Of a stretch of DNA of 51,958 nucleotides, positions 1 through 51,958 are shown one piece after another. The DNA is from a bacterium (GTDB lineage: Bacteria; Planctomycetota; UBA1135; GCA-002686595). The notes under the pieces are model-generated. The model was given only the letters and a program-made list of their open reading frames with translations. It was not told the origin of the DNA and made no database searches. Positions within the stretch are counted from its first letter, which is position 1, and each line of letters begins with the position of its first letter. Location of the stretch: positions 1 through 51,958 of the forward strand of contig JAAELL010000116.1 in NCBI GenBank assembly GCA_024226735.1. The letters run 5' to 3'. The translations under genes and the position numbers were made by a program.

Positions 1-1722
1 CCCGGCGGCAACGACACCGAGACCAAGACCGACTACGTCACCGTCAACGCCGCCGCACCGGCGGCCGAGTTCTCGGGAAGCCCCACGAGCGGCACCGTGC
101 CGCTCGCCGTGAGCTTCAGCGACCTCTCGACGGGTGACATCACGAGCTGGAGCTGGGACTTCGGCGACGGCAACACCTCGACCGTCCAAGACCCCAGCAA
201 CAACTACACCCTCCCCGGCACCTACACCGTCGCCCTCACGGTGATGGGCCCCGGCGGCAACGACACCGAGACCAAGACCGACTACGTCACCGTCAACGCC
301 GCCGCACCGGCGGCCGAGTTCTCGGGGAGCCCCACGAGCGGCACCGCGCCGCTCGCCGTCAGCTTCAGCGACCTCTCGACGGGCGACGTCACGAGCTGGA
401 GCTGGGACTTCGGCGACGGCAACACCTCGACCGCGCAGAACCCCAGCAACAACTACACCGCGGATGGAACGTACACGGTGGCCCTCACCGTCACGGGACC
501 CGGCGGCAACGACACCGAGACCAAGACCGCCTACATCAACGTCAGCGCAACGGCGCCCGTAGCCGAGTTCTCTGGTGATCCGCAGACCGGCCCCACGCCC
601 CTGACGGTGGACTTCGTCGATGAGAGCGACGGGGTCGTCGCCAGCTGGAGCTGGGACTTCGGCGACGGCGGTACGTCGACCTCACAGTTCCCGAGCCACA
701 CTTACACGACGAGCGGGGTCTACACCGTCTCGCTCACCACGACCGGCCCGGGCGGCAGCGACACTGAGACGAAGACGGACTACATCACTTCCGAGGTGGC
801 GGCGCCCGTCGCCGAGTTCTCGGGCAGTCCGACGAGTGGCCCGGCGCCGCTGGCCGTCACCTTCAGCGATCTCTCGACCGGCGAGGCCACGAGCTGGGCC
901 TGGAACTTCGGTGATGGAAGCACCGCCGCGGTGCAGAACCCGAGCCACAGCTACTTGGCGGATGGAACGTACACCGTCTCCCTCACCGTCACGGGCCCGG
1001 GCGGCATCGACACCGAAACCAAGGTGGACTACGTCACCGTCAGTTCGCTCGGCCCCGTGGCAGAGTTCTCCGGCACGCCGACCAGCGGGACCTCTCCGGT
1101 GATCACCGTGTTCAGCGACCTCTCGACCGGAGCGGTGACCGACTGGCTCTGGGACTTCGGGCACGGCGAGACCTCGACGCAGCAGAGCCCGACCCACGAG
1201 TTCCACTTCCTGGGGCCCCAGACCGTGTCGCTCACGGTGACGGGGCCGGGGGGCTCCGACACCGAGACCAAGGTCGCCTACGTGATCGTCGATCCGGCCG
1301 TGCTCGGGACGAACTACTGCGTGGCCGCCGCGAACTCGACGGGGGTCACCGCGTCGATCGGTGCCACGGGCAGTCTCCTGGTCGCGGTCAACGACGTGCG
1401 ACTGAACGCGAGCGACATGCCCCTGAACCAGTTCGGCTTCTTCCTGGCGAGCCCGGACCAGGGCTTCATCATGATGCCCGGCAACAGCTCGGGGAACTTC
1501 TGCCTCGGTACGGGGCCGAACCTCGGTCGCTACAACGGCTTCGTGCAGAACTCCGGAAACACCGGGACGTTCTCGCTGCGCATCAACCTGGCGGCGGTGC
1601 CGATCTCGGTCGCGCCGTTCACCTTGGCTCTTCAGCCGGGCGACACCTGGAACTTCCAGGCGTGGTACCGCGACGGCCAGACGTCGAACTTCACCGACGG
1701 GATCAGCATCACGTTCGAGTGA
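1..1722 (+). CDS. PKD-repeat secreted protein, C-terminal part, ending in the YC/WYRD module
   Basis: The reading frame is open from base 1, so the start lies outside the window. The visible part holds five complete PKD-type beta-sandwich repeats of about 83 residues plus the end of an earlier one, each with a W-x-W-x-F-G-D/H-G core followed by a T-x-T-V-x-L-T-V strand and a GPGG-D-T-E-T-K turn. PKD repeats usually form the stalk of exported or surface proteins, so an extracellular role is inferred. From about 1312 the protein changes to a 137-residue C-terminal module beginning near N-Y-C and ending with W-N-F-Q-A-W-Y-R-D and S-N-F-T-D-G. The same module ends three other proteins in this window. 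The first repeats are nearly identical at DNA level, which suggests recent tandem duplication. No enzymatic domain is visible. Confidence 0.9.
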   Translation, partial: PGGNDTETKTDYVTVNAAAPAAEFSGSPTSGTVPLAVSFSDLSTGDITSWSWDFGDGNTSTVQDPSNNYTLPGTYTVALTVMGPGGNDTETKTDYVTVNAAAPAAEFSGSPTSGTAPLAVSFSDLSTGDVTSWSWDFGDGNTSTAQNPSNNYTADGTYTVALTVTGPGGNDTETKTAYINVSATAPVAEFSGDPQTGPTPLTVDFVDESDGVVASWSWDFGDGGTSTSQFPSHTYTTSGVYTVSLTTTGPGGSDTETKTDYITSEVAAPVAEFSGSPTSGPAPLAVTFSDLSTGEATSWAWNFGDGSTAAVQNPSHSYLADGTYTVSLTVTGPGGIDTETKVDYVTVSSLGPVAEFSGTPTSGTSPVITVFSDLSTGAVTDWLWDFGHGETSTQQSPTHEFHFLGPQTVSLTVTGPGGSDTETKVAYVIVDPAVLGTNYCVAAANSTGVTASIGATGSLLVAVNDVRLNASDMPLNQFGFFLASPDQGFIMMPGNSSGNFCLGTGPNLGRYNGFVQNSGNTGTFSLRINLAAVPISVAPFTLALQPGDTWNFQAWYRDGQTSNFTDGISITFE

Positions 1723-1744
1723 GTCGATAGCGGCGGACAGTACG

Positions 1745-1784
1745 GGCGAGGGGGAAGCGGTGGCCACACCGCTTCCCCCTCGCC
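1745..1784 (+). terminator. perfect 18-bp hairpin after the PKD gene
   Basis: An 18-bp perfect inverted repeat (1745-1762 with 1767-1784) surrounds a 4-nt loop, 22 nt after the PKD stop codon. There is no T-tract behind it, so it is a terminator-like hairpin rather than a textbook intrinsic terminator. It could equally act as an mRNA 3' stabiliser. Confidence 0.55.
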
Positions 1785-1984
1785 GCGTCTGGGCTCGCGC
1801 GTCCGTCGCCCGGAAGTTGCCACGGGGAGGGTCGCCGAGCGGGATGAATTGGCCTTGGGGCCGCGCTGAGGGATGAGACGAGACCGTTCCGCTCGCGTGC
1901 GAACTTCCGCTCCCGCAGTCGATCCCCCCTCTTCGTCGAACACGAGCCCCCGCCGCCCCCGCACTGGTGAGCATTCTCCGACCG

Positions 1985-2223
1985 GGGGTCCCGGCAGCAG
2001 CAACGGAAACATCTGCGTCAGCGGACAGATCGGCCGCCACAACGCTCAGGCGGCCAACTCCGGACAGTTCGGCACGATCCGGATTCAGGTCGACCTGAAC
2101 AACCTACCCCGCCCGGTGGGCTCGGCGGCCGTCGTCAGCGGCGAGACCTGGCACTTCCAGTGCTGGTACCGCGAGGCGGCGAGCTCGAACTTCACCGACG
2201 GCATCAGCCTGACGTTCCAATAG
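1985..2223 (+). pseudogene. orphan C-terminal half of the YC/WYRD module
   Basis: This frame encodes the second half of the recurrent module: a C-V-S-G-Q-I-G-R-H-N stretch, an L-N-N-L-P turn, then E-T-W-H-F-Q-C-W-Y-R and S-N-F-T-D-G-I-S-L-T-F before the stop. Nothing resembling the first half, a signal peptide or a start codon precedes it. I read it as the 3' remnant of a deleted gene of the same family as its neighbours. Confidence 0.6.
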
Positions 2224-2324
2224 GAGCGCCGACCTCTTCCGTCCCTCGGTGCAGCGAGCTCGTCAATCACCGCAGCCTCGCCGACACGGCCGCACGCACG
2301 CCGAAGTCCAGGCTGGAGGATGAA

Positions 2325-3170
2325 TCAGATGAAGGGGATGCTGACGGCGTCCGTGAAGTTGCTCGTCAGCGCCGGATTGACGTCCCTGTACCAGCACTGG
2401 AAGTTCCACGTGTCGCCGGGCAAGACGGCTTGCGGCGGGTTGACCGGAACGCTGCCCAGGTCGACGTGCAGGCTCCCCGCGGGTCCCTGGATGATGGACG
2501 ACGCCGCGTTGAAGCGCCCGATGTTCCCCGCGACGCAGATCGTGCCTTGGCTCCCCATCGGCACGAACGAGCCCTGGGTCTCGCTCGCCAGGAAGTAGCC
2601 GAACTGGCCCGGCGGGAGCTGAATCGCCGTCAACGTCAGGTTGTTCTCGACGACGGAGACACTTCCGCTCGCCGTGATCTGGCCCGGCGCACCGGATGAG
2701 TTGGGGGCCGCGGGACCGCAGTAGTTGGCGCCGACGAGGGCCTTCGATCCGGTCAACACGCACGCGCCCGTGCACGGTCCCCCCGCTCCGTTCCACGTCC
2801 ACGCGCTCGTGCCGTTGAACGACTGTTGGTTCGCCGCGATCGTCAACGTCAGGGTCGTCGTCGTCATCCCCCCGTCGTCGGGATACGTCCCCGTCACGGT
2901 CAACACGTCGTCGCACAACAGGCCGACCAGCGGACTCCCGTCGGGCAACGTGACGGTGACGCTCGCGGCGGTCTGCGTGACGAGGACTCCGAACGCGTAC
3001 ATCTCGGCCGGCCCGTCACCGCAGTCGGTCTCGTCGCACGTGGAATTCACGGCCCAGCTTCCCCCGATGTCGAACGCCGTATTGCACCCCTGCGGGGCGG
3101 CCGTCACGTCCACGGGCGTGAAGAGAGTGGTGAACGTGGCGACGACGGTGCAGGCGACGAGGGTCTTCAT
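2325..3170 (-). CDS. secreted protein with a Cys-rich N-terminal domain and the YC/WYRD module
   Basis: A 281-residue protein with an N-terminal signal peptide (MKTLVACTVVATFTTLF followed by an Ala-rich cleavage region). Residues about 28-145 form an unrecognised beta-rich domain with several cysteines (C-D-E-T-D-C-G-D-G, C-T-G-A-C), which suggests disulfides and an extracytoplasmic location. From about 2726 downward the recurrent module follows: N-Y-C-G, an N-N-L-T-L strand, G-Q-F-G-Y-F-L, I-C-V-A-G-N-I-G-R-F-N, then W-N-F-Q-C-W-Y-R-D and S-N-F-T-D. It lies convergent to the truncated module copy at 1985-2223. The function is unknown; structural or surface attachment is inferred from the module and signal peptide only. 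Confidence 0.88.
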   Translation of the reverse strand: MKTLVACTVVATFTTLFTPVDVTAAPQGCNTAFDIGGSWAVNSTCDETDCGDGPAEMYAFGVLVTQTAASVTVTLPDGSPLVGLLCDDVLTVTGTYPDDGGMTTTTLTLTIAANQQSFNGTSAWTWNGAGGPCTGACVLTGSKALVGANYCGPAAPNSSGAPGQITASGSVSVVENNLTLTAIQLPPGQFGYFLASETQGSFVPMGSQGTICVAGNIGRFNAASSIIQGPAGSLHVDLGSVPVNPPQAVLPGDTWNFQCWYRDVNPALTSNFTDAVSIPFI

Positions 3171-3355
3171 GGCGCTCCTTGGTTACCCCCATGCTAGCGG
3201 AAGGATGTTGTATCTGCCCGACAAACGGCTCATCGCCCGCTGGCCTCCTCCACGAAACTCGTGAGGACAGCGAGCCCGTCCGGAACCGGTTCGAACAGCG
3301 GCGTCGAGTCTGCGTCGTCCCAGCTCCCCTCACACGCTTCTCGCGCTTCCTCGAA

Positions 3356-3430
3356 GAGCTCCTGCTCCTCTGGTACCGCGATCTGGGCCCCAACAACTTC
3401 ACCGACGCGATCTCGATCACGTTCCTTTGA
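3356..3430 (+). pseudogene. orphan tail of the YC/WYRD module
   Basis: The last 24 codons of a module copy (L-W-Y-R-D then N-N-F-T-D-A-I-S-I-T-F) end at a TGA, with no related coding sequence upstream. It diverges from the intact gene whose start is at 3170, so it is not part of that gene. It is a deletion remnant. Confidence 0.5.
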
Positions 3431-3712
3431 TTCGACGGACGGTGGAGCGAGACTGACCGCCGCTCCCGCGTTGCCGAGGACGAGGTCGAGGACCTTCTCC
3501 AAATTCGCCGAGCGAGCTCGGGGCTATCGATGACGAGAACACCTCGCGTGGCGTCTAGTGGTGTGATTCACCCTGATGGGGCATATCGATCGGAGAGCCG
3601 AAGTCCCGTCGCGACCTTGCGTGGTGCCAGGCATCCGGGGCACATGATTGACAGAAGTCCGGTCCCGGGTGGAAGCTGGGGCGCGCACCAGCTCCTCACC
3701 GAAAGGCATTCG

Positions 3713-5362
3713 ATGCGGCTCCTCCCCCTCGCTCCGGTCCTCGCCATCGCGACCAGCGCCGCGTTCGGTCAGTTGACGATCGTCAGCTCGACCCCGGGCT
3801 CGTTCGTGGACATCTCTGCCAGCGGTACGCCGCTCAGTCTCGGTGACGACGGAACGGTCAACATCGCGACGACGGTCGGGAACGCGCTGCTCGCCCCGGG
3901 GATCGTGTGCATTGGGAGCAATGGCGGCGTGCGCTTCTTCGGGGATGAGCTCGGTCTGGACTACAACAACCAGATGATCCCGAGCATGGCTGCGTTCTCC
4001 GGAGAGCAGGTGCTGCTGCCGTTCTGGGACGACATCGATACGCAAGGCGGCAACGCGGGCCAGATTCTCTGGGAGGAGATCGCGGGAACGTTCATCGTTC
4101 AGTGGCAGGACGCGCAGTTCTACAACAACACGGACCACGCGACGTTCCAGCTACAGGTGTTCTCGAGCGGGCCCGTCCACGCGCAGTTCGTGTACGCCGA
4201 CGTCCTCTCGCCGCGCGCGGACGGCGGCGGCGGCGCGACGATTGGCTACCAGGCGGGCACGTGGGGCAACGACGTTCAGTACAGTTTCGACACGTCAAAC
4301 GCAGTGACGAACGGCACGGTGCTGTCGCTCGAGGGCACGTTCAGCCCGCCGGCGCCGCCGCCTCCGGCGCCCTGCGGCCAGCTCCTGATTCTCGACTCCC
4401 TGCCCGGAGCGTTCGTCGACATCTCCGCGAGCGGCATCCCGCTCGGCCTCGGAGACGACGCCGAGGTCGACATCCAGACGACCGTCGGCAACGCGCTCTT
4501 CGCGGCGGGGACCGTCCGCATCGGGAGCAACGGCGGCGTGCGCTTCGGCGGCGCAGCGCTCGAGCTCGAATACGGCAACGGGCAGATTCCGAGCAACGGA
4601 GCTTTCTCCGGCGAGCAGGCGTTGCTGCCGTTCTGGGACGACTTCAACACGGGGGCCGGCAGCGCGGGCGAGATCTACTGGGACGAAGTCGGCGGCACTC
4701 TGATCGTCCAGTGGCAGGACGCACAGTTCTACGCGAGCACGGACTCTGCGACCTTCCAGTTGCAGGTCCCCTCCAGCGGATCCGCTCTGGCGCACTTCGT
4801 CTACACCGACGTGCAGCAGCCACGCGCCGCGGGCGGCGCGAGCGCGACGATCGGATACCAGGCGGGCGGCATCGACGTCGACGTGGAGTGGGCCTTCAAC
4901 ATTCCCGGCGGCGTGACCGACGGCACCGTCCTGACTCTGACCGACATGCCGGGCGTCGGCCAGCCGTACTGCGGCCCGAGCACCGGGAACTCGAGCGGCG
5001 CGCCGGCGCTGATCCAGGCCTGCGGCGCCACGTCCGTCACGGTCAACGACCTGCGCCTGACCGCCACGCAGCTCCCCGCGGGCCAGATCGGCTACTTCCT
5101 CGTTGGCCGCGCGCCCGGCTCCTTCGTCCCGCCGAACGCCGCCGGACCCATCTGCCTGCAGGGCGACATCGGCCGCTTCAACGCCTTGCCCCAGATCGTC
5201 GCAGGCCCCCTCGGGACCCTACACGTCGACCTGGCGAACCTCCCGACGAACGCGCCCGGCAGTCAGGTCGCCCTCCCGGGGGAGACGCTCTGGTTTCAGT
5301 GCTGGTACCAGGACGGGAGCACGAGCAACTTCACCGATGGAGTGTTCGTCACTCTGCAGTGA
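3713..5362 (+). CDS. secreted protein with two tandem copies of a beta domain plus the YC/WYRD module
   Basis: The ATG at 3713 begins a clear signal peptide (MRLLPLAPVLAIATSAAFGQ), giving 549 residues. The frame is open upstream but that part has no protein character. Residues about 21-208 and 222-410 are tandem duplicates, each containing F-V-D-I-S-A-S-G, I-G-S-N-G-G-V-R-F, L-L-P-F-W-D-D and I-V-Q-W-Q-D-A-Q-F-Y. This pattern resembles nidogen-like extracellular domains of planctomycete and myxobacterial secreted proteins (inference). A Pro-rich linker separates the copies. The C-terminal ~133 residues are the recurrent module, ending W-F-Q-C-W-Y-Q-D and S-N-F-T-D. The next gene begins within 40 bases, so the two may be cotranscribed. 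Confidence 0.9.
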   Translation: MRLLPLAPVLAIATSAAFGQLTIVSSTPGSFVDISASGTPLSLGDDGTVNIATTVGNALLAPGIVCIGSNGGVRFFGDELGLDYNNQMIPSMAAFSGEQVLLPFWDDIDTQGGNAGQILWEEIAGTFIVQWQDAQFYNNTDHATFQLQVFSSGPVHAQFVYADVLSPRADGGGGATIGYQAGTWGNDVQYSFDTSNAVTNGTVLSLEGTFSPPAPPPPAPCGQLLILDSLPGAFVDISASGIPLGLGDDAEVDIQTTVGNALFAAGTVRIGSNGGVRFGGAALELEYGNGQIPSNGAFSGEQALLPFWDDFNTGAGSAGEIYWDEVGGTLIVQWQDAQFYASTDSATFQLQVPSSGSALAHFVYTDVQQPRAAGGASATIGYQAGGIDVDVEWAFNIPGGVTDGTVLTLTDMPGVGQPYCGPSTGNSSGAPALIQACGATSVTVNDLRLTATQLPAGQIGYFLVGRAPGSFVPPNAAGPICLQGDIGRFNALPQIVAGPLGTLHVDLANLPTNAPGSQVALPGETLWFQCWYQDGSTSNFTDGVFVTLQ

Positions 5363-5398
5363 GTGTCTATTCTCGCCGCCCCCCCCTGCCCAGATCGA

Positions 5399-7078
5399 AT
5401 GCATCTCCACCACCCTCGGCTACTCGTTGGAGTCTCCGTCCTGACGTTTTGGACCGCGTGCGCCACCTACGAGGAGGCGCTCGACCCTCGGGAGGAGATC
5501 ATTCCCGAGGGCTTCACGAGGCAGGATCATCTGCGCGGGGCGATCACGCCCGAGCGCGAGTGGTGGGACGTGCTTCACTACGACCTGGCGCTGCAGGTGT
5601 TCCCGGGCGTGAAGAGCCTGGGGGGGTCGAATGTGATCGTCTTCCAGACTCTGGCGGCTGGCGATCGCATGCAAGTGGATCTACAGCCGCCTCTGGAGAT
5701 CACGCGCGTGACCCGCGCGGGGCGCGAGTTGGCCTTCGAGCGTGAGGGAAACGTCTATTGGCTGACGTTGGACCGCACGCTCCGGGCCGGCGTGGAGGAC
5801 CAGATCGAAGTGTTCTACGAGGGAACGCCGCTCGAGAGCGAGAACCCGCCCTGGAGCGGCGGCTTCACCTGGGACACCGACGAGCTGGGAAACCCCTTCA
5901 TCGCCACGACCTGTCAGGGCATCGGCGCCAGCGTTTGGTGGCCGAACAAGGATCATGGTTACGACGAGCCCGATCGTGGCATGGACATTCGCGTCACCGT
6001 GCCAGCTGGCCTGACCGCCGTCTCCAACGGCAGGCTGCAATCCAGCGAGCACGACTCCGAAGCGCAGACTCGAACGTTCCACTGGCGCGTCACGAACCCG
6101 ATCAACAACTACTGCGTCAACGTCAACATTGGCAACTATGCGGTCATCCCCGCGGTCTACGAGGGCGAGTTCGGCACGTTGGACACGGAGTATTGGGTCC
6201 TCGAGCATCAGCAGGACAAGGCCCGCGCGCACTTCAAAGAAGTTCCGCGTACGCTGGCCGCCTTCGAGCATTGGTTCGGGAAGTACCCCTTCTACGAAGA
6301 CAGCTACAAGTTGGTCGTGGTGCCGTACCTGGGCATGGAACACCAGAGCTCGGTGACCTACGGCAACGGCTTTGCCAACGGCTACCGCGGGCGTGATCTG
6401 AGCAAGACGGGAGTGGGGCTCGAGTTCGACTTCATCATCATCCATGAGTCCGCTCACGAGTGGTTTGGCAACAACATCTCCATGAGGGATGTGGCGGACA
6501 TGTGGATCCACGAGAGCTTCGCCAACTACGCCGAGAGCCTGTTCGTCGAGCACCACTTCACTGAGCGAGAGGCCCAGGACTACGTGATCGGCTGCCGCGA
6601 TCTGATCGGCAACGACACTACGATCATCGGTGACTATCACCTGAACAGCTCCGGTTCGGGTGACATGTACTACAAGGGCGGCAACATGCTGCACACGATG
6701 CGTCACATGCTGAATGACGACGTCCGCTGGCGGTCCGTTCTGCGGGGGCTCAACGCCGACTTCTGGCACAAGACCGTCGGGACGGAAGAGTTCGAGGCCT
6801 ACATCAGCCGAGCGGCCGGCTTCGACTACAGCCTGGTCTTCGATCAGTACCTGCGCACTACCGACATACCGGTGCTGAAGCACGCGCACCAGGGCCCGTC
6901 TCTCGAGGTTTGGTGGGACAACGTGGTGTCGGGTTTCCAAGTGCCCGTCCTGCTACGTATCAACGGCAAAGAGCAGCGCGTTACGGTCTCAGAGACTCCC
7001 ACGACCATTGGATTCGACCCACCTTTGGAGTCGTTCGAGCTCGACCGCAACTTCTACATGACGGTCGAAGCCCAATAG
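5399..7078 (+). CDS. M1-family (aminopeptidase N-like) zinc metallopeptidase, probable lipoprotein
   Basis: A 559-residue gluzincin. The zinc site is H-E-S-A-H at residues 349-353 with the third ligand E372 in W-I-H-E-S-F-A-N-Y, the HEXXH-x18-E pattern of family M1. A G-M-E-H-Q-S segment upstream takes the place of the usual GAMEN exopeptidase motif, so N-terminal specificity may be altered. I chose the ATG at 5399 because a hydrophobic segment and a lipobox-like F-W-T-A-C follow; a GTG at 5363 is in frame but adds residues with no signal character. The N-terminal half is the M1 beta-saddle. The protein is shorter than full M1 aminopeptidases (about 850 residues) and ends after the catalytic and short helical part, as in other short bacterial members. 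The likely role is degradation of extracytoplasmic peptides. Confidence 0.88.
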   Translation: MHLHHPRLLVGVSVLTFWTACATYEEALDPREEIIPEGFTRQDHLRGAITPEREWWDVLHYDLALQVFPGVKSLGGSNVIVFQTLAAGDRMQVDLQPPLEITRVTRAGRELAFEREGNVYWLTLDRTLRAGVEDQIEVFYEGTPLESENPPWSGGFTWDTDELGNPFIATTCQGIGASVWWPNKDHGYDEPDRGMDIRVTVPAGLTAVSNGRLQSSEHDSEAQTRTFHWRVTNPINNYCVNVNIGNYAVIPAVYEGEFGTLDTEYWVLEHQQDKARAHFKEVPRTLAAFEHWFGKYPFYEDSYKLVVVPYLGMEHQSSVTYGNGFANGYRGRDLSKTGVGLEFDFIIIHESAHEWFGNNISMRDVADMWIHESFANYAESLFVEHHFTEREAQDYVIGCRDLIGNDTTIIGDYHLNSSGSGDMYYKGGNMLHTMRHMLNDDVRWRSVLRGLNADFWHKTVGTEEFEAYISRAAGFDYSLVFDQYLRTTDIPVLKHAHQGPSLEVWWDNVVSGFQVPVLLRINGKEQRVTVSETPTTIGFDPPLESFELDRNFYMTVEAQ

Positions 7079-7184
7079 GTGCCTTTGGCGCGGATGGGCG
7101 CCTGACTCGCCGGGCCCAACGGCGATCCACCGCCGGGCACTTCGACGCGCCCGACAACTGGTACCGTACGTGCGGACCATCCCC

Positions 7185-10100
7185 ATGCGCATGAAAGTAC
7201 TCCAGCTGTTTCCCGCCCTGCTCGTCCCAATGCTTCTCTCAGTCGAGCTGGGGACGGCGCAGGACCTCGAACAACAACTGAGCACGACCGACCCGAGCAC
7301 TCTGGCCGCAGAAGCACTGAGCTTCGGTGACGCGCGCCGCGGAGCGGTCGTCTTCTACCAGGCGGACCTCGCCTGCACGCGCTGCCACATCCCCGACGAG
7401 GCGTCGAACCGGCTCGGGCCGGACCTGACTGCGCTGGGCCGTGAGGTCGCCGATGAGCACTTGATCGAGTCGATTCTCAGGCCGTCGAAAGCGATTCGTG
7501 AGGGCTACGAGCCGGTCGTGCTCGAGGTCGACGAGCAGCTGGTCACGGGACTCCTCGTCTCCGAGAACGCCGAGACGATCATCCTCCGCGACTCCTCGCG
7601 CGACTACAAAGAGGTGCGCTTCGAGCGTGCGGAGCTGAGCTCCTACCGCCGAAGCTCCGTGTCCGCGATGCCCTCCGGCCTGGTCAACCTGCTCGCGAGC
7701 AAGCAGCAGTTCCTGGACCTGGTGCGCTACCTCACCGAGCTCCGCGACGGCGGAAGCGCGCGCGCGAGAGAACTGGAACCAGACCCGGCACTCTACGCCT
7801 TGCGCCCGCTTCCCGCGTACGAGAAGGACATCGACCACGCCGGCTTCCTGGAGGATCTGGATCAGGAGGCATTCGAACGCGGAAGGGCCATCTACCAGCG
7901 CACATGCGTCAACTGCCATGGCACGCACGAACAGGAGGGCTCCCTACCGACGTCGCTCCGGTTCGCGTCGCAGCCGTTCAAGAACGGCTCCGACCCGCAC
8001 ACCATGTACCGCACTCTGACGAGCGGCTTCGGGATGATGGCGGCCCAGACCTGGATGGTGCCTTCGCAGAAGTACGACGTCATCCACTACGTGCGTCAGG
8101 CGTACCTGAAGGATCACAATCCCACTCAGCACTTCGAAGTCGATGGGGCGTACCTCGCGCGGCTGCCGAAAGGAACGGCGCGCGGGCCAGAGCCAGCGGA
8201 GACGACCGAGTGGCTGCAGATGGACTACGGGCCGAACCAGATGATGACTCTGGAGGTCGGCGACGATGGCAGCAACTTTGCCTACAAGGGCAACGCGATC
8301 CGCCTCGACGCAGGGCCCGGGGGAGTCGCTCAGGGGCGCTACTGGATGCTCTACGACTACGACACGCTGCGTGTCGCGGCGGCCTGGAGCGGCGACGAGT
8401 TCATCGACTGGAACAGCATCCACTTCAATGGCCGTCACGCGATCCATCCGCGGATCGCGGGCGAGCTCCACTTGGAGAACCCCACCGGACCCGGCTGGGG
8501 GCGGCCCGCCGATGGGAGCTTCGAGGACTCGCGCCTGGTCGGGCGAGACGACCGTCGGTACGGACCGCTCGCGCGAGACTGGGCACAGTACCGCGGCATG
8601 TACTACCACGGCCCAGACACGCTCATCGAGTACACCGTCGGCAAGACCCGAGTTCTCGAGATGCCGGGTGTCCTGGCAGGCCGCGAGGCGCTGGCCTTCA
8701 CTCGGACGTTCAACGTCGGTGCGCGCGACCAGGAGCTCGTCCTGCAGGTCGCGCACGTCGACGACCCACTCGCGGCACTGGAGACCGATGGCGGCACCGC
8801 CTGGCTGGGTGCACTGCACGTGGACGCGGCCGCGCCCTCCAATGCCGAGCCCGCGCCGGACGCGTTCCACTTCGATGGCTCCGCCTTCCTCGAGCTCACG
8901 AGCGCAGACGGCCTGCACGCGGGAAACGGCGACTTCACGCTCGCGGCACGCATCCGCACGGACCGCGACGGCACCATCGTCGCTCTGACCGGCGATCAGG
9001 CCGAGTGGGTGCGGGACGGGTTGACGTGGTTCGTGCGCGGGGGGCGGCTGACGATCGACATCGGCTGGGTCGGGGCTTTCCAAGGTAGCGAGCAGGTGGC
9101 GGACAACGAGTGGCACGAGGTCGCCGTCCGCTACAGGCAAGCATCGGGCGAGATTCAGTTCTTCGTCGACAGCGAGGCCGATGAGCGGGTGGGACACCTG
9201 CGGCGCGAGGCACCACTCGCCGACCCCGTCGTGCGTATCGGCTACACCGCCTCGAACTTCCCAAGCCCCTCGCTCTTCGAGGGCAAGATCGCGGAGCTGC
9301 GCTTCTTCAACGCTGCGCTCGAATCGGCCGAGGTCGAGGACTTGGCGGCGGGCCGCCGCGGTCGTGCAGAGGCGCTCGCCGGGCATTGGCACCCGAGCGC
9401 GCTCACCGACGGACGCGCACAGGATCGAAGCGGACAGGGGCATCACGCCGAGGTCCGCGCAGGGGAGGGCGCCCCCCCCCCATCGCGCGTGGCCGGGGTC
9501 ACGGTCGCAGGCGTCGAGGGCGAGGCAGACGGAATGCGCTGGTCCGCGAGTGCGGGCGACCTGCGGCTGCACATCCCGGCGGGCAACGATGCCAAGAGGT
9601 TCACGTTGTGGTTCGCCACGAGCGAGGATCGTGCCAGCGCCACGGCGCTGGCCGATGCCGTCGTCATCGACGTTCCCGCGCGCGATCTCGCGCCCAAGAC
9701 CAAGGGCGGCCCCGCGCGCTGGGCGCAGGTCCTGACGAGCGAGGCCTCGATCGGTGCCGACGACGGCCCCTTCGCGGTCGACGTGCTCAAGCGCCCGACC
9801 GACAACCCCTGGTTCTGTCGCATCCGGCTGACAGGGTTCGACTTCACCGATGGCGGGGACACGGCCATCGTCAGCGCGTGGGACGGGAGTATCTGGAAGG
9901 TGTCGGGGCTCAATGGACTCCCCGGGCAAGCCGGCGGGACGGCGCCACGCTCGGTCCCGATCCACTGGCGTCGCATCGCCTCGGGTCTCTTCCAGCCGCT
10001 CGGCGTCAAGATCTTGAACGGCGAGGTCTACGTCACTTGCCGGGACGAGATCGTGATCCTGCACGACCTGAACGGCGACGAAGAGATCGACTGGTTCGAG

Positions 10101-11117
10101 TGCTTCAACAACGACCACCAGGTCACCGAGCACTTCCACGAGTTCGCCATGGGCTTGCAGAGCGACGCCGAGGGCAACCTGCTGTACGCGAAGTCGGCAC
10201 GGCACGCACTTCCCGCGCTCGTCCCGCACCACGGAACACTGCTGCGTGTGAGCAAGGACGGCCAGCGCACGGAGATCGTCGCAAGCGGCTTCCGGGCCGC
10301 GAACGGCGTCTGCATCAACTCGGATGGCACCTTCATCGTCACCGACCAAGAGGGTCATTGGAACCCGAAGAACCGCATCAACTACGTCAAGCCGGGCGGC
10401 TTCTACGGGAACATGTACGGCTACCACGACGTCACCGACGAGTCGGACAGCGCGATGGAGCAACCACTGGCGTGGATCACCAACAGCTTCGATCGTTCGC
10501 CGGGGGAGCTGTTGTGGGTCGACAGTCCGAAGTGGGGTCCACTCGAGGGGCAGCTCCTCAATCTCTCGTACGGCTACGGCCGGGTCTACGTCGTCCCGCA
10601 CGAAGATGTCGGTGGCCAGATGCAGGGCGGCATGTGCTCCCTTCCGATCGAGGACTTTCCAACCGGCGTCATGCGCGGCCGTTTCCATCCCGGCGATGGC
10701 CAGCTTTACCTGGCGGGCATGTTTGCGTGGGCTGGAAGCCAACAGCAACCCGGCGGCCTCTACCGGCTGCGCTACACGGGCCGCCCCGTGCACCTGCCGG
10801 TCGAGCTCAGCGCGACCAAGACCGGCCTCACGCTACGCTTCAGCGGCGAGCTCGACCGCACTACCGCATCCCTGCCCGCGAACTACCACGTCAAGGCGTG
10901 GGACCTGAAACGCACGAGGAACTACGGCTCGCCCCATTTGAACGAGCAGACCCTGCAGGTCGCCTCCGCCGTCCTAGCGCCGGACGGCCAGACCGTGCTG
11001 CTCGCAGTTCCCGACATCGCGCCGACGTGGTGCATGGAGATCCGGTACGAGCTCTCGAGCGCCGCCGGCGAGCCCGTTCGCGGGAAGATCCACAACACGA
11101 TTCACCGGCTGAAGTGA
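7185..11117 (+). CDS. large di-heme cytochrome c / DUF6797-like / LamG / propeller-like exported protein
   Basis: A protein of about 1310 residues with a signal peptide (MKVLQLFPALLVPMLLSVEL region). Two heme c sites are visible: C64-T-R-C-H68 in a PVC-type cytochrome domain that also has the G-P-D-L-T and I-L-R-P-S-K-A-I motifs, and C241-V-N-C-H245 in a second cytochrome domain. A middle region (about 330-550) resembles DUF6797, followed by a LamG/concanavalin-like domain (about 570-730). The C-terminal half (about 880-1210) carries propeller-like strands (L-N-G-E-V-Y-V-T, D-L-N-G-D-E-E-I-D) of the type seen in PVC membrane-bound dehydrogenases. An extracytoplasmic redox or carbohydrate-related role is inferred. 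Starts at 7170 (GTG), 7185 and 7191 are all in frame; the two ATGs fit the signal peptide best. The gene follows the peptidase by about 100 bases on the same strand. Confidence 0.87.
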   Translation: MRMKVLQLFPALLVPMLLSVELGTAQDLEQQLSTTDPSTLAAEALSFGDARRGAVVFYQADLACTRCHIPDEASNRLGPDLTALGREVADEHLIESILRPSKAIREGYEPVVLEVDEQLVTGLLVSENAETIILRDSSRDYKEVRFERAELSSYRRSSVSAMPSGLVNLLASKQQFLDLVRYLTELRDGGSARARELEPDPALYALRPLPAYEKDIDHAGFLEDLDQEAFERGRAIYQRTCVNCHGTHEQEGSLPTSLRFASQPFKNGSDPHTMYRTLTSGFGMMAAQTWMVPSQKYDVIHYVRQAYLKDHNPTQHFEVDGAYLARLPKGTARGPEPAETTEWLQMDYGPNQMMTLEVGDDGSNFAYKGNAIRLDAGPGGVAQGRYWMLYDYDTLRVAAAWSGDEFIDWNSIHFNGRHAIHPRIAGELHLENPTGPGWGRPADGSFEDSRLVGRDDRRYGPLARDWAQYRGMYYHGPDTLIEYTVGKTRVLEMPGVLAGREALAFTRTFNVGARDQELVLQVAHVDDPLAALETDGGTAWLGALHVDAAAPSNAEPAPDAFHFDGSAFLELTSADGLHAGNGDFTLAARIRTDRDGTIVALTGDQAEWVRDGLTWFVRGGRLTIDIGWVGAFQGSEQVADNEWHEVAVRYRQASGEIQFFVDSEADERVGHLRREAPLADPVVRIGYTASNFPSPSLFEGKIAELRFFNAALESAEVEDLAAGRRGRAEALAGHWHPSALTDGRAQDRSGQGHHAEVRAGEGAPPPSRVAGVTVAGVEGEADGMRWSASAGDLRLHIPAGNDAKRFTLWFATSEDRASATALADAVVIDVPARDLAPKTKGGPARWAQVLTSEASIGADDGPFAVDVLKRPTDNPWFCRIRLTGFDFTDGGDTAIVSAWDGSIWKVSGLNGLPGQAGGTAPRSVPIHWRRIASGLFQPLGVKILNGEVYVTCRDEIVILHDLNGDEEIDWFECFNNDHQVTEHFHEFAMGLQSDAEGNLLYAKSARHALPALVPHHGTLLRVSKDGQRTEIVASGFRAANGVCINSDGTFIVTDQEGHWNPKNRINYVKPGGFYGNMYGYHDVTDESDSAMEQPLAWITNSFDRSPGELLWVDSPKWGPLEGQLLNLSYGYGRVYVVPHEDVGGQMQGGMCSLPIEDFPTGVMRGRFHPGDGQLYLAGMFAWAGSQQQPGGLYRLRYTGRPVHLPVELSATKTGLTLRFSGELDRTTASLPANYHVKAWDLKRTRNYGSPHLNEQTLQVASAVLAPDGQTVLLAVPDIAPTWCMEIRYELSSAAGEPVRGKIHNTIHRLK

Positions 11118-11205
11118 GCCCACGTGCGACTGTATCTGCGAGCACGCAACCTATCGAACGTCGATCTCGAGATGCTCTGACTGTCCGCCCTTCACGTACA
11201 CATCG

Positions 11206-11439
11206 TCAGTTGCGTAGGGGGATCTCTTGCTTGGCACTCACCACGATCGTGTATCTTCCAGGTGGCAAGCCATCGAACAGGAAGGTGCCGTCCCTAAGGC
11301 CCACGCTTGTCCGGTTCGGCGCTACGCCCTCTCCTGAGTAGTGGTTCATCCGGCAGCCAATCACGAACTCGCCGTACTCCACGCCATTCGGGTAAATCAC
11401 CGCCCCCCCGATCGAGCCCGACGCTACAAGTTCGACCAA
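11206..11439 (-). pseudogene. remnant of a carboxypeptidase-regulatory-like beta-sandwich domain
   Basis: A 77-codon frame with the G-G-A-V start and the F-L-F-D-G-L-P-P-G-R-Y-T-I-V-V ending of a CarboxypepD_reg-like (transthyretin-fold) domain. It has no signal peptide and is far shorter than complete proteins of this kind (compare 38093-39559). Its base composition is visibly less GC-rich than its neighbours. I read it as the 3' end of a lost gene; a short functional protein is possible but unlikely. Confidence 0.5.
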
Positions 11440-11453
11440 GACATCGTCTCGTG

Positions 11454-12041
11454 ATGCCGCGACATCCCGTCGCCGGCTCGTTGCGTACGCATCCTTCTCG
11501 AAGGCAGGATCGTAGAGCAGCTGGCGAGCTACTCGAACGCCACTTGCCCGGTCTCGCGGCTTACGTGCGCCTCAACGCGGGTGCTGAGCTGAGAGCGCGT
11601 GAGTCGACGCTGGACATCGTTCAGTCGGCTTGCAGAGAGGTGCTAGAGCGACTTCCCAAGTTTCGCATCTACCGCGACGAAGTCGATTTCAAGCGCTGGC
11701 TCTACCGCACGGTCCAGCGCAAGATCGTGGCTCGCGCCCGCAAGGCAGTCCTACCGATGCGCTCCTTGACCGAGAAGGAGGCCGAGGTCGTGCTGGATGG
11801 CTGCTCGGGATTCTTCTCGCCCAGCCGCCAGGCCGCTGCTCGCGAGGAATTGACACGCGTCGAAGAGGCTTTTCGACAACTACCGGACGACTATCGCGAA
11901 GTGATCGTGCAGGCGCACATCCTCGGTCGCTCGCGCTCGGAGATCGCCGCGGACTCGGGGCGCAGTCCCGGAGCTGTCCGCGCGCTGCTGTGCCGAGCCG
12001 TCGCCCGCCTGGCGGTCAGAGCGGGCTTCATGCGGCCCTAG
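11454..12041 (+). CDS. ECF-type RNA polymerase sigma factor
   Basis: 195 residues from the ATG at 11454. Sigma region 2 is recognisable in Y-V-R-L-N-A-G...I-V-Q-S-A-C-R-E-V-L-E-R-L and F-K-R-W-L-Y-R-T-V; region 4 in L-P-D-D-Y-R-E-V-I followed by the helix-turn-helix R-S-R-S-E-I-A-A-D-S-G-R-S-P-G-A-V-R-A-L-L. This matches the planctomycete ECF group often encoded beside Ser/Thr kinases. The kinase-FGE gene lies convergently 21 bases downstream, which supports a kinase-controlled sigma factor (inference). No anti-sigma gene is adjacent. The first ~25 residues are unusually Arg/His-rich and may be partly non-native. Confidence 0.85.
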   Translation: MPRHPVAGSLRTHPSRRQDRRAAGELLERHLPGLAAYVRLNAGAELRARESTLDIVQSACREVLERLPKFRIYRDEVDFKRWLYRTVQRKIVARARKAVLPMRSLTEKEAEVVLDGCSGFFSPSRQAAAREELTRVEEAFRQLPDDYREVIVQAHILGRSRSEIAADSGRSPGAVRALLCRAVARLAVRAGFMRP

Positions 12042-12062
12042 GCGCCTGGGCTCGGTGTGGCT

Positions 12063-14582
12063 TCACCGGGGCTCGATCGAACGCGCCGGCCGCACACCCT
12101 GGTTCACCTCCCGCGAACCAGCATTGTCGCTCGACCGGCGGGCTGCCCTCATCATGCTCGGACTATCCAGGAAAGAGCCTCCTCTGGCCGTGGCGAGTGC
12201 CGCGAAGCTCGGACTCGCGTTCGTCCGGAATCCCTGCCCGGGCTCCCTGGTCTCCAAACACCACTCCCACAGGTTCCCGTGGACGTCGTGGACTCCCCAA
12301 GCGTTGGGCCGTAGCGACCCAACCGGGGCCTTGTAGATGAACCCGTCTTCGAATCCACGCTCGAACCACTCCTTGGGGTCATGGCGCCCCAGCGCTTCGT
12401 CGGCGATGTTCGCCGCGCCCACGAGCGACTGCACGTCATCCCCCGTCCAGAACACGGTCGAGGATCCGGCGCGCGTGGCGTACTCCCATTGGGCCTCCGT
12501 TGGAAGCGAGAGACCGAGACAGGCGAGCGTGCCGTTCGCATCGCGCCACGACACGAATGACATGGGGTGATCGTCCGACTCCGCCCGGTCAGGGAAGTTG
12601 GCGCTGCTCTCGGTGACCCGCAGCCACTGGCCTTGGGTCATTTCGTACTTGGAGAGGAAATAGGCGCCCAGCGCCACGGTTCGAACCGTAGGGTCCGTGG
12701 TGCGGTGCTCTGGGTCCGCGTTCGGTGAACCGCGCGGGTGCTCGGCTGAAACGGGATACGAACCCATCGCGAACGACCCGGCGGGCACGAGCACGAGCAC
12801 GATTCCCGTCCCCTCGGCAACCGTGGATCTTCCCGTCTGCGCGTCGCGCTCGGGCGCCTCACCAGTCCGAACCACGAGGAACTCCCACAACCCCGACTGC
12901 GGGTTGCGCCAGAGCGGCAGCAGCCCCATCTGCGGTGCGAGCGCGAGCCCACCATAGACGCTGAGCTCGGCGATGCTCGTACTCGCTTCGATCCACTTCT
13001 GGCGCGCCTCTGGCCCTTCCGTGCTGAGGATCGCTGTACGTTGGGCCAATGTGATGCGCTCCGTAACGTGCCCGACGATGTCCGGAAGCTCACGCAGGCC
13101 CTCGACGAGCTCGGTGAGAATCTCGCGTTGCCACTCGGTTTCCGTATCCTCGACGAGCTCGGTGGTGTGGTCCACAGCCAGCGTTTCGAGGGCTCCGCGA
13201 TAGATGTCTTCACTCTCCAGAACACCCCGCGCGCGAGCGAGCCAAGCGCTCATGTAGCCGATCCGACTCGGGAACGCTGGCCACAGCTCCGGTTCCTTGC
13301 GTATCAGATCGCGGAGAATCTTGACGTCCGAGAGACGCCCGATCTGGGCCGCGGAGAGCCGCGCGCGCCGATCGGCGCGCTTGTGCAGCTCCGTACGCAG
13401 GGTGAGCGCCGCCACGTCCTTGGGACGTAGGCCAAGCGCCTGCTCGGTTTCGGCGAGCGCGCCGTCGAGTTCGCCCTCTTCCGCGAGAGCGCGCGCACGC
13501 TCGACTCGCTCGGCCACGATGGCGACTTCGATGCGGTGGCGCCACAGCTCCGATCCTGCGGCCAGGATCGCGACGATCGAGATCAGCGCCGCAGCCCACG
13601 TCGAGCGCGGATGACGGCGCCCCCAGCGCAGAGCACGTGCGCTGAGCGTCGGCGGACGCGCTTGGACCGGCCGGCCGTTCGAGAGGTTCGACAAGTCGAG
13701 CGCGAACTCAGCCGCCGTTTGATAGCGTCGCCTCAAGTCGATGTCCATCGCCTTCATGCAGACGACTTCCACGTCGCGGCGCACCAGCGGGTTCGTCTCG
13801 CGCAAGCGTGGCGGCGCGCCGGCCAGGATCCGTTGCATCGTGAACTCGGTCGACGCCGACGTGTAGGGTGTGTGCAGCGCAAGCATCTCGTAGAGCGTCA
13901 CACCGAGCGAGTAAATGTCGGTGCGCGGGTCGACATTGCGCTCTCCGTTGAGCCGCTCGGGCGAGACGTACAGGAGCGAGCCCGGCACGACGCCGCTCTT
14001 CGTCAGCTGCGTCTCCCCAACTACAGCGGCCAATCCGAAGTCGAGCAGCATCGTGCGCCCATCGCGAGTGATCGCGATGTTCGACGGCTTCACGTCGCGA
14101 TGGATCACACCGCGGCGGTGAGCGTGCTCGAGCGCATCGGCTACGCGGCGCGCGATCTCGAGACACACCTCGACCCACGGGCGCCCGTTCCAGACGTCCG
14201 CACGCTCACCATCCATGCCTCGAACGGCGTGAACCGAGCGCGTGAGGTCGTCACCGTTCAGCTCCTTGGGACGCTGACCAGAGAGCGACTCGAGCACCTC
14301 GGCCAGCGTGCAGCCGTCGATGAGCTCCATCGTGAAGTACGGGAGCCCCGCGTCCTCGCCAAACGTGTAGACCGGCACGATCCCGGGGTGGCGCATCAAC
14401 GCGGCTGCGGCCCCCTCGCGCCGAAAACGGTCGACGCTGCTACCGAAGACGAGATTCTCTGGGCGTACGACCTTCAGTGCCACACGCCGGCCGAGAGACT
14501 CCTGCAGCGCTTCAAACACCACGCCCATGCCGCCCCCACCGATACGACGTATCAGACGGAAGTCACCGAGCCTCTCTGGCAA
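12063..14582 (-). CDS. Ser/Thr protein kinase with a membrane helix and C-terminal FGE-sulfatase (SUMF1) domain
   Basis: About 839 residues. Kinase domain at residues 6-290: G-G-G-G-M-G-V-V-F loop, V-A-L-K-V lysine, H-R-D-V-K-P-S-N catalytic loop, D-F-G-L-A, and an S-P-E-R-L activation-segment end, so it should be active. A hydrophobic helix follows (W-A-A-A-L-I-S-I-V-A-I-L-A), then about 240 residues with TPR-like helices, then an FGE/SUMF1 domain (M-G-S-Y-P, L-P-T-E-A-Q-W-E-Y-A-T-R-A-G, V-H-D-V-H-G-N-L-W-E-W, R-G-G-S). The topology suggests a receptor kinase with the FGE domain outside the membrane. The frame begins with a poor TTG just inside a kinase N-terminus. The natural upstream part lies in another frame (see 14600-14794), so the gene carries a frameshift or the sequence has an indel. 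Confidence 0.85.
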   Translation of the reverse strand: MPERLGDFRLIRRIGGGGMGVVFEALQESLGRRVALKVVRPENLVFGSSVDRFRREGAAAALMRHPGIVPVYTFGEDAGLPYFTMELIDGCTLAEVLESLSGQRPKELNGDDLTRSVHAVRGMDGERADVWNGRPWVEVCLEIARRVADALEHAHRRGVIHRDVKPSNIAITRDGRTMLLDFGLAAVVGETQLTKSGVVPGSLLYVSPERLNGERNVDPRTDIYSLGVTLYEMLALHTPYTSASTEFTMQRILAGAPPRLRETNPLVRRDVEVVCMKAMDIDLRRRYQTAAEFALDLSNLSNGRPVQARPPTLSARALRWGRRHPRSTWAAALISIVAILAAGSELWRHRIEVAIVAERVERARALAEEGELDGALAETEQALGLRPKDVAALTLRTELHKRADRRARLSAAQIGRLSDVKILRDLIRKEPELWPAFPSRIGYMSAWLARARGVLESEDIYRGALETLAVDHTTELVEDTETEWQREILTELVEGLRELPDIVGHVTERITLAQRTAILSTEGPEARQKWIEASTSIAELSVYGGLALAPQMGLLPLWRNPQSGLWEFLVVRTGEAPERDAQTGRSTVAEGTGIVLVLVPAGSFAMGSYPVSAEHPRGSPNADPEHRTTDPTVRTVALGAYFLSKYEMTQGQWLRVTESSANFPDRAESDDHPMSFVSWRDANGTLACLGLSLPTEAQWEYATRAGSSTVFWTGDDVQSLVGAANIADEALGRHDPKEWFERGFEDGFIYKAPVGSLRPNAWGVHDVHGNLWEWCLETREPGQGFRTNASPSFAALATARGGSFLDSPSMMRAARRSSDNAGSREVNQGVRPARSIEPR

Positions 14583-14599
14583 TTCGTCGGCGTCCGCAC

Positions 14600-14794
14600 C
14601 GTGTTCGCCCAGGAGCCCGAGTCCGAGAGTCTCTCGACCGCAGATCGGAGCTCAGCCGCCCTGGTTGGATTCTCGCGGCACAGCCGTTCCAACGCATCCT
14701 TGTCCCCGGTCTCGATTTGCTTGAGCAGCGTGAACAGCAAGCGCTCCGAGTCGTCGTCGGGCCCAGCGCCGGAGAGTTCGTTCGTGCGCGTCAT
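14600..14794 (-). pseudogene. frameshifted N-terminal extension of the kinase-FGE gene
   Basis: From an ATG at 14794 the frame reads a conserved planctomycete kinase leader (L-F-T-L-L-K-Q-I-E, then L-E-R-L-C-R-E-N-P-T-R-A-A-E-L-R-S-A-V-E-R-L). It loses homology at about 14625, where the +1 frame continues with G-L-L-G-E-H-G-A-D-A-D-E-L-P-E-R-L-G-D-F directly into the kinase. One indel of 1 nt near 14625 would restore a single 910-codon gene. A real disabling mutation and a sequencing error cannot be told apart here. Confidence 0.65.
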
Positions 14795-14973
14795 CTGACG
14801 TGTCGATCCCGCGAGGGACCGCCTGGCTTCCGCGAAGCTGTAATGCCCGGAAGCCCCGCTCCCAAGCACAGCGAGGATAGCATCGGGGTCGAGGGTGCGA
14901 ACACGGGAGCTGCGCTCGAGACGACCCGAGCACGGGTCAGCCGCGCCGTCGCGCGGCTGACTACGCGCGCGAC

Positions 14974-15594
14974 TCAGGAGTCACGCATCGCCGCGAGCAC
15001 CGTCGAAGCGAACGTACGCTCAACGTCGGAGAGGCGCGTGCCGCGGCAGAGACTCTCGAGCAGCTCCCGTCCGGCCCCGTCGCGCAGCCGCCCGATCGCC
15101 TCGATGGCCAGCGGCCCCAACGTCGGATCACGCTTGTTGAGAATCGACGATAGACGGGGCAGGTCCGTAGCATCCCCGCTCGCACCCAGCGCTCGGATCG
15201 CCTCCTGACGCACGCGTTGGCGCGGGTCGTCGAGGAGCCGCGCGAGCTCGACGTCGGAGGCGAAGACGCCCAGGCGTCCCAACGCGCGTACTGCGTTGCC
15301 AACGACGAGCGGGTCGTCGGACGCGAGCGCCGCGGAGCGTAGGTGAGCGGCCCGCTCGGGGCCCGCGGACCGACAATAGCGGATCACCTCACGCACCTCC
15401 TCGGGCGTCGACGCGGCGAGGAGCCGCGGGCGCGGCCCCTCGACGGCCTCGACCTCGGACGCCTTGCACGCCTGCTCGGGGCGACCGATCTCTGACGCGA
15501 ATCTACTTGCGGCCGGAGGTACCTGGCCCCAGACCCAGGCCAGCGTCAGGAACGCGCAGCCCGCGGCGACGGCTAATGTGATCGCGGCCTTCAT
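14974..15594 (-). CDS. exported HEAT-repeat protein
   Basis: 206 residues. A signal peptide or membrane anchor (MKAAITLAVAAGCAFLTLAW) precedes HEAT-like helical repeats: A-L-A-S-D-D-P-L-V-V-G-N-A-V-R-A-L-G-R-L, then L-L-D-D-P-R-Q-R-V-R-Q-E-A-I-R-A-L-G, then a third copy ending A-I-G-R-L-R-D-G. Its ATG overlaps the stop of the upstream adhesin gene by one base (TGATG), so the two are translationally coupled and probably act together. HEAT repeats scaffold protein contacts, so it may assist export or surface assembly of the adhesin (inference). Confidence 0.85.
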   Translation of the reverse strand: MKAAITLAVAAGCAFLTLAWVWGQVPPAASRFASEIGRPEQACKASEVEAVEGPRPRLLAASTPEEVREVIRYCRSAGPERAAHLRSAALASDDPLVVGNAVRALGRLGVFASDVELARLLDDPRQRVRQEAIRALGASGDATDLPRLSSILNKRDPTLGPLAIEAIGRLRDGAGRELLESLCRGTRLSDVERTFASTVLAAMRDS

Positions 15595-18350
15595 CAGTCC
15601 GCTCCCCCGATGATGAACATGCGATCGGCACCGACGATGTTGCCGTCGACACTCACGCGCACGCCGAACCTGGAGTTCGGCTGGATCACGCCGGCGCAAA
15701 TCCCGGCGCGAACCGAGGAGAGCAGCTGGCGACGCTCGAACTTCAGCACCAGGCGATCGTTGAACATGTTGTCGGAGTGCAGCGGCACCGGGTTGCCGCC
15801 GGGGATGAGCAGCTTGATGTCGTGCGCGGATGTGGGCTGCATGAGGTCGAGGTTGGGTCCGGCCAGCCGGGCCCGGACGAGCCCGCCCGGCTTGCGCCAC
15901 CTGCCGTTGATGACGCGCGGGCGAATCGTGACTCGCACGTTGTCGATGCGCACGAGTGCCGCGCAGGAGCTCGAGTTGCCGGCCAGGTCGCGCGCGACGA
16001 CCATGACCTCCATTGCTCCATCGAGGCGTGTCGTGGTGTCGTAGCTGAGCTGGAACGGCGCGAAGGTTTGTGTGCCGAGCGAGACGCCGTCGACGACAAT
16101 TTCGAGCGATTCGAGGTCGGCGGTCGTGGAGTCGGCAATGATGTCGATGACGCCCGACACTGTCGAGTGGTGCGCCGGCGCGACCAGCGTCTTCGTTGGT
16201 GCCTGGTTGTCGACGGTCACAGTCGCAGTGGCGATCGTCTCGTTACCGACCGCGTCGAGCGCGCGCACACTCACGAGCAGCGTGCCGTCGCCTCGCAGCG
16301 TCGTGTCGTCGAGGCTCGTCACCAGCGCAGAGCCCTGCGGCGTCCCGAAGACGACCGAACCGTCCAGCTGGTTGGGCGGAGCGCCCCGCACGAGCATCTC
16401 GACCTCGACCAGACCCGCGCCACCGTCGTCGGCGGAGGCGTCGATGCTCATCGTCCCGCTGATGATTTCGCCGTCGAGCGGCGCGAGGATCGTGATCGTG
16501 GGCGCCGTGTTGTCGACGAGTACGATCGCAGACGCAGTGGCGGAGTTGCCCTTGCCGTCGAACGCCTCGACCGACAGGTCGTACGAGCCGTCTGCGAGCA
16601 CGGTCGTGTCGTAGTCGAGCTCGAACGGCTCCGCGGTCAGCGACGCGACGAGGTTGCCGTCGACGCGAAAGTCCACCTGCGCGACGCCGCTGCCCGGCAA
16701 AACGTCGACCACCGTCACGTCGAAGTCGATGCTCCCGCGCACGGTCGCGCCGTCCGAGGGTGCGTCGAGCGAGAGGTCCGGCGCCGTCGTATCGAGGATC
16801 ACGATGATCCCCGCCGAGCCTTGCTGCGTAGTCGCGTCCGTCGCGGTCACGGTGATCGTGTTCGGACCCTCGACGAGCGCCACCGCGCCCATCGCGATGC
16901 CGCCGCCCGCCGGCAGCGTGCCCGTGACGCCGCTCGGCGCCGATTCGACATCCGTCTCCGTGAGATCGTCGACGGTGGCCGTTACAGCGATCGGCGACTC
17001 GCCCGGCCCGAAGCACGCGCCGTCGGCCGGGGAGTCGATCGTGACGATCGGCGCGGTGAGGTCGAGGATGACCGTCAAGCTCACAACCGTCGCGTTGCCG
17101 GCCTCGTCGGTGGTCGTCACCGTGATGGGGTTGCTGCCCTCGACCAGGTCGACGTCCCCGCTCGCCGTACCACCGCCGGCGGCCAGGGCGACCGAGTCCG
17201 CGCCGAACTCGACCGTCGTACCGGTCGCGTCGACGACCGAGATGGATAAGGGCGCGGGGGACATGCCGAAGACCGCGCCGTCGAGCGGCGACAGCACCGT
17301 CACGTCGGGAGCGATCGTATCGCTCGTCACCGCGACCGTCGTGCCGCCCACGTTGCCGGCGTCGTCGGTCGCCGTCACGCTCAGGTTGTTCAGCCCTTCG
17401 ACGAGGGCGACCGTACCGCTCGTGGAACCTCCCCCGGCGGGTAGCGTCGTGTCGATCCCGGCGGGAGTCGATACGACGGTCGTCGCGCTGTCGTCCGTGA
17501 CGGTCGTTTCGAGCAGCACGCTACTCGCTCCGAGCACGGCGCCGTCGAGCGGCGAGTCGATGCTGACGACAGGCGGGTCGGGATCGGCCGGCGTCTTGCA
17601 CATGCCCGCGCTGCGTGCGTCGTAGATGGCCTGGACCTCGGCGGCGGAGAGCGCGCGCTCGAAGAGGGCGAGTTCGTCGATGTCCCCGTTGAAGTTCCCG
17701 TGGAAGCCGTGGCCGATCACGTTGCTGTTCAAGAACCCGACCGTGCCGACCGAGAACCCGACCGAGACGCCGTCCACGTAGATTTGCACGGTGGAGCCCG
17801 CCTTCGTCGCCGCGATATGGTGCCACAGGCCGTCGTTCAGCCCCGAGCCGGCGTTGTAGAACCAAGTGCCGCTCGCGCCGCCGCCTCCGGCACTGGACGC
17901 GAAGCCATAGGCCACTTTGCCCTGGCCGCCACTATTGAAGCTCGTGCTCAGCATGAACCTTTGCTGGAATCCACCGAGGTTGATGAACGCGCGCGCGTTG
18001 CCCGTTGTTTGCGTCCAGCGCGCCCATGTCACTACCGAGTGATCTCCGCTGGCGATGTCGAGGCTCGGGTCGAGACCGACGTCGATGCTGTCGTCCCCGC
18101 CGTCGAGAGAGAATGCTTGGCCCACGATCCCCGGCGCGAGCCCCATCCCTCCAAGCATGGTTCCCTGATTCGAGCCTTGGATGTCGTCGGCGGTGGTCCC
18201 TGCGATGGCGTCGCCGTCCCACCAGCCCACGATGCCTGGCGGGGGGGGAGCACAGATCTGGGCCTGGAGGCCCTGCGTGAGGAAGAGGAACGCGCTCGAG
18301 AAAACGAGCGACCGACGAGCGTACCTGGATAGGAACTTGGGTCTGAACAT
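15594..18350 (-). CDS. LamG plus multiple Ig-like domain surface protein
   Basis: 918 residues. A signal peptide (residues about 10-30) is followed by a LamG/concanavalin-like domain at about 33-250 (V-G-W-W-D-G-D, W-A-R-W-T, D-G-V-S-V-G, F-N-G-D-I-D-E-L-A-L-F). From about 255 to 820 there are seven Ig-like repeats of about 80-90 residues with V-S-I-D-S-P-L-D-G-A-V starts and L-N-N-L-S-V-T-A-T-D-D-A-G-N ends, typical of bacterial surface adhesins. The C-terminal ~100 residues are a different beta-rich domain and not the YC/WYRD module. It is likely a secreted or cell-surface adhesin. It heads a two-gene unit with the HEAT protein. Confidence 0.88.
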   Translation of the reverse strand: MFRPKFLSRYARRSLVFSSAFLFLTQGLQAQICAPPPPGIVGWWDGDAIAGTTADDIQGSNQGTMLGGMGLAPGIVGQAFSLDGGDDSIDVGLDPSLDIASGDHSVVTWARWTQTTGNARAFINLGGFQQRFMLSTSFNSGGQGKVAYGFASSAGGGGASGTWFYNAGSGLNDGLWHHIAATKAGSTVQIYVDGVSVGFSVGTVGFLNSNVIGHGFHGNFNGDIDELALFERALSAAEVQAIYDARSAGMCKTPADPDPPVVSIDSPLDGAVLGASSVLLETTVTDDSATTVVSTPAGIDTTLPAGGGSTSGTVALVEGLNNLSVTATDDAGNVGGTTVAVTSDTIAPDVTVLSPLDGAVFGMSPAPLSISVVDATGTTVEFGADSVALAAGGGTASGDVDLVEGSNPITVTTTDEAGNATVVSLTVILDLTAPIVTIDSPADGACFGPGESPIAVTATVDDLTETDVESAPSGVTGTLPAGGGIAMGAVALVEGPNTITVTATDATTQQGSAGIIVILDTTAPDLSLDAPSDGATVRGSIDFDVTVVDVLPGSGVAQVDFRVDGNLVASLTAEPFELDYDTTVLADGSYDLSVEAFDGKGNSATASAIVLVDNTAPTITILAPLDGEIISGTMSIDASADDGGAGLVEVEMLVRGAPPNQLDGSVVFGTPQGSALVTSLDDTTLRGDGTLLVSVRALDAVGNETIATATVTVDNQAPTKTLVAPAHHSTVSGVIDIIADSTTADLESLEIVVDGVSLGTQTFAPFQLSYDTTTRLDGAMEVMVVARDLAGNSSSCAALVRIDNVRVTIRPRVINGRWRKPGGLVRARLAGPNLDLMQPTSAHDIKLLIPGGNPVPLHSDNMFNDRLVLKFERRQLLSSVRAGICAGVIQPNSRFGVRVSVDGNIVGADRMFIIGGAD

Positions 18351-18365
18351 GAGCTAACCTCCCGT

Positions 18366-19339
18366 GTGCCTCACCACAGAGCAGGGGGCGAGCCCGCGTT
18401 ACGCGAGAAACGAGAAATCGATCGCCTCCTCACACACTGGGAGCCGCAGCCGTGCGTGGATCGCACGAGGCGCGCAACTCCGCCATCCCAAGCCGATCTC
18501 AAAGTCCGATCGGGCCCGGGCAAGCACTCGGTGCGCGTGCAGACCGATGGCTCCGGCGCGGCCGGCGAGCCGTGGCGTGCCCTGCGAGTCTTCTACTGGC
18601 ATCCGGGTCGCGAGCGAGTTTGCCTCTTTGGCCTATCCCCTTTCGCAAGGGGCGTGAGCGAAGGCACGATGGAGTTCGAAGGCGAGACCGCGGACGCCAT
18701 CTTCGACCTCTACCAGACCCAAGACCCCGCAAGATGGGCCTGCGCTGGACCTTCGACGGTCCCGACAGGTACCACGAGGCGCCGCTCGAGGCGACCGGCC
18801 CCGATGGTCTCGAGCCCCTCAACGAGCTCGACTACGTCCGGTCGAAGACGCTCACCACGCTGGCCCCACCCACGGACGTCACCTCGGAGCACCTGCAGGT
18901 GCTCGAGAGGCTCGTGGGCCCCACGTGGGAGGCCAAGGGCGGCTGGCCTACCGGAGGTGTCTTCCACATCCAGTCGACGTTCGAGTGGGTCCCGTACGCC
19001 GACTACGTCCACGCGCGCTGCGTTGCGCTCGTCGCGGACGGCGAGCCCACGCATCTGCTCGATGCCTACGTCTACGACCACACCGAATCGGACGCGCTGC
19101 GTTGCCTCGCGCTGTCGAGGTCCGGTGGTGTCTGCGAGGGTGAGCTGAAGGTGCTGGAAGACGGCGCCCTGCAGCTCGATCTGATGAGCTACGAGGGACA
19201 CGAGGTCGTCCCGTACGTCGTGCGATTCGATTTCGAGACGGACGGGATTCTGCGCGATCGGGTTTGGGCCGCCGAGAGCACCGAGCGCACGCTCATTCTC
19301 GACGTCCACCACACGAAGCTCGAGCCGAAGAAGGATTGA
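18366..19339 (+). pseudogene. duplicated lipocalin/DUF1579-like protein broken by a frameshift
   Basis: Two frames together make one protein. Up to about 18725 the first frame reads W-R-A-L-R-V-F-Y-W-H-P-G-R-E-R-V-C-L-F-G-L and D-A-I-F-D-L-Y-Q-T-Q. The neighbouring frame continues from K-M-G-L-R-W-T-F-D-G-P-D-R-Y to the stop after K-L-E-P-K-K-D. The two halves look like tandem copies of a calycin-type domain (DUF1579-like), matched at the D-A-I-F-D-L-Y and L-Q-L-D-L-M-S-Y segments. A 1-nt indel near 18726 separates them. The N-terminal start is uncertain. It is divergently placed from the adhesin gene at 18350. Either a decaying gene or a sequence error is possible. Confidence 0.6.
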
Positions 19340-19442
19340 CCGGCGCGCACTGCGCCGGTCCACGCTGGCCCAACAAGCGCACCTTCGCCAGGATCTCAGA
19401 AGCGCGTGGATCCCGACCCGGGGGTAAGGTGTACGCCGCGCC

Positions 19443-22400
19443 GTGAGACCTCATGATCCAAAGCCTCGCAAGCACGCCGCGGCGAGGGCCGCGCGCACCT
19501 ACTTGCGCAACGCCCTCGGCTGGCTCGAGGGGTTCCCTACCGGGCAGGAGCCAGGCCTCGTGCGCTGGCGCGCGTTTGGAACGCTCGAGCCGGGCGGCGC
19601 GCCGGTCGACATCGAGGTCGACCGAGAGCGTCTGCGCTCGAGCTCCCACGGTCTGCGCGGCGCGCGGCGCAAGTTTCCGCGTGCCCTTGCGCGAGTCGTG
19701 GGCGACGTCGACGCGTGGTCCGCGGGTGTCGAGCGGCGAATCGAGCTCCTGAAAGCCGCGGTGCACGAGGGTGCGCCACTCCCCGACGCGCGGACGCTCT
19801 CCGCGCTCAGCGGCCGAACGATCGACCGGATGCCCCCCGACCTGACCGCGCCGCTCCTGTGGGCGCTGTGGGATCGCGTGGAGCACTGGTCGGAGGCGCA
19901 GCGACGTCTCGCGGAGTGGCAACTCGCGCTCGCCGAAGTCGCGGCTCGCACCGGCGACGCGCGTGATCTCGCGCTGGAAGTCGCGCTCCGTCCCGGTCCC
20001 ACCGAGGACCTCGAGCCGTTCCGCCGCATGCTGGGCGATCGACGGACCTGGCTCCGACCGTACGAGGAAGGCGGATTCCGCGCGAAGCTCGCGGCAACAC
20101 TGAAAGCCATCGGCAGGATGCTCCGGGGAAGCGGGAAGAAGAACGAGTACAGCGCTTCGTCCCTGACGGTGGGCTTCCTGGCTCCAGGCGTTCCGCGACC
20201 GCAGCCGCGGCTCGCGCACGAGCTCCTCACGGTACTGCTGCGGCGCCCCGGCGAGATCGACCTGCGCGCGCTGGGTGCGCTCCTATCGGCCACCCGGCTC
20301 GACGAGTGGGACGCATGGTGGCGCGCTGCCGAGGACGTCGAGCGCCGAGTCCGGTCCGCGCTGGGCCGCGCGGTTCTGCACGATCGCGTGCCGAACAAGG
20401 ACCTCGCGCGCGTCGCGACGGAAGGCGAGAGCTGGCTCGCCGAGCTCGCGGAGCCTCCAGCACCTTGGGACTTTGCACGCGCACGCCGGACCGCGGCGCA
20501 ATTCGCGGCACGGTGCGATCCTTCACTCGCCGTCCAGGTGCTCGCCGCGTGGGAAGCCGTCCCCGACGGGTCGCCTCTGAGCAAGCGCAGCTGGCGCGGT
20601 TCCACGCACCGCGAGCTGGTCGCAAGACGCTGGACGCACGCTCTCCAGGATGGCCTCGGGCGGAAGCAGGCCGCGCGGCTGGCAAGTGCGCAGCTCGCGC
20701 TCCTGCGCACACACGCGAGCCGCGAAGCCCAGCGCCTCGTTGACGCGTTCACGAGCGTCGCCCTCGAGGAGGCCTCCAAGATGTCAGGGCCGAAGCTGGA
20801 CCTGCTCGTCGCAACGCTCGGCGAGCTCGGGAGTCGCGGCACCGCCGGCATGAACCTCCTCGCCACAGTCGCGGCGTGGGAGATTCAGGTCGAACCGTTT
20901 CTGGCGGTGACCAAGGAGCCTGTGCGTTGCGCGGACCTGATCCAGGCCTGGGACGGCGCCCGAGCGGAGAGCGGCTGGCCGGACGAGCGGCTCCTCGCAC
21001 GCCTCTGCGGCGACGACGTTTTCGACACGGAGTTTTGGACGGAGGGCGGCAAGCTCGACTGGGACTCTGCGGAGTACGAGAGCCTGCGGCGCGCGGCGCG
21101 CAGCGACCATGCCCGCGACCTGTTCCACGGCCTCGTGAAGGACGGACAGCGGCAGCGACTGCGTGAATTCGCGCGGCTGCACTTGGCTGCCACCGCCCTC
21201 ACACCCGACGGCCCATCGGAGGAACCACCGATCCAATCGGCGTCGACAGACGACTTCCCCTGGGTGCCGCAAGAGCTGCGCGACGCGGCGCGCGACCTGC
21301 AAGCGATCGACGGTCCCGAGTCGCTCGACCGCGCCTTGCGCGACGACGTGATGCGGCCCGAGCGCATCGAGGCGGAGGTGGAGGCGTTGAAGGAGAGGCT
21401 GCCGGCCGCCGATCCGCGCTGGGCCCCCCACCTGGCCGCGCGCCTCGAGACGCTGAGAAGGCGGATGAGCCAACCGCCGCACCTCACGCCCGCGCGCGTG
21501 GCGGCCTGCCGCACGCGGATCGACCGGCGCACGCGCATGGCGCGCCTCGCGGCCTGGGAACGCACCCTGCAAGGCAGCCTGGAGCGGCACCTGCCGGTTG
21601 GGTTCGCCGCGCTGCAGGAGCGGACGATGCCGAACATGGTGTCCGCGCTGGCGGCCCTTCGCCGGGCCGCTCGAGACCTGGCCTGGCACTTGATCGCGCT
21701 GCGCGGGACCGCCGCAGCCGACCTGCGCGACGAGCCCGCCAACGCCGCTTGGCGTCGGCGGATGGGAGCGCGCGGGCTGAACCTCGCGTCCTGGATCGAT
21801 CCGGCGCCCGGTCCCGAGGTCCTCTCCCCGCAGGGTCGGATCCTGCGCTTCGCGTTCGAGACGGACACGCTCGAGATCTTCCAGATGGGGCGCTGGTTCG
21901 GAACGTGCCTGTCGCCCGGCGATTTCAACTTCTTCTCGACGGTCGCCAACGCCGCCGATCTGAACAAGCGCGTGCTCGTGGCCCGCGATCCGCGCGGGAA
22001 GGTGCAAGTCCGATGCCTCTTCGCGCTCACCAGACGCGGCGAGCTACTGGCCTTCCACGTCTACGCGCACGAAGAAGGCCCATGGGCGCGCGCACAGGTC
22101 CACACGATCGCGGTCGAGCTCGCGCGCTCGGTGGGAACGCGACTCGTGCCGGAGGGCGAGGTCGAAACCCTCGTCGCTCCGGCTTGGTACGACGACGGGC
22201 CGATCGACCTCACGGGCCGGCTCGAACTCTTCCGCGCCAATGGCCCGCTCGTCTCGGCGATACGCACGGCAGAGCCGAGTCGTTTGCCGGGCCTCCTCGA
22301 GGAGGAGCTGGGTGTCGAGCTCCTCGACAGCGCGCTCGACCAGATCATCACCCACGACGTGTTCGCCGAGGAGCCCGCACGCCTCGTCGCACTCGGTCCT

Positions 22401-22772
22401 CTCCTGCACTCGCGGCCGCTCAGCGGCTGGGCCGCGGTCGACATCGCGCAGCGTGTGATCGATCACGATCCGGACTTCGCGCGCACGATGTTGCTGCGGT
22501 TCCTGCGGCGCCGCCGTGGGCGTGGACTCGACCTCCACGGCGGAAAGCTCGTGGAGCTCGCAACCGCCCTCTCGAAATGCGGCGAGCCGGGCCGCGCGCT
22601 GCGCGTGCTCCGTAACGTCGAACACACGGACGCCGACTCCGAGCACGCCGCCGTGGACGCGCTCCTCGCACTCCACCGGCAAGGGCAAGCGATTCGCAAG
22701 CTCGAAGGCCTCGCGCACGGGGGCGACCAACGCGCCTCGAAGCGGCTGCACGACATGGCGAAGCCGGGGTAG
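19443..22772 (+). CDS. large 1109-residue protein of unknown function with a PcfJ-like conserved segment
   Basis: A GTG start at 19443 gives 1109 residues with no signal peptide or membrane helix, so it is probably cytoplasmic. Residues 1-750 are Arg/Ala/Leu-rich and predicted helical with no recognisable domain. The most conserved-looking stretch is at about 810-900: M-G-R-W-F-G-T-C-L-S-P-G, then N-A-A-D-L-N-K-R-V-L-V-A-R-D-P-R-G and L-L-A-F-H-V-Y-A-H. The G-T-C-L-S plus R-D-x-x-G pattern recalls PcfJ-like proteins, but I would not assign it firmly. The last ~250 residues are helical-repeat-like. It stands alone, followed by pseudogenes. Codon use is uniform with the neighbours. Confidence 0.8.
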   Translation: MRPHDPKPRKHAAARAARTYLRNALGWLEGFPTGQEPGLVRWRAFGTLEPGGAPVDIEVDRERLRSSSHGLRGARRKFPRALARVVGDVDAWSAGVERRIELLKAAVHEGAPLPDARTLSALSGRTIDRMPPDLTAPLLWALWDRVEHWSEAQRRLAEWQLALAEVAARTGDARDLALEVALRPGPTEDLEPFRRMLGDRRTWLRPYEEGGFRAKLAATLKAIGRMLRGSGKKNEYSASSLTVGFLAPGVPRPQPRLAHELLTVLLRRPGEIDLRALGALLSATRLDEWDAWWRAAEDVERRVRSALGRAVLHDRVPNKDLARVATEGESWLAELAEPPAPWDFARARRTAAQFAARCDPSLAVQVLAAWEAVPDGSPLSKRSWRGSTHRELVARRWTHALQDGLGRKQAARLASAQLALLRTHASREAQRLVDAFTSVALEEASKMSGPKLDLLVATLGELGSRGTAGMNLLATVAAWEIQVEPFLAVTKEPVRCADLIQAWDGARAESGWPDERLLARLCGDDVFDTEFWTEGGKLDWDSAEYESLRRAARSDHARDLFHGLVKDGQRQRLREFARLHLAATALTPDGPSEEPPIQSASTDDFPWVPQELRDAARDLQAIDGPESLDRALRDDVMRPERIEAEVEALKERLPAADPRWAPHLAARLETLRRRMSQPPHLTPARVAACRTRIDRRTRMARLAAWERTLQGSLERHLPVGFAALQERTMPNMVSALAALRRAARDLAWHLIALRGTAAADLRDEPANAAWRRRMGARGLNLASWIDPAPGPEVLSPQGRILRFAFETDTLEIFQMGRWFGTCLSPGDFNFFSTVANAADLNKRVLVARDPRGKVQVRCLFALTRRGELLAFHVYAHEEGPWARAQVHTIAVELARSVGTRLVPEGEVETLVAPAWYDDGPIDLTGRLELFRANGPLVSAIRTAEPSRLPGLLEEELGVELLDSALDQIITHDVFAEEPARLVALGPLLHSRPLSGWAAVDIAQRVIDHDPDFARTMLLRFLRRRRGRGLDLHGGKLVELATALSKCGEPGRALRVLRNVEHTDADSEHAAVDALLALHRQGQAIRKLEGLAHGGDQRASKRLHDMAKPG

Positions 22773-22991
22773 AGGACGGGCACCGACATGTGCCGCCAGT
22801 TATCCGAGACGGAGTCGTAGACCGACAGCGACTTGAGTCCCGTGTACTGAGGGTCGCCTCCGGCCAGGCTGCCCGTGCCCGGACGCCTCGCCCGCGAGCG
22901 TGCCGTTCTCGACGTCCCAGAGCCGAACGGGGTTCTCTCCGTCGTCCTCATGGCTCGTCGCGAGGACAGGGCCGTCTGGACTCCACGCCAC
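22773..22991 (-). pseudogene. remnant of a WD40/propeller protein
   Basis: One frame reads A-W-S-P-D-G-P-V-L-A-T-S followed by V-R-L-W-D-V-E-N-G-T-L-A-G-E, a WD40 blade. From about 22880 a second frame continues with L-A-G-G-D-P-Q-Y-T-G-L-K-S-L-S-V-Y-D and N-W-R-H-M-S-V-P-V-L-Y-P. The pieces are on the opposite strand from, and abut, the end of the 1109-residue gene. No start, stop-to-stop frame or signal peptide exists, so it is a degraded fragment. Confidence 0.5.
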
Positions 22992-23462
22992 GATCAGCCC
23001 GTCCTGGGCCCGGTCCCGCTACACGACCAGAATAGCCGCTCCGACCGAATCGCTGCGGATCGAGTGCGGTCAACGTGTCGTCTCGGTGGAACCACCAGCC
23101 CGGCTGAACGCACCGGTCAGGGCAAGGTGGTATCGAGGGATCTATCGGCAGGATCGAAACCCACAATGCAAACTCGCCGACTGAAATCAACCACGTCGGG
23201 TTGAGCGCGATTCGAGCTCACGTGGGCGGGCCAATCCAGAGCCAGCGGGTGCCGCAGAGAATTGCAGTGGAACACGACCAGTCTGGAGTTTCGCCATTCT
23301 CACGGGGCAAAGAGGGACTGCCGGTGCGTCCGGCGAGAGCCTCGAGTGCGGACACCAACGGATCGAGCTGCTCTCCCGGGAGTGGACGGACGGCCCTAGA
23401 GGTCCGGCCGACAATGCACTCGGCACGAGCACGCGCCCTCCGCACCCGCATCGCTCGGCCAG
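22992..23462 (+). other. non-coding or degraded stretch
   Basis: No frame on either strand has convincing protein character. It lies between the WD40 and FG-GAP pseudogenes and is probably decayed coding DNA. No hairpin, direct repeat or promoter stands out. Confidence 0.4.
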
Positions 23463-24423
23463 CAAGTGCTCTCCCAGGTCGACGGGCTCTCCCCCGGCGA
23501 CGAGCGCGGGACTTCCGTCCGGGGCGCCGGCGACGTGAACGGTGACGGCCTGGAGGATGTCGTGATCGGGACGCCCAACCACGACACAGCGCTCGAGAAC
23601 GTCGGCCGCGTACTCGTCGTCGCAGGCGGGACCGGTAACGTGCTCCACGAGTTCGTGGGCACGGAGGTCCTTCGGGTTCTCGGGCTTCGCCGTCGATGGC
23701 GCCGGGGACGTGAATGACGACGGCTTCGACGACGTGATCGTGGGCGCGTGCCGTGACGGCACGGCGGCCAGCGGTGCCGTGCCGTCACGGCACGTGCCTT
23801 CGCCGGCGCGGACGGAAGCGTTCTGCACGAGCTCTTCGGCATCGACGACTTCGCCGTCGGCTCGAAAGACGCCGAGCCGGCGGGCTTGCGGTCGGGTCGC
23901 CTACAAGTCTTCTCGCCGAGCTCTACGCCCACGAAGGTACCAACACACCGCCCTCCTCTTCCTCTCAGGTCGGCTCCGGGGGCGGGGATCTGAATGGTGA
24001 CGGTTACGACGACTACGCCGTGGGGAGCCTCTACTACGACCCGTACGTGCCGATCGAGACGAGCATGGTCCGCGTGTATTCGGGCTTCGACGGCTCGCTC
24101 CTGTACGTCATCGACAGCGACGCCGGGCAAGACCGCTTCGGGGCAAGCCTCGACCTCGTGCCAGACACGAACGGCGACCAACTGGCGGATCTGCTCGTCG
24201 GCGCGGAGAAGGACACCGGGACGAGGGGACGGGCGACGCTCTTCGGCTTCCCTTTCGAGACGCGCCTGATCTGCGACAGTCAGCCCAACTCGACCCAGGT
24301 CGGTGCCACCCTCGAGCTCGTCGGCAGCGTGCAGGTCACAGCCAACGATGTGGTCCTGCGCGCGGCGCAACTCCCCATGGACCAGCCGAAGCCGCGTGGT
24401 GGGCAGCTCCGCGCCGCCGGGTA
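23463..24423 (+). pseudogene. FG-GAP repeat secreted protein, frameshifted, with a cut-off YC/WYRD module
   Basis: FG-GAP (integrin alpha-type) calcium-binding repeats are spread over at least three frames: G-D-V-N-G-D-G-L-E-D-V-V-I-G near 23540, G-D-V-N-D-D-G-F-D-D-V-I-V-G near 23710, D-L-N-G-D-G-Y-D-D-Y-A-V-G near 23990 and D-T-N-G-D-Q-L-A-D-L-L-V-G near 24170. The last frame runs into the first third of the recurrent module (I-C-D-S-Q-P-N-S, V-Q-V-T-A-N-D-V-V-L-R-A-A-Q-L-P) and stops at 24421-24423 before the WYRD part. No signal peptide is found. It is a former secreted protein with a missing N-terminus, internal frameshifts and a truncated tail. Confidence 0.7.
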
Positions 24424-24540
24424 GTACGGGCGAGCGAAGCCGAGGACGCGCTCGAGCGGAAGAAGTAGGCGACTCCGATCCGGCATCAACCGCTTCTTCT
24501 GTGTCCCGCAGGCTCAGCGATCAACCGATCCTGGACCTGC

Positions 24541-24735
24541 TCAGAACATGTTCGTCAGGCCGTAGAAGTACGCGATGTAGGCGGCCACGATCACAGCGAG
24601 GGTTGCGATCCGCATCCACGCCCCTCGCCTGCGCTCGCGCGCCGCCGACGAACGCTCGTGCGCCCAGTCGCGCTCGATCCGCGCGAGCTGATCCTCGAGC
24701 ATTCGAACGCGCTTCTCCAAGTCGGTGTCGGTCAT
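24541..24735 (-). CDS. small coiled-coil membrane protein
   Basis: 64 residues from an ATG at 24735. Residues 4-36 form an amphipathic, charged, coiled-coil-like helix (L-E-K-R-V-R-M-L-E-D-Q-L-A-R-I-E). A single transmembrane helix (I-A-T-L-A-V-I-V-A-A-Y-I-A-Y-F) and a short tail end the protein. It looks intact although it lies between a pseudogene and a MITE-like element 10 bases upstream of its start, which may therefore affect its promoter. The function is unknown. Confidence 0.7.
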   Translation of the reverse strand: MTDTDLEKRVRMLEDQLARIERDWAHERSSAARERRRGAWMRIATLAVIVAAYIAYFYGLTNMF

Positions 24736-24744
24736 ATCGAGCTG

Positions 24745-24928
24745 CTAGTGGTGTGATGCAGACATTCGCAGTCGTATCCCGAGCTCGCGGGTGCGTGCCA
24801 CAAGGCGCGGCGACGACGCAACTTCGCTGCCAATACGGTGATACTGGGATTGGTCGCAGGAGCCGCAACGCCGTGGCGCGTGCATGCGGGCCGGGATACG
24901 ACTGCGAATGTCTGCACCACACCACTAG
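24745..24928. mobile_element. 184-bp MITE-like element with 36-bp terminal inverted repeats
   Basis: Bases 24745-24780 and 24893-24928 are inverted repeats that match at 35 of 36 positions, beginning CTAGTGGTGTG and ending CACACCACTAG. The interior is 112 bp without a gene, and parts of it are also weakly self-complementary. The ends begin and finish with CTAG, which could be a palindromic target or the element terminus. This is the structure of a non-autonomous miniature element. The first 13 bases (to ...TGAT) also occur alone at 3555-3567. Confidence 0.75.
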
Positions 24929-25010
24929 GTCTGCGTCATCTCTGCGAAGTAATTGAACCACACGCTTCAGCTCGCGACGTACGCAAAAGCCGCAGTGGCA
25001 GAGCGAATGC

Positions 25011-25622
25011 TCAGCGCGGGTCCGAGTCGATGCGGCGGAACGCCTCCTCCAGGCTCGCGTACACGACGCTCTCGTAGCTCTTGCTGTTCTGGTGGGTCCG
25101 CAGGCCCTCGAGGTCGACGGTCAGCTCCTGCCCGGCCGCGAGGTTCGGCAGAGAGATGAAATGGCCCGGCTTCAGGTTGCGGAGCTTGAGGTTCTGCAAC
25201 CCGCCGTTGATCCGGATCGCCTCACGGGCGACGAGCGATTTGACGAAGCAGTCGACGTCCGCTGGTCCGCGCAGCACGACCTCGCCGTCCTCCGGTGCAC
25301 GCCCACCGTCCAGGACCTGCGCGAACACGCGGAGCCCAGCGGCTCCGTCGGCCCGCACGACCACGGAGCGCCCCTGCGCGCGGGCGAGGACCTCGCTGAG
25401 CGGGATGTACTGCAGGGAAGCGCCGTCACGGAAGTGCCCGCGCACATCGTCGAGGCCGACGTCCCGCGTCAGATCCAGCTTCTCCACGAGATCGAAGAAC
25501 ACCCGCGCGACGGTGGCCTCGCCCCCCGGGAAGTTGCCGTCCAGGAACTCGGTGTAGTGCGCTTGCAGGAGGTGCCGGGGCTCGTCCAGGACCGCGCGCT
25601 GGATCTTGCGCAGGTAGCCCAT
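25011..25622 (-). CDS. hypothetical protein, possibly truncated at its N-terminus
   Basis: 203 residues from an ATG at 25622 (a GTG at about 25646 is also possible and reads sensibly). The composition is protein-like throughout: Y-T-E-F-L-D-G-N-F-P-G-G-E, F-F-D-L-V-E-K-L-D-L, V-D-C-F-V-K-S-L-V-A-R-E, then a beta-rich end with L-K-L-R-N-L-K-P-G-H-F-I-S-L-P-N-L. I do not recognise a family and see no signal peptide. The gene is head to head with the kinase-WD40 pseudogene, and its coding character continues slightly past the ATG, so the 5' end may have been lost in the same rearrangement. Confidence 0.55.
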   Translation of the reverse strand: MGYLRKIQRAVLDEPRHLLQAHYTEFLDGNFPGGEATVARVFFDLVEKLDLTRDVGLDDVRGHFRDGASLQYIPLSEVLARAQGRSVVVRADGAAGLRVFAQVLDGGRAPEDGEVVLRGPADVDCFVKSLVAREAIRINGGLQNLKLRNLKPGHFISLPNLAAGQELTVDLEGLRTHQNSKSYESVVYASLEEAFRRIDSDPR

Positions 25623-25673
25623 GAAGCGCGGCGTGTCCGTCACGTGGATCAGTGCGCGGCTCTCGGAGGCGGG

Positions 25674-26836
25674 GTGACCGTGGACCCGCGCCGCCGGCAC
25701 GAGCAGCTGCAGGAGATGCTGCTCCTGGCTCGGGAGCTCGAGCCCGGCACGCGCGCTGAGTTCCTGGACGGCGCCTGCGGCGCCGACATGGAGCTGCGGC
25801 GCGACGCCGAGCGCGAGCACAGCGGTGTGCGCGCCGGGCTCGAGGCGCTCTTCGACTCGGATCGGGGGGGGGGGGGGACGCCGTCCGGCCCGGAGTTGCT
25901 CCCCTCCTCCATCGGCAAGTTCCGCATCCGGCGCAAGCTCGGCGAGGGCGGCATGGGTGCTGTCTACGAGGCCGAGCAGGAACACCCGCACCGCACCGTC
26001 GCGCTCGAGGTCCTGCGTCCGGCCTTCCTCTCGGCCGACGCGCTGCGCCGCTTCGAGCGGGAGGGCGAGTTTCTCGCGCGCCTGCAGCACCCGGGGATCG
26101 CGCCGATCTTCGAGTCGGGCCGGGCAGAGAGCGACGTCGGGCCTCAGCCGTACTTCGCGATGGAGCTGGTGCGCGGCGAGCCTCTCATCGAGTTCGCGCG
26201 GAACGCGGACCTCGGACGGCGAAAGCGTCCCGAGCTCCTTGCGCGCGTCGCCGACGCCGTGCAGCACGCGACCTCGCACACGGACGTGGGGCAGATCCTC
26301 GGCACGCTCGCATACATGAGCCCCGAGCAGGCCTCAGGCGACCAGTGCTCGGTCCAGGAGTCCGCGCGGGTCGCCGTCCCGGACGTCATCCACGCCGCCT
26401 TCCTGGATGAGATGCGGATCCTGGCGGTGCCTTCTCACCCGACGGGACCCGGATCGCCTCGGGGGACCGCGAGGGCCACCTGCGGTTGTGGGACGCCGAG
26501 ACGGGCGACCTGCTCATGAAGCTCGATGGACACACCGACTACATCAAGTCGATCGCCTTCAGCCCCGACGGGCGCCGCATCGCGACGGGGTCGGGGGACA
26601 AGACGGTGCGCATCTGGGACTGCGATCCCGCGGCGGAGCGCTGGAACGAGGTACGCGCGATCCAGCGCGCCACGCCCGACGCCGAGGGGCTCGTCGCGGA
26701 GCTCTACGCCGAGCTGGTGGATCCGGCCGCGGTCGTCGCGCGGATCGAGGCGGACGAGGCGCTCGACCCGCTCGCGCTGCGGGCGGTGCTGCAGCGCGAA
26801 GTGGACGCGGCAAACGCAGCGGCGAAGGGCGACTGA
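25674..26836 (+). pseudogene. Ser/Thr kinase-WD40 fusion gene with internal deletions and a frameshift
   Basis: The N-terminus has the planctomycete kinase leader (A-R-E-L-E-P-G-T-R-A-E-F-L-D-G-A-C-G) and a kinase N-lobe (K-L-G-E-G-G-M-G-A-V-Y-E-A, V-A-L-E-V where the catalytic Lys should be). After V-A-D-A-V-Q-H-A the sequence jumps to Q-I-L-G-T-L-A-Y-M-S-P-E-Q-A-S-G-D, so the HRD catalytic loop and DFG are missing. A second jump leads to a C-terminal WD40 pair, reached only by changing frame near 26430 (F-S-P-D-G-T-R-I-A-S-G, L-R-L-W-D, F-S-P-D-G-R-R-I-A-T-G-S-G-D-K-T-V-R-I-W-D). A run of 14 G (25864-25877) lies between leader and kinase. It cannot be an active kinase. Confidence 0.75.
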
Positions 26837-27002
26837 GCCGATGTCCCTTGTCGTGGAAGCCCCCCACACTTGAAGGGTTTGGCAAGGTCTGCGAATCTGG
26901 TTGAATGCCGAACTTCGCCGACTGTCTGAGAGTCCGCGGGGCCGCAGAGCTGCCCGCCTTGCGCCCCCCCCTCAACGGCTATCGCCTCTTCGCAAGGGCG
27001 CG

Positions 27003-27773
27003 ATGAGCGAGGACATCTCGAGCAAGCTTCCGTGGCTCCAACATGTCGTGAGCCAAGGTCCACAGCCCCTCTTCGCCACGATCAGCGGAGCGCACCTCTA
27101 CGGGTTCGAGTCTGCCGACAGCGACTACGACCTGCGGGGCGCGTTCGTCGCACCCCTCGATCAAGTGCTCCGGCTGCGCGGTCCCAACGAGACCATCTCG
27201 ATTCTCGAAGAACGCGACGGAATGGAGTTGGACTGGGTCGCGCATGACCTCTCGAAGTTCGCTCGGCTGATGACGAAGCGCAACGGCTACGTCCTCGAGC
27301 AGCTGTTTTCCCCGCTGGTCGTTCACGGGGGACCTTGGCTCGACGAACTCCGAACGCTCGGAGAAGGCTGCGTGATTCGACACCTCTACCACCACTACAA
27401 CGGCTTCGTATCGAATCAGCGCGAGCTCCTCGAAGGCGGAGAGGAGACCGCCAAGAGGCTCCTCTACTGCTACAGGGTCCTCCTAACCGGAATCCACGTC
27501 CTACGCAGCGGCGAGATCGAAGCCAACCTGACCGCGCTGAACGAGGAGTACGAAGTCCCGGAGATCGGTGATCTCATCGAGAGGAAGAGATCCGGCCGGG
27601 AGAAAGGAGCCCTGGCTGACGGCGAAGCGGCCTCCCACCAACCGATGCTGGACTCGCTCCAGGCGAGGCTCGACGCGGCTTTCGAGAACAGCCAACTGCC
27701 CGATGAGGTGACCTCGTTCGATGGCCTCGACGACTACGTCGTTCGAGCCAGACTGGAGCTTGGCCGTGGCTGA
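27003..27773 (+). CDS. YcgL/RlaP-type nucleotidyltransferase, first of a pair
   Basis: 256 residues from the ATG at 27003, preceded by an AAGGG ribosome-binding sequence. The N-terminus carries the DNA polymerase beta-like nucleotidyltransferase signature G-A-H-L-Y-G-F-E-S-A-D-S-D-Y-D-L-R-G, with the S-D-x-D metal-binding acid pair. The rest is helical. This fits COG3541 (YcgL), whose RlaP members have been linked to RNA repair by comparative genomics. The next gene starts 8 nt before this one stops, so they are coupled and probably form a complex or act in series. No RNA ligase, RtcB or kinase gene is adjacent, so the RNA-repair role is only an inference. It could also be a nucleotide-modifying defence or toxin enzyme. 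Confidence 0.82.
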   Translation: MSEDISSKLPWLQHVVSQGPQPLFATISGAHLYGFESADSDYDLRGAFVAPLDQVLRLRGPNETISILEERDGMELDWVAHDLSKFARLMTKRNGYVLEQLFSPLVVHGGPWLDELRTLGEGCVIRHLYHHYNGFVSNQRELLEGGEETAKRLLYCYRVLLTGIHVLRSGEIEANLTALNEEYEVPEIGDLIERKRSGREKGALADGEAASHQPMLDSLQARLDAAFENSQLPDEVTSFDGLDDYVVRARLELGRG

Positions 27774-28632
27774 GTTCTGGGAAAAGAACCTCATCCTGCG
27801 GACGCTGTCCGGGTCTCGGGCACATGGGCTTGCACGCGAAGGCAGCGACACTGACACCAGGGGGGTCTGCATCCCCCCCGTCAAGTACCTCCTTGGGTTG
27901 AGCAAGTTCGAGCAACACGAAAGCGACGGCGGGGACCATGTCACGTACGCGCTGGCGAAGTTCGTCCGACTCGCTCTCCAGGGCAACCCGAACATCATGG
28001 AGTCCCTGTTCGCCCACGACGACGACATTCTATTCGTCAACGGGGCTGGACGTCAGCTCATCGAGGCTCGAGACCGCTTTCTCTCCAAGCAGTTGGGGCA
28101 GCGCTTCATGGGCTACGCCCTCGACCAGTTGAAGCGAATGGAACGTCACCACCGCTGGCTGGTCAATCCCCCCACGTCCCAGCCACAGCCCATCGAGTAC
28201 GGCGCGACAGAGGCCGGTGGACGGTTCCGATTCCCCGACACGGATCGGCAGAAGGCATACGACGCGGACCTCAAGCAATGGCACCACTACCACACATGGC
28301 GCAAGGAGCGCAACCCCGACCGCGCGGTCCTGGAAGACCGTCACGGTTACGACACCAAGCACGCAATGCACCTCATCCGGCTCTTGAAAATGGGAGAGGA
28401 GGTGCTGTCGAAGGGCGTCTTGGTCGTCCGCCGACCGGATGCCGAATGGCTCCTGGGAATCCGGGACGGGGCGCTCGACTACGAGTCGCTCTTGAGCCTC
28501 GCGGAGGACATGACCTCGACCCTCAACGAGCAGTTGACGGCGTCACCGCTGCCCGACGGCCCAGACGAGGAGGCTGCCGAAACACTCCTGGTTCGGCTCC
28601 ACCAAGAGGCTCTCGCCGGAACACAGGGATGA
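27766..28632 (+). CDS. YcgL/RlaP-type nucleotidyltransferase, second of a pair
   Basis: A GTG start at 27766 overlaps the preceding gene by 8 nt and places the signature at the usual distance: G-S-R-A-H-G-L-A-R-E-G-S-D-T-D-T-R-G, again with an S-D-x-D pair. An in-frame ATG at 27721 exists but lies deep inside the upstream gene. The protein has 288 residues with H-H-Y-H-T-W-R-K-E-R-N-P and a Y-D-T-K-H-A-M-H-L-I-R-L segment that is conserved in COG3541 proteins. The two paralogues are clearly diverged, which points to an old duplication or a heteromeric enzyme. The substrate is unknown. Confidence 0.82.
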   Translation: MAEFWEKNLILRTLSGSRAHGLAREGSDTDTRGVCIPPVKYLLGLSKFEQHESDGGDHVTYALAKFVRLALQGNPNIMESLFAHDDDILFVNGAGRQLIEARDRFLSKQLGQRFMGYALDQLKRMERHHRWLVNPPTSQPQPIEYGATEAGGRFRFPDTDRQKAYDADLKQWHHYHTWRKERNPDRAVLEDRHGYDTKHAMHLIRLLKMGEEVLSKGVLVVRRPDAEWLLGIRDGALDYESLLSLAEDMTSTLNEQLTASPLPDGPDEEAAETLLVRLHQEALAGTQG

Positions 28633-28677
28633 GAGGAAGCGCGAGGCCAGACTCGATGCCGAAGCTTCGCTACCCCC

Positions 28678-28773
28678 TCACCGAAAGGTGATCTCCACGG
28701 TGTCGGTGAATTGGCTCGTGAGCCCAAAGCTGCTGTCCCGGAACCAGCACTGGAAGTCCCAGGTATCGCCATT
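28678..28773 (-). pseudogene. orphan tail of the YC/WYRD module, minus strand
   Basis: From N-G-D-T-W-D-F-Q-C-W-F-R-D to S-Q-F-T-D-T-V-E-I-T-F and a stop, this is the last ~31 residues of the recurrent module. Upstream on the same strand the module homology stops abruptly. It lies 45 nt after the second nucleotidyltransferase, tail to tail with it. Confidence 0.55.
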
Positions 28774-28858
28774 GCTCGATGGGCAAGCGCTCGAACGGCA
28801 AACCGTCGAACCGGGTGGACCCCACTTCGATCCCCAGCACCCCACCCCAAGCCGAGCG

Positions 28859-28903
28859 GAGTTCAATTTCTCGGACGGGCTGGAGCTGACGTTCACGCCC
28901 TGA
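28859..28903 (+). pseudogene. orphan tail of the YC/WYRD module, plus strand
   Basis: Fourteen codons (F-N-F-S-D-G-L-E-L-T-F-T-P) and a stop match the extreme end of the module. With the minus-strand tail 85 nt away it forms a divergent pair of gene ends, which points to an inversion or deletion scar. Confidence 0.4.
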
Positions 28904-28991
28904 CGTGCTGGGTGCGCCAGTCGCGTCGATCCTGCACGGGGCCCGCGCCCCTCACGTCTCGCGGGTTCAGACCGGGGCCGAGGCAACGCCC

Positions 28992-30536
28992 TCACTCCGT
29001 CAGGATCACCGTCTTCGCCAGCGTCCACGTCCCGCCAGCGGGAGACGTCGACGATCGGCTCAGCGCCTGAAAGCTCAAGGGCTGACCGACGAGCGCGGGG
29101 TCGTCCGGCACGTGCACCGTCACAAGGATCGGGGCCGACGTGAGCGCCTTGCGCGTGGCGACGAGCTCGAGCAACGGCAGGGGCAACCAGCGGTCTCCGA
29201 ACGGCGTAGCGTCGGGAACAGCGAGCTGCTGCCCACGCGCGAGCCACAGAACGCTGAAGTTCCCGGGCTCGGTGTAGAACTCGATGTTGAGCTTCTTGCC
29301 GATCCCCACAGTGTCCGGCATGTCGAGCGTGCGGAGCTCGAGTGCCCCCATGTCGTTCGCGTCATCGAAGTCGAGGTCGCCGTCGACACCGCGCGGGCTA
29401 CCCGTCAGGTCGACACCCGCGGTCGTGTTGAGCGCATCGACACAGTCGGCACCGAAACCGAGCCGGTAATCGCCGCGATCCGGGTTCACGAAAAGTGGAT
29501 CGACGGAGATGTTGCCGAAGCTGCCCGCGTAGTCCCCGTCGCCGATGTTGTTGTCGGTGACGCCAAAGCTGCCGCTACCCATCGGAATGTCGACGTCGTC
29601 GCCGTTGCCGAAGATCACCGATCCATTCAGGCTCGAGCCGGAGGGCGGGTCGTTGAAGTGCAGACCCACATTCGAGTTGTGGGCGATCGTCGAACGCCGG
29701 ATGCGACAACGCGACTCACCCAAGATGCCGTTGACGTTGTCCGCGATCAGGCTGTCGTTGATCTCGAACAAGACCTGGCCCGAGCTCTGGTGCGCGAGCT
29801 CGATCGCCGTCGTGTTCTCGACGAACGTGCAACGGAAAAAGTCCGCGTCCATGTAGCACTCGATTCCAGCTTCGCAATAGGCGCCACACGCGAGGCCACG
29901 GAATGTCGAGTCCCGAACCGTAATGACTGGGTCGTTGAAGTCCTCTGAGATGGCTCGAATCCCCGAGTTCGTGCAGTCGATGAAGTCGACGCGGTCGACG
30001 GTCAACAGATTCGGGAACTGGAACAGGTTGAAGATCCCGAAGTAGACCCCGTCGCCACAAGCCTCGAAGCGCATGTCCGCAAGCTCCAGCGAGAGCGCGC
30101 CGGCGTCCCATTCCGGGGCCCGGACACTCACGCCGCACGTCGCAGCGCGCACGGTGAAGTTGCGCAGCACATAGGACGCGGGCGTGTCGATCTCCGAAGA
30201 GCCCATGAAGATGTCCGTCTGCCCGTTGCCGACCACGAACGTGTCGTCGCGGCTCGACTCGCCGACGAGATCGATGCCGTCCCGGAGCGCGAGCGGGAAC
30301 GATTCGCCGATCGTCTGGTCGTACGTTCCAGGCGAGAGGCGCAGCGTATGCGCGCCCAAGGGAATCTGCACCAGCGAATGGCGCAGCGTCCGCCACGCGT
30401 CCGTCGGCGACGTCCCCCCGTTCCCGTCAGAGCCATTGATGGGGTCGACGTACCAGTCAGCCGCAAGGGCTTGGGTCGACAGGATCGATGCGAGCAGGAC
30501 GCACGTTGCAATTGTTTTTCTCATTCTCAGGTCCAT
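28992..30536 (-). CDS. secreted right-handed parallel beta-helix protein
   Basis: 514 residues. A signal peptide (M-R-K-T-I-A-T-C-V-L-L-A-S-I-L-S) ends at A-L-A-A-D, followed by W-Y-V-D-P-I-N-G-S-D-G-N-G-G-T, the DUF1565-type start of planctomycete beta-helix proteins. Residues about 110-370 are rungs with repeated hydrophobic and Asn positions. A choice-of-anchor-Q-like segment follows (G-V-D-L-T-G-S-P-R-G-V-D-G-D-L-D). The last ~110 residues are a different C-terminal module ending L-S-F-Q-A-L...T-W-T-L-A-K-T-V-I-L-T-E, not the YC/WYRD one. Beta-helices are typical of polysaccharide-binding or -cleaving proteins, but no catalytic residues are evident. The in-frame ATGs at 30536 and 30524 are both usable. 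Confidence 0.88.
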   Translation of the reverse strand: MDLRMRKTIATCVLLASILSTQALAADWYVDPINGSDGNGGTSPTDAWRTLRHSLVQIPLGAHTLRLSPGTYDQTIGESFPLALRDGIDLVGESSRDDTFVVGNGQTDIFMGSSEIDTPASYVLRNFTVRAATCGVSVRAPEWDAGALSLELADMRFEACGDGVYFGIFNLFQFPNLLTVDRVDFIDCTNSGIRAISEDFNDPVITVRDSTFRGLACGAYCEAGIECYMDADFFRCTFVENTTAIELAHQSSGQVLFEINDSLIADNVNGILGESRCRIRRSTIAHNSNVGLHFNDPPSGSSLNGSVIFGNGDDVDIPMGSGSFGVTDNNIGDGDYAGSFGNISVDPLFVNPDRGDYRLGFGADCVDALNTTAGVDLTGSPRGVDGDLDFDDANDMGALELRTLDMPDTVGIGKKLNIEFYTEPGNFSVLWLARGQQLAVPDATPFGDRWLPLPLLELVATRKALTSAPILVTVHVPDDPALVGQPLSFQALSRSSTSPAGGTWTLAKTVILTE

Positions 30537-30958
30537 CTGCTACTCCCTGTGCGCTCGTTTGCCCTCCGGGGAAGAAGCGTTGGAAGAACCTCGAACGTAC
30601 CGCAGTCGCTCACTGCCACCGTGGCAGTCTCGCGCAACTCCCCCCCGGCTCGCGCCCCTGAATCCTGACGATGAGACTCAACTCCCTGATCTTTCCCCCG
30701 AGGGCGAGGACACACTGGTAGTGATGCGAAGAGGCGAGGAAATCGGCCGCGTGGTCCACACCGGAGGGCTACGAGGGTGGACGGCTTCCTCATGGAGGTC
30801 AATCGGCGAGTGGAGCCACCGCAAACTCCCCCGTTGACCCTCAGCCTACGCACGTGGGAGCGCGTGAGGGGAAGTCTGGGGAGGGGACGCTTCTTTCGCC
30901 CGCTTCCATCTGTCAACGTGTGGACATCTAAAACGTGTCCCTGACTCCGGAGCCCCTC
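30537..30958. other. intergenic stretch between divergent genes
   Basis: It separates the beta-helix gene (minus) from the lipoprotein gene (plus), so both promoters should be here, but no -35/-10 pair can be picked with confidence. A short open stretch on the plus strand ends at 30837 (L-V-V-M-R-R-G-E-E-I-G-R-V-V) and may be a gene remnant. Confidence 0.4.
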
Positions 30959-31339
30959 ATGCGCCTGCTGATTGTTCTTGCAACCGCGTTCTGCCTGTCC
31001 TTCCTCGCCAGCTGCGGCGGCGAGCTCACCCCCGACGCCGCCGCGGATGAAGTCGCCGAAGCCGTCGACGAGTTCGTGGGCGTGCTAGCCAAGATCACCG
31101 ACAAGGCAACCGCGGAGGAGCATGACGAGGACCTCAAGGCGGTCGTGCAGAAGATGAAGGACATCAATGCGCGCACCGAGAAGCTGGAGGATCAAGCCGC
31201 GTTCGATGCGAAGGTCAAGGAGACCATCAAGGAGCCGATGGCGAAGCTGATGAAGGAGTCCACGCGTCTAGGCATGGACACCGAGATCATGGCGGTGATC
31301 GAAGAGACGATGGCCGAAATGCAGAAGGTGGGCAAGTAG
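30959..31339 (+). CDS. small helical lipoprotein
   Basis: 126 residues from the ATG at 30959, chosen because a lipoprotein signal follows directly (M-R-L-L-I-V-L-A-T-A-F-C, then L-A-S-C with the lipidated Cys at residue 18). The mature part is acidic and lysine-rich with long helices (V-A-E-A-V-D-E-F-V-G-V-L-A-K-I-T, then A-V-V-Q-K-M-K-D-I-N-A-R). No domain is recognised. It probably sits on the periplasmic face of a membrane. It ends 140 bases before the DGR-associated NACHT fragment and seems unrelated to it. Confidence 0.82.
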   Translation: MRLLIVLATAFCLSFLASCGGELTPDAAADEVAEAVDEFVGVLAKITDKATAEEHDEDLKAVVQKMKDINARTEKLEDQAAFDAKVKETIKEPMAKLMKESTRLGMDTEIMAVIEETMAEMQKVGK

Positions 31340-31478
31340 CGGGCTCGGTCACCAGCGGAGCTCGCGCTCTGGCGCCGAAGGGCTTGGTTCGCCGGGATGT
31401 CGGAAGTCGTCGCCGCGGTAGCCGAGCCCAACTCCGCTTCTGTCCACATGCTCGAGAAACGCCGTTCGAGGCGCGAAG

Positions 31479-32391
31479 GTGCGCGGACGCTCCCTCCGCG
31501 AGCTGCTCGATGACTCCGCGGCTGGCCCCGGTCCGCGCTGGGTGGTTCGTGGCGATCCGGGGTGTGGCAAGACGACGCTCGTGCGCCATCTCGCGTGGGA
31601 GCTGGCAGGCGATCCGGAGCAGCGTTGGTATCCGGTGTACCTGCGCGTCCGACAACTCGTTGAAGCCGGGGGTGGGCGCGGTCAGCCGTGGGCGCGGGTG
31701 CGGCGCTTGCTCGAAGAGTTCGGTCACGACGACATTGTTCTCACCGACCTCGAAGCGCTGCGTGCTGAAGGGCGGCTGCTCGTCATCCTCGACGGGTTGG
31801 ACGAAGTCGGCCGCGAGCGCGCAGAGGCGGCGCGCAGCCTCATCACCCTCCTCGCGACCGAGCACATGGGTCCCTCACCGATTCTCGTGACGTGCCGGCG
31901 CATCGGCTACCGCCCGCTCGGGCACGGCTTCGGCGAAGCCGATGTGCTGCCGCTCGGAGAGGATGCGCAGGCGCTGCTCCTGCGTCAGTGCCTGAACGTC
32001 CTCGGCCGCGGCGGAGGTGGCAAGAGCCCCGAGACTTGGGTCCGCGAGTTCGCGAGCGAGGCCACCTTGGCGTCGTTCGCCGAGAACCCGCTGCTGCTGA
32101 CGCTAATGGCGATCCTCGTCGGCGAAGGGAAGCGGCCGGCGGCCCTGCGCAGTCAGTTGTACGAGCAGGTCATCGACCTTCTCCTCGACGGTAGACACAA
32201 GCCTGACCCCCAGCCCGTGCCGTGCAAGTTGGAGGTGCACGATGCGCTCGCGTGCGTGGCGGAGCGCATGACGGAGGAGGGCCAGGTCGCGGCGAAGCGC
32301 GAAGTCCTGGAGACGTACGTACGTCGCATGCGCAGGCTAGGAGAGACCGAACAGGAGAGCCTGGAGAACCTGCTCGCGGAGCCGTGCTGGC
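31479..32391 (+). pseudogene. NACHT-type NTPase fragment at the head of the DGR cassette
   Basis: The frame carries a P-loop (G-D-P-G-C-G-K-T-T, about 31555), Walker B (L-L-V-I-L-D-G-L-D-E, about 31785), a sensor-like T-C-R-R and the F-A-E-N-P-L-L-L-T-L-M segment, the order of a NACHT/STAND ATPase. About 305 codons survive. The N-terminal effector and everything after the helical part are missing. The frame runs without interruption into an unrelated reading of the avd gene, so a deletion fused them. I infer an earlier NLR-like protein, perhaps a former variable-protein gene of the same DGR. Confidence 0.75.
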
Positions 32392-32517
32392 ATGGCGATT
32401 CTGTTCCGCTTGGCCCGCGAGAGCGGGGTCCAATCGAAGAGCGGCTTCGAGTCCGCAGCGCGCGGCGTCGACGAGATCGGTCGCATGCTCCACGGTTGGC
32501 GGAAGTCCCTTCGATGA
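32392..32517 (+). pseudogene. avd: C-terminal 41 codons of the DGR accessory protein Avd
   Basis: In the +1 frame relative to the NACHT fragment, the sequence reads A-I-L-F-R-L-A-R-E-S-G-V, then A-A-R-G-V-D-E-I-G-R-M-L-H-G-W and a stop. The V-D-E-I-G-R-M-L-x-G-W ending is the hallmark of the last helix of Avd-like four-helix-bundle proteins of diversity-generating retroelements. Avd forms a pentamer that binds the RT and is needed for mutagenic homing in known DGRs. Only the last helix and part of the third remain. Its TGA overlaps the RT start (ATGA), the usual avd-RT coupling. Confidence 0.75.
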
Positions 32518-33060
32518 AGCGCGTGGGCGGACTGTGGGACGCGGTCGTCTCGTTCGAGAACCTTCGGCTTGCCGCACTGCGGGCTGCGCGGGGAAAGCAT
32601 CGGGTGGCCGGGGTGGCACGGTTTCTCGCCGATCTCGAGCTCGAGGTCCTCGCGCTCCAACGCGAGCTTCGGAGCGGCACCTGGCGACCGGGCCGGCCGA
32701 CGACCTTCCGCATCCATGACCCCAAGGAGCGCACGATCACTGCGGCCCCGTTCCGCGAGCGAGTGGTGCACCATGCGCTGATGGATGTCTTGGAGCCCGT
32801 CCTGGAGCGACGAATGGTGCACGTGAGCTTCGCCTGCCGGAGGGGCAAGGGGACACACGCGGCGCTCGCCCATGCGCGGCAGCTCGTACGGCGCCACGGG
32901 TGGTTCCTCGAGTTGGACATCGCACGGTGCTTCGACTCGCTCGATCACGGAGTCGTCCTCCGGTGTCTGCGGCGTGCCGTGAAGGACCGTGCGGTGCTCG
33001 AGCTGGCAGACACAATCGTCACGACAGGCCGCGGAGTTGGGCTGCCGATCGGCAGCCTCT
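32514..33060 (+). pseudogene. DGR-type reverse transcriptase, N-terminal 182 codons only
   Basis: From the ATG at 32514 the start is typical of DGR and group-II-like RTs (a K-R-V-G-G-L-W-D start, then F-E-N-L-R-L-A). It continues through I-H-D-P-K-E-R-T-I-T-A-A-P-F-R-E-R-V-V-H-H-A-L and L-D-I-A-R-C-F-D-S-L-D-H (palm motif with the first catalytic Asp) to G-V-G-L-P-I-G-S-L. At that point, where T-S-Q and then the YxDD catalytic motif should follow, the sequence switches to the template repeat. Palm motif YxDD, thumb and C-terminus are absent, so the fragment cannot polymerise. The start codon overlaps the avd stop. Confidence 0.85.
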
Positions 33061-33120
33061 GCGCTCCGCGTATCGCATCAACGACCACCCCGGCAACCGC
33101 AACAACGACCTCGGCTTCCG
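33061..33120 (+). repeat. DGR template repeat (TR), right part
   Basis: Sixty bases match the reverse strand at 33670-33611 at 48 positions. Nine of the 12 differences are at template adenines (33072, 33084, 33087, 33095, 33096, 33101, 33104, 33105 and 33108). In the frame of the variable protein the template reads R-S-A-Y-R-I-N-D-H-P-G-N-R-N-N-D-L-G-F-R-P, with AAC codons at the positions that vary. Its left part, which should encode the matching G-G-S-W-type stretch, is missing at the RT junction. Confidence 0.85.
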
Positions 33121-33588
33121 CCCTCGCCAAGGCGTCGCACCGCCCGATCGTTGCGGTCACGTCGATTACGACGGACCACGCGCAGCGCACGTGACGCCCA
33201 GGCTCGTCTCCCGCGCCGCCAACCGCGCGGCCAAAACGAAACGGCGCCCTGGGAGTGGTAGGGAAACCGAAGCTTCCGGGGCGCCACCTGTTTCGACGCG
33301 GGCGCCACGCTCGGAGCCGGCTTCGCTCGGCCCTCGCGGGCGCTTGGCGCGAGCGCTCGGTTCCCTCGCCTCGCGCGGCCTTGGCCTGCGGCCTCGGCGT
33401 CGTGGGGCTCCGCCCCTACACCCCGCAGCGCACCGCTTCGCGCGCGCTCGAGTGGGTCACCGGCTCATGGCGCGTCGTCCGCGCCTCGGTCGGCTTCGCA
33501 CGACCGGGCGCTCGTCTCGAGGGGAGGACAGCTCCGCTTCGCTGCGCTGCAGAGTTCTTCGATGGAAGAGGTGAAGTGGTGAAGGGGA
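33121..33588. other. GC-rich spacer between template repeat and variable gene
   Basis: There is no gene on either strand. The stretch is very GC-rich with many short self-complementary pieces (for example around 33340-33420). It contains whatever follows the TR on one side and the 3' end downstream of the variable repeat on the other. A pyrimidine-rich tract lies just after the variable-gene stop on the minus strand. No clear homing hairpin could be drawn by eye. Confidence 0.45.
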
Positions 33589-36500
33589 TCAGGGGCAATC
33601 TCTGGCCGGGCGAAAGCCGAGGGCGCCGTCGCGAAGGCCGGGGGGGGCGTTGCTGCGACACGCGGAGCGCGCGAACTGCGCGACGCCCGCAAAGCAGCCG
33701 CCCCGGTAGACCCGGGAGGAGCCGCCAGCAGGCTCGAAAGCGCGCGGATGAGCCGACCCCGACTCCGAGTAGTCGATCGACCAGCGATCCTGGACCCACT
33801 CCCTGACATTCCCATGGACGTCGTAGAGACCGAAGGCGTTCGCGAGCTTCTGCTTCACTTCGTGTCGACTCCCGCCTGCGTTGCCCGCGTACCAGCCGGC
33901 CCGGTCGAGATCGTCCTCTCCGTCGCCAGACCAGTACCTCGCCGTCGTCCCCCCACGGCAGGCGTACTCCCACTCCACTTCCGTCGGCAACCGTCCACCC
34001 AGCCATCGACAGAACAGCCACGCCTCCCACCAGCTCACCCCGACGACCGGATGGGGCCGGTCGCCGGCTCCCTTCGTCGGGTCGAAACGCTCGTACTGGC
34101 CTTCGGTCACCGGGGTCGCCGTCATTTGGAAAGGCTCGACGGTCACGTCGTGGGCTGGCCCTTCGTCCTGGTACCGCTCCTTTTCGTCCTCTTCGCTTCC
34201 CATTCGAAACTCGAGCGAGAAACCGTCGGATGGAGGGCACGCTTTCCAGTCGAGCTCCGGCGGCGCTTGCGCGCCCGGCCGCTCCGCGATCTTCGCGTGC
34301 AGCCGCTCGGTCGAGACGTCGACTCCGATCCCGTCGAGCGCGTAGACGACGTACGCGACCTTCTCGAGCTCCAGGTCTGGCGCGATGCTCCTCCACAGTA
34401 GCTCGTCGATCTCGCCTCGCTCGTGCCCCTCGGCCCTCCAGCCGCGAGCAAGCGCGAGCAAGTTGTCACCGTCCCAGTCGGAGAGCCCGCGCAAGAACTC
34501 GAACGACACGGACGGCTCCAGCCCCTCGACTTCGGGAAGCGCGCGCAAGGCGATCTCCGGGCTGACCCCCGCGAGCCCCTGGAGACGCTCGAGCTTCTCC
34601 GCGGTCGTTTCCGCGAACGTGCACAGGTAGCCGAACACCTCGCCCCAGCGCGCTGCGTCTTCCAGGTTGGTCGCGAGCTCGGTATACGTCTCCTGCCCCA
34701 GGCGGTTCAGGCCGTCGGCGGCGAGGTACTCGCCGATGCTGCGGTGCATCCAGCGCCACGGCTGCGCTTCGCCCTCGTGCGCCCCAATCAGACCGGAGTT
34801 GTGCCCCACGTCGTCGAGGAATCCATCGATGGCCCCGTCCCACGGCGCCAGCACCCGCTCCAGCTTCAACTCGGGGTAGCCGTCCGCCAGCCCTTCAACG
34901 GCTTCCAGCAGATCCGGTTGCGGCCACCGCTCGCCGCCGCCCTTCATCAGCTCCAACGCGAGGTAGGGCAGAACCTTCCGGCATGCGTAGGCGCTCTTGA
35001 CTGGTTTCGGCCGCTGACCGTGGCCACGCTTCAACAGCACGCCGGTCGCCTGGTCGTACAGATCGTGCCGCGTCAGCGGCAATTGCGCGTCGGGACCGAG
35101 CGCCGATTGAGCGTAGGCCACCAGCGAGAGGAGCATCGGGTTCGTGCAAAGGCTCCGCAGCGTCGGACGATCAACGAGGGCTTTCCAGGCAGCCTCGCTC
35201 TCGTCTTCGAGCCAGTTCTCGATCAGCTCCTTCTGGCGCTTCATGTCCAGCGGCTGGATCCGCGCATCGACGAAGCCCGGGATCGGCGTGAAACCCGCCG
35301 TTCGGCTGGCGACGACGATCACGCAGTGCTCCAGCTTGTCGGCCCATGACTGGAGGTTCTCGCGCGCGCTGGCGCGGCGTTCTTGCGGAAGCTCGTCGAG
35401 TCCGTCAAGGAAGAGCCAAACGGCCCCGGGCTTCTTGGCCAGCTCATGCAGAGCCTCGGCAATGCCCTCGGCCGGCCGCTCACCGACCTTCACCCGAACC
35501 TCGCGCTCGGCGAGGCTGAAAGGGTGGATCGGCTCGTTCGCGAGCAGTGCGAACACAGGCACCGGCAGCTCCCCCGGCCAACTCCGCGCCAACTCGGAGG
35601 TGCGATCCGCCAGAGCGTGGCACAGGTACCGACACGCCGTCGACTTCCCGGCTCCTGGGTCGCCGAGCACGGCCCAGCGCCGTGTGACGCGGTCGTCGTC
35701 TTTCGAGGTGAGCTGGAGCAGCTCGTGCAACGATCTCTGCATGTGCAGGAGGTCGTGCCGCTCGTCAACTGGCTCCCCGCCCCGCTTGGCGCTGCCGAGC
35801 GCGAGCTCGACGTGGACGTCGGGGAGGTCCTTGCCGTCGCAAGAGAAGAGCGAGGGAAGGTGACGGTGCTGTTCGGCGACGTATTCGAGGTAGACCTCGA
35901 GCGGGTCTGCCTCTGCCGTCGGCGTGGGTACACGTCGGTCGAGCAACTCCACCAGCTCGATGAAGTCGGCGGCGCTCGAGAACGGAACGTCTTCTCTCCC
36001 GACGTCCACGACGTCACGCGCCTTTGCATGTTTCCAAACGTGCAGCTCGCGATCGAGGCCACACCAGAATCCCGCGACTACGGCGTTCGCCGCGTTCTCC
36101 TGGCCATCCCGCCGATCGTTTCCCTCCGGGAACGGAGCGAGCAACCAGACGACCCGCCGGACGCCGTCGAGCTTGTCCGGCAAGTCCTCCAGGTTCCATC
36201 CAGCGTCGGGCAGGACCCGCCAGCCGCGATTCTGCTCGACCCAGCGCGAGAAGCCGTCACCGGGACCGGACTTCGGGCAAAGGAATAGCGTCTCCCCGCC
36301 AGCCTTGGGATGCCGCGAGCAGCGAAACGCCTCGGCCTGGGTGATGAGCCGTTCGATTGCCGTCTGATCACCGCCGGGAAGCACGACGAAGTTGTCGAGC
36401 GGCGGCGCCTTGACCCAGGGAGGCAGCTCGGTTCCGCCCCAGCCGAGCACGACTTCGCGATCCTTCGCGAGGCCGTAGCCGACTTCGAAACCCACGTTCG

Positions 36501-36732
36501 CGTTCGGAAGATCCACGAGTGCCACCACCCGGTCCGCAGAACCGAGATGTGGTTCGATACCACTCCAGAGGTTGCCCGACCGCTCTTCGCGCCCACCGAC
36601 CTTCACGGACCATCCCTCGGGAGGCGAGAGGCGGAGGAAGTCGAGCGTGACGTCGAGCCCGACCGTCGTCATATCCCAGACGACGAACGCCTTCCTACTG
36701 GGGCCGCTGTCCGCTTCGCTATCTCGCGTCAT
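33589..36732 (-). CDS. DGR variable protein: TIR/deoxyribosyltransferase-like x2, NACHT NTPase, FGE/C-type-lectin-fold domain
   Basis: 1047 residues from the ATG at 36732 (an in-frame ATG at 36903 adds 57 residues of low complexity). Residues about 13-130 look like a TIR/nucleoside-deoxyribosyltransferase fold (V-V-A-L-V-D-L-P-N-A-N-V-G-F-E-V-G-Y). A second, similar region at about 150-270 contains N-A-A-N-A-V-V-A-G-F-W-C-G-L-D. A NACHT ATPase follows with P-loop G-D-P-G-A-G-K-S-T at about 357 and Walker B L-F-L-D-G-L-D-E-L near 439, then a helical part. An FGE/SUMF1-type domain spans about 839-1047 (L-P-T-E-V-E-W-E-Y-A-C-R-G-G, D-V-H-G-N-V-R-E-W). The final 20 variable codons are the DGR variable repeat. 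The order effector, STAND ATPase, diversified sensor is that of an NLR-like immune receptor (inference). It faces the RT/TR cassette. Confidence 0.88.
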   Translation of the reverse strand: MTRDSEADSGPSRKAFVVWDMTTVGLDVTLDFLRLSPPEGWSVKVGGREERSGNLWSGIEPHLGSADRVVALVDLPNANVGFEVGYGLAKDREVVLGWGGTELPPWVKAPPLDNFVVLPGGDQTAIERLITQAEAFRCSRHPKAGGETLFLCPKSGPGDGFSRWVEQNRGWRVLPDAGWNLEDLPDKLDGVRRVVWLLAPFPEGNDRRDGQENAANAVVAGFWCGLDRELHVWKHAKARDVVDVGREDVPFSSAADFIELVELLDRRVPTPTAEADPLEVYLEYVAEQHRHLPSLFSCDGKDLPDVHVELALGSAKRGGEPVDERHDLLHMQRSLHELLQLTSKDDDRVTRRWAVLGDPGAGKSTACRYLCHALADRTSELARSWPGELPVPVFALLANEPIHPFSLAEREVRVKVGERPAEGIAEALHELAKKPGAVWLFLDGLDELPQERRASARENLQSWADKLEHCVIVVASRTAGFTPIPGFVDARIQPLDMKRQKELIENWLEDESEAAWKALVDRPTLRSLCTNPMLLSLVAYAQSALGPDAQLPLTRHDLYDQATGVLLKRGHGQRPKPVKSAYACRKVLPYLALELMKGGGERWPQPDLLEAVEGLADGYPELKLERVLAPWDGAIDGFLDDVGHNSGLIGAHEGEAQPWRWMHRSIGEYLAADGLNRLGQETYTELATNLEDAARWGEVFGYLCTFAETTAEKLERLQGLAGVSPEIALRALPEVEGLEPSVSFEFLRGLSDWDGDNLLALARGWRAEGHERGEIDELLWRSIAPDLELEKVAYVVYALDGIGVDVSTERLHAKIAERPGAQAPPELDWKACPPSDGFSLEFRMGSEEDEKERYQDEGPAHDVTVEPFQMTATPVTEGQYERFDPTKGAGDRPHPVVGVSWWEAWLFCRWLGGRLPTEVEWEYACRGGTTARYWSGDGEDDLDRAGWYAGNAGGSRHEVKQKLANAFGLYDVHGNVREWVQDRWSIDYSESGSAHPRAFEPAGGSSRVYRGGCFAGVAQFARSACRSNAPPGLRDGALGFRPARDCP
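33611..33670 (-). repeat. DGR variable repeat (VR) in the last codons of the NACHT-FGE gene
   Basis: It aligns without gaps to 33061-33120. At codon level the template Y, D, H, N, N, N, D become C, A, P, L, D, G, A, each explained by adenine changes (the first Asn codon also carries a synonymous-class C to T). The three non-adenine differences are at alignment positions 18, 37 and 58. The flanking bases GCGCTCCGCG are identical. The position, at the end of the FGE domain where C-type-lectin-fold DGR proteins expose their variable loops, fits the family. Confidence 0.85.
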
Positions 36733-37206
36733 CGTGTTCGCGCTTCCGGGTCCCTCGTCCCCGCCTTCTCCCTCGCAAGGGTGCAAGGATACTGGCGAAC
36801 GGGCCCCGGGGCGAACGTGGTCGGCAGCGACGCGTGCCGCCTCGCCCGCCCCCGCCGTCCGTTCGATGAACCGGAACAGCATCTGAGTCTGCTCCCGTGT
36901 CAACGAAGGGTAGCGGCCCCGTCCCTAACCCTGCACACCCTCGAGCGCGCGGCCTTCGGCCGCGATTCCACCACGGTTCGAGCGCGTCATCGCGCGGTCC
37001 GTACACAACGTCTCCATCGCGAGCGCGGAGTTGGCATTCGAGTCGATGCGCTACGCGGCGCGACGGTAGGTGTTATGCAAACCGCCGAGCACGGGGGTGG
37101 CGAGGACTTCACCTTGGCCTTCGCTGCGATGGCGCGGGATCGGCGCGTTTCCACCGAGCGCCATGTGCTTCCTCGACGCGTTGTACAACTCGGGTCCACA
37201 CTACCC
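36733..37206 (+). other. stretch without a recognised gene
   Basis: It contains the 5' region of the NACHT-FGE gene (possible extra codons up to 36903) and about 300 bases of degraded sequence. A short palindrome of the type CGCGGCC...GGCCGCG lies near 36945-36965. No complete gene is visible on either strand. Confidence 0.4.
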
Positions 37207-37470
37207 CGGAGTACGAAGTGGCGGTGGTCGCGTATCCGTGGCACACGTTCTTTGGACGCGAAGTCCGAGTTCGCGGGCGAAGGAGGCGTGGAGCGCATTT
37301 GGCGTGCACGCTTGAGAGCGAGCTAGACCGAAAGGCGCAGGAGATTCCAAGCTGGATGCTCGACGCCGGTGTGTGCTCCGAGCTGACTGTCAGTGCTGCG
37401 CCGTGGGTGCCTGCCACCGTCCTGGGCGAGCTTCGCCACCCTCTCGAGGTAACAATCGGGAATACGATTA
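37207..37470 (+). pseudogene. possible remnant of a small protein of the type found beside transposons
   Basis: The frame reads E-V-A-V-V-A-Y-P-W-H-T-F-F-G-R-E-V-R-V, then A-Q-E-I-P-S-W-M-L-D-A and A-T-V-L-G-E-L-R-H-P. The Y-P-W-H-x-x-x-G-R and I-P-x-W-M-L-D pattern occurs in short proteins encoded next to insertion sequences (DUF5372-like, from memory). No good start codon precedes it. It lies beside the transposase fragment on the opposite strand. Confidence 0.3.
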
Positions 37471-37559
37471 CGTCTCGGCGTGCCGCAAGATCGGCCCTGC
37501 TGCGAAGTGCAGCAAGGAGGCGCTGATGAAGACTCGACCGACATGGCGGAAGCTGCCGG

Positions 37560-38000
37560 GAGGGGGATCGCCATCTTGTTGCGCAAGCAGGTGTGGCCGA
37601 GGTTCTTCAGTGCACCCTGGATCCGGCAGTAGCCCGAGGTCGAGTTCTCCGTCGCGAAGCGGACGATCAGCTCGCGGAGCCCCTTCATCAGTCCTGGTCG
37701 CCCCACGCGCTTGGTGCTGTACGTCCACTTCGCGGCGATCAGTCGGCGATGCCAGCGAAGGATCGTGTCAGGCGTCACGATCGTCGCGATGGCGGCCGGC
37801 GCCCTCCCACCGATTCGCTTCCCCTTCGCCGCCAGCCGCCGGCGTTGGTCATCGGTCAGCCGAAGCCGCTTCCCGCCGAGCTGCTCCTTGAGCACGCGGT
37901 TCTCTTCGAGGAGGTACTCGACGGCGTGCTGCTGGTGCCGGTGGACCCAGCCGGCGACTGTCAGCAGCAGCACTCGGAGCGGGTAGATGTCGGCCGTCAT
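37560..38000 (-). pseudogene. transposase (integrase-core type) N-terminal fragment
   Basis: From the ATG at 38000: an L-L-E-E-N-R-V-L-K-E-Q-L helix, R-L-T-D-D-Q-R-R-R-L-A, then V-T-P-D-T-I-L-R-W-H-R-R-L-I-A and S-G-Y-C-R-I-Q-G-A-L-K-N-L-G-H. This is the DNA-binding N-terminus of IS3/IS481-like integrase-core transposases. After G-H-T the homology ends (a V-x-x-x-T-I-x-x-I-L segment should follow), so the DDE catalytic core is missing. The frame stays open to 37323 but without recognisable content. Confidence 0.75.
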
Positions 38001-38092
38001 TCCTGGATGCTACTCGTCGGAAGTCGCCGCGGTGTCGATGTCAGTCCGGCCCATGTTCGCCCCGGATTCACCCACTAAAGGTGCAGGAGAGT

Positions 38093-39559
38093 CTACTTTG
38101 CCAGGACCACCCGCTTCATCGCGTTTGGCGTAGCCCTAATAAGCCCCTTCCCCACGATCGGGCCCAGCACGCCGGGCTTCCTCTCATCGTCATCAAGGAG
38201 TCGGTAGTTATCGATGTCGTACATGACTGCAGCAAACTCCCGGGAACTATTCAGTCCCTCTAGAATGTACGGCGCATGCGCGTAGTCGACATATCGAACC
38301 CAATGCGGGCCTTGGGGGTCCCCAAAATAGTCAGAAGGGTGTAACGCGACCACCAGTTGACCAGTTACCGGTTGCCCCTTCTGGTCAAGCGCCTGCAGCT
38401 CGACCGACCCCGATCCAGTTAGATCAATGACGAGTTGCGCTTGCTCCTCATCCCGAACGGTCACGAACACGTTTTCTTCACTCGGCGGAAACCTGAAGGT
38501 CTTGTAGCCGCCCTTGTACTCGGCCCCATACACTCCGGCCGGCACAGAATCGATCACCACACCTTCAGCGGATTGCCGGCCGAACCTGTACTTCAGGTAA
38601 GGAACTGCACGCTGCTCTTCCATGGGTGTCAAGATCAGCTCGCCCCCCCCATCGCCCGCGGGACGGAGGCCGTTCGTCGGCGTCTTGTCGACACTCCCTC
38701 CCACAAAAAGAACTTCGAGGCTCCCCCACTCCGCCGCCACCTCCTCCACGACGACGTCATGCACGGAAAGGCCATCTAACAAGGCAGAATAAGGGAGTTC
38801 TCGTTCGCCGGTGGGCTCGTACCCGGGAAGAGCAAGGCTGAAATGTGCCGACCTGCTCTGCTGCGTACCCGTCGTTGTAAAGACGTAGAGTTGATCGTAC
38901 CGATTCGACTCCTCAACCCATGCCGGATCGACACCCGCCGCGATCAGCCCAGCAGAAGCGCGCCTGACGTACCGAAAGCCCTTCCACGTGAAGCTGGTGC
39001 CGCGACCCAGCCCACCATCCAACCTAGGCACCTGACCATCGCTGGTGCGGATACGGAGAACTCCGCCGTAGATTGGCTGCAGAACAAGATCAACTGCGCT
39101 GGCGCCCACGGCAACCAATCGCGCAGGCTCGACCGTGATGTACCCCTGATTCCCGGCAGAGAGCGTGTACCTACGCCCCCTCTCGAGGTCGACGAACTTG
39201 AAAGCGCCCTGCTCATCGGACCGAGTGGTTCGAGTCGATTCCTCCATCTCGATGCTAGCGCCTGTGTATCGAGTCCACGCAAGCACAGTCGCCCCTGGCA
39301 CGACCTTGCCCGTGGAATCCCGGACCACGCCGGATATGGAGTCTACGCCCGTTCGAGCCGCTTCGACGGTCTGTTGCTGCCTTCGCCCAACATCATTCGA
39401 AGGCAGCGGACTTTGCAGGGCCTCTAGCGACGAAGCGCTGGAAGGCGCCCCTGTGATGGGCTCTGGAGATTCCCCCTGAACAAACAACTTGCCGGCCGTA
39501 GCCACAAGCAGAACAGCGACACTAACCGTCACGGCAATGGCAGTATTTCGTACCCTCAT
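38093..39559 (-). CDS. membrane-anchored protein with carboxypeptidase-regulatory-like domains
   Basis: 488 residues. An N-terminal membrane helix (I-A-V-T-V-S-V-A-V-L-L-V-A-T-A) anchors an exported part. Residues about 73-165 form a CarboxypepD_reg-like domain (I-S-G-V-V-R-D-S-T-G-K-V-V-P-G-A-T-V, G-A-F-K-F-V-D-L-E-R-G-R-R-Y-T-L). A second is suggested by V-E-L-Q-A-L-D-Q-K-G-Q-P-V-T-G-Q-L-V-V-A-L near 385. The gene is less GC-rich than most of the window, which hints at a different origin, and it lies just inside the transposase fragment. The function is unknown; such domains are common in planctomycete surface proteins. Confidence 0.83.
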   Translation of the reverse strand: MRVRNTAIAVTVSVAVLLVATAGKLFVQGESPEPITGAPSSASSLEALQSPLPSNDVGRRQQQTVEAARTGVDSISGVVRDSTGKVVPGATVLAWTRYTGASIEMEESTRTTRSDEQGAFKFVDLERGRRYTLSAGNQGYITVEPARLVAVGASAVDLVLQPIYGGVLRIRTSDGQVPRLDGGLGRGTSFTWKGFRYVRRASAGLIAAGVDPAWVEESNRYDQLYVFTTTGTQQSRSAHFSLALPGYEPTGERELPYSALLDGLSVHDVVVEEVAAEWGSLEVLFVGGSVDKTPTNGLRPAGDGGGELILTPMEEQRAVPYLKYRFGRQSAEGVVIDSVPAGVYGAEYKGGYKTFRFPPSEENVFVTVRDEEQAQLVIDLTGSGSVELQALDQKGQPVTGQLVVALHPSDYFGDPQGPHWVRYVDYAHAPYILEGLNSSREFAAVMYDIDNYRLLDDDERKPGVLGPIVGKGLIRATPNAMKRVVLAK

Positions 39560-39766
39560 GGGATTCTGTTGTGGACCGCGGCTGGTCGAGACCGCTCACA
39601 GAATACCATGCCGCCGGCGGGCCGCGCTCCGCCCCTGGCTGCGTCCGGGTGGTAGGGGCACACGGGCTTGAGCTGGAAGAGGCCATCCCAAGCGACGTCC
39701 CCTTTTCACTCTCCCTCTATTCCTGTGCACCAGGCGAACCACTCGTTTCCCTTCGTTAGATAGGCC

Positions 39767-40523
39767 GTGCAGGTCACGCCCATTGAGCAACCGCTCTGGG
39801 TCATGCGGGTCTATCGCGACCTGATGGGGATCACCGAGGAGCAGCCCGCGTCCGGCTACGAGTCCTTAGACGGCCTGTTCGATGCGCCCGAGAGACTTCG
39901 TGTCGTCAACGTCATCCTCGGACTCACCGACGACTTGATCGGCGACATCAACAGGCAGATGCGGGCGCGGGACCGATCCAACTCCAGTGACCGCGACGCC
40001 GCGCATGCCGGTCGGCGTGCGCTGGAGGGCGAACGGGCCAGCATCATCCTGGACACGGCCCTGACGGTGGCGGATCTTCCGGGGCACGCCATTGAAGTCG
40101 GCGCGATCACGCTCCTCGAGGTCGATCCCGACACCGCGAGCACGATCGGCACCTTTGCCGGCGTCGTCGGTTGGGGGGAGGTGGCCTCGTTCGCCGCGTC
40201 GACAACGGGACTGCGGACGGGATCCGCGCCTTGCGGGCCGGCAAGGGCATCAAGGAGGGGATCTACGAGTGTTCGTGGGAGCGTCCGGCAACCGCTACGT
40301 CGGCCAATCGAACGACGTACCGAGGCGCTTGAACGAGCACCGTCGAAAGAAGAAACTTCCCGAGGGCGCGGAAGTCGACGTGACAGAAGTGACGGGTGGA
40401 CGGACCCAGCGGGAGATCTCCGAACAGTTGCGCATCAACGAGCTCAATGGCATCGAGAACCTCGAAAGCCAGAGGAACCCCATCGGCGAAGCCCGACGGC
40501 ACGTACTCGACCAACAGGAATGA
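39767..40523 (+). pseudogene. GIY-YIG nuclease toxin of a polymorphic toxin system, frameshifted
   Basis: Three frames form one protein. The first (from a GTG at 39767) runs to about 40200. The next reads R-R-V-D-N-G-T-A-D-G-I-R-A-L-R-A-G-K-G-I-K-E-G-I-Y-E. The last reads V-F-V-G-A-S-G-N-R-Y-V-G-Q-S-N-D-V-P-R-R-L-N-E-H to the stop. G-I-Y (about 40260) and Y-V-G (about 40300) are the two halves of the GIY-YIG nuclease core, followed by R-L-x-E-H and Q-R-N-P-I-G-x-A-R-R-H, the pattern of C-terminal toxin domains of Rhs/secreted polymorphic toxins. A 1-nt loss between GIY and V-F-V separates the core. No Rhs repeats precede it, so it is an orphan or broken toxin. Confidence 0.65.
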
Positions 40524-41374
40524 CAAAAGCTTGGACTCTCGAAGACGGCCCCTTCGGCTCGATGATGATCCTGCACTCGCGATGGTCGAGCGAAGCCCGT
40601 GAGGAGCTGCTGAAGAGCGGGGCCGCGGGCCTCCATCTCAACATCGCCAAGGGCTGGCGCGGCAAGGACGTGGCGTTCGTGAGCGAGTTTGCGGACCAGC
40701 TCGTCGCGTTCGAGATCATCGACCAGGTGATCGACGACGTGAGCGCGGTGAACGATCTTGGTCGGCTTCGCCGCCTACAGGTGAACACCTACTGCAAGAC
40801 GAAGCTGGATTTCGCAAACTACCCGCACTTGGAGGACTGCTCGCTCGAGTGGCGGCGCGGCGCCAAGACTCTTCTGGAGCACGAGGGCGTACGCACGCTG
40901 TTCGTCAACAAGTTTGACGGCGTCGACCTGCGGGGCGCCGGGCAGATGAGGGCTCTCGAGAGCCTCGGATTGACCGGCGCCCGCAAGCTCGAATCCCTCG
41001 ACGGCATCGAGAACCTCGCCTTGCTGCGGCGGCTGCGGCTCGGGCTCGCGACCAAGCTCGCGTCCCTGAACGGCCTCGCTGCCCTGGATCGAATCGAGCG
41101 GCTTCAGGTCGACACCTGCCGCAAGATCACGGACATCGCGTCCATCGGTCAGCTCCATGAGCTGCGAGAGCTGTTTCTCATGAACTGTGGCGAGATCGAG
41201 ACGTTGCGGCCGCTCGCCGAGCTGCGTGCTCTGGAGACGTTCGTGTTCTCGGAATCCACGAACATCGCCGACGGAGACCTGGCGCCGCTCTGCGAGCTGC
41301 CGGAGCTGCGCAAGCTCGTGTTCATGGACCGCGCGCACTATTCCCATACGATGAAGGAGTTCGGGAAAGAGTAG
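40520..41374 (+). CDS. leucine-rich-repeat protein, probable immunity protein of the GIY-YIG toxin
   Basis: 284 residues. The ATG overlaps the toxin stop by 3 bases (ATGA), the tight coupling usual for toxin-immunity pairs. After ~95 N-terminal residues come LRR-like repeats of about 22 residues: M-R-A-L-E-S-L-G-L-T-G, L-A-L-L-R-R-L-R-L-G-L, L-D-R-I-E-R-L-Q-V-D-T, L-H-E-L-R-E-L-F-L-M-N and L-R-A-L-E-T-F-V-F-S-E. LRR proteins are known among immunity proteins of polymorphic toxin systems. There is no signal peptide, so cytoplasmic neutralisation is likely. The gene looks intact while the toxin is broken, which fits selection to keep immunity. Confidence 0.78.
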   Translation: MTKAWTLEDGPFGSMMILHSRWSSEAREELLKSGAAGLHLNIAKGWRGKDVAFVSEFADQLVAFEIIDQVIDDVSAVNDLGRLRRLQVNTYCKTKLDFANYPHLEDCSLEWRRGAKTLLEHEGVRTLFVNKFDGVDLRGAGQMRALESLGLTGARKLESLDGIENLALLRRLRLGLATKLASLNGLAALDRIERLQVDTCRKITDIASIGQLHELRELFLMNCGEIETLRPLAELRALETFVFSESTNIADGDLAPLCELPELRKLVFMDRAHYSHTMKEFGKE

Positions 41375-41500
41375 GGGCCTGGCGCAATGTGCGCGGAAGC
41401 CCACAAGAGAAGGTCCTTGTCGAGTTCAAGAACGATCGCTCGGCACGAGGACCGTGGTTCGTGAGCAGCGCCGCCGGTGACAGCCGCGAGCAGTCCCCGC

Positions 41501-44500
41501 TCAACGGCGCCGCAGCTCGAGCCGAATTTCCGCCTGCGAGTCGAGGTCCGAAGAGATGGTGAAGGTTCGCCGAGCAGAGAGGCCCGACTCCGTTGCCGCC
41601 CTCGCCACGTACATGCCCACGGGCAACCGCGCGTGGTGCGTGAAGGGCCAGCGTAGCTCGCTGGCGGACCCCGTCATGGAGTCGAACAGCTCCTCGCCCC
41701 TGCGCACCTCGAGCGTCACCTGGCCCCAGGCCTTATCGCCCGCTCCTGAGACCTCGAGGCTGCAAGCCGCGCCGGTCTCGACCAGCTTGCGAACCTCAAG
41801 CACCTCATCGGCGCGAATCTCGATGTCCAGCGGCTGGGTCGAGAGCTGCGCGCCGTAGAGCCGAACCTGATAGGGGCCGGGTGCGAGCGCACCGACGACA
41901 AGTTCCGAACCGTCGGAGGCGACCGCTCTGCGCAAAGGATAGTAGCGCTCAGGCGCAATCACATGAACCTCGAAGCTAGACTTGCGCGCCGCCTCCGTCC
42001 GTTCGAAGTGAATATGCAGGGAGCCGCCCGCCGCTGTCTCCAGCGTCCCCAGGTCAAGATCTTCTCCAGGCTCCAGCTCGAACCAATCCCAGGCCTGGAT
42101 AGGGTCATCGGCCTGCAACACTCGAACGCGGTAGCGGCCTGGCGCGACATCCGAAAAGTGAAACGCGTTGCCGTCCAAGTTCGCATGTTCCCAGGCCGTC
42201 AGTCCTTCGTTCTCGAGCAAGAAGACGGGCGAGGTGGCGACGGACAAACGCTGCGCCTTGTCCAGCCAGCGGCCTTGCACGCTACCGGGCAGCTCCCGAG
42301 ACGGCGACCAAGTCGCCACCAGCTCGATAGCACTCTCGCTCGGCCAAACGCCCTTCTGCTGCAGAGGCTCCGCGTCGGCCGGCGCAGAAGAGTCGCGCGC
42401 CGTCACGGTAAACGCGCCCACGTTCAGACCAGGGATGGAGAAACTCCCGTCAGCACCCGTACGATGGTCCATGAAACGCTCGCCGGTCTTCTCATCGAGC
42501 GCCGTCACCACCACCCAGACCATCGGTGTTCCATCGGCATACGCGGCACGGCCATGGATCACTGCTCCCACACGCAGCACGGGGTTCCATTCGAACCGCC
42601 CGAGCGCTGGCACGTTCAACGTCTCTTGTGTCGCACCGCCGAAGATGGGCGAAGTCCAGGTTCGAAGCGGCGTGTCTCCACCGAAACGCGCTCCCTTGGA
42701 GGCGTACAAATGCAGTTGCCCGGGCGCGACGGGCGGTAGCTCGAAGCGCCCTTGCTCGTCCGAACGCACGGCAGGGCAATGGAAGGACGCACCGGTGTCG
42801 TAGGGTCCCCGGGTCGGCTCCGGGTGCTGGAACGGTTTGTCGAGCACGAGTACGACCGCTCCGGCGACCGGCACACCGGCCTCGTCGCGCACCACACCGT
42901 GCACACGGATTCCGCGCTGGAGATCGACCTCGAGGAACTCGCGTGAGGCGGGCACCAAGTCGATGACTGACCGCCACTCGGCGAATCCAGCGGCCAGGAT
43001 CGAGAGTGGCTGCGATCCCTGCGCGAGTCCGTGAAACTCGAATCCACCAGTCGCGTCGGTCGTCGCGATCCGTGGCGCCCAACGCTCCACGGAGGTGCCG
43101 TCCACGCGAGTCGGATCGAACGCCAAGTTGCTGCCGACCGCTACTCGAGCGCCCTGGATCGCTTCGCCCTCTGAACTCAGTACTCGCCCCGAAAGCGCTG
43201 CTCCGCCAGCGAGCAGCTCGAGCCGTACACGGCGCGGCGACTCGCTCATCGCAACGAGCTCCAAATCGACGAGATCAGAAGGCTCGTAACCCGCGGCCGT
43301 CGCCCCCAACGATTGCGTTGCGCACACGTCGCGTAGCACGAACCGGCCGCCCGCGTCCGAGACCGCCACCAACCGGCCACCGCGCCAGTCGCGGTGCCAG
43401 TTCGCAAGCCAGACCGCGGCACCGGAGATCGGGCGTCCGTCCCCGTCGACGACCGTGCCCTCCACGACGACGCCAAGCTCCTGGCGGAACACGACCTCGG
43501 AGTCCGCACCAGCAACGACCTCGGCACGCAACACACCAGCGCGACCTCGCGGGCTGCGATCAGATTCGAGGACTACGGCTCCGGCAAACAAGCCCTCCAC
43601 GCGCGCAATGCCCGACGCATCGGTCACGCACGCAATCGTCGAGCGCCCGACGAGCGGATCGGAGACGGGCGTCACACAGACTCGCAGTCCCGCAGCCCGA
43701 CTGCCATCGGACCAGAGCGCGCGTACCACGAGCGTGCCGCGCACGGGTGCAGGAGCGCTGTCGCCCGCGGGCCCCACCTCCCGGCCCTCGGACTGCGCGT
43801 CCCTCGCGGTTTGTGACTGATGCACCAGTTCGGTCCGATGCTTGTCGACCGCCTCCAACGAGCGGGCAATCCCGTCGGAGGACCGGCCTATCGAACGACC
43901 CGCAATGTGCCAAGTTCCAAGGAATGCCACCAAGGCGGCCGCGATCAAGGCCAGCTTCTTCCACATGAACAGTTGTCCCCAATTGATGATTGCTCCGGCC
44001 GTGGCGGGTGGATGCACCGGCCACGCGAGGGGCGCGAGCACGACCCTCAGCTCGCGCCCCTCCCCGTCACCCGGGCGCGCAATGCGCTCACGCAACTTCT
44101 GCAGCCCGCGCACGAGCCGGGTCTTCACGGTCGACGGAGGTAGCCCCAGCCGCAACGCGATCGCGCGCGGCGGCAGGCCCTCGAAGTAGCGCAGCGTAAT
44201 GACGGTGCGGTATGCCTCGCCCAGCTCACGCACGGCATCCACCAGTTCGTGCGCTAGCTCGAGCTGCTGGTCGGCTTGATTGCGTTGACCCGCCCACCCG
44301 TCGCTCACCGCCCTCTCGGCGGACCGTCGAGCCGCGCGACTGCGCTGCGCATCGGTCGCTCGCGAGCTCAGTACGCGCCGCAGCCAGGCGCGCAACGAAT
44401 GGCCCCCTCGCGGTGGAGATTCGAGCGCAGTCAAGAAGGTGCTTTGGACCAGGTCCTCGGCGCGCGTGCGATCCCCGACGAGTGCCCGCGCCATGCGCCC

Positions 44501-44554
44501 GAGCGCCTCGCGGTGCTCGATCAGGTCGTCGGGGTGAAAGTGCGAAGGATCCAT
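41501..44554 (-). CDS. ECF sigma factor fused through a membrane helix to a large exported carboxypeptidase-regulatory-like region
   Basis: 1017 residues. Residues 10-160 are an ECF sigma factor: region 2 (A-L-V-G-D-R-T-R-A-E-D-L-V-Q-S-T-F-L-T-A) and region 4 (L-G-E-A-Y-R-T-V-I-T-L-R-Y-F-E-G-L-P-P-R-A-I with S-T-V-K-T-R-L-V-R-G). A single helix at 200-218 (L-A-L-I-A-A-A-L-V-A-F-L-G-T-W) follows. From 260 to 1017 there are several transthyretin-like or CarboxypepD_reg repeats (V-E-G-T-V-V-D-G-D-G-R-P-I-S-G-A-A-V-W, L-S-G-R-V-L-S-S-E-G-E-A-I-Q-G-A-R-V). The layout implies a cytoplasmic sigma domain tethered to an external sensor or structural region, released or activated by an unknown step (inference). 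Such fusions occur in planctomycetes. Confidence 0.88.
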   Translation of the reverse strand: MDPSHFHPDDLIEHREALGRMARALVGDRTRAEDLVQSTFLTALESPPRGGHSLRAWLRRVLSSRATDAQRSRAARRSAERAVSDGWAGQRNQADQQLELAHELVDAVRELGEAYRTVITLRYFEGLPPRAIALRLGLPPSTVKTRLVRGLQKLRERIARPGDGEGRELRVVLAPLAWPVHPPATAGAIINWGQLFMWKKLALIAAALVAFLGTWHIAGRSIGRSSDGIARSLEAVDKHRTELVHQSQTARDAQSEGREVGPAGDSAPAPVRGTLVVRALWSDGSRAAGLRVCVTPVSDPLVGRSTIACVTDASGIARVEGLFAGAVVLESDRSPRGRAGVLRAEVVAGADSEVVFRQELGVVVEGTVVDGDGRPISGAAVWLANWHRDWRGGRLVAVSDAGGRFVLRDVCATQSLGATAAGYEPSDLVDLELVAMSESPRRVRLELLAGGAALSGRVLSSEGEAIQGARVAVGSNLAFDPTRVDGTSVERWAPRIATTDATGGFEFHGLAQGSQPLSILAAGFAEWRSVIDLVPASREFLEVDLQRGIRVHGVVRDEAGVPVAGAVVLVLDKPFQHPEPTRGPYDTGASFHCPAVRSDEQGRFELPPVAPGQLHLYASKGARFGGDTPLRTWTSPIFGGATQETLNVPALGRFEWNPVLRVGAVIHGRAAYADGTPMVWVVVTALDEKTGERFMDHRTGADGSFSIPGLNVGAFTVTARDSSAPADAEPLQQKGVWPSESAIELVATWSPSRELPGSVQGRWLDKAQRLSVATSPVFLLENEGLTAWEHANLDGNAFHFSDVAPGRYRVRVLQADDPIQAWDWFELEPGEDLDLGTLETAAGGSLHIHFERTEAARKSSFEVHVIAPERYYPLRRAVASDGSELVVGALAPGPYQVRLYGAQLSTQPLDIEIRADEVLEVRKLVETGAACSLEVSGAGDKAWGQVTLEVRRGEELFDSMTGSASELRWPFTHHARLPVGMYVARAATESGLSARRTFTISSDLDSQAEIRLELRRR

Positions 44555-44774
44555 GGTTCACTCACTCGAGAACCAAGACGAAGAACCCGAGCGAACGAAC
44601 TCAACAAACTCCCCGAATCCTCCAATCGTGGCACGCTTGCGCCGGGAACACGACCGCCGCAATCTGCACCCAGGGCCCCTACAAGCGCTAGCAGGCTGTC
44701 GCTACGCGGCGCATGAAATCTCCCGAACGGGCCAGGTGGCTCGCGCCGACGCTGACCCAACAGGGGTAGGCGAG

Positions 44775-44920
44775 CACGCACGACCCCGGAAGCTGAAGAC
44801 CTGCCGGAAGGTCGGCTTCCTCCGCACCATCACGGCCTGCATCGCGGGCGTCTTGCGGCCGGGCAAGCTCGAGTGCGGCCGGATGAAGTTGTAGTAGCAT
44901 CGAAACAGCGGATAGGGAAT
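44775..44920 (-). pseudogene. transposase C-terminal fragment
   Basis: The frame reads F-R-C-Y-Y-N-F-I-R-P-H-S-S-L, then G-R-K-T-P-A-M-Q-A-V-M, the end of an integrase-core (rve-type) transposase where the last catalytic Glu has already passed. It has the same strand as the N-terminal fragment at 37560-38000 but lies 6.8 kb upstream of it in transcription order, so they come from two copies. No inverted repeat could be identified with confidence. Confidence 0.65.
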
Positions 44921-45006
44921 CCAGCAAGCCGGGCTGGGCTTCGGTGCGGCAGAAGCCCGCTCGATCAGGCCTGAGGGCCCCGGATTCGGCTTAGGGGAGG
45001 GAACAG

Positions 45007-46377
45007 CTACTTCCAGTGGAAGCCCGGCGGTGGAGTCCCCGTGTCGTTGAGACGCAAGTCGATCCGAGTCGGGATAGGCGCCAGTCCCGCCGCTTTGGCG
45101 GCGAGCTGGGCGTCCGCGCGCGCCTCACCCGTGAGATCGGCCAGGCGGGGGAGCGGCGGCAGTGTCGCGATCACCTCGAGGACGCTCTCCTCGTCGGGAG
45201 AGAATTCGTGGCTGGATTCGAACGACAGATCGCCGTAGCGAAGCGCCAGTCGGTACACCGCACCAGGCTGCAGGCCCGCGACGACGGCCATCCCGTCCGG
45301 AGGCAGATCGACCGTTCGGCGCCTCGGCCAGCTGGCGTCCGACCGCAATGCCCTCTGCGCACGCTCCGTGCGGGAGGCAACGCGCGCGTCGTGCCTCTGC
45401 AGCCGCTCGTCCGACGTCTCCTTGTCCTCGGGGTGGCGGGCGGCCTGTTCCACGATGCGCGCGCGCTTCTCCGCGTCGCGCTCCGCGCGTCTCTCTTCGC
45501 GCGCGATCTCTTTGGCCGACGTTCCCGGCTTCTCGAGGATGAACGCCGTGACGGCATTCTCCGGCGCGGTGGAGTACTGCGGCATGCCCTCGACCCGAAG
45601 CTCGATCCGCGTACCCTCGTTCAGGACGATGTGCACGTTGCGCGGTTTGCCGACCTCGATGTACACGGGCTCGAGCATGCGCCCGTCCGTGCGGCCGACT
45701 GGACCGACCGAGAGCTGGTACCAGTCGGACGTCGGCGGCGTGTACGTGAAGAGCCCGTGCCGGTCGGGGCGGATGGAGAGGAGTGACTCGACCTCGTCGA
45801 GGAACCGAGGGTGGCGCTGGTCCTCGTGCAGGAACCAGATGGGCAGCGCCACCGGACTCCCGAAGCGGTCGGTTATCCGTCCGCTGACGAGCTCGCTCTC
45901 GGTGAGCGTGATCTCGAGGTTGTTGACCTCGCCGGTCCGCAGCCGAACGATTGTGACCTTCGTCAGGTAGCCCTCGGCCTCGGCTTCGATCCTCCAGGTG
46001 CCGACGGGCGCGTCGTTCCAGCGCACGGGGCGCGACGGCGTGGTTCGATCGTCGAGCTTCGACTCCTGGGGGCCCGTGCCCGAGAGGTCCGCGCTGATGG
46101 CTTCACCCGCTTCGTTCACGACCATGACCGAGAGCCGGGTTCTGGGGATCACAACGCGGGACTCGGGTGCGGCGGACTCCGTGGGCAACAGGACGTCGCT
46201 CGGAGCCTCGAGGGAGACCTCGCCCGCCGGCTCGCTGGACGTGATCTCGACCGCGGGCGGTGCAGACACGTTGTCGCTGCCCGTGTCTAGACGTGCGAAC
46301 CAGACGCCCCCAATGAGCAAGGCGACGGCCAGCGTCCCTGCGAAGAGCAGAATGGACGAGGCGCGTGAGCCTGTCAT
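45007..46377 (-). CDS. membrane-anchored protein with a carboxypeptidase-regulatory-like domain and a charged coil
   Basis: 456 residues. An N-terminal helix (S-S-I-L-L-F-A-G-T-L-A-V-A-L-L-I-G-G-V-W) anchors it. A V-V-N-E-A-G-E-A-I-S-A-D-L start and G-T-W-R-I-E-A-E-A-E-G-Y-L strand near 90-145 suggest one regulatory-like domain; I-T-D-R-F-G-S-P-V-A-L-P-I-W-F near 185 suggests a second. Residues about 285-350 are a strongly charged helix (R-E-E-R-R-A-E-R-D-A-E-K-R-A). The end contains D-G-M-A-V-V-A-G-L-Q-P-G-A-V-Y-R-L-A-L. It resembles the proteins at 38093 and 41501 in plan, not in sequence. The function is unknown. Confidence 0.82.
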   Translation of the reverse strand: MTGSRASSILLFAGTLAVALLIGGVWFARLDTGSDNVSAPPAVEITSSEPAGEVSLEAPSDVLLPTESAAPESRVVIPRTRLSVMVVNEAGEAISADLSGTGPQESKLDDRTTPSRPVRWNDAPVGTWRIEAEAEGYLTKVTIVRLRTGEVNNLEITLTESELVSGRITDRFGSPVALPIWFLHEDQRHPRFLDEVESLLSIRPDRHGLFTYTPPTSDWYQLSVGPVGRTDGRMLEPVYIEVGKPRNVHIVLNEGTRIELRVEGMPQYSTAPENAVTAFILEKPGTSAKEIAREERRAERDAEKRARIVEQAARHPEDKETSDERLQRHDARVASRTERAQRALRSDASWPRRRTVDLPPDGMAVVAGLQPGAVYRLALRYGDLSFESSHEFSPDEESVLEVIATLPPLPRLADLTGEARADAQLAAKAAGLAPIPTRIDLRLNDTGTPPPGFHWK

Positions 46378-46429
46378 GGCCGCATCGTAGAGTGACCGAA
46401 AGGTGCTGTCGTGCCTACCGAGCAGACGT

Positions 46430-49141
46430 TCAGAGACCGAACGTCACGCGGAGCCCGTCCGAGGAGTTGGTCTGCCCCATGTCGCGGTACACGCACTGGA
46501 ACAGGAACTCCGACCCCACGATCGGCGTCGCGCAGCCGTGAATGGGGTACTCAGAGAGCGGAAGGTCCTTCGTGGCCACGTTCCCCGTCACCACCACAAC
46601 GGGACCGAGTCGGCAGAATGGGGTGACGCACAGCGTTCCATTGTAGAACGGAATGCTGGCCTCGTCGGTTCCGGTGATGAAGAGGGCGAAGTTGTCCGGC
46701 ATCCCAGTGGCGACCAAGCCGAAGTCGTCGTTCGCGATGCTGGTCGAGCCCGTCGATCCCATGATCGCGCCCAGGCCGACCGAGTTGGGCGACGTCACGC
46801 AGTAGTTGGATGTGCCCTCGACGCAGATCGGCGTGCTGCCGGTCTGGCCTTCGGGGTTCGTGATCGTCAAGATCGCATCGCAGCCGTTGGTGACGCCCGC
46901 CGGCGCGGTGAACGTCAGCGACTTCCCGTCTGGAGCGACGACGATGTCCGCCACGGGGAGACTGTCGATGTCCCCGGTGATCACGAGCGTCTCCGGCACC
47001 TGCGACCCGATGTAGGGCACGAACGCCGTGAGCGCACCCGCGGTCACGGTCACCGTCTCCCCACCGGTCGAGGAGATCATGTCCGTCGTCGAGATCGACA
47101 GCGTGTCGGGGTAGGGACTCGAAAAGTCGACCGTGCCCAGCATCGCGTCGTCGGGGTTGTGCGTGACGCGGCCCTCGATGTCTCCGAGGGACGTCGTGCC
47201 CCACCAGTTCTCCATCGCGTCGACGCTCACGTGCGTGAAAGCCGCTCCACTTCCGGTGATGGCGAGCACCAGGTCCTGGGTAGATGTGTTGTCGGAGATC
47301 GTGTTGTACTTGCCCAGCGCGACCTCGAGCGCATCGTTGACCGCCAGGACGTCATAGTCGTACAGGAGCGTCAGAGCGCCACCCGTGTTGTCTTGGATCG
47401 AGTTCCCCTCGTAGTCGACCCTCGTCGTGTTCAGCGTCGACACCGGATCAGCCAGAACGACGACGCGGGCGCCGTCGCCTCCGCTGCCCTTGAAGGCGTT
47501 CCTCGTCACGTCGACGTTGATGTCGTTCGACGGTTGGGCATCACCCACTGACAGGCGGAAGCCGTGCCCGCCGCTGTCCACGATGGAGTTTCCGTCCAGC
47601 GAGAGGTCCAGGTCGAGACCTGCGGCGTACGATGCACCAACGTTCATGTCCGCGTAGAGGCCATCGAGGGTGCTGCCTTGAATGGTGTTGTTCTCCAGCG
47701 TGAGATCGAGGTCGGCGCCGTGATAGTAGAAGGTGCCCTCCAATCGGACACCTTCCGAGCCCGCGTCTGTGATGCTGTTTCCGCGAACCATCACCGTTGC
47801 GAACACGGTGGAACTGGTGACTTCCGTGTCATCGTGGGTTAAATACAGATTCAGCCCCTCGGCACCACTTCCGGAAACCGTGTTGTTCTCGATGACCCAG
47901 TCGAGGTTGGCGGTGCCGTATTCGTCCTCCGTCTTGGCGAACGAGATTCCGATACCCTCTGCGCCGGTGACCGTGTTGCCGGAGATGGTGCCCGAGGAGC
48001 GGGGACCGTAGCGGTTTCCGACCTTGAGCGTCCCCGCGCCCGGAGCTGTGGTCATGCCGGTCGTCGCCACCCCCCCCGTGAGCACGTTGTTCGACACGGT
48101 GAAGTTCGTGACCATGTTCAGACTCGTGCCGTAGTTTTCATGGGAGATCGAGATGGACAGGTCGCCCCCCGCGATCCCGACCCCGCCGCTCAACGTATTG
48201 TTGTCGACGACGGCGTCCGAGACGATTGCATTGGGGTAGCCGCACTCAAAACGGAGAGTGCCGCCGTCTTCCAGCACGTTGTTCGAGACGATCGGGCCGG
48301 GCATGACTGCGGCCGAACCGGCATCGACCGAGATACTAGCGCCGAAAGAAAACGGGCCGTCATTGGAGAGCGTATTGCCCGAGATCACGCAGTCTGACAC
48401 CTGCGCGTCACCACCGGCGGCGAGCTCGATGTTGCCGAAACCCGTTAGGATGTTCCCGAGAATGGAGGCTTGAGTCACCACAGCACTCCCGAAGAGGTTG
48501 AGCTCGAGCCCAGGGCCCCCCTCGACGGTGTTGTTCGAGATGATGATCGATTTGGCCGCCGATGTGCCGTCATGGTTAACTATGACGGCATGGGACTCGC
48601 CGTTGTTTTCCGCGTAGACCGTGTTGCCATCGATGAGGAGCGCATCGGGCAGACCAGTGACGTCTACACCCCGCCCAGTGATGAGGTTGTCGACGACACG
48701 GACATCCCCCCCCGCTCCAGACGAGCCGATCACGATCGCGAAGGAACCCCCGTCCAGATCGGTGAAGGAGAGTCCCTCCACGATGGACGTCCCGACCGTG
48801 GGGTTGGTGAGTTCGAATGCGTTCGCGCCCGAGCGCTCCACGATGGCGGTGCCATCCGCAGGCCCATCGATCTCCATGCCCGAGGGGATGCCGATCGGGA
48901 AGACCTCGCCGAGCGCGGCGTCGTAGGTGCCGGGTAGGACGATCAACACGTTTCCGGGGCTACTGAATTGGCCACTGCCCACCGCTTGGGTGATCGTCAG
49001 CCAGGGATTCCCGACGGTACCATCCCCGCCGGCCGACCCGTTCGCGGCGTCGACATAGTATGGGTTCCCGGCCAACGCAGACGGTCCCAGGGAGAGCAGG
49101 CAGGCAGGTACGAACAGGAGCTTCTCGAAGAACGAGGCCAT
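46430..49141 (-). CDS. secreted parallel beta-helix protein with IPT-like domain and YC/WYRD module
   Basis: 903 residues. The signal peptide ends at A-L-A-G, then Y-Y-V-D-A-A-N-G-S-A-G-G-D-G-T (DUF1565 start, as in 28992-30536). Residues about 120-640 are beta-helix rungs with repeated I-x-x-N-x-V/L/I patterns (S-N-N-T-V-E-G-G, S-N-N-V-L-T-G-G, E-N-N-T-V-S-G-S). An IPT/TIG-like Ig domain follows (I-S-S-T-G-G-E-T-V-T-V-T-A-G ... P-A-G-V-T-N-G-C-D). The C-terminal 127 residues are the recurrent module, starting N-Y-C-V-T-S-P-N-S and ending F-L-F-Q-C-V-Y-R-D with N-S-S-D-G instead of NFTDG, the most diverged copy. It is extracellular, possibly binding polysaccharide. Confidence 0.88.
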   Translation of the reverse strand: MASFFEKLLFVPACLLSLGPSALAGNPYYVDAANGSAGGDGTVGNPWLTITQAVGSGQFSSPGNVLIVLPGTYDAALGEVFPIGIPSGMEIDGPADGTAIVERSGANAFELTNPTVGTSIVEGLSFTDLDGGSFAIVIGSSGAGGDVRVVDNLITGRGVDVTGLPDALLIDGNTVYAENNGESHAVIVNHDGTSAAKSIIISNNTVEGGPGLELNLFGSAVVTQASILGNILTGFGNIELAAGGDAQVSDCVISGNTLSNDGPFSFGASISVDAGSAAVMPGPIVSNNVLEDGGTLRFECGYPNAIVSDAVVDNNTLSGGVGIAGGDLSISISHENYGTSLNMVTNFTVSNNVLTGGVATTGMTTAPGAGTLKVGNRYGPRSSGTISGNTVTGAEGIGISFAKTEDEYGTANLDWVIENNTVSGSGAEGLNLYLTHDDTEVTSSTVFATVMVRGNSITDAGSEGVRLEGTFYYHGADLDLTLENNTIQGSTLDGLYADMNVGASYAAGLDLDLSLDGNSIVDSGGHGFRLSVGDAQPSNDINVDVTRNAFKGSGGDGARVVVLADPVSTLNTTRVDYEGNSIQDNTGGALTLLYDYDVLAVNDALEVALGKYNTISDNTSTQDLVLAITGSGAAFTHVSVDAMENWWGTTSLGDIEGRVTHNPDDAMLGTVDFSSPYPDTLSISTTDMISSTGGETVTVTAGALTAFVPYIGSQVPETLVITGDIDSLPVADIVVAPDGKSLTFTAPAGVTNGCDAILTITNPEGQTGSTPICVEGTSNYCVTSPNSVGLGAIMGSTGSTSIANDDFGLVATGMPDNFALFITGTDEASIPFYNGTLCVTPFCRLGPVVVVTGNVATKDLPLSEYPIHGCATPIVGSEFLFQCVYRDMGQTNSSDGLRVTFGL

Positions 49142-49278
49142 GGAGAGATTCTCTATTTTGGGACCGAGGCGAAATGGAAGAGACCTAGCCTATCCGGTCC
49201 CGATCGAGTCCGAAAGCCGAAATCGGGGACGTGTCCAGAGCCGCGCAAGGCGCCGATCGCGGTTCGCCCGAGCCCGAA

Positions 49279-51714
49279 CTAGTCGTTCGAACGCAATGCA
49301 TCGAGCGCGGCGCGCAGGCCGGGGTCGCGTTCGGCCCGGGCCTCGACGGCAGCGGTGTCTAGATCCAACGCGTGTTGGAGCGAGGCGCGCGCTCCCTCCT
49401 TACCAAGCTCGTTCCCCACGACGGCTGTCGTGAGCAAGGCTGGCATGTCGTCTGGGTCGAGAGCGAGCACTCCGGTCGCGGCTTCCAGCGCACCGCCCAG
49501 CTCGCCGGATCGACGCCGCGCCACCATCAAGTAGCGCCAAGCGTCGACCTTGTCGGCCTGCTCCGCGCACGCTCGCGCGAACACGACGGCCGCCTCCTTC
49601 GGGCGCCCTGTGCGCAGGTAGTGCAAGCCCAAGTTGAAGTTCCCGTTGAAGTCAGCGGGCTCGAGCTCGAGGGCCTCGACGTACAGGGCCTCGGCCTCTC
49701 CCAGGCGGTCGCTCTTGATGTGCAGGTTCGCGAGGTTGACGAGCGTGAGGACGTGCTCCGGCTCGAGCTCACGCGCCTTGAAGTAGGCCTGGAACGCCTC
49801 GGGCACGCGCCCCACGGCCTCCATGACGACGCCGAGGTTGTACCAGGCCTCGGTGTTGACCGGGTCCGTTTCGATGGCGCGCTTCAGCGCGGCTTCCGCT
49901 TCCGCTTCGTTGCCGCGCCGGTGCTCGGTGTTGCCGATGCCCACCCACGCTTTCGAGCACCGACCATCGAGCTCGAGGGCCGTCTCGTAGGCGAGGATGG
50001 CACCGTCCGCCTCTCCGTCGTCCTGCAGCCAATCGCCTTCGCGCACGAAGGACATGGGATCGCGGGGGTCGAAGTCCTTCGCCTTCTGCAAGGTCGCCTT
50101 CCAGTCGGGAAGACCCAGCTCGCGCTCGAGGGCGGCGAGTCGCAGCCAGTTGTTGGTGCGCGCCCCCGGCAGCGCGACGGTCTCGCGCATGAGCTGCAAC
50201 GCTTCCTCGTGACGCTCCTGCCGCGCCAGGATGCCGGCGAGCGAGCTGCGCGAGATCACGTTTCCTGGATCCTCCACGAGGATCTGGCGCAGCGCGGCCT
50301 CCGCCTCGTCATAGCGTTCCGCACGGACGAGCTCGTTCGCCCGCTGGCTGCGTTCCCAGACGTGCATCATGTCCTTCGGGTCCGGGCGCTCGCCCGCGGG
50401 AACCTCGTCGCCCGCTTCGTCCGAGCTCCACACGTAGCCGAGCGCCGCGAGCGCGTCACGCACATCGGGGTCCATGCTGCGGATGTCGTCACCGCGCACG
50501 TCCGCTTCGGCGTTCGGTAGGAAGTCCTCGAGCGAGGACGCGTACGGCGCGGCGGTCTCCGCGGCGTACAGGTTGTTCAGCTCGCGGCCGTCGCGAACGA
50601 GGTCGTACAGCTCCGGGCGTGGTGCTCGAATGAACCGCCCCGTGTCGTCCCGAATCGCGCGCAGGTCCGACCAGCCGTGGTTGAAGTACGGAGACATCGC
50701 CTCCGAGTACACGGGCACCGGCTCGGGCTGCGCGTCGCGCACGACCAAAGCGCGCGCCACCGAGCGTCCGTCGAGCCCCTGCGTCCCCGACACGTCGAGC
50801 AGGTCGAGCACGGTGGGAGCGATGTCGACCGAGCTCAAGACCGTCCGCACTCGCTTACGCTGCGCGAGGCTCGGATGCATGAAGATGAGTGGCACGCGCG
50901 TCGTCGCGTCGTAGATGAACATCGCGTGCGTGGTCTCGCCGTGCTCGCCGAGGCTCTCCCCGTGGTCGGAGGTCATCACGACGAGCGTTTCGTCGAGCAT
51001 GTTGCGCGTCCCGAGCGAGGCGAGGATCTCACCGAGCCCCGCGTCCGCGTACGCGATCTCGCCGTCGTAGGGCGAGTCCGGACACTTGGCCGCGAAGACC
51101 TCCGGCGGGTCGTAGTTGGCGTGCGGGTCGAAGAAGTGCACCCAGAGGAACCAGCGCTCGTCCGCGCGGTCCTGCAGCCAGCGGATGGCCCGCTGCGCCG
51201 TGTCGGCGGCCTTCGTCTCGCGGAACATGAACATCGGCGCCTTTTCCGCACTCGCCAGGTCGTCGTCGTACGCATCGAAGCCCTGGTCGAGCCCGTAGCG
51301 TGAATCCAGGACGAGCGCCGACACGACCGCGCCCGTCGCGAAGCCGGCTTCGCTCAGGCTCTCTGCCAGGGTCGGGACGTCCTCGGGCAAGAAGTGCGTC
51401 CCGTTGTTGCGGGCGCCGTGGTTGAAGGGGTAGATGCCCGTCAGGATCGACGCGTGCGAGGGCAGCGTGATCGGCGCCACCGTAATGCATCGTTCGAAGA
51501 CGACACCGCGCTGCGCCATGCCGTCGAGGTTCGGCGTCGATGCCCCCGAGTGCCCGTAGCAGCCGATGTGGTCAGCGCGCACGGTGTCGACTGTCACGAG
51601 GAGGAGGTTCTTGAAGCCGCTCTTCTCGCCGACCGGCGATCCCGATTCCATGCGCCAGACGAAGAACATCCCGAGGCCCAGGATCGCCGTGATAAGGAGC
51701 AAGTACCAGCGCAT
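49279..51714 (-). CDS. membrane-anchored sulfatase/alkaline-phosphatase-superfamily enzyme with C-terminal TPR repeats
   Basis: 811 residues from the ATG at 51714, chosen because a membrane helix follows at once (W-Y-L-L-L-I-T-A-I-L-G-L-G-M-F-F); the longer in-frame start at 51744 adds 10 residues. The catalytic domain spans about 36-400: V-D-T-V-R-A-D-H metal site, T-P-N-L-D near 60, P-I-T-L-P-S-H-A-S-I-L-T-G at the nucleophile position, and T-S-D-H-G-E-S-L-G-E-H-G for the second metal. The nucleophile position holds Thr in T-L-P-S-H where formylglycine sulfatases have Cys or Ser in C/S-x-P-x-R, so it may be a phosphodiesterase or phosphatase-like member. Residues about 450-780 are TPR repeats (A-W-Y-N-L-G-V-V-M, A-L-E-L-E-P-A-D-F-N-G-N-F-N-L-G). 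It probably acts outside the membrane. Confidence 0.88.
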   Translation of the reverse strand: MRWYLLLITAILGLGMFFVWRMESGSPVGEKSGFKNLLLVTVDTVRADHIGCYGHSGASTPNLDGMAQRGVVFERCITVAPITLPSHASILTGIYPFNHGARNNGTHFLPEDVPTLAESLSEAGFATGAVVSALVLDSRYGLDQGFDAYDDDLASAEKAPMFMFRETKAADTAQRAIRWLQDRADERWFLWVHFFDPHANYDPPEVFAAKCPDSPYDGEIAYADAGLGEILASLGTRNMLDETLVVMTSDHGESLGEHGETTHAMFIYDATTRVPLIFMHPSLAQRKRVRTVLSSVDIAPTVLDLLDVSGTQGLDGRSVARALVVRDAQPEPVPVYSEAMSPYFNHGWSDLRAIRDDTGRFIRAPRPELYDLVRDGRELNNLYAAETAAPYASSLEDFLPNAEADVRGDDIRSMDPDVRDALAALGYVWSSDEAGDEVPAGERPDPKDMMHVWERSQRANELVRAERYDEAEAALRQILVEDPGNVISRSSLAGILARQERHEEALQLMRETVALPGARTNNWLRLAALERELGLPDWKATLQKAKDFDPRDPMSFVREGDWLQDDGEADGAILAYETALELDGRCSKAWVGIGNTEHRRGNEAEAEAALKRAIETDPVNTEAWYNLGVVMEAVGRVPEAFQAYFKARELEPEHVLTLVNLANLHIKSDRLGEAEALYVEALELEPADFNGNFNLGLHYLRTGRPKEAAVVFARACAEQADKVDAWRYLMVARRRSGELGGALEAATGVLALDPDDMPALLTTAVVGNELGKEGARASLQHALDLDTAAVEARAERDPGLRAALDALRSND

Positions 51715-51819
51715 CGTGACATGGTATCGGTCGCGCGCTGGCACACCAATAGCCGCCGATACCTCTTGCCGCCGCTAGCCCGGTCTTCTTCTTCTCGGTT
51801 CTCTTGGCGGCGGTGTATC

Positions 51820-51958
51820 GTAAGCGTCCGACGGCCTCCTGAGCGTCCCCTTGGTAGGCCCTGTGCCCGGCGGCACCCTGAGCGGCATGACCACAATCCA
51901 TGTCAAATCGCGGCCCAGGAGCCGCAGTGAACTCGCCGCCTGGTACGAATCCGTCCTC
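51820..51958 (+). mobile_element. left end of an IS66-like insertion sequence
   Basis: The sequence GTAAGCGTCCGACGGCCTCC at 51820 resembles the GTAAGCG start of IS66-family terminal repeats. A small gene with TnpA-like character begins 67 bases further in. The element continues past the window, so its right end cannot be checked. Confidence 0.5.
51887..51958 (+). CDS. partial 5' end of an IS66 TnpA-like accessory gene
   Basis: 24 codons from an ATG at 51887 to the window edge (M-T-T-I-H-V-K-S-R-P, then S-E-L-A-A-W-Y-E-S-V-L). The A-W-Y-E-x-V-L segment matches the start of the small DNA-binding TnpA proteins of IS66 elements, which continue with an SGLS-type helix. Too little is visible for a firm call. 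Confidence 0.4.
   Translation, partial: MTTIHVKSRPRSRSELAAWYESVL

Follow-up and report, generated by a model that had tools for sequence, protein, structure and literature searches.

A target gene beside a broken diversity-generating retroelement in a planctomycete, with a variable repeat most likely rewritten in trans from a paralogous element

The last rewriting of the variable repeat (VR) of a diversity-generating retroelement (DGR) target gene, next to a broken retroelement in a planctomycete genome bin, most likely came in trans from an intact paralogous element, as judged from comparison of the sequences. The window, the whole stretch of DNA analysed, is contig C116 (JAAELL010000116.1, 51,958 nt) of bin G000 (GCA_024226735.1); the intact element lies on C540, another contig of G000. 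The template repeat (TR) on C540 fits the window VR at every site other than adenine while many of its adenines are changed: over 119 nt, 17 of 23 template adenines differ and none of the 96 other bases. The evidence for rewriting is that of one assembled genome sequence. The features of the window are as follows.

31479..32391, forward strand: NACHT relic (PF05729, E 2e-15)
32392..32514, forward strand: C-terminal third of Avd, a relic (PF22296 bAvd, positions 69-106 of 107)
32514..33059, forward strand: 5' part of a DGR-type RT (RVT_1 positions 8-132 of 205 only; ends GLPIGSL)
33061..33123, forward strand: 3' half of the TR, a relic (63-nt match to the VR strand; 5' half gone)
33124..33588, no strand: spacer that separates the TR relic from the target gene, homologous by alignment to the equivalent spacer of the C540 DGR
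33589..36903, reverse strand: target gene with two predicted NDT/TIR-like folds, NACHT and FGE-sulfatase (start codon provisional)
33601..34212, reverse strand: FGE-sulfatase (CLec-fold) domain with the VR (PF03781; model pLDDT 94.6)
33608..33726, reverse strand: the VR (119 nt), close to where the target gene ends at its 3' side; relative to the C540 TR, 17 of 23 adenines are changed and none of 96 other bases
35200..35676, reverse strand: NACHT domain of the target (PF05729, residues 410-568, E 2.8e-12)
35932..36705, reverse strand: two predicted Rossmann-like domains, NDT/DNPH1-like and TIR-NADase-like

A preliminary description of this DNA had paired 60 nt at 33061-33120 (+) with 33670-33611 (-). 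Its ungapped alignment with 12 differences is reproduced exactly, 9 of them at the 13 template adenines and 3 at the 47 other bases (Fisher P 8.5e-6), and adenine-specific mutagenic retrohoming, the process it had named, is the best explanation of the window VR. An FGE/C-type-lectin-fold domain (PF03781, E 4.7e-43) does end with the variable copy, the VR lying at 33608-33726 in the 3' end of a gene that stops at 33589. The 60-nt core stands, and its limits are corrected: the surviving template half runs from about 33061 to 33123 and aligns with the VR strand over 63 nt (33608-33670), while the full TR of C540 sets the extent of the VR at 119 nt, 33608-33726 (-). The copy at 33061, which had been taken for the template of this VR, does not fill that role. 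It is a truncated relic with three non-adenine mismatches, at all of which the VR is compatible with the C540 TR, and the latter fits with no such exception. The signature of a DGR at the locus is real, but the adjoining RT is without its catalytic half.

The window has no complete cis-acting DGR. Its RT fragment, which shares 83% identity with the C540 RT over residues 1-188 of the latter, stops at GLPIGSL before the catalytic YxDD motif, which is absent from the window RT frame. The Avd stub scores 22.4 bits against bAvd (E 1.8e-4), under the family cut-off of 40, and in place of a full-length TR there is the 63-nt half, which mismatches the VR at 3 of 47 non-adenine sites of the 60-nt core; its alignment with the C540 TR and adjoining flank (query 21-160) has 86% identity. 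Alignment with C540 shows 501 nt missing from the window, which comprise the 3' half of the RT with its stop codon as well as the TR's 5' half, and the RT frame from 32514 now runs straight through the half-TR as a hybrid open reading frame with its stop at 33194. A perfect 18-nt palindrome, GGCTGCCGATCGGCAGCC, lies at window 33040-33057, 2 bases from the deletion junction; C540 keeps 14 nt of it, and it may have helped the deletion.

The NACHT relic at 31479..32391 has six non-self matches in the genome. Five are in DGR target genes (one each on C179 and C275, two on C540, and the window target), and the sixth is on C240. The fragment is probably what remains of a former upstream DGR target, since the order on C540 is target-Avd-RT-TR-target and, in the related genome G015, VRs occur on both sides of a TR.

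The DGR on C540 has every part. Between its two targets are an Avd spanning bAvd positions 2-106 (E 2.9e-12, and 1.6e-11 in the genome search), an RT of 330 residues with YMDD, and a TR directly after the RT stop, so that the remote TR is accompanied by both an RT with YxDD and an Avd. The C540 Avd is the sole match to bAvd above the cut-off in a search of the whole genome. The two VRs of this element differ from its TR at adenines only: one at 15 of 23 adenines and 0 of 97 other bases, the other at 19 of 23 and 0 of 96. The upstream target has the architecture DUF4062-NACHT-FGE. The C540 and window loci share the order Avd-RT-TR with a convergent target downstream, at 80% nucleotide identity over Avd and RT and about 75% over the TR flank and target, whereas the window copy is broken.

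G000 is a bin of 612 contigs, with completeness of 88.8% and contamination of 3.3%. Three things place C116 and C540 in one cell: their common bin, the match of template to VR, and a tetranucleotide correlation of 0.980 between C116 and the C540 stretch, compared with at most 0.949 for other planctomycete contigs. As reckoned from the contig ends, a distance of at least about 22 kb separates the C540 TR and the window VR. An unseen TR in the missing part of the genome could be the donor of the window VR.

Because half of the local template survives, local and remote templates can be compared at one target. They differ at five sites within the 60 nt that they have in common. The VR has the C540 base at four of these and is compatible with C540 at all five; the remaining one is 33078, where the VR reads G against A in C540 and T in the local copy. 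Sites 33078, 33097 and 33118 exclude the local copy as a source of the VR by adenine mutation. The other two sites, 33084 and 33104, are adenines in the local copy, and a mutated local A would also be compatible with the VR. Upstream of the present start of the local TR, in the stretch that corresponds to C540 42090-42145, the VR is changed at 9 of 11 template adenines. A whole-genome search with a pattern of 45 nt of TR, in which adenines were opened to N and up to three mismatches allowed, returned four places, all of them exact: the C540 TR, the two C540 VRs and the window VR. The remaining TR/VR-like repeats, in other genomes and at other G000 loci, were collected by a scan of fetched loci with a cut at 32 differences, and they differ from the C540 TR at 25-32 of 92 non-adenine sites; full identity at such sites is therefore not usual.

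The two target genes themselves have diverged. In codons 900-1058, which lie immediately before the VR, 68 of 158 third-codon positions are unlike in the window and C540 targets; inside the VR the count is 0 of 38 (Fisher 1.5e-8). At the overall mismatch rate of the flank, 0 differences at 92 VR sites would have P 3.7e-12, the sites being taken as independent. With identical non-adenine bases between diverged flanks, the VR is far more recent than the separation of the two loci. The identity to the C540 TR outside adenines, together with the broken local machinery, points to writing in trans. The following course of events would produce this arrangement: an Avd-RT-TR-target cassette was duplicated, the copy now in the window lost its machinery through deletions, the RT and Avd of C540 copied RNA of the C540 TR, making errors at its adenines, and the resulting cDNA replaced the window VR. 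The window target would have been kept in use because the C540 proteins could serve its VR. Of the hairpin or cruciform found behind the VR in BPP-1, no significant counterpart was seen behind the window VR (fold z 0.32); the z values behind the C540 VRs are 0.23 and -1.41.

We consider it improbable that the VR is the work of the local element, acting in cis while still intact, and that the half-TR drifted later at three non-adenine sites. A dead TR is free to drift, and a strong adenine bias does persist between the local half-TR and the VR (9 of 13 against 3 of 47). By the same account the VR should have drifted too, yet it matches the C540 TR at all 96 non-adenine bases beside third-codon positions that differ at 68 of 158, and drift of the half-TR would need to have kept VR and C540 consistent at all three excluding sites. 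Writing in cis is disfavoured by the non-adenine and third-codon counts.

Still more doubtful is an assembly error, by which the fusion of RT and TR would be artefactual and the locus really an intact cis DGR. Repeats of DGRs do break assemblies. Here, however, the flanks of the junction both diverge from C540 (80% identity upstream and 86% downstream), so the fusion is not a chimera with C540. No long repeat is common to the two breakpoints, as judged from the C540 sequence; the missing 501 nt could not be traced elsewhere in the window, except for the VR; and Avd is broken as well, at a second place. Gene conversion from a C540 target gene, bringing a C540-type VR into the window gene without retrohoming, has very little probability: the target genes are paralogs and both C540 VRs have the non-adenine bases of the window VR throughout, but the tract would need to stop at the TR boundaries and every later change would have to fall on an adenine site. 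Of the 23 such sites, 16 distinguish the window VR from C540 VR1 and 15 from C540 VR2, and there are no differences elsewhere. Retrohoming from the C540 TR covers both the boundaries and the adenine changes in one step.

The prediction for the target of this presumed writing in trans is a STAND/NACHT sensor, equipped with effector domains resembling nucleoside 2-deoxyribosyltransferase (NDT) and TIR, and with a varied FGE end, which perhaps serves immunity against phages. Foldseek matches to the model of the FGE domain are FGEs and TvpA, and the best solved relative by sequence is TvpA (2y3c, E 2.4e-30). TvpA of Treponema denticola is likewise a DGR target with the FGE/CLec fold; unlike it, the window protein has NACHT and predicted effector domains as well. 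A second FGE-sulfatase domain in the window, at 12081-12797 (-), ends a long open frame, and none of the four TRs of G000 matched a VR in it.

Targets served from a distance are already known, in Thiohalocapsa and in cyanobacteria, and the window locus is a further case. As reported for Thiohalocapsa PB-PSB1, DGRs 4 and 5 are without an RT and match the TR of DGR 2 at all non-adenine sites (PMC10907252). That genome resembles G000 in having RT-less loci, many DGRs and STAND/CLec targets. The loci described there have MITE-like arrays in the place of the RT, whereas pieces of the window cassette are simply missing, and their variation was seen in metagenomes (PMC10907252). By comparison with the same account, the window differs also in its host, a planctomycete, and in the half-TR beside the target, which records a mismatch to the VR (PMC10907252). 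Many remote DGR targets are described in cyanobacteria (PMC7517822). These variable proteins and the window target are both CLec/FGS targets far from a DGR and linked to it by TR/VR similarity, which in the cyanobacterial set, as described, means at least 50% identity and in the window means agreement at every non-adenine site, against a competing local template (PMC7517822). Ternary conflict systems are described with FGS domains and a TR elsewhere in the genome, as for the window target (PMC7159879). In BPP-1, a donor plasmid is reported to write a phage-borne target, which makes supply in trans mechanistically ordinary (PMC3240598). A large metagenome survey of DGRs states of itself that remote targets were undetectable to it (PMC8144416).

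What the window locus adds is a natural control, in which a broken local template and an intact remote template can be told apart by discriminating sites. A TR-like repeat beside a VR is not necessarily its template. If the reading in trans is right, a target can lose its own mutator yet remain variable, and loss of the mutator followed by service in trans would be one way in which trans-served repertoires of immune sensors could grow.

The wider set of DGR loci in G000 was surveyed by scanning four TRs against fetched loci that cover all 52 FGE-sulfatase matches of the genome, and by whole-genome patterns. Four of the 52 matches are TRs, and many lie in open frames of about 1000 residues. The tally is four loci, on C540, C98, C122 and C179, at which the RT keeps YMDD or YVDD and the TR is full, and beyond these one wreck, that of the window, and ten VRs. 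No bAvd was recognised by the whole-genome search at C98, C122 or C179, where RT and TR are present; these three may use a different accessory protein. A VR at C122:44549-44609 (-) lies about 1 kb from the C122 TR, yet it matches the TR of C98, with 16 of 21 adenines and 0 of 105 other bases changed; against the C122 TR it has mismatches at 27 of 99 non-adenine sites (72 of 99 match). The parallel of C98 and C122 with the window is weakened, since a recognisable bAvd occurs on C540 only. The TR/VR pair that belongs to C122 itself (C122:45500-47400) has 12 of 28 adenines and 1 of 99 other bases changed, the one non-adenine exception among the tallied pairs.

Sixty relatives were searched, none of them of the genus of G000; G015, which is near-complete, and G025 belong to the same family. 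G015 has 41 FGE-sulfatase matches. In a scan of three of its DGR loci, both among themselves and against 30 of the 41 FGE loci, 2 non-adenine mismatches were allowed per 60 nt; the VRs that a TR matched lay within about 10 kb of it in every case, and no match fell at another DGR locus. Remote writing is therefore not general in the family. For G000 we give roughly even chances to a hub-and-spoke arrangement, in which a few DGRs would write immune-sensor targets across the chromosome through template-specific channels. A target could then outlive its own machine, as in the window, or be written by a remote DGR despite having another only about 1 kb off, as the VR at C122:44549 would be by that of C98, and the window half-TR would be a frozen record of the switch from own to foreign template.

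Two VRs on C99 and one on C275 match TRs of other contigs; they lie near contig ends and so may be in cis. An open frame of 1201 residues at C99:64-1015 (-) has two FGE domains, each with a VR, and both of these VRs agree with the C98 TR at all non-adenine sites.
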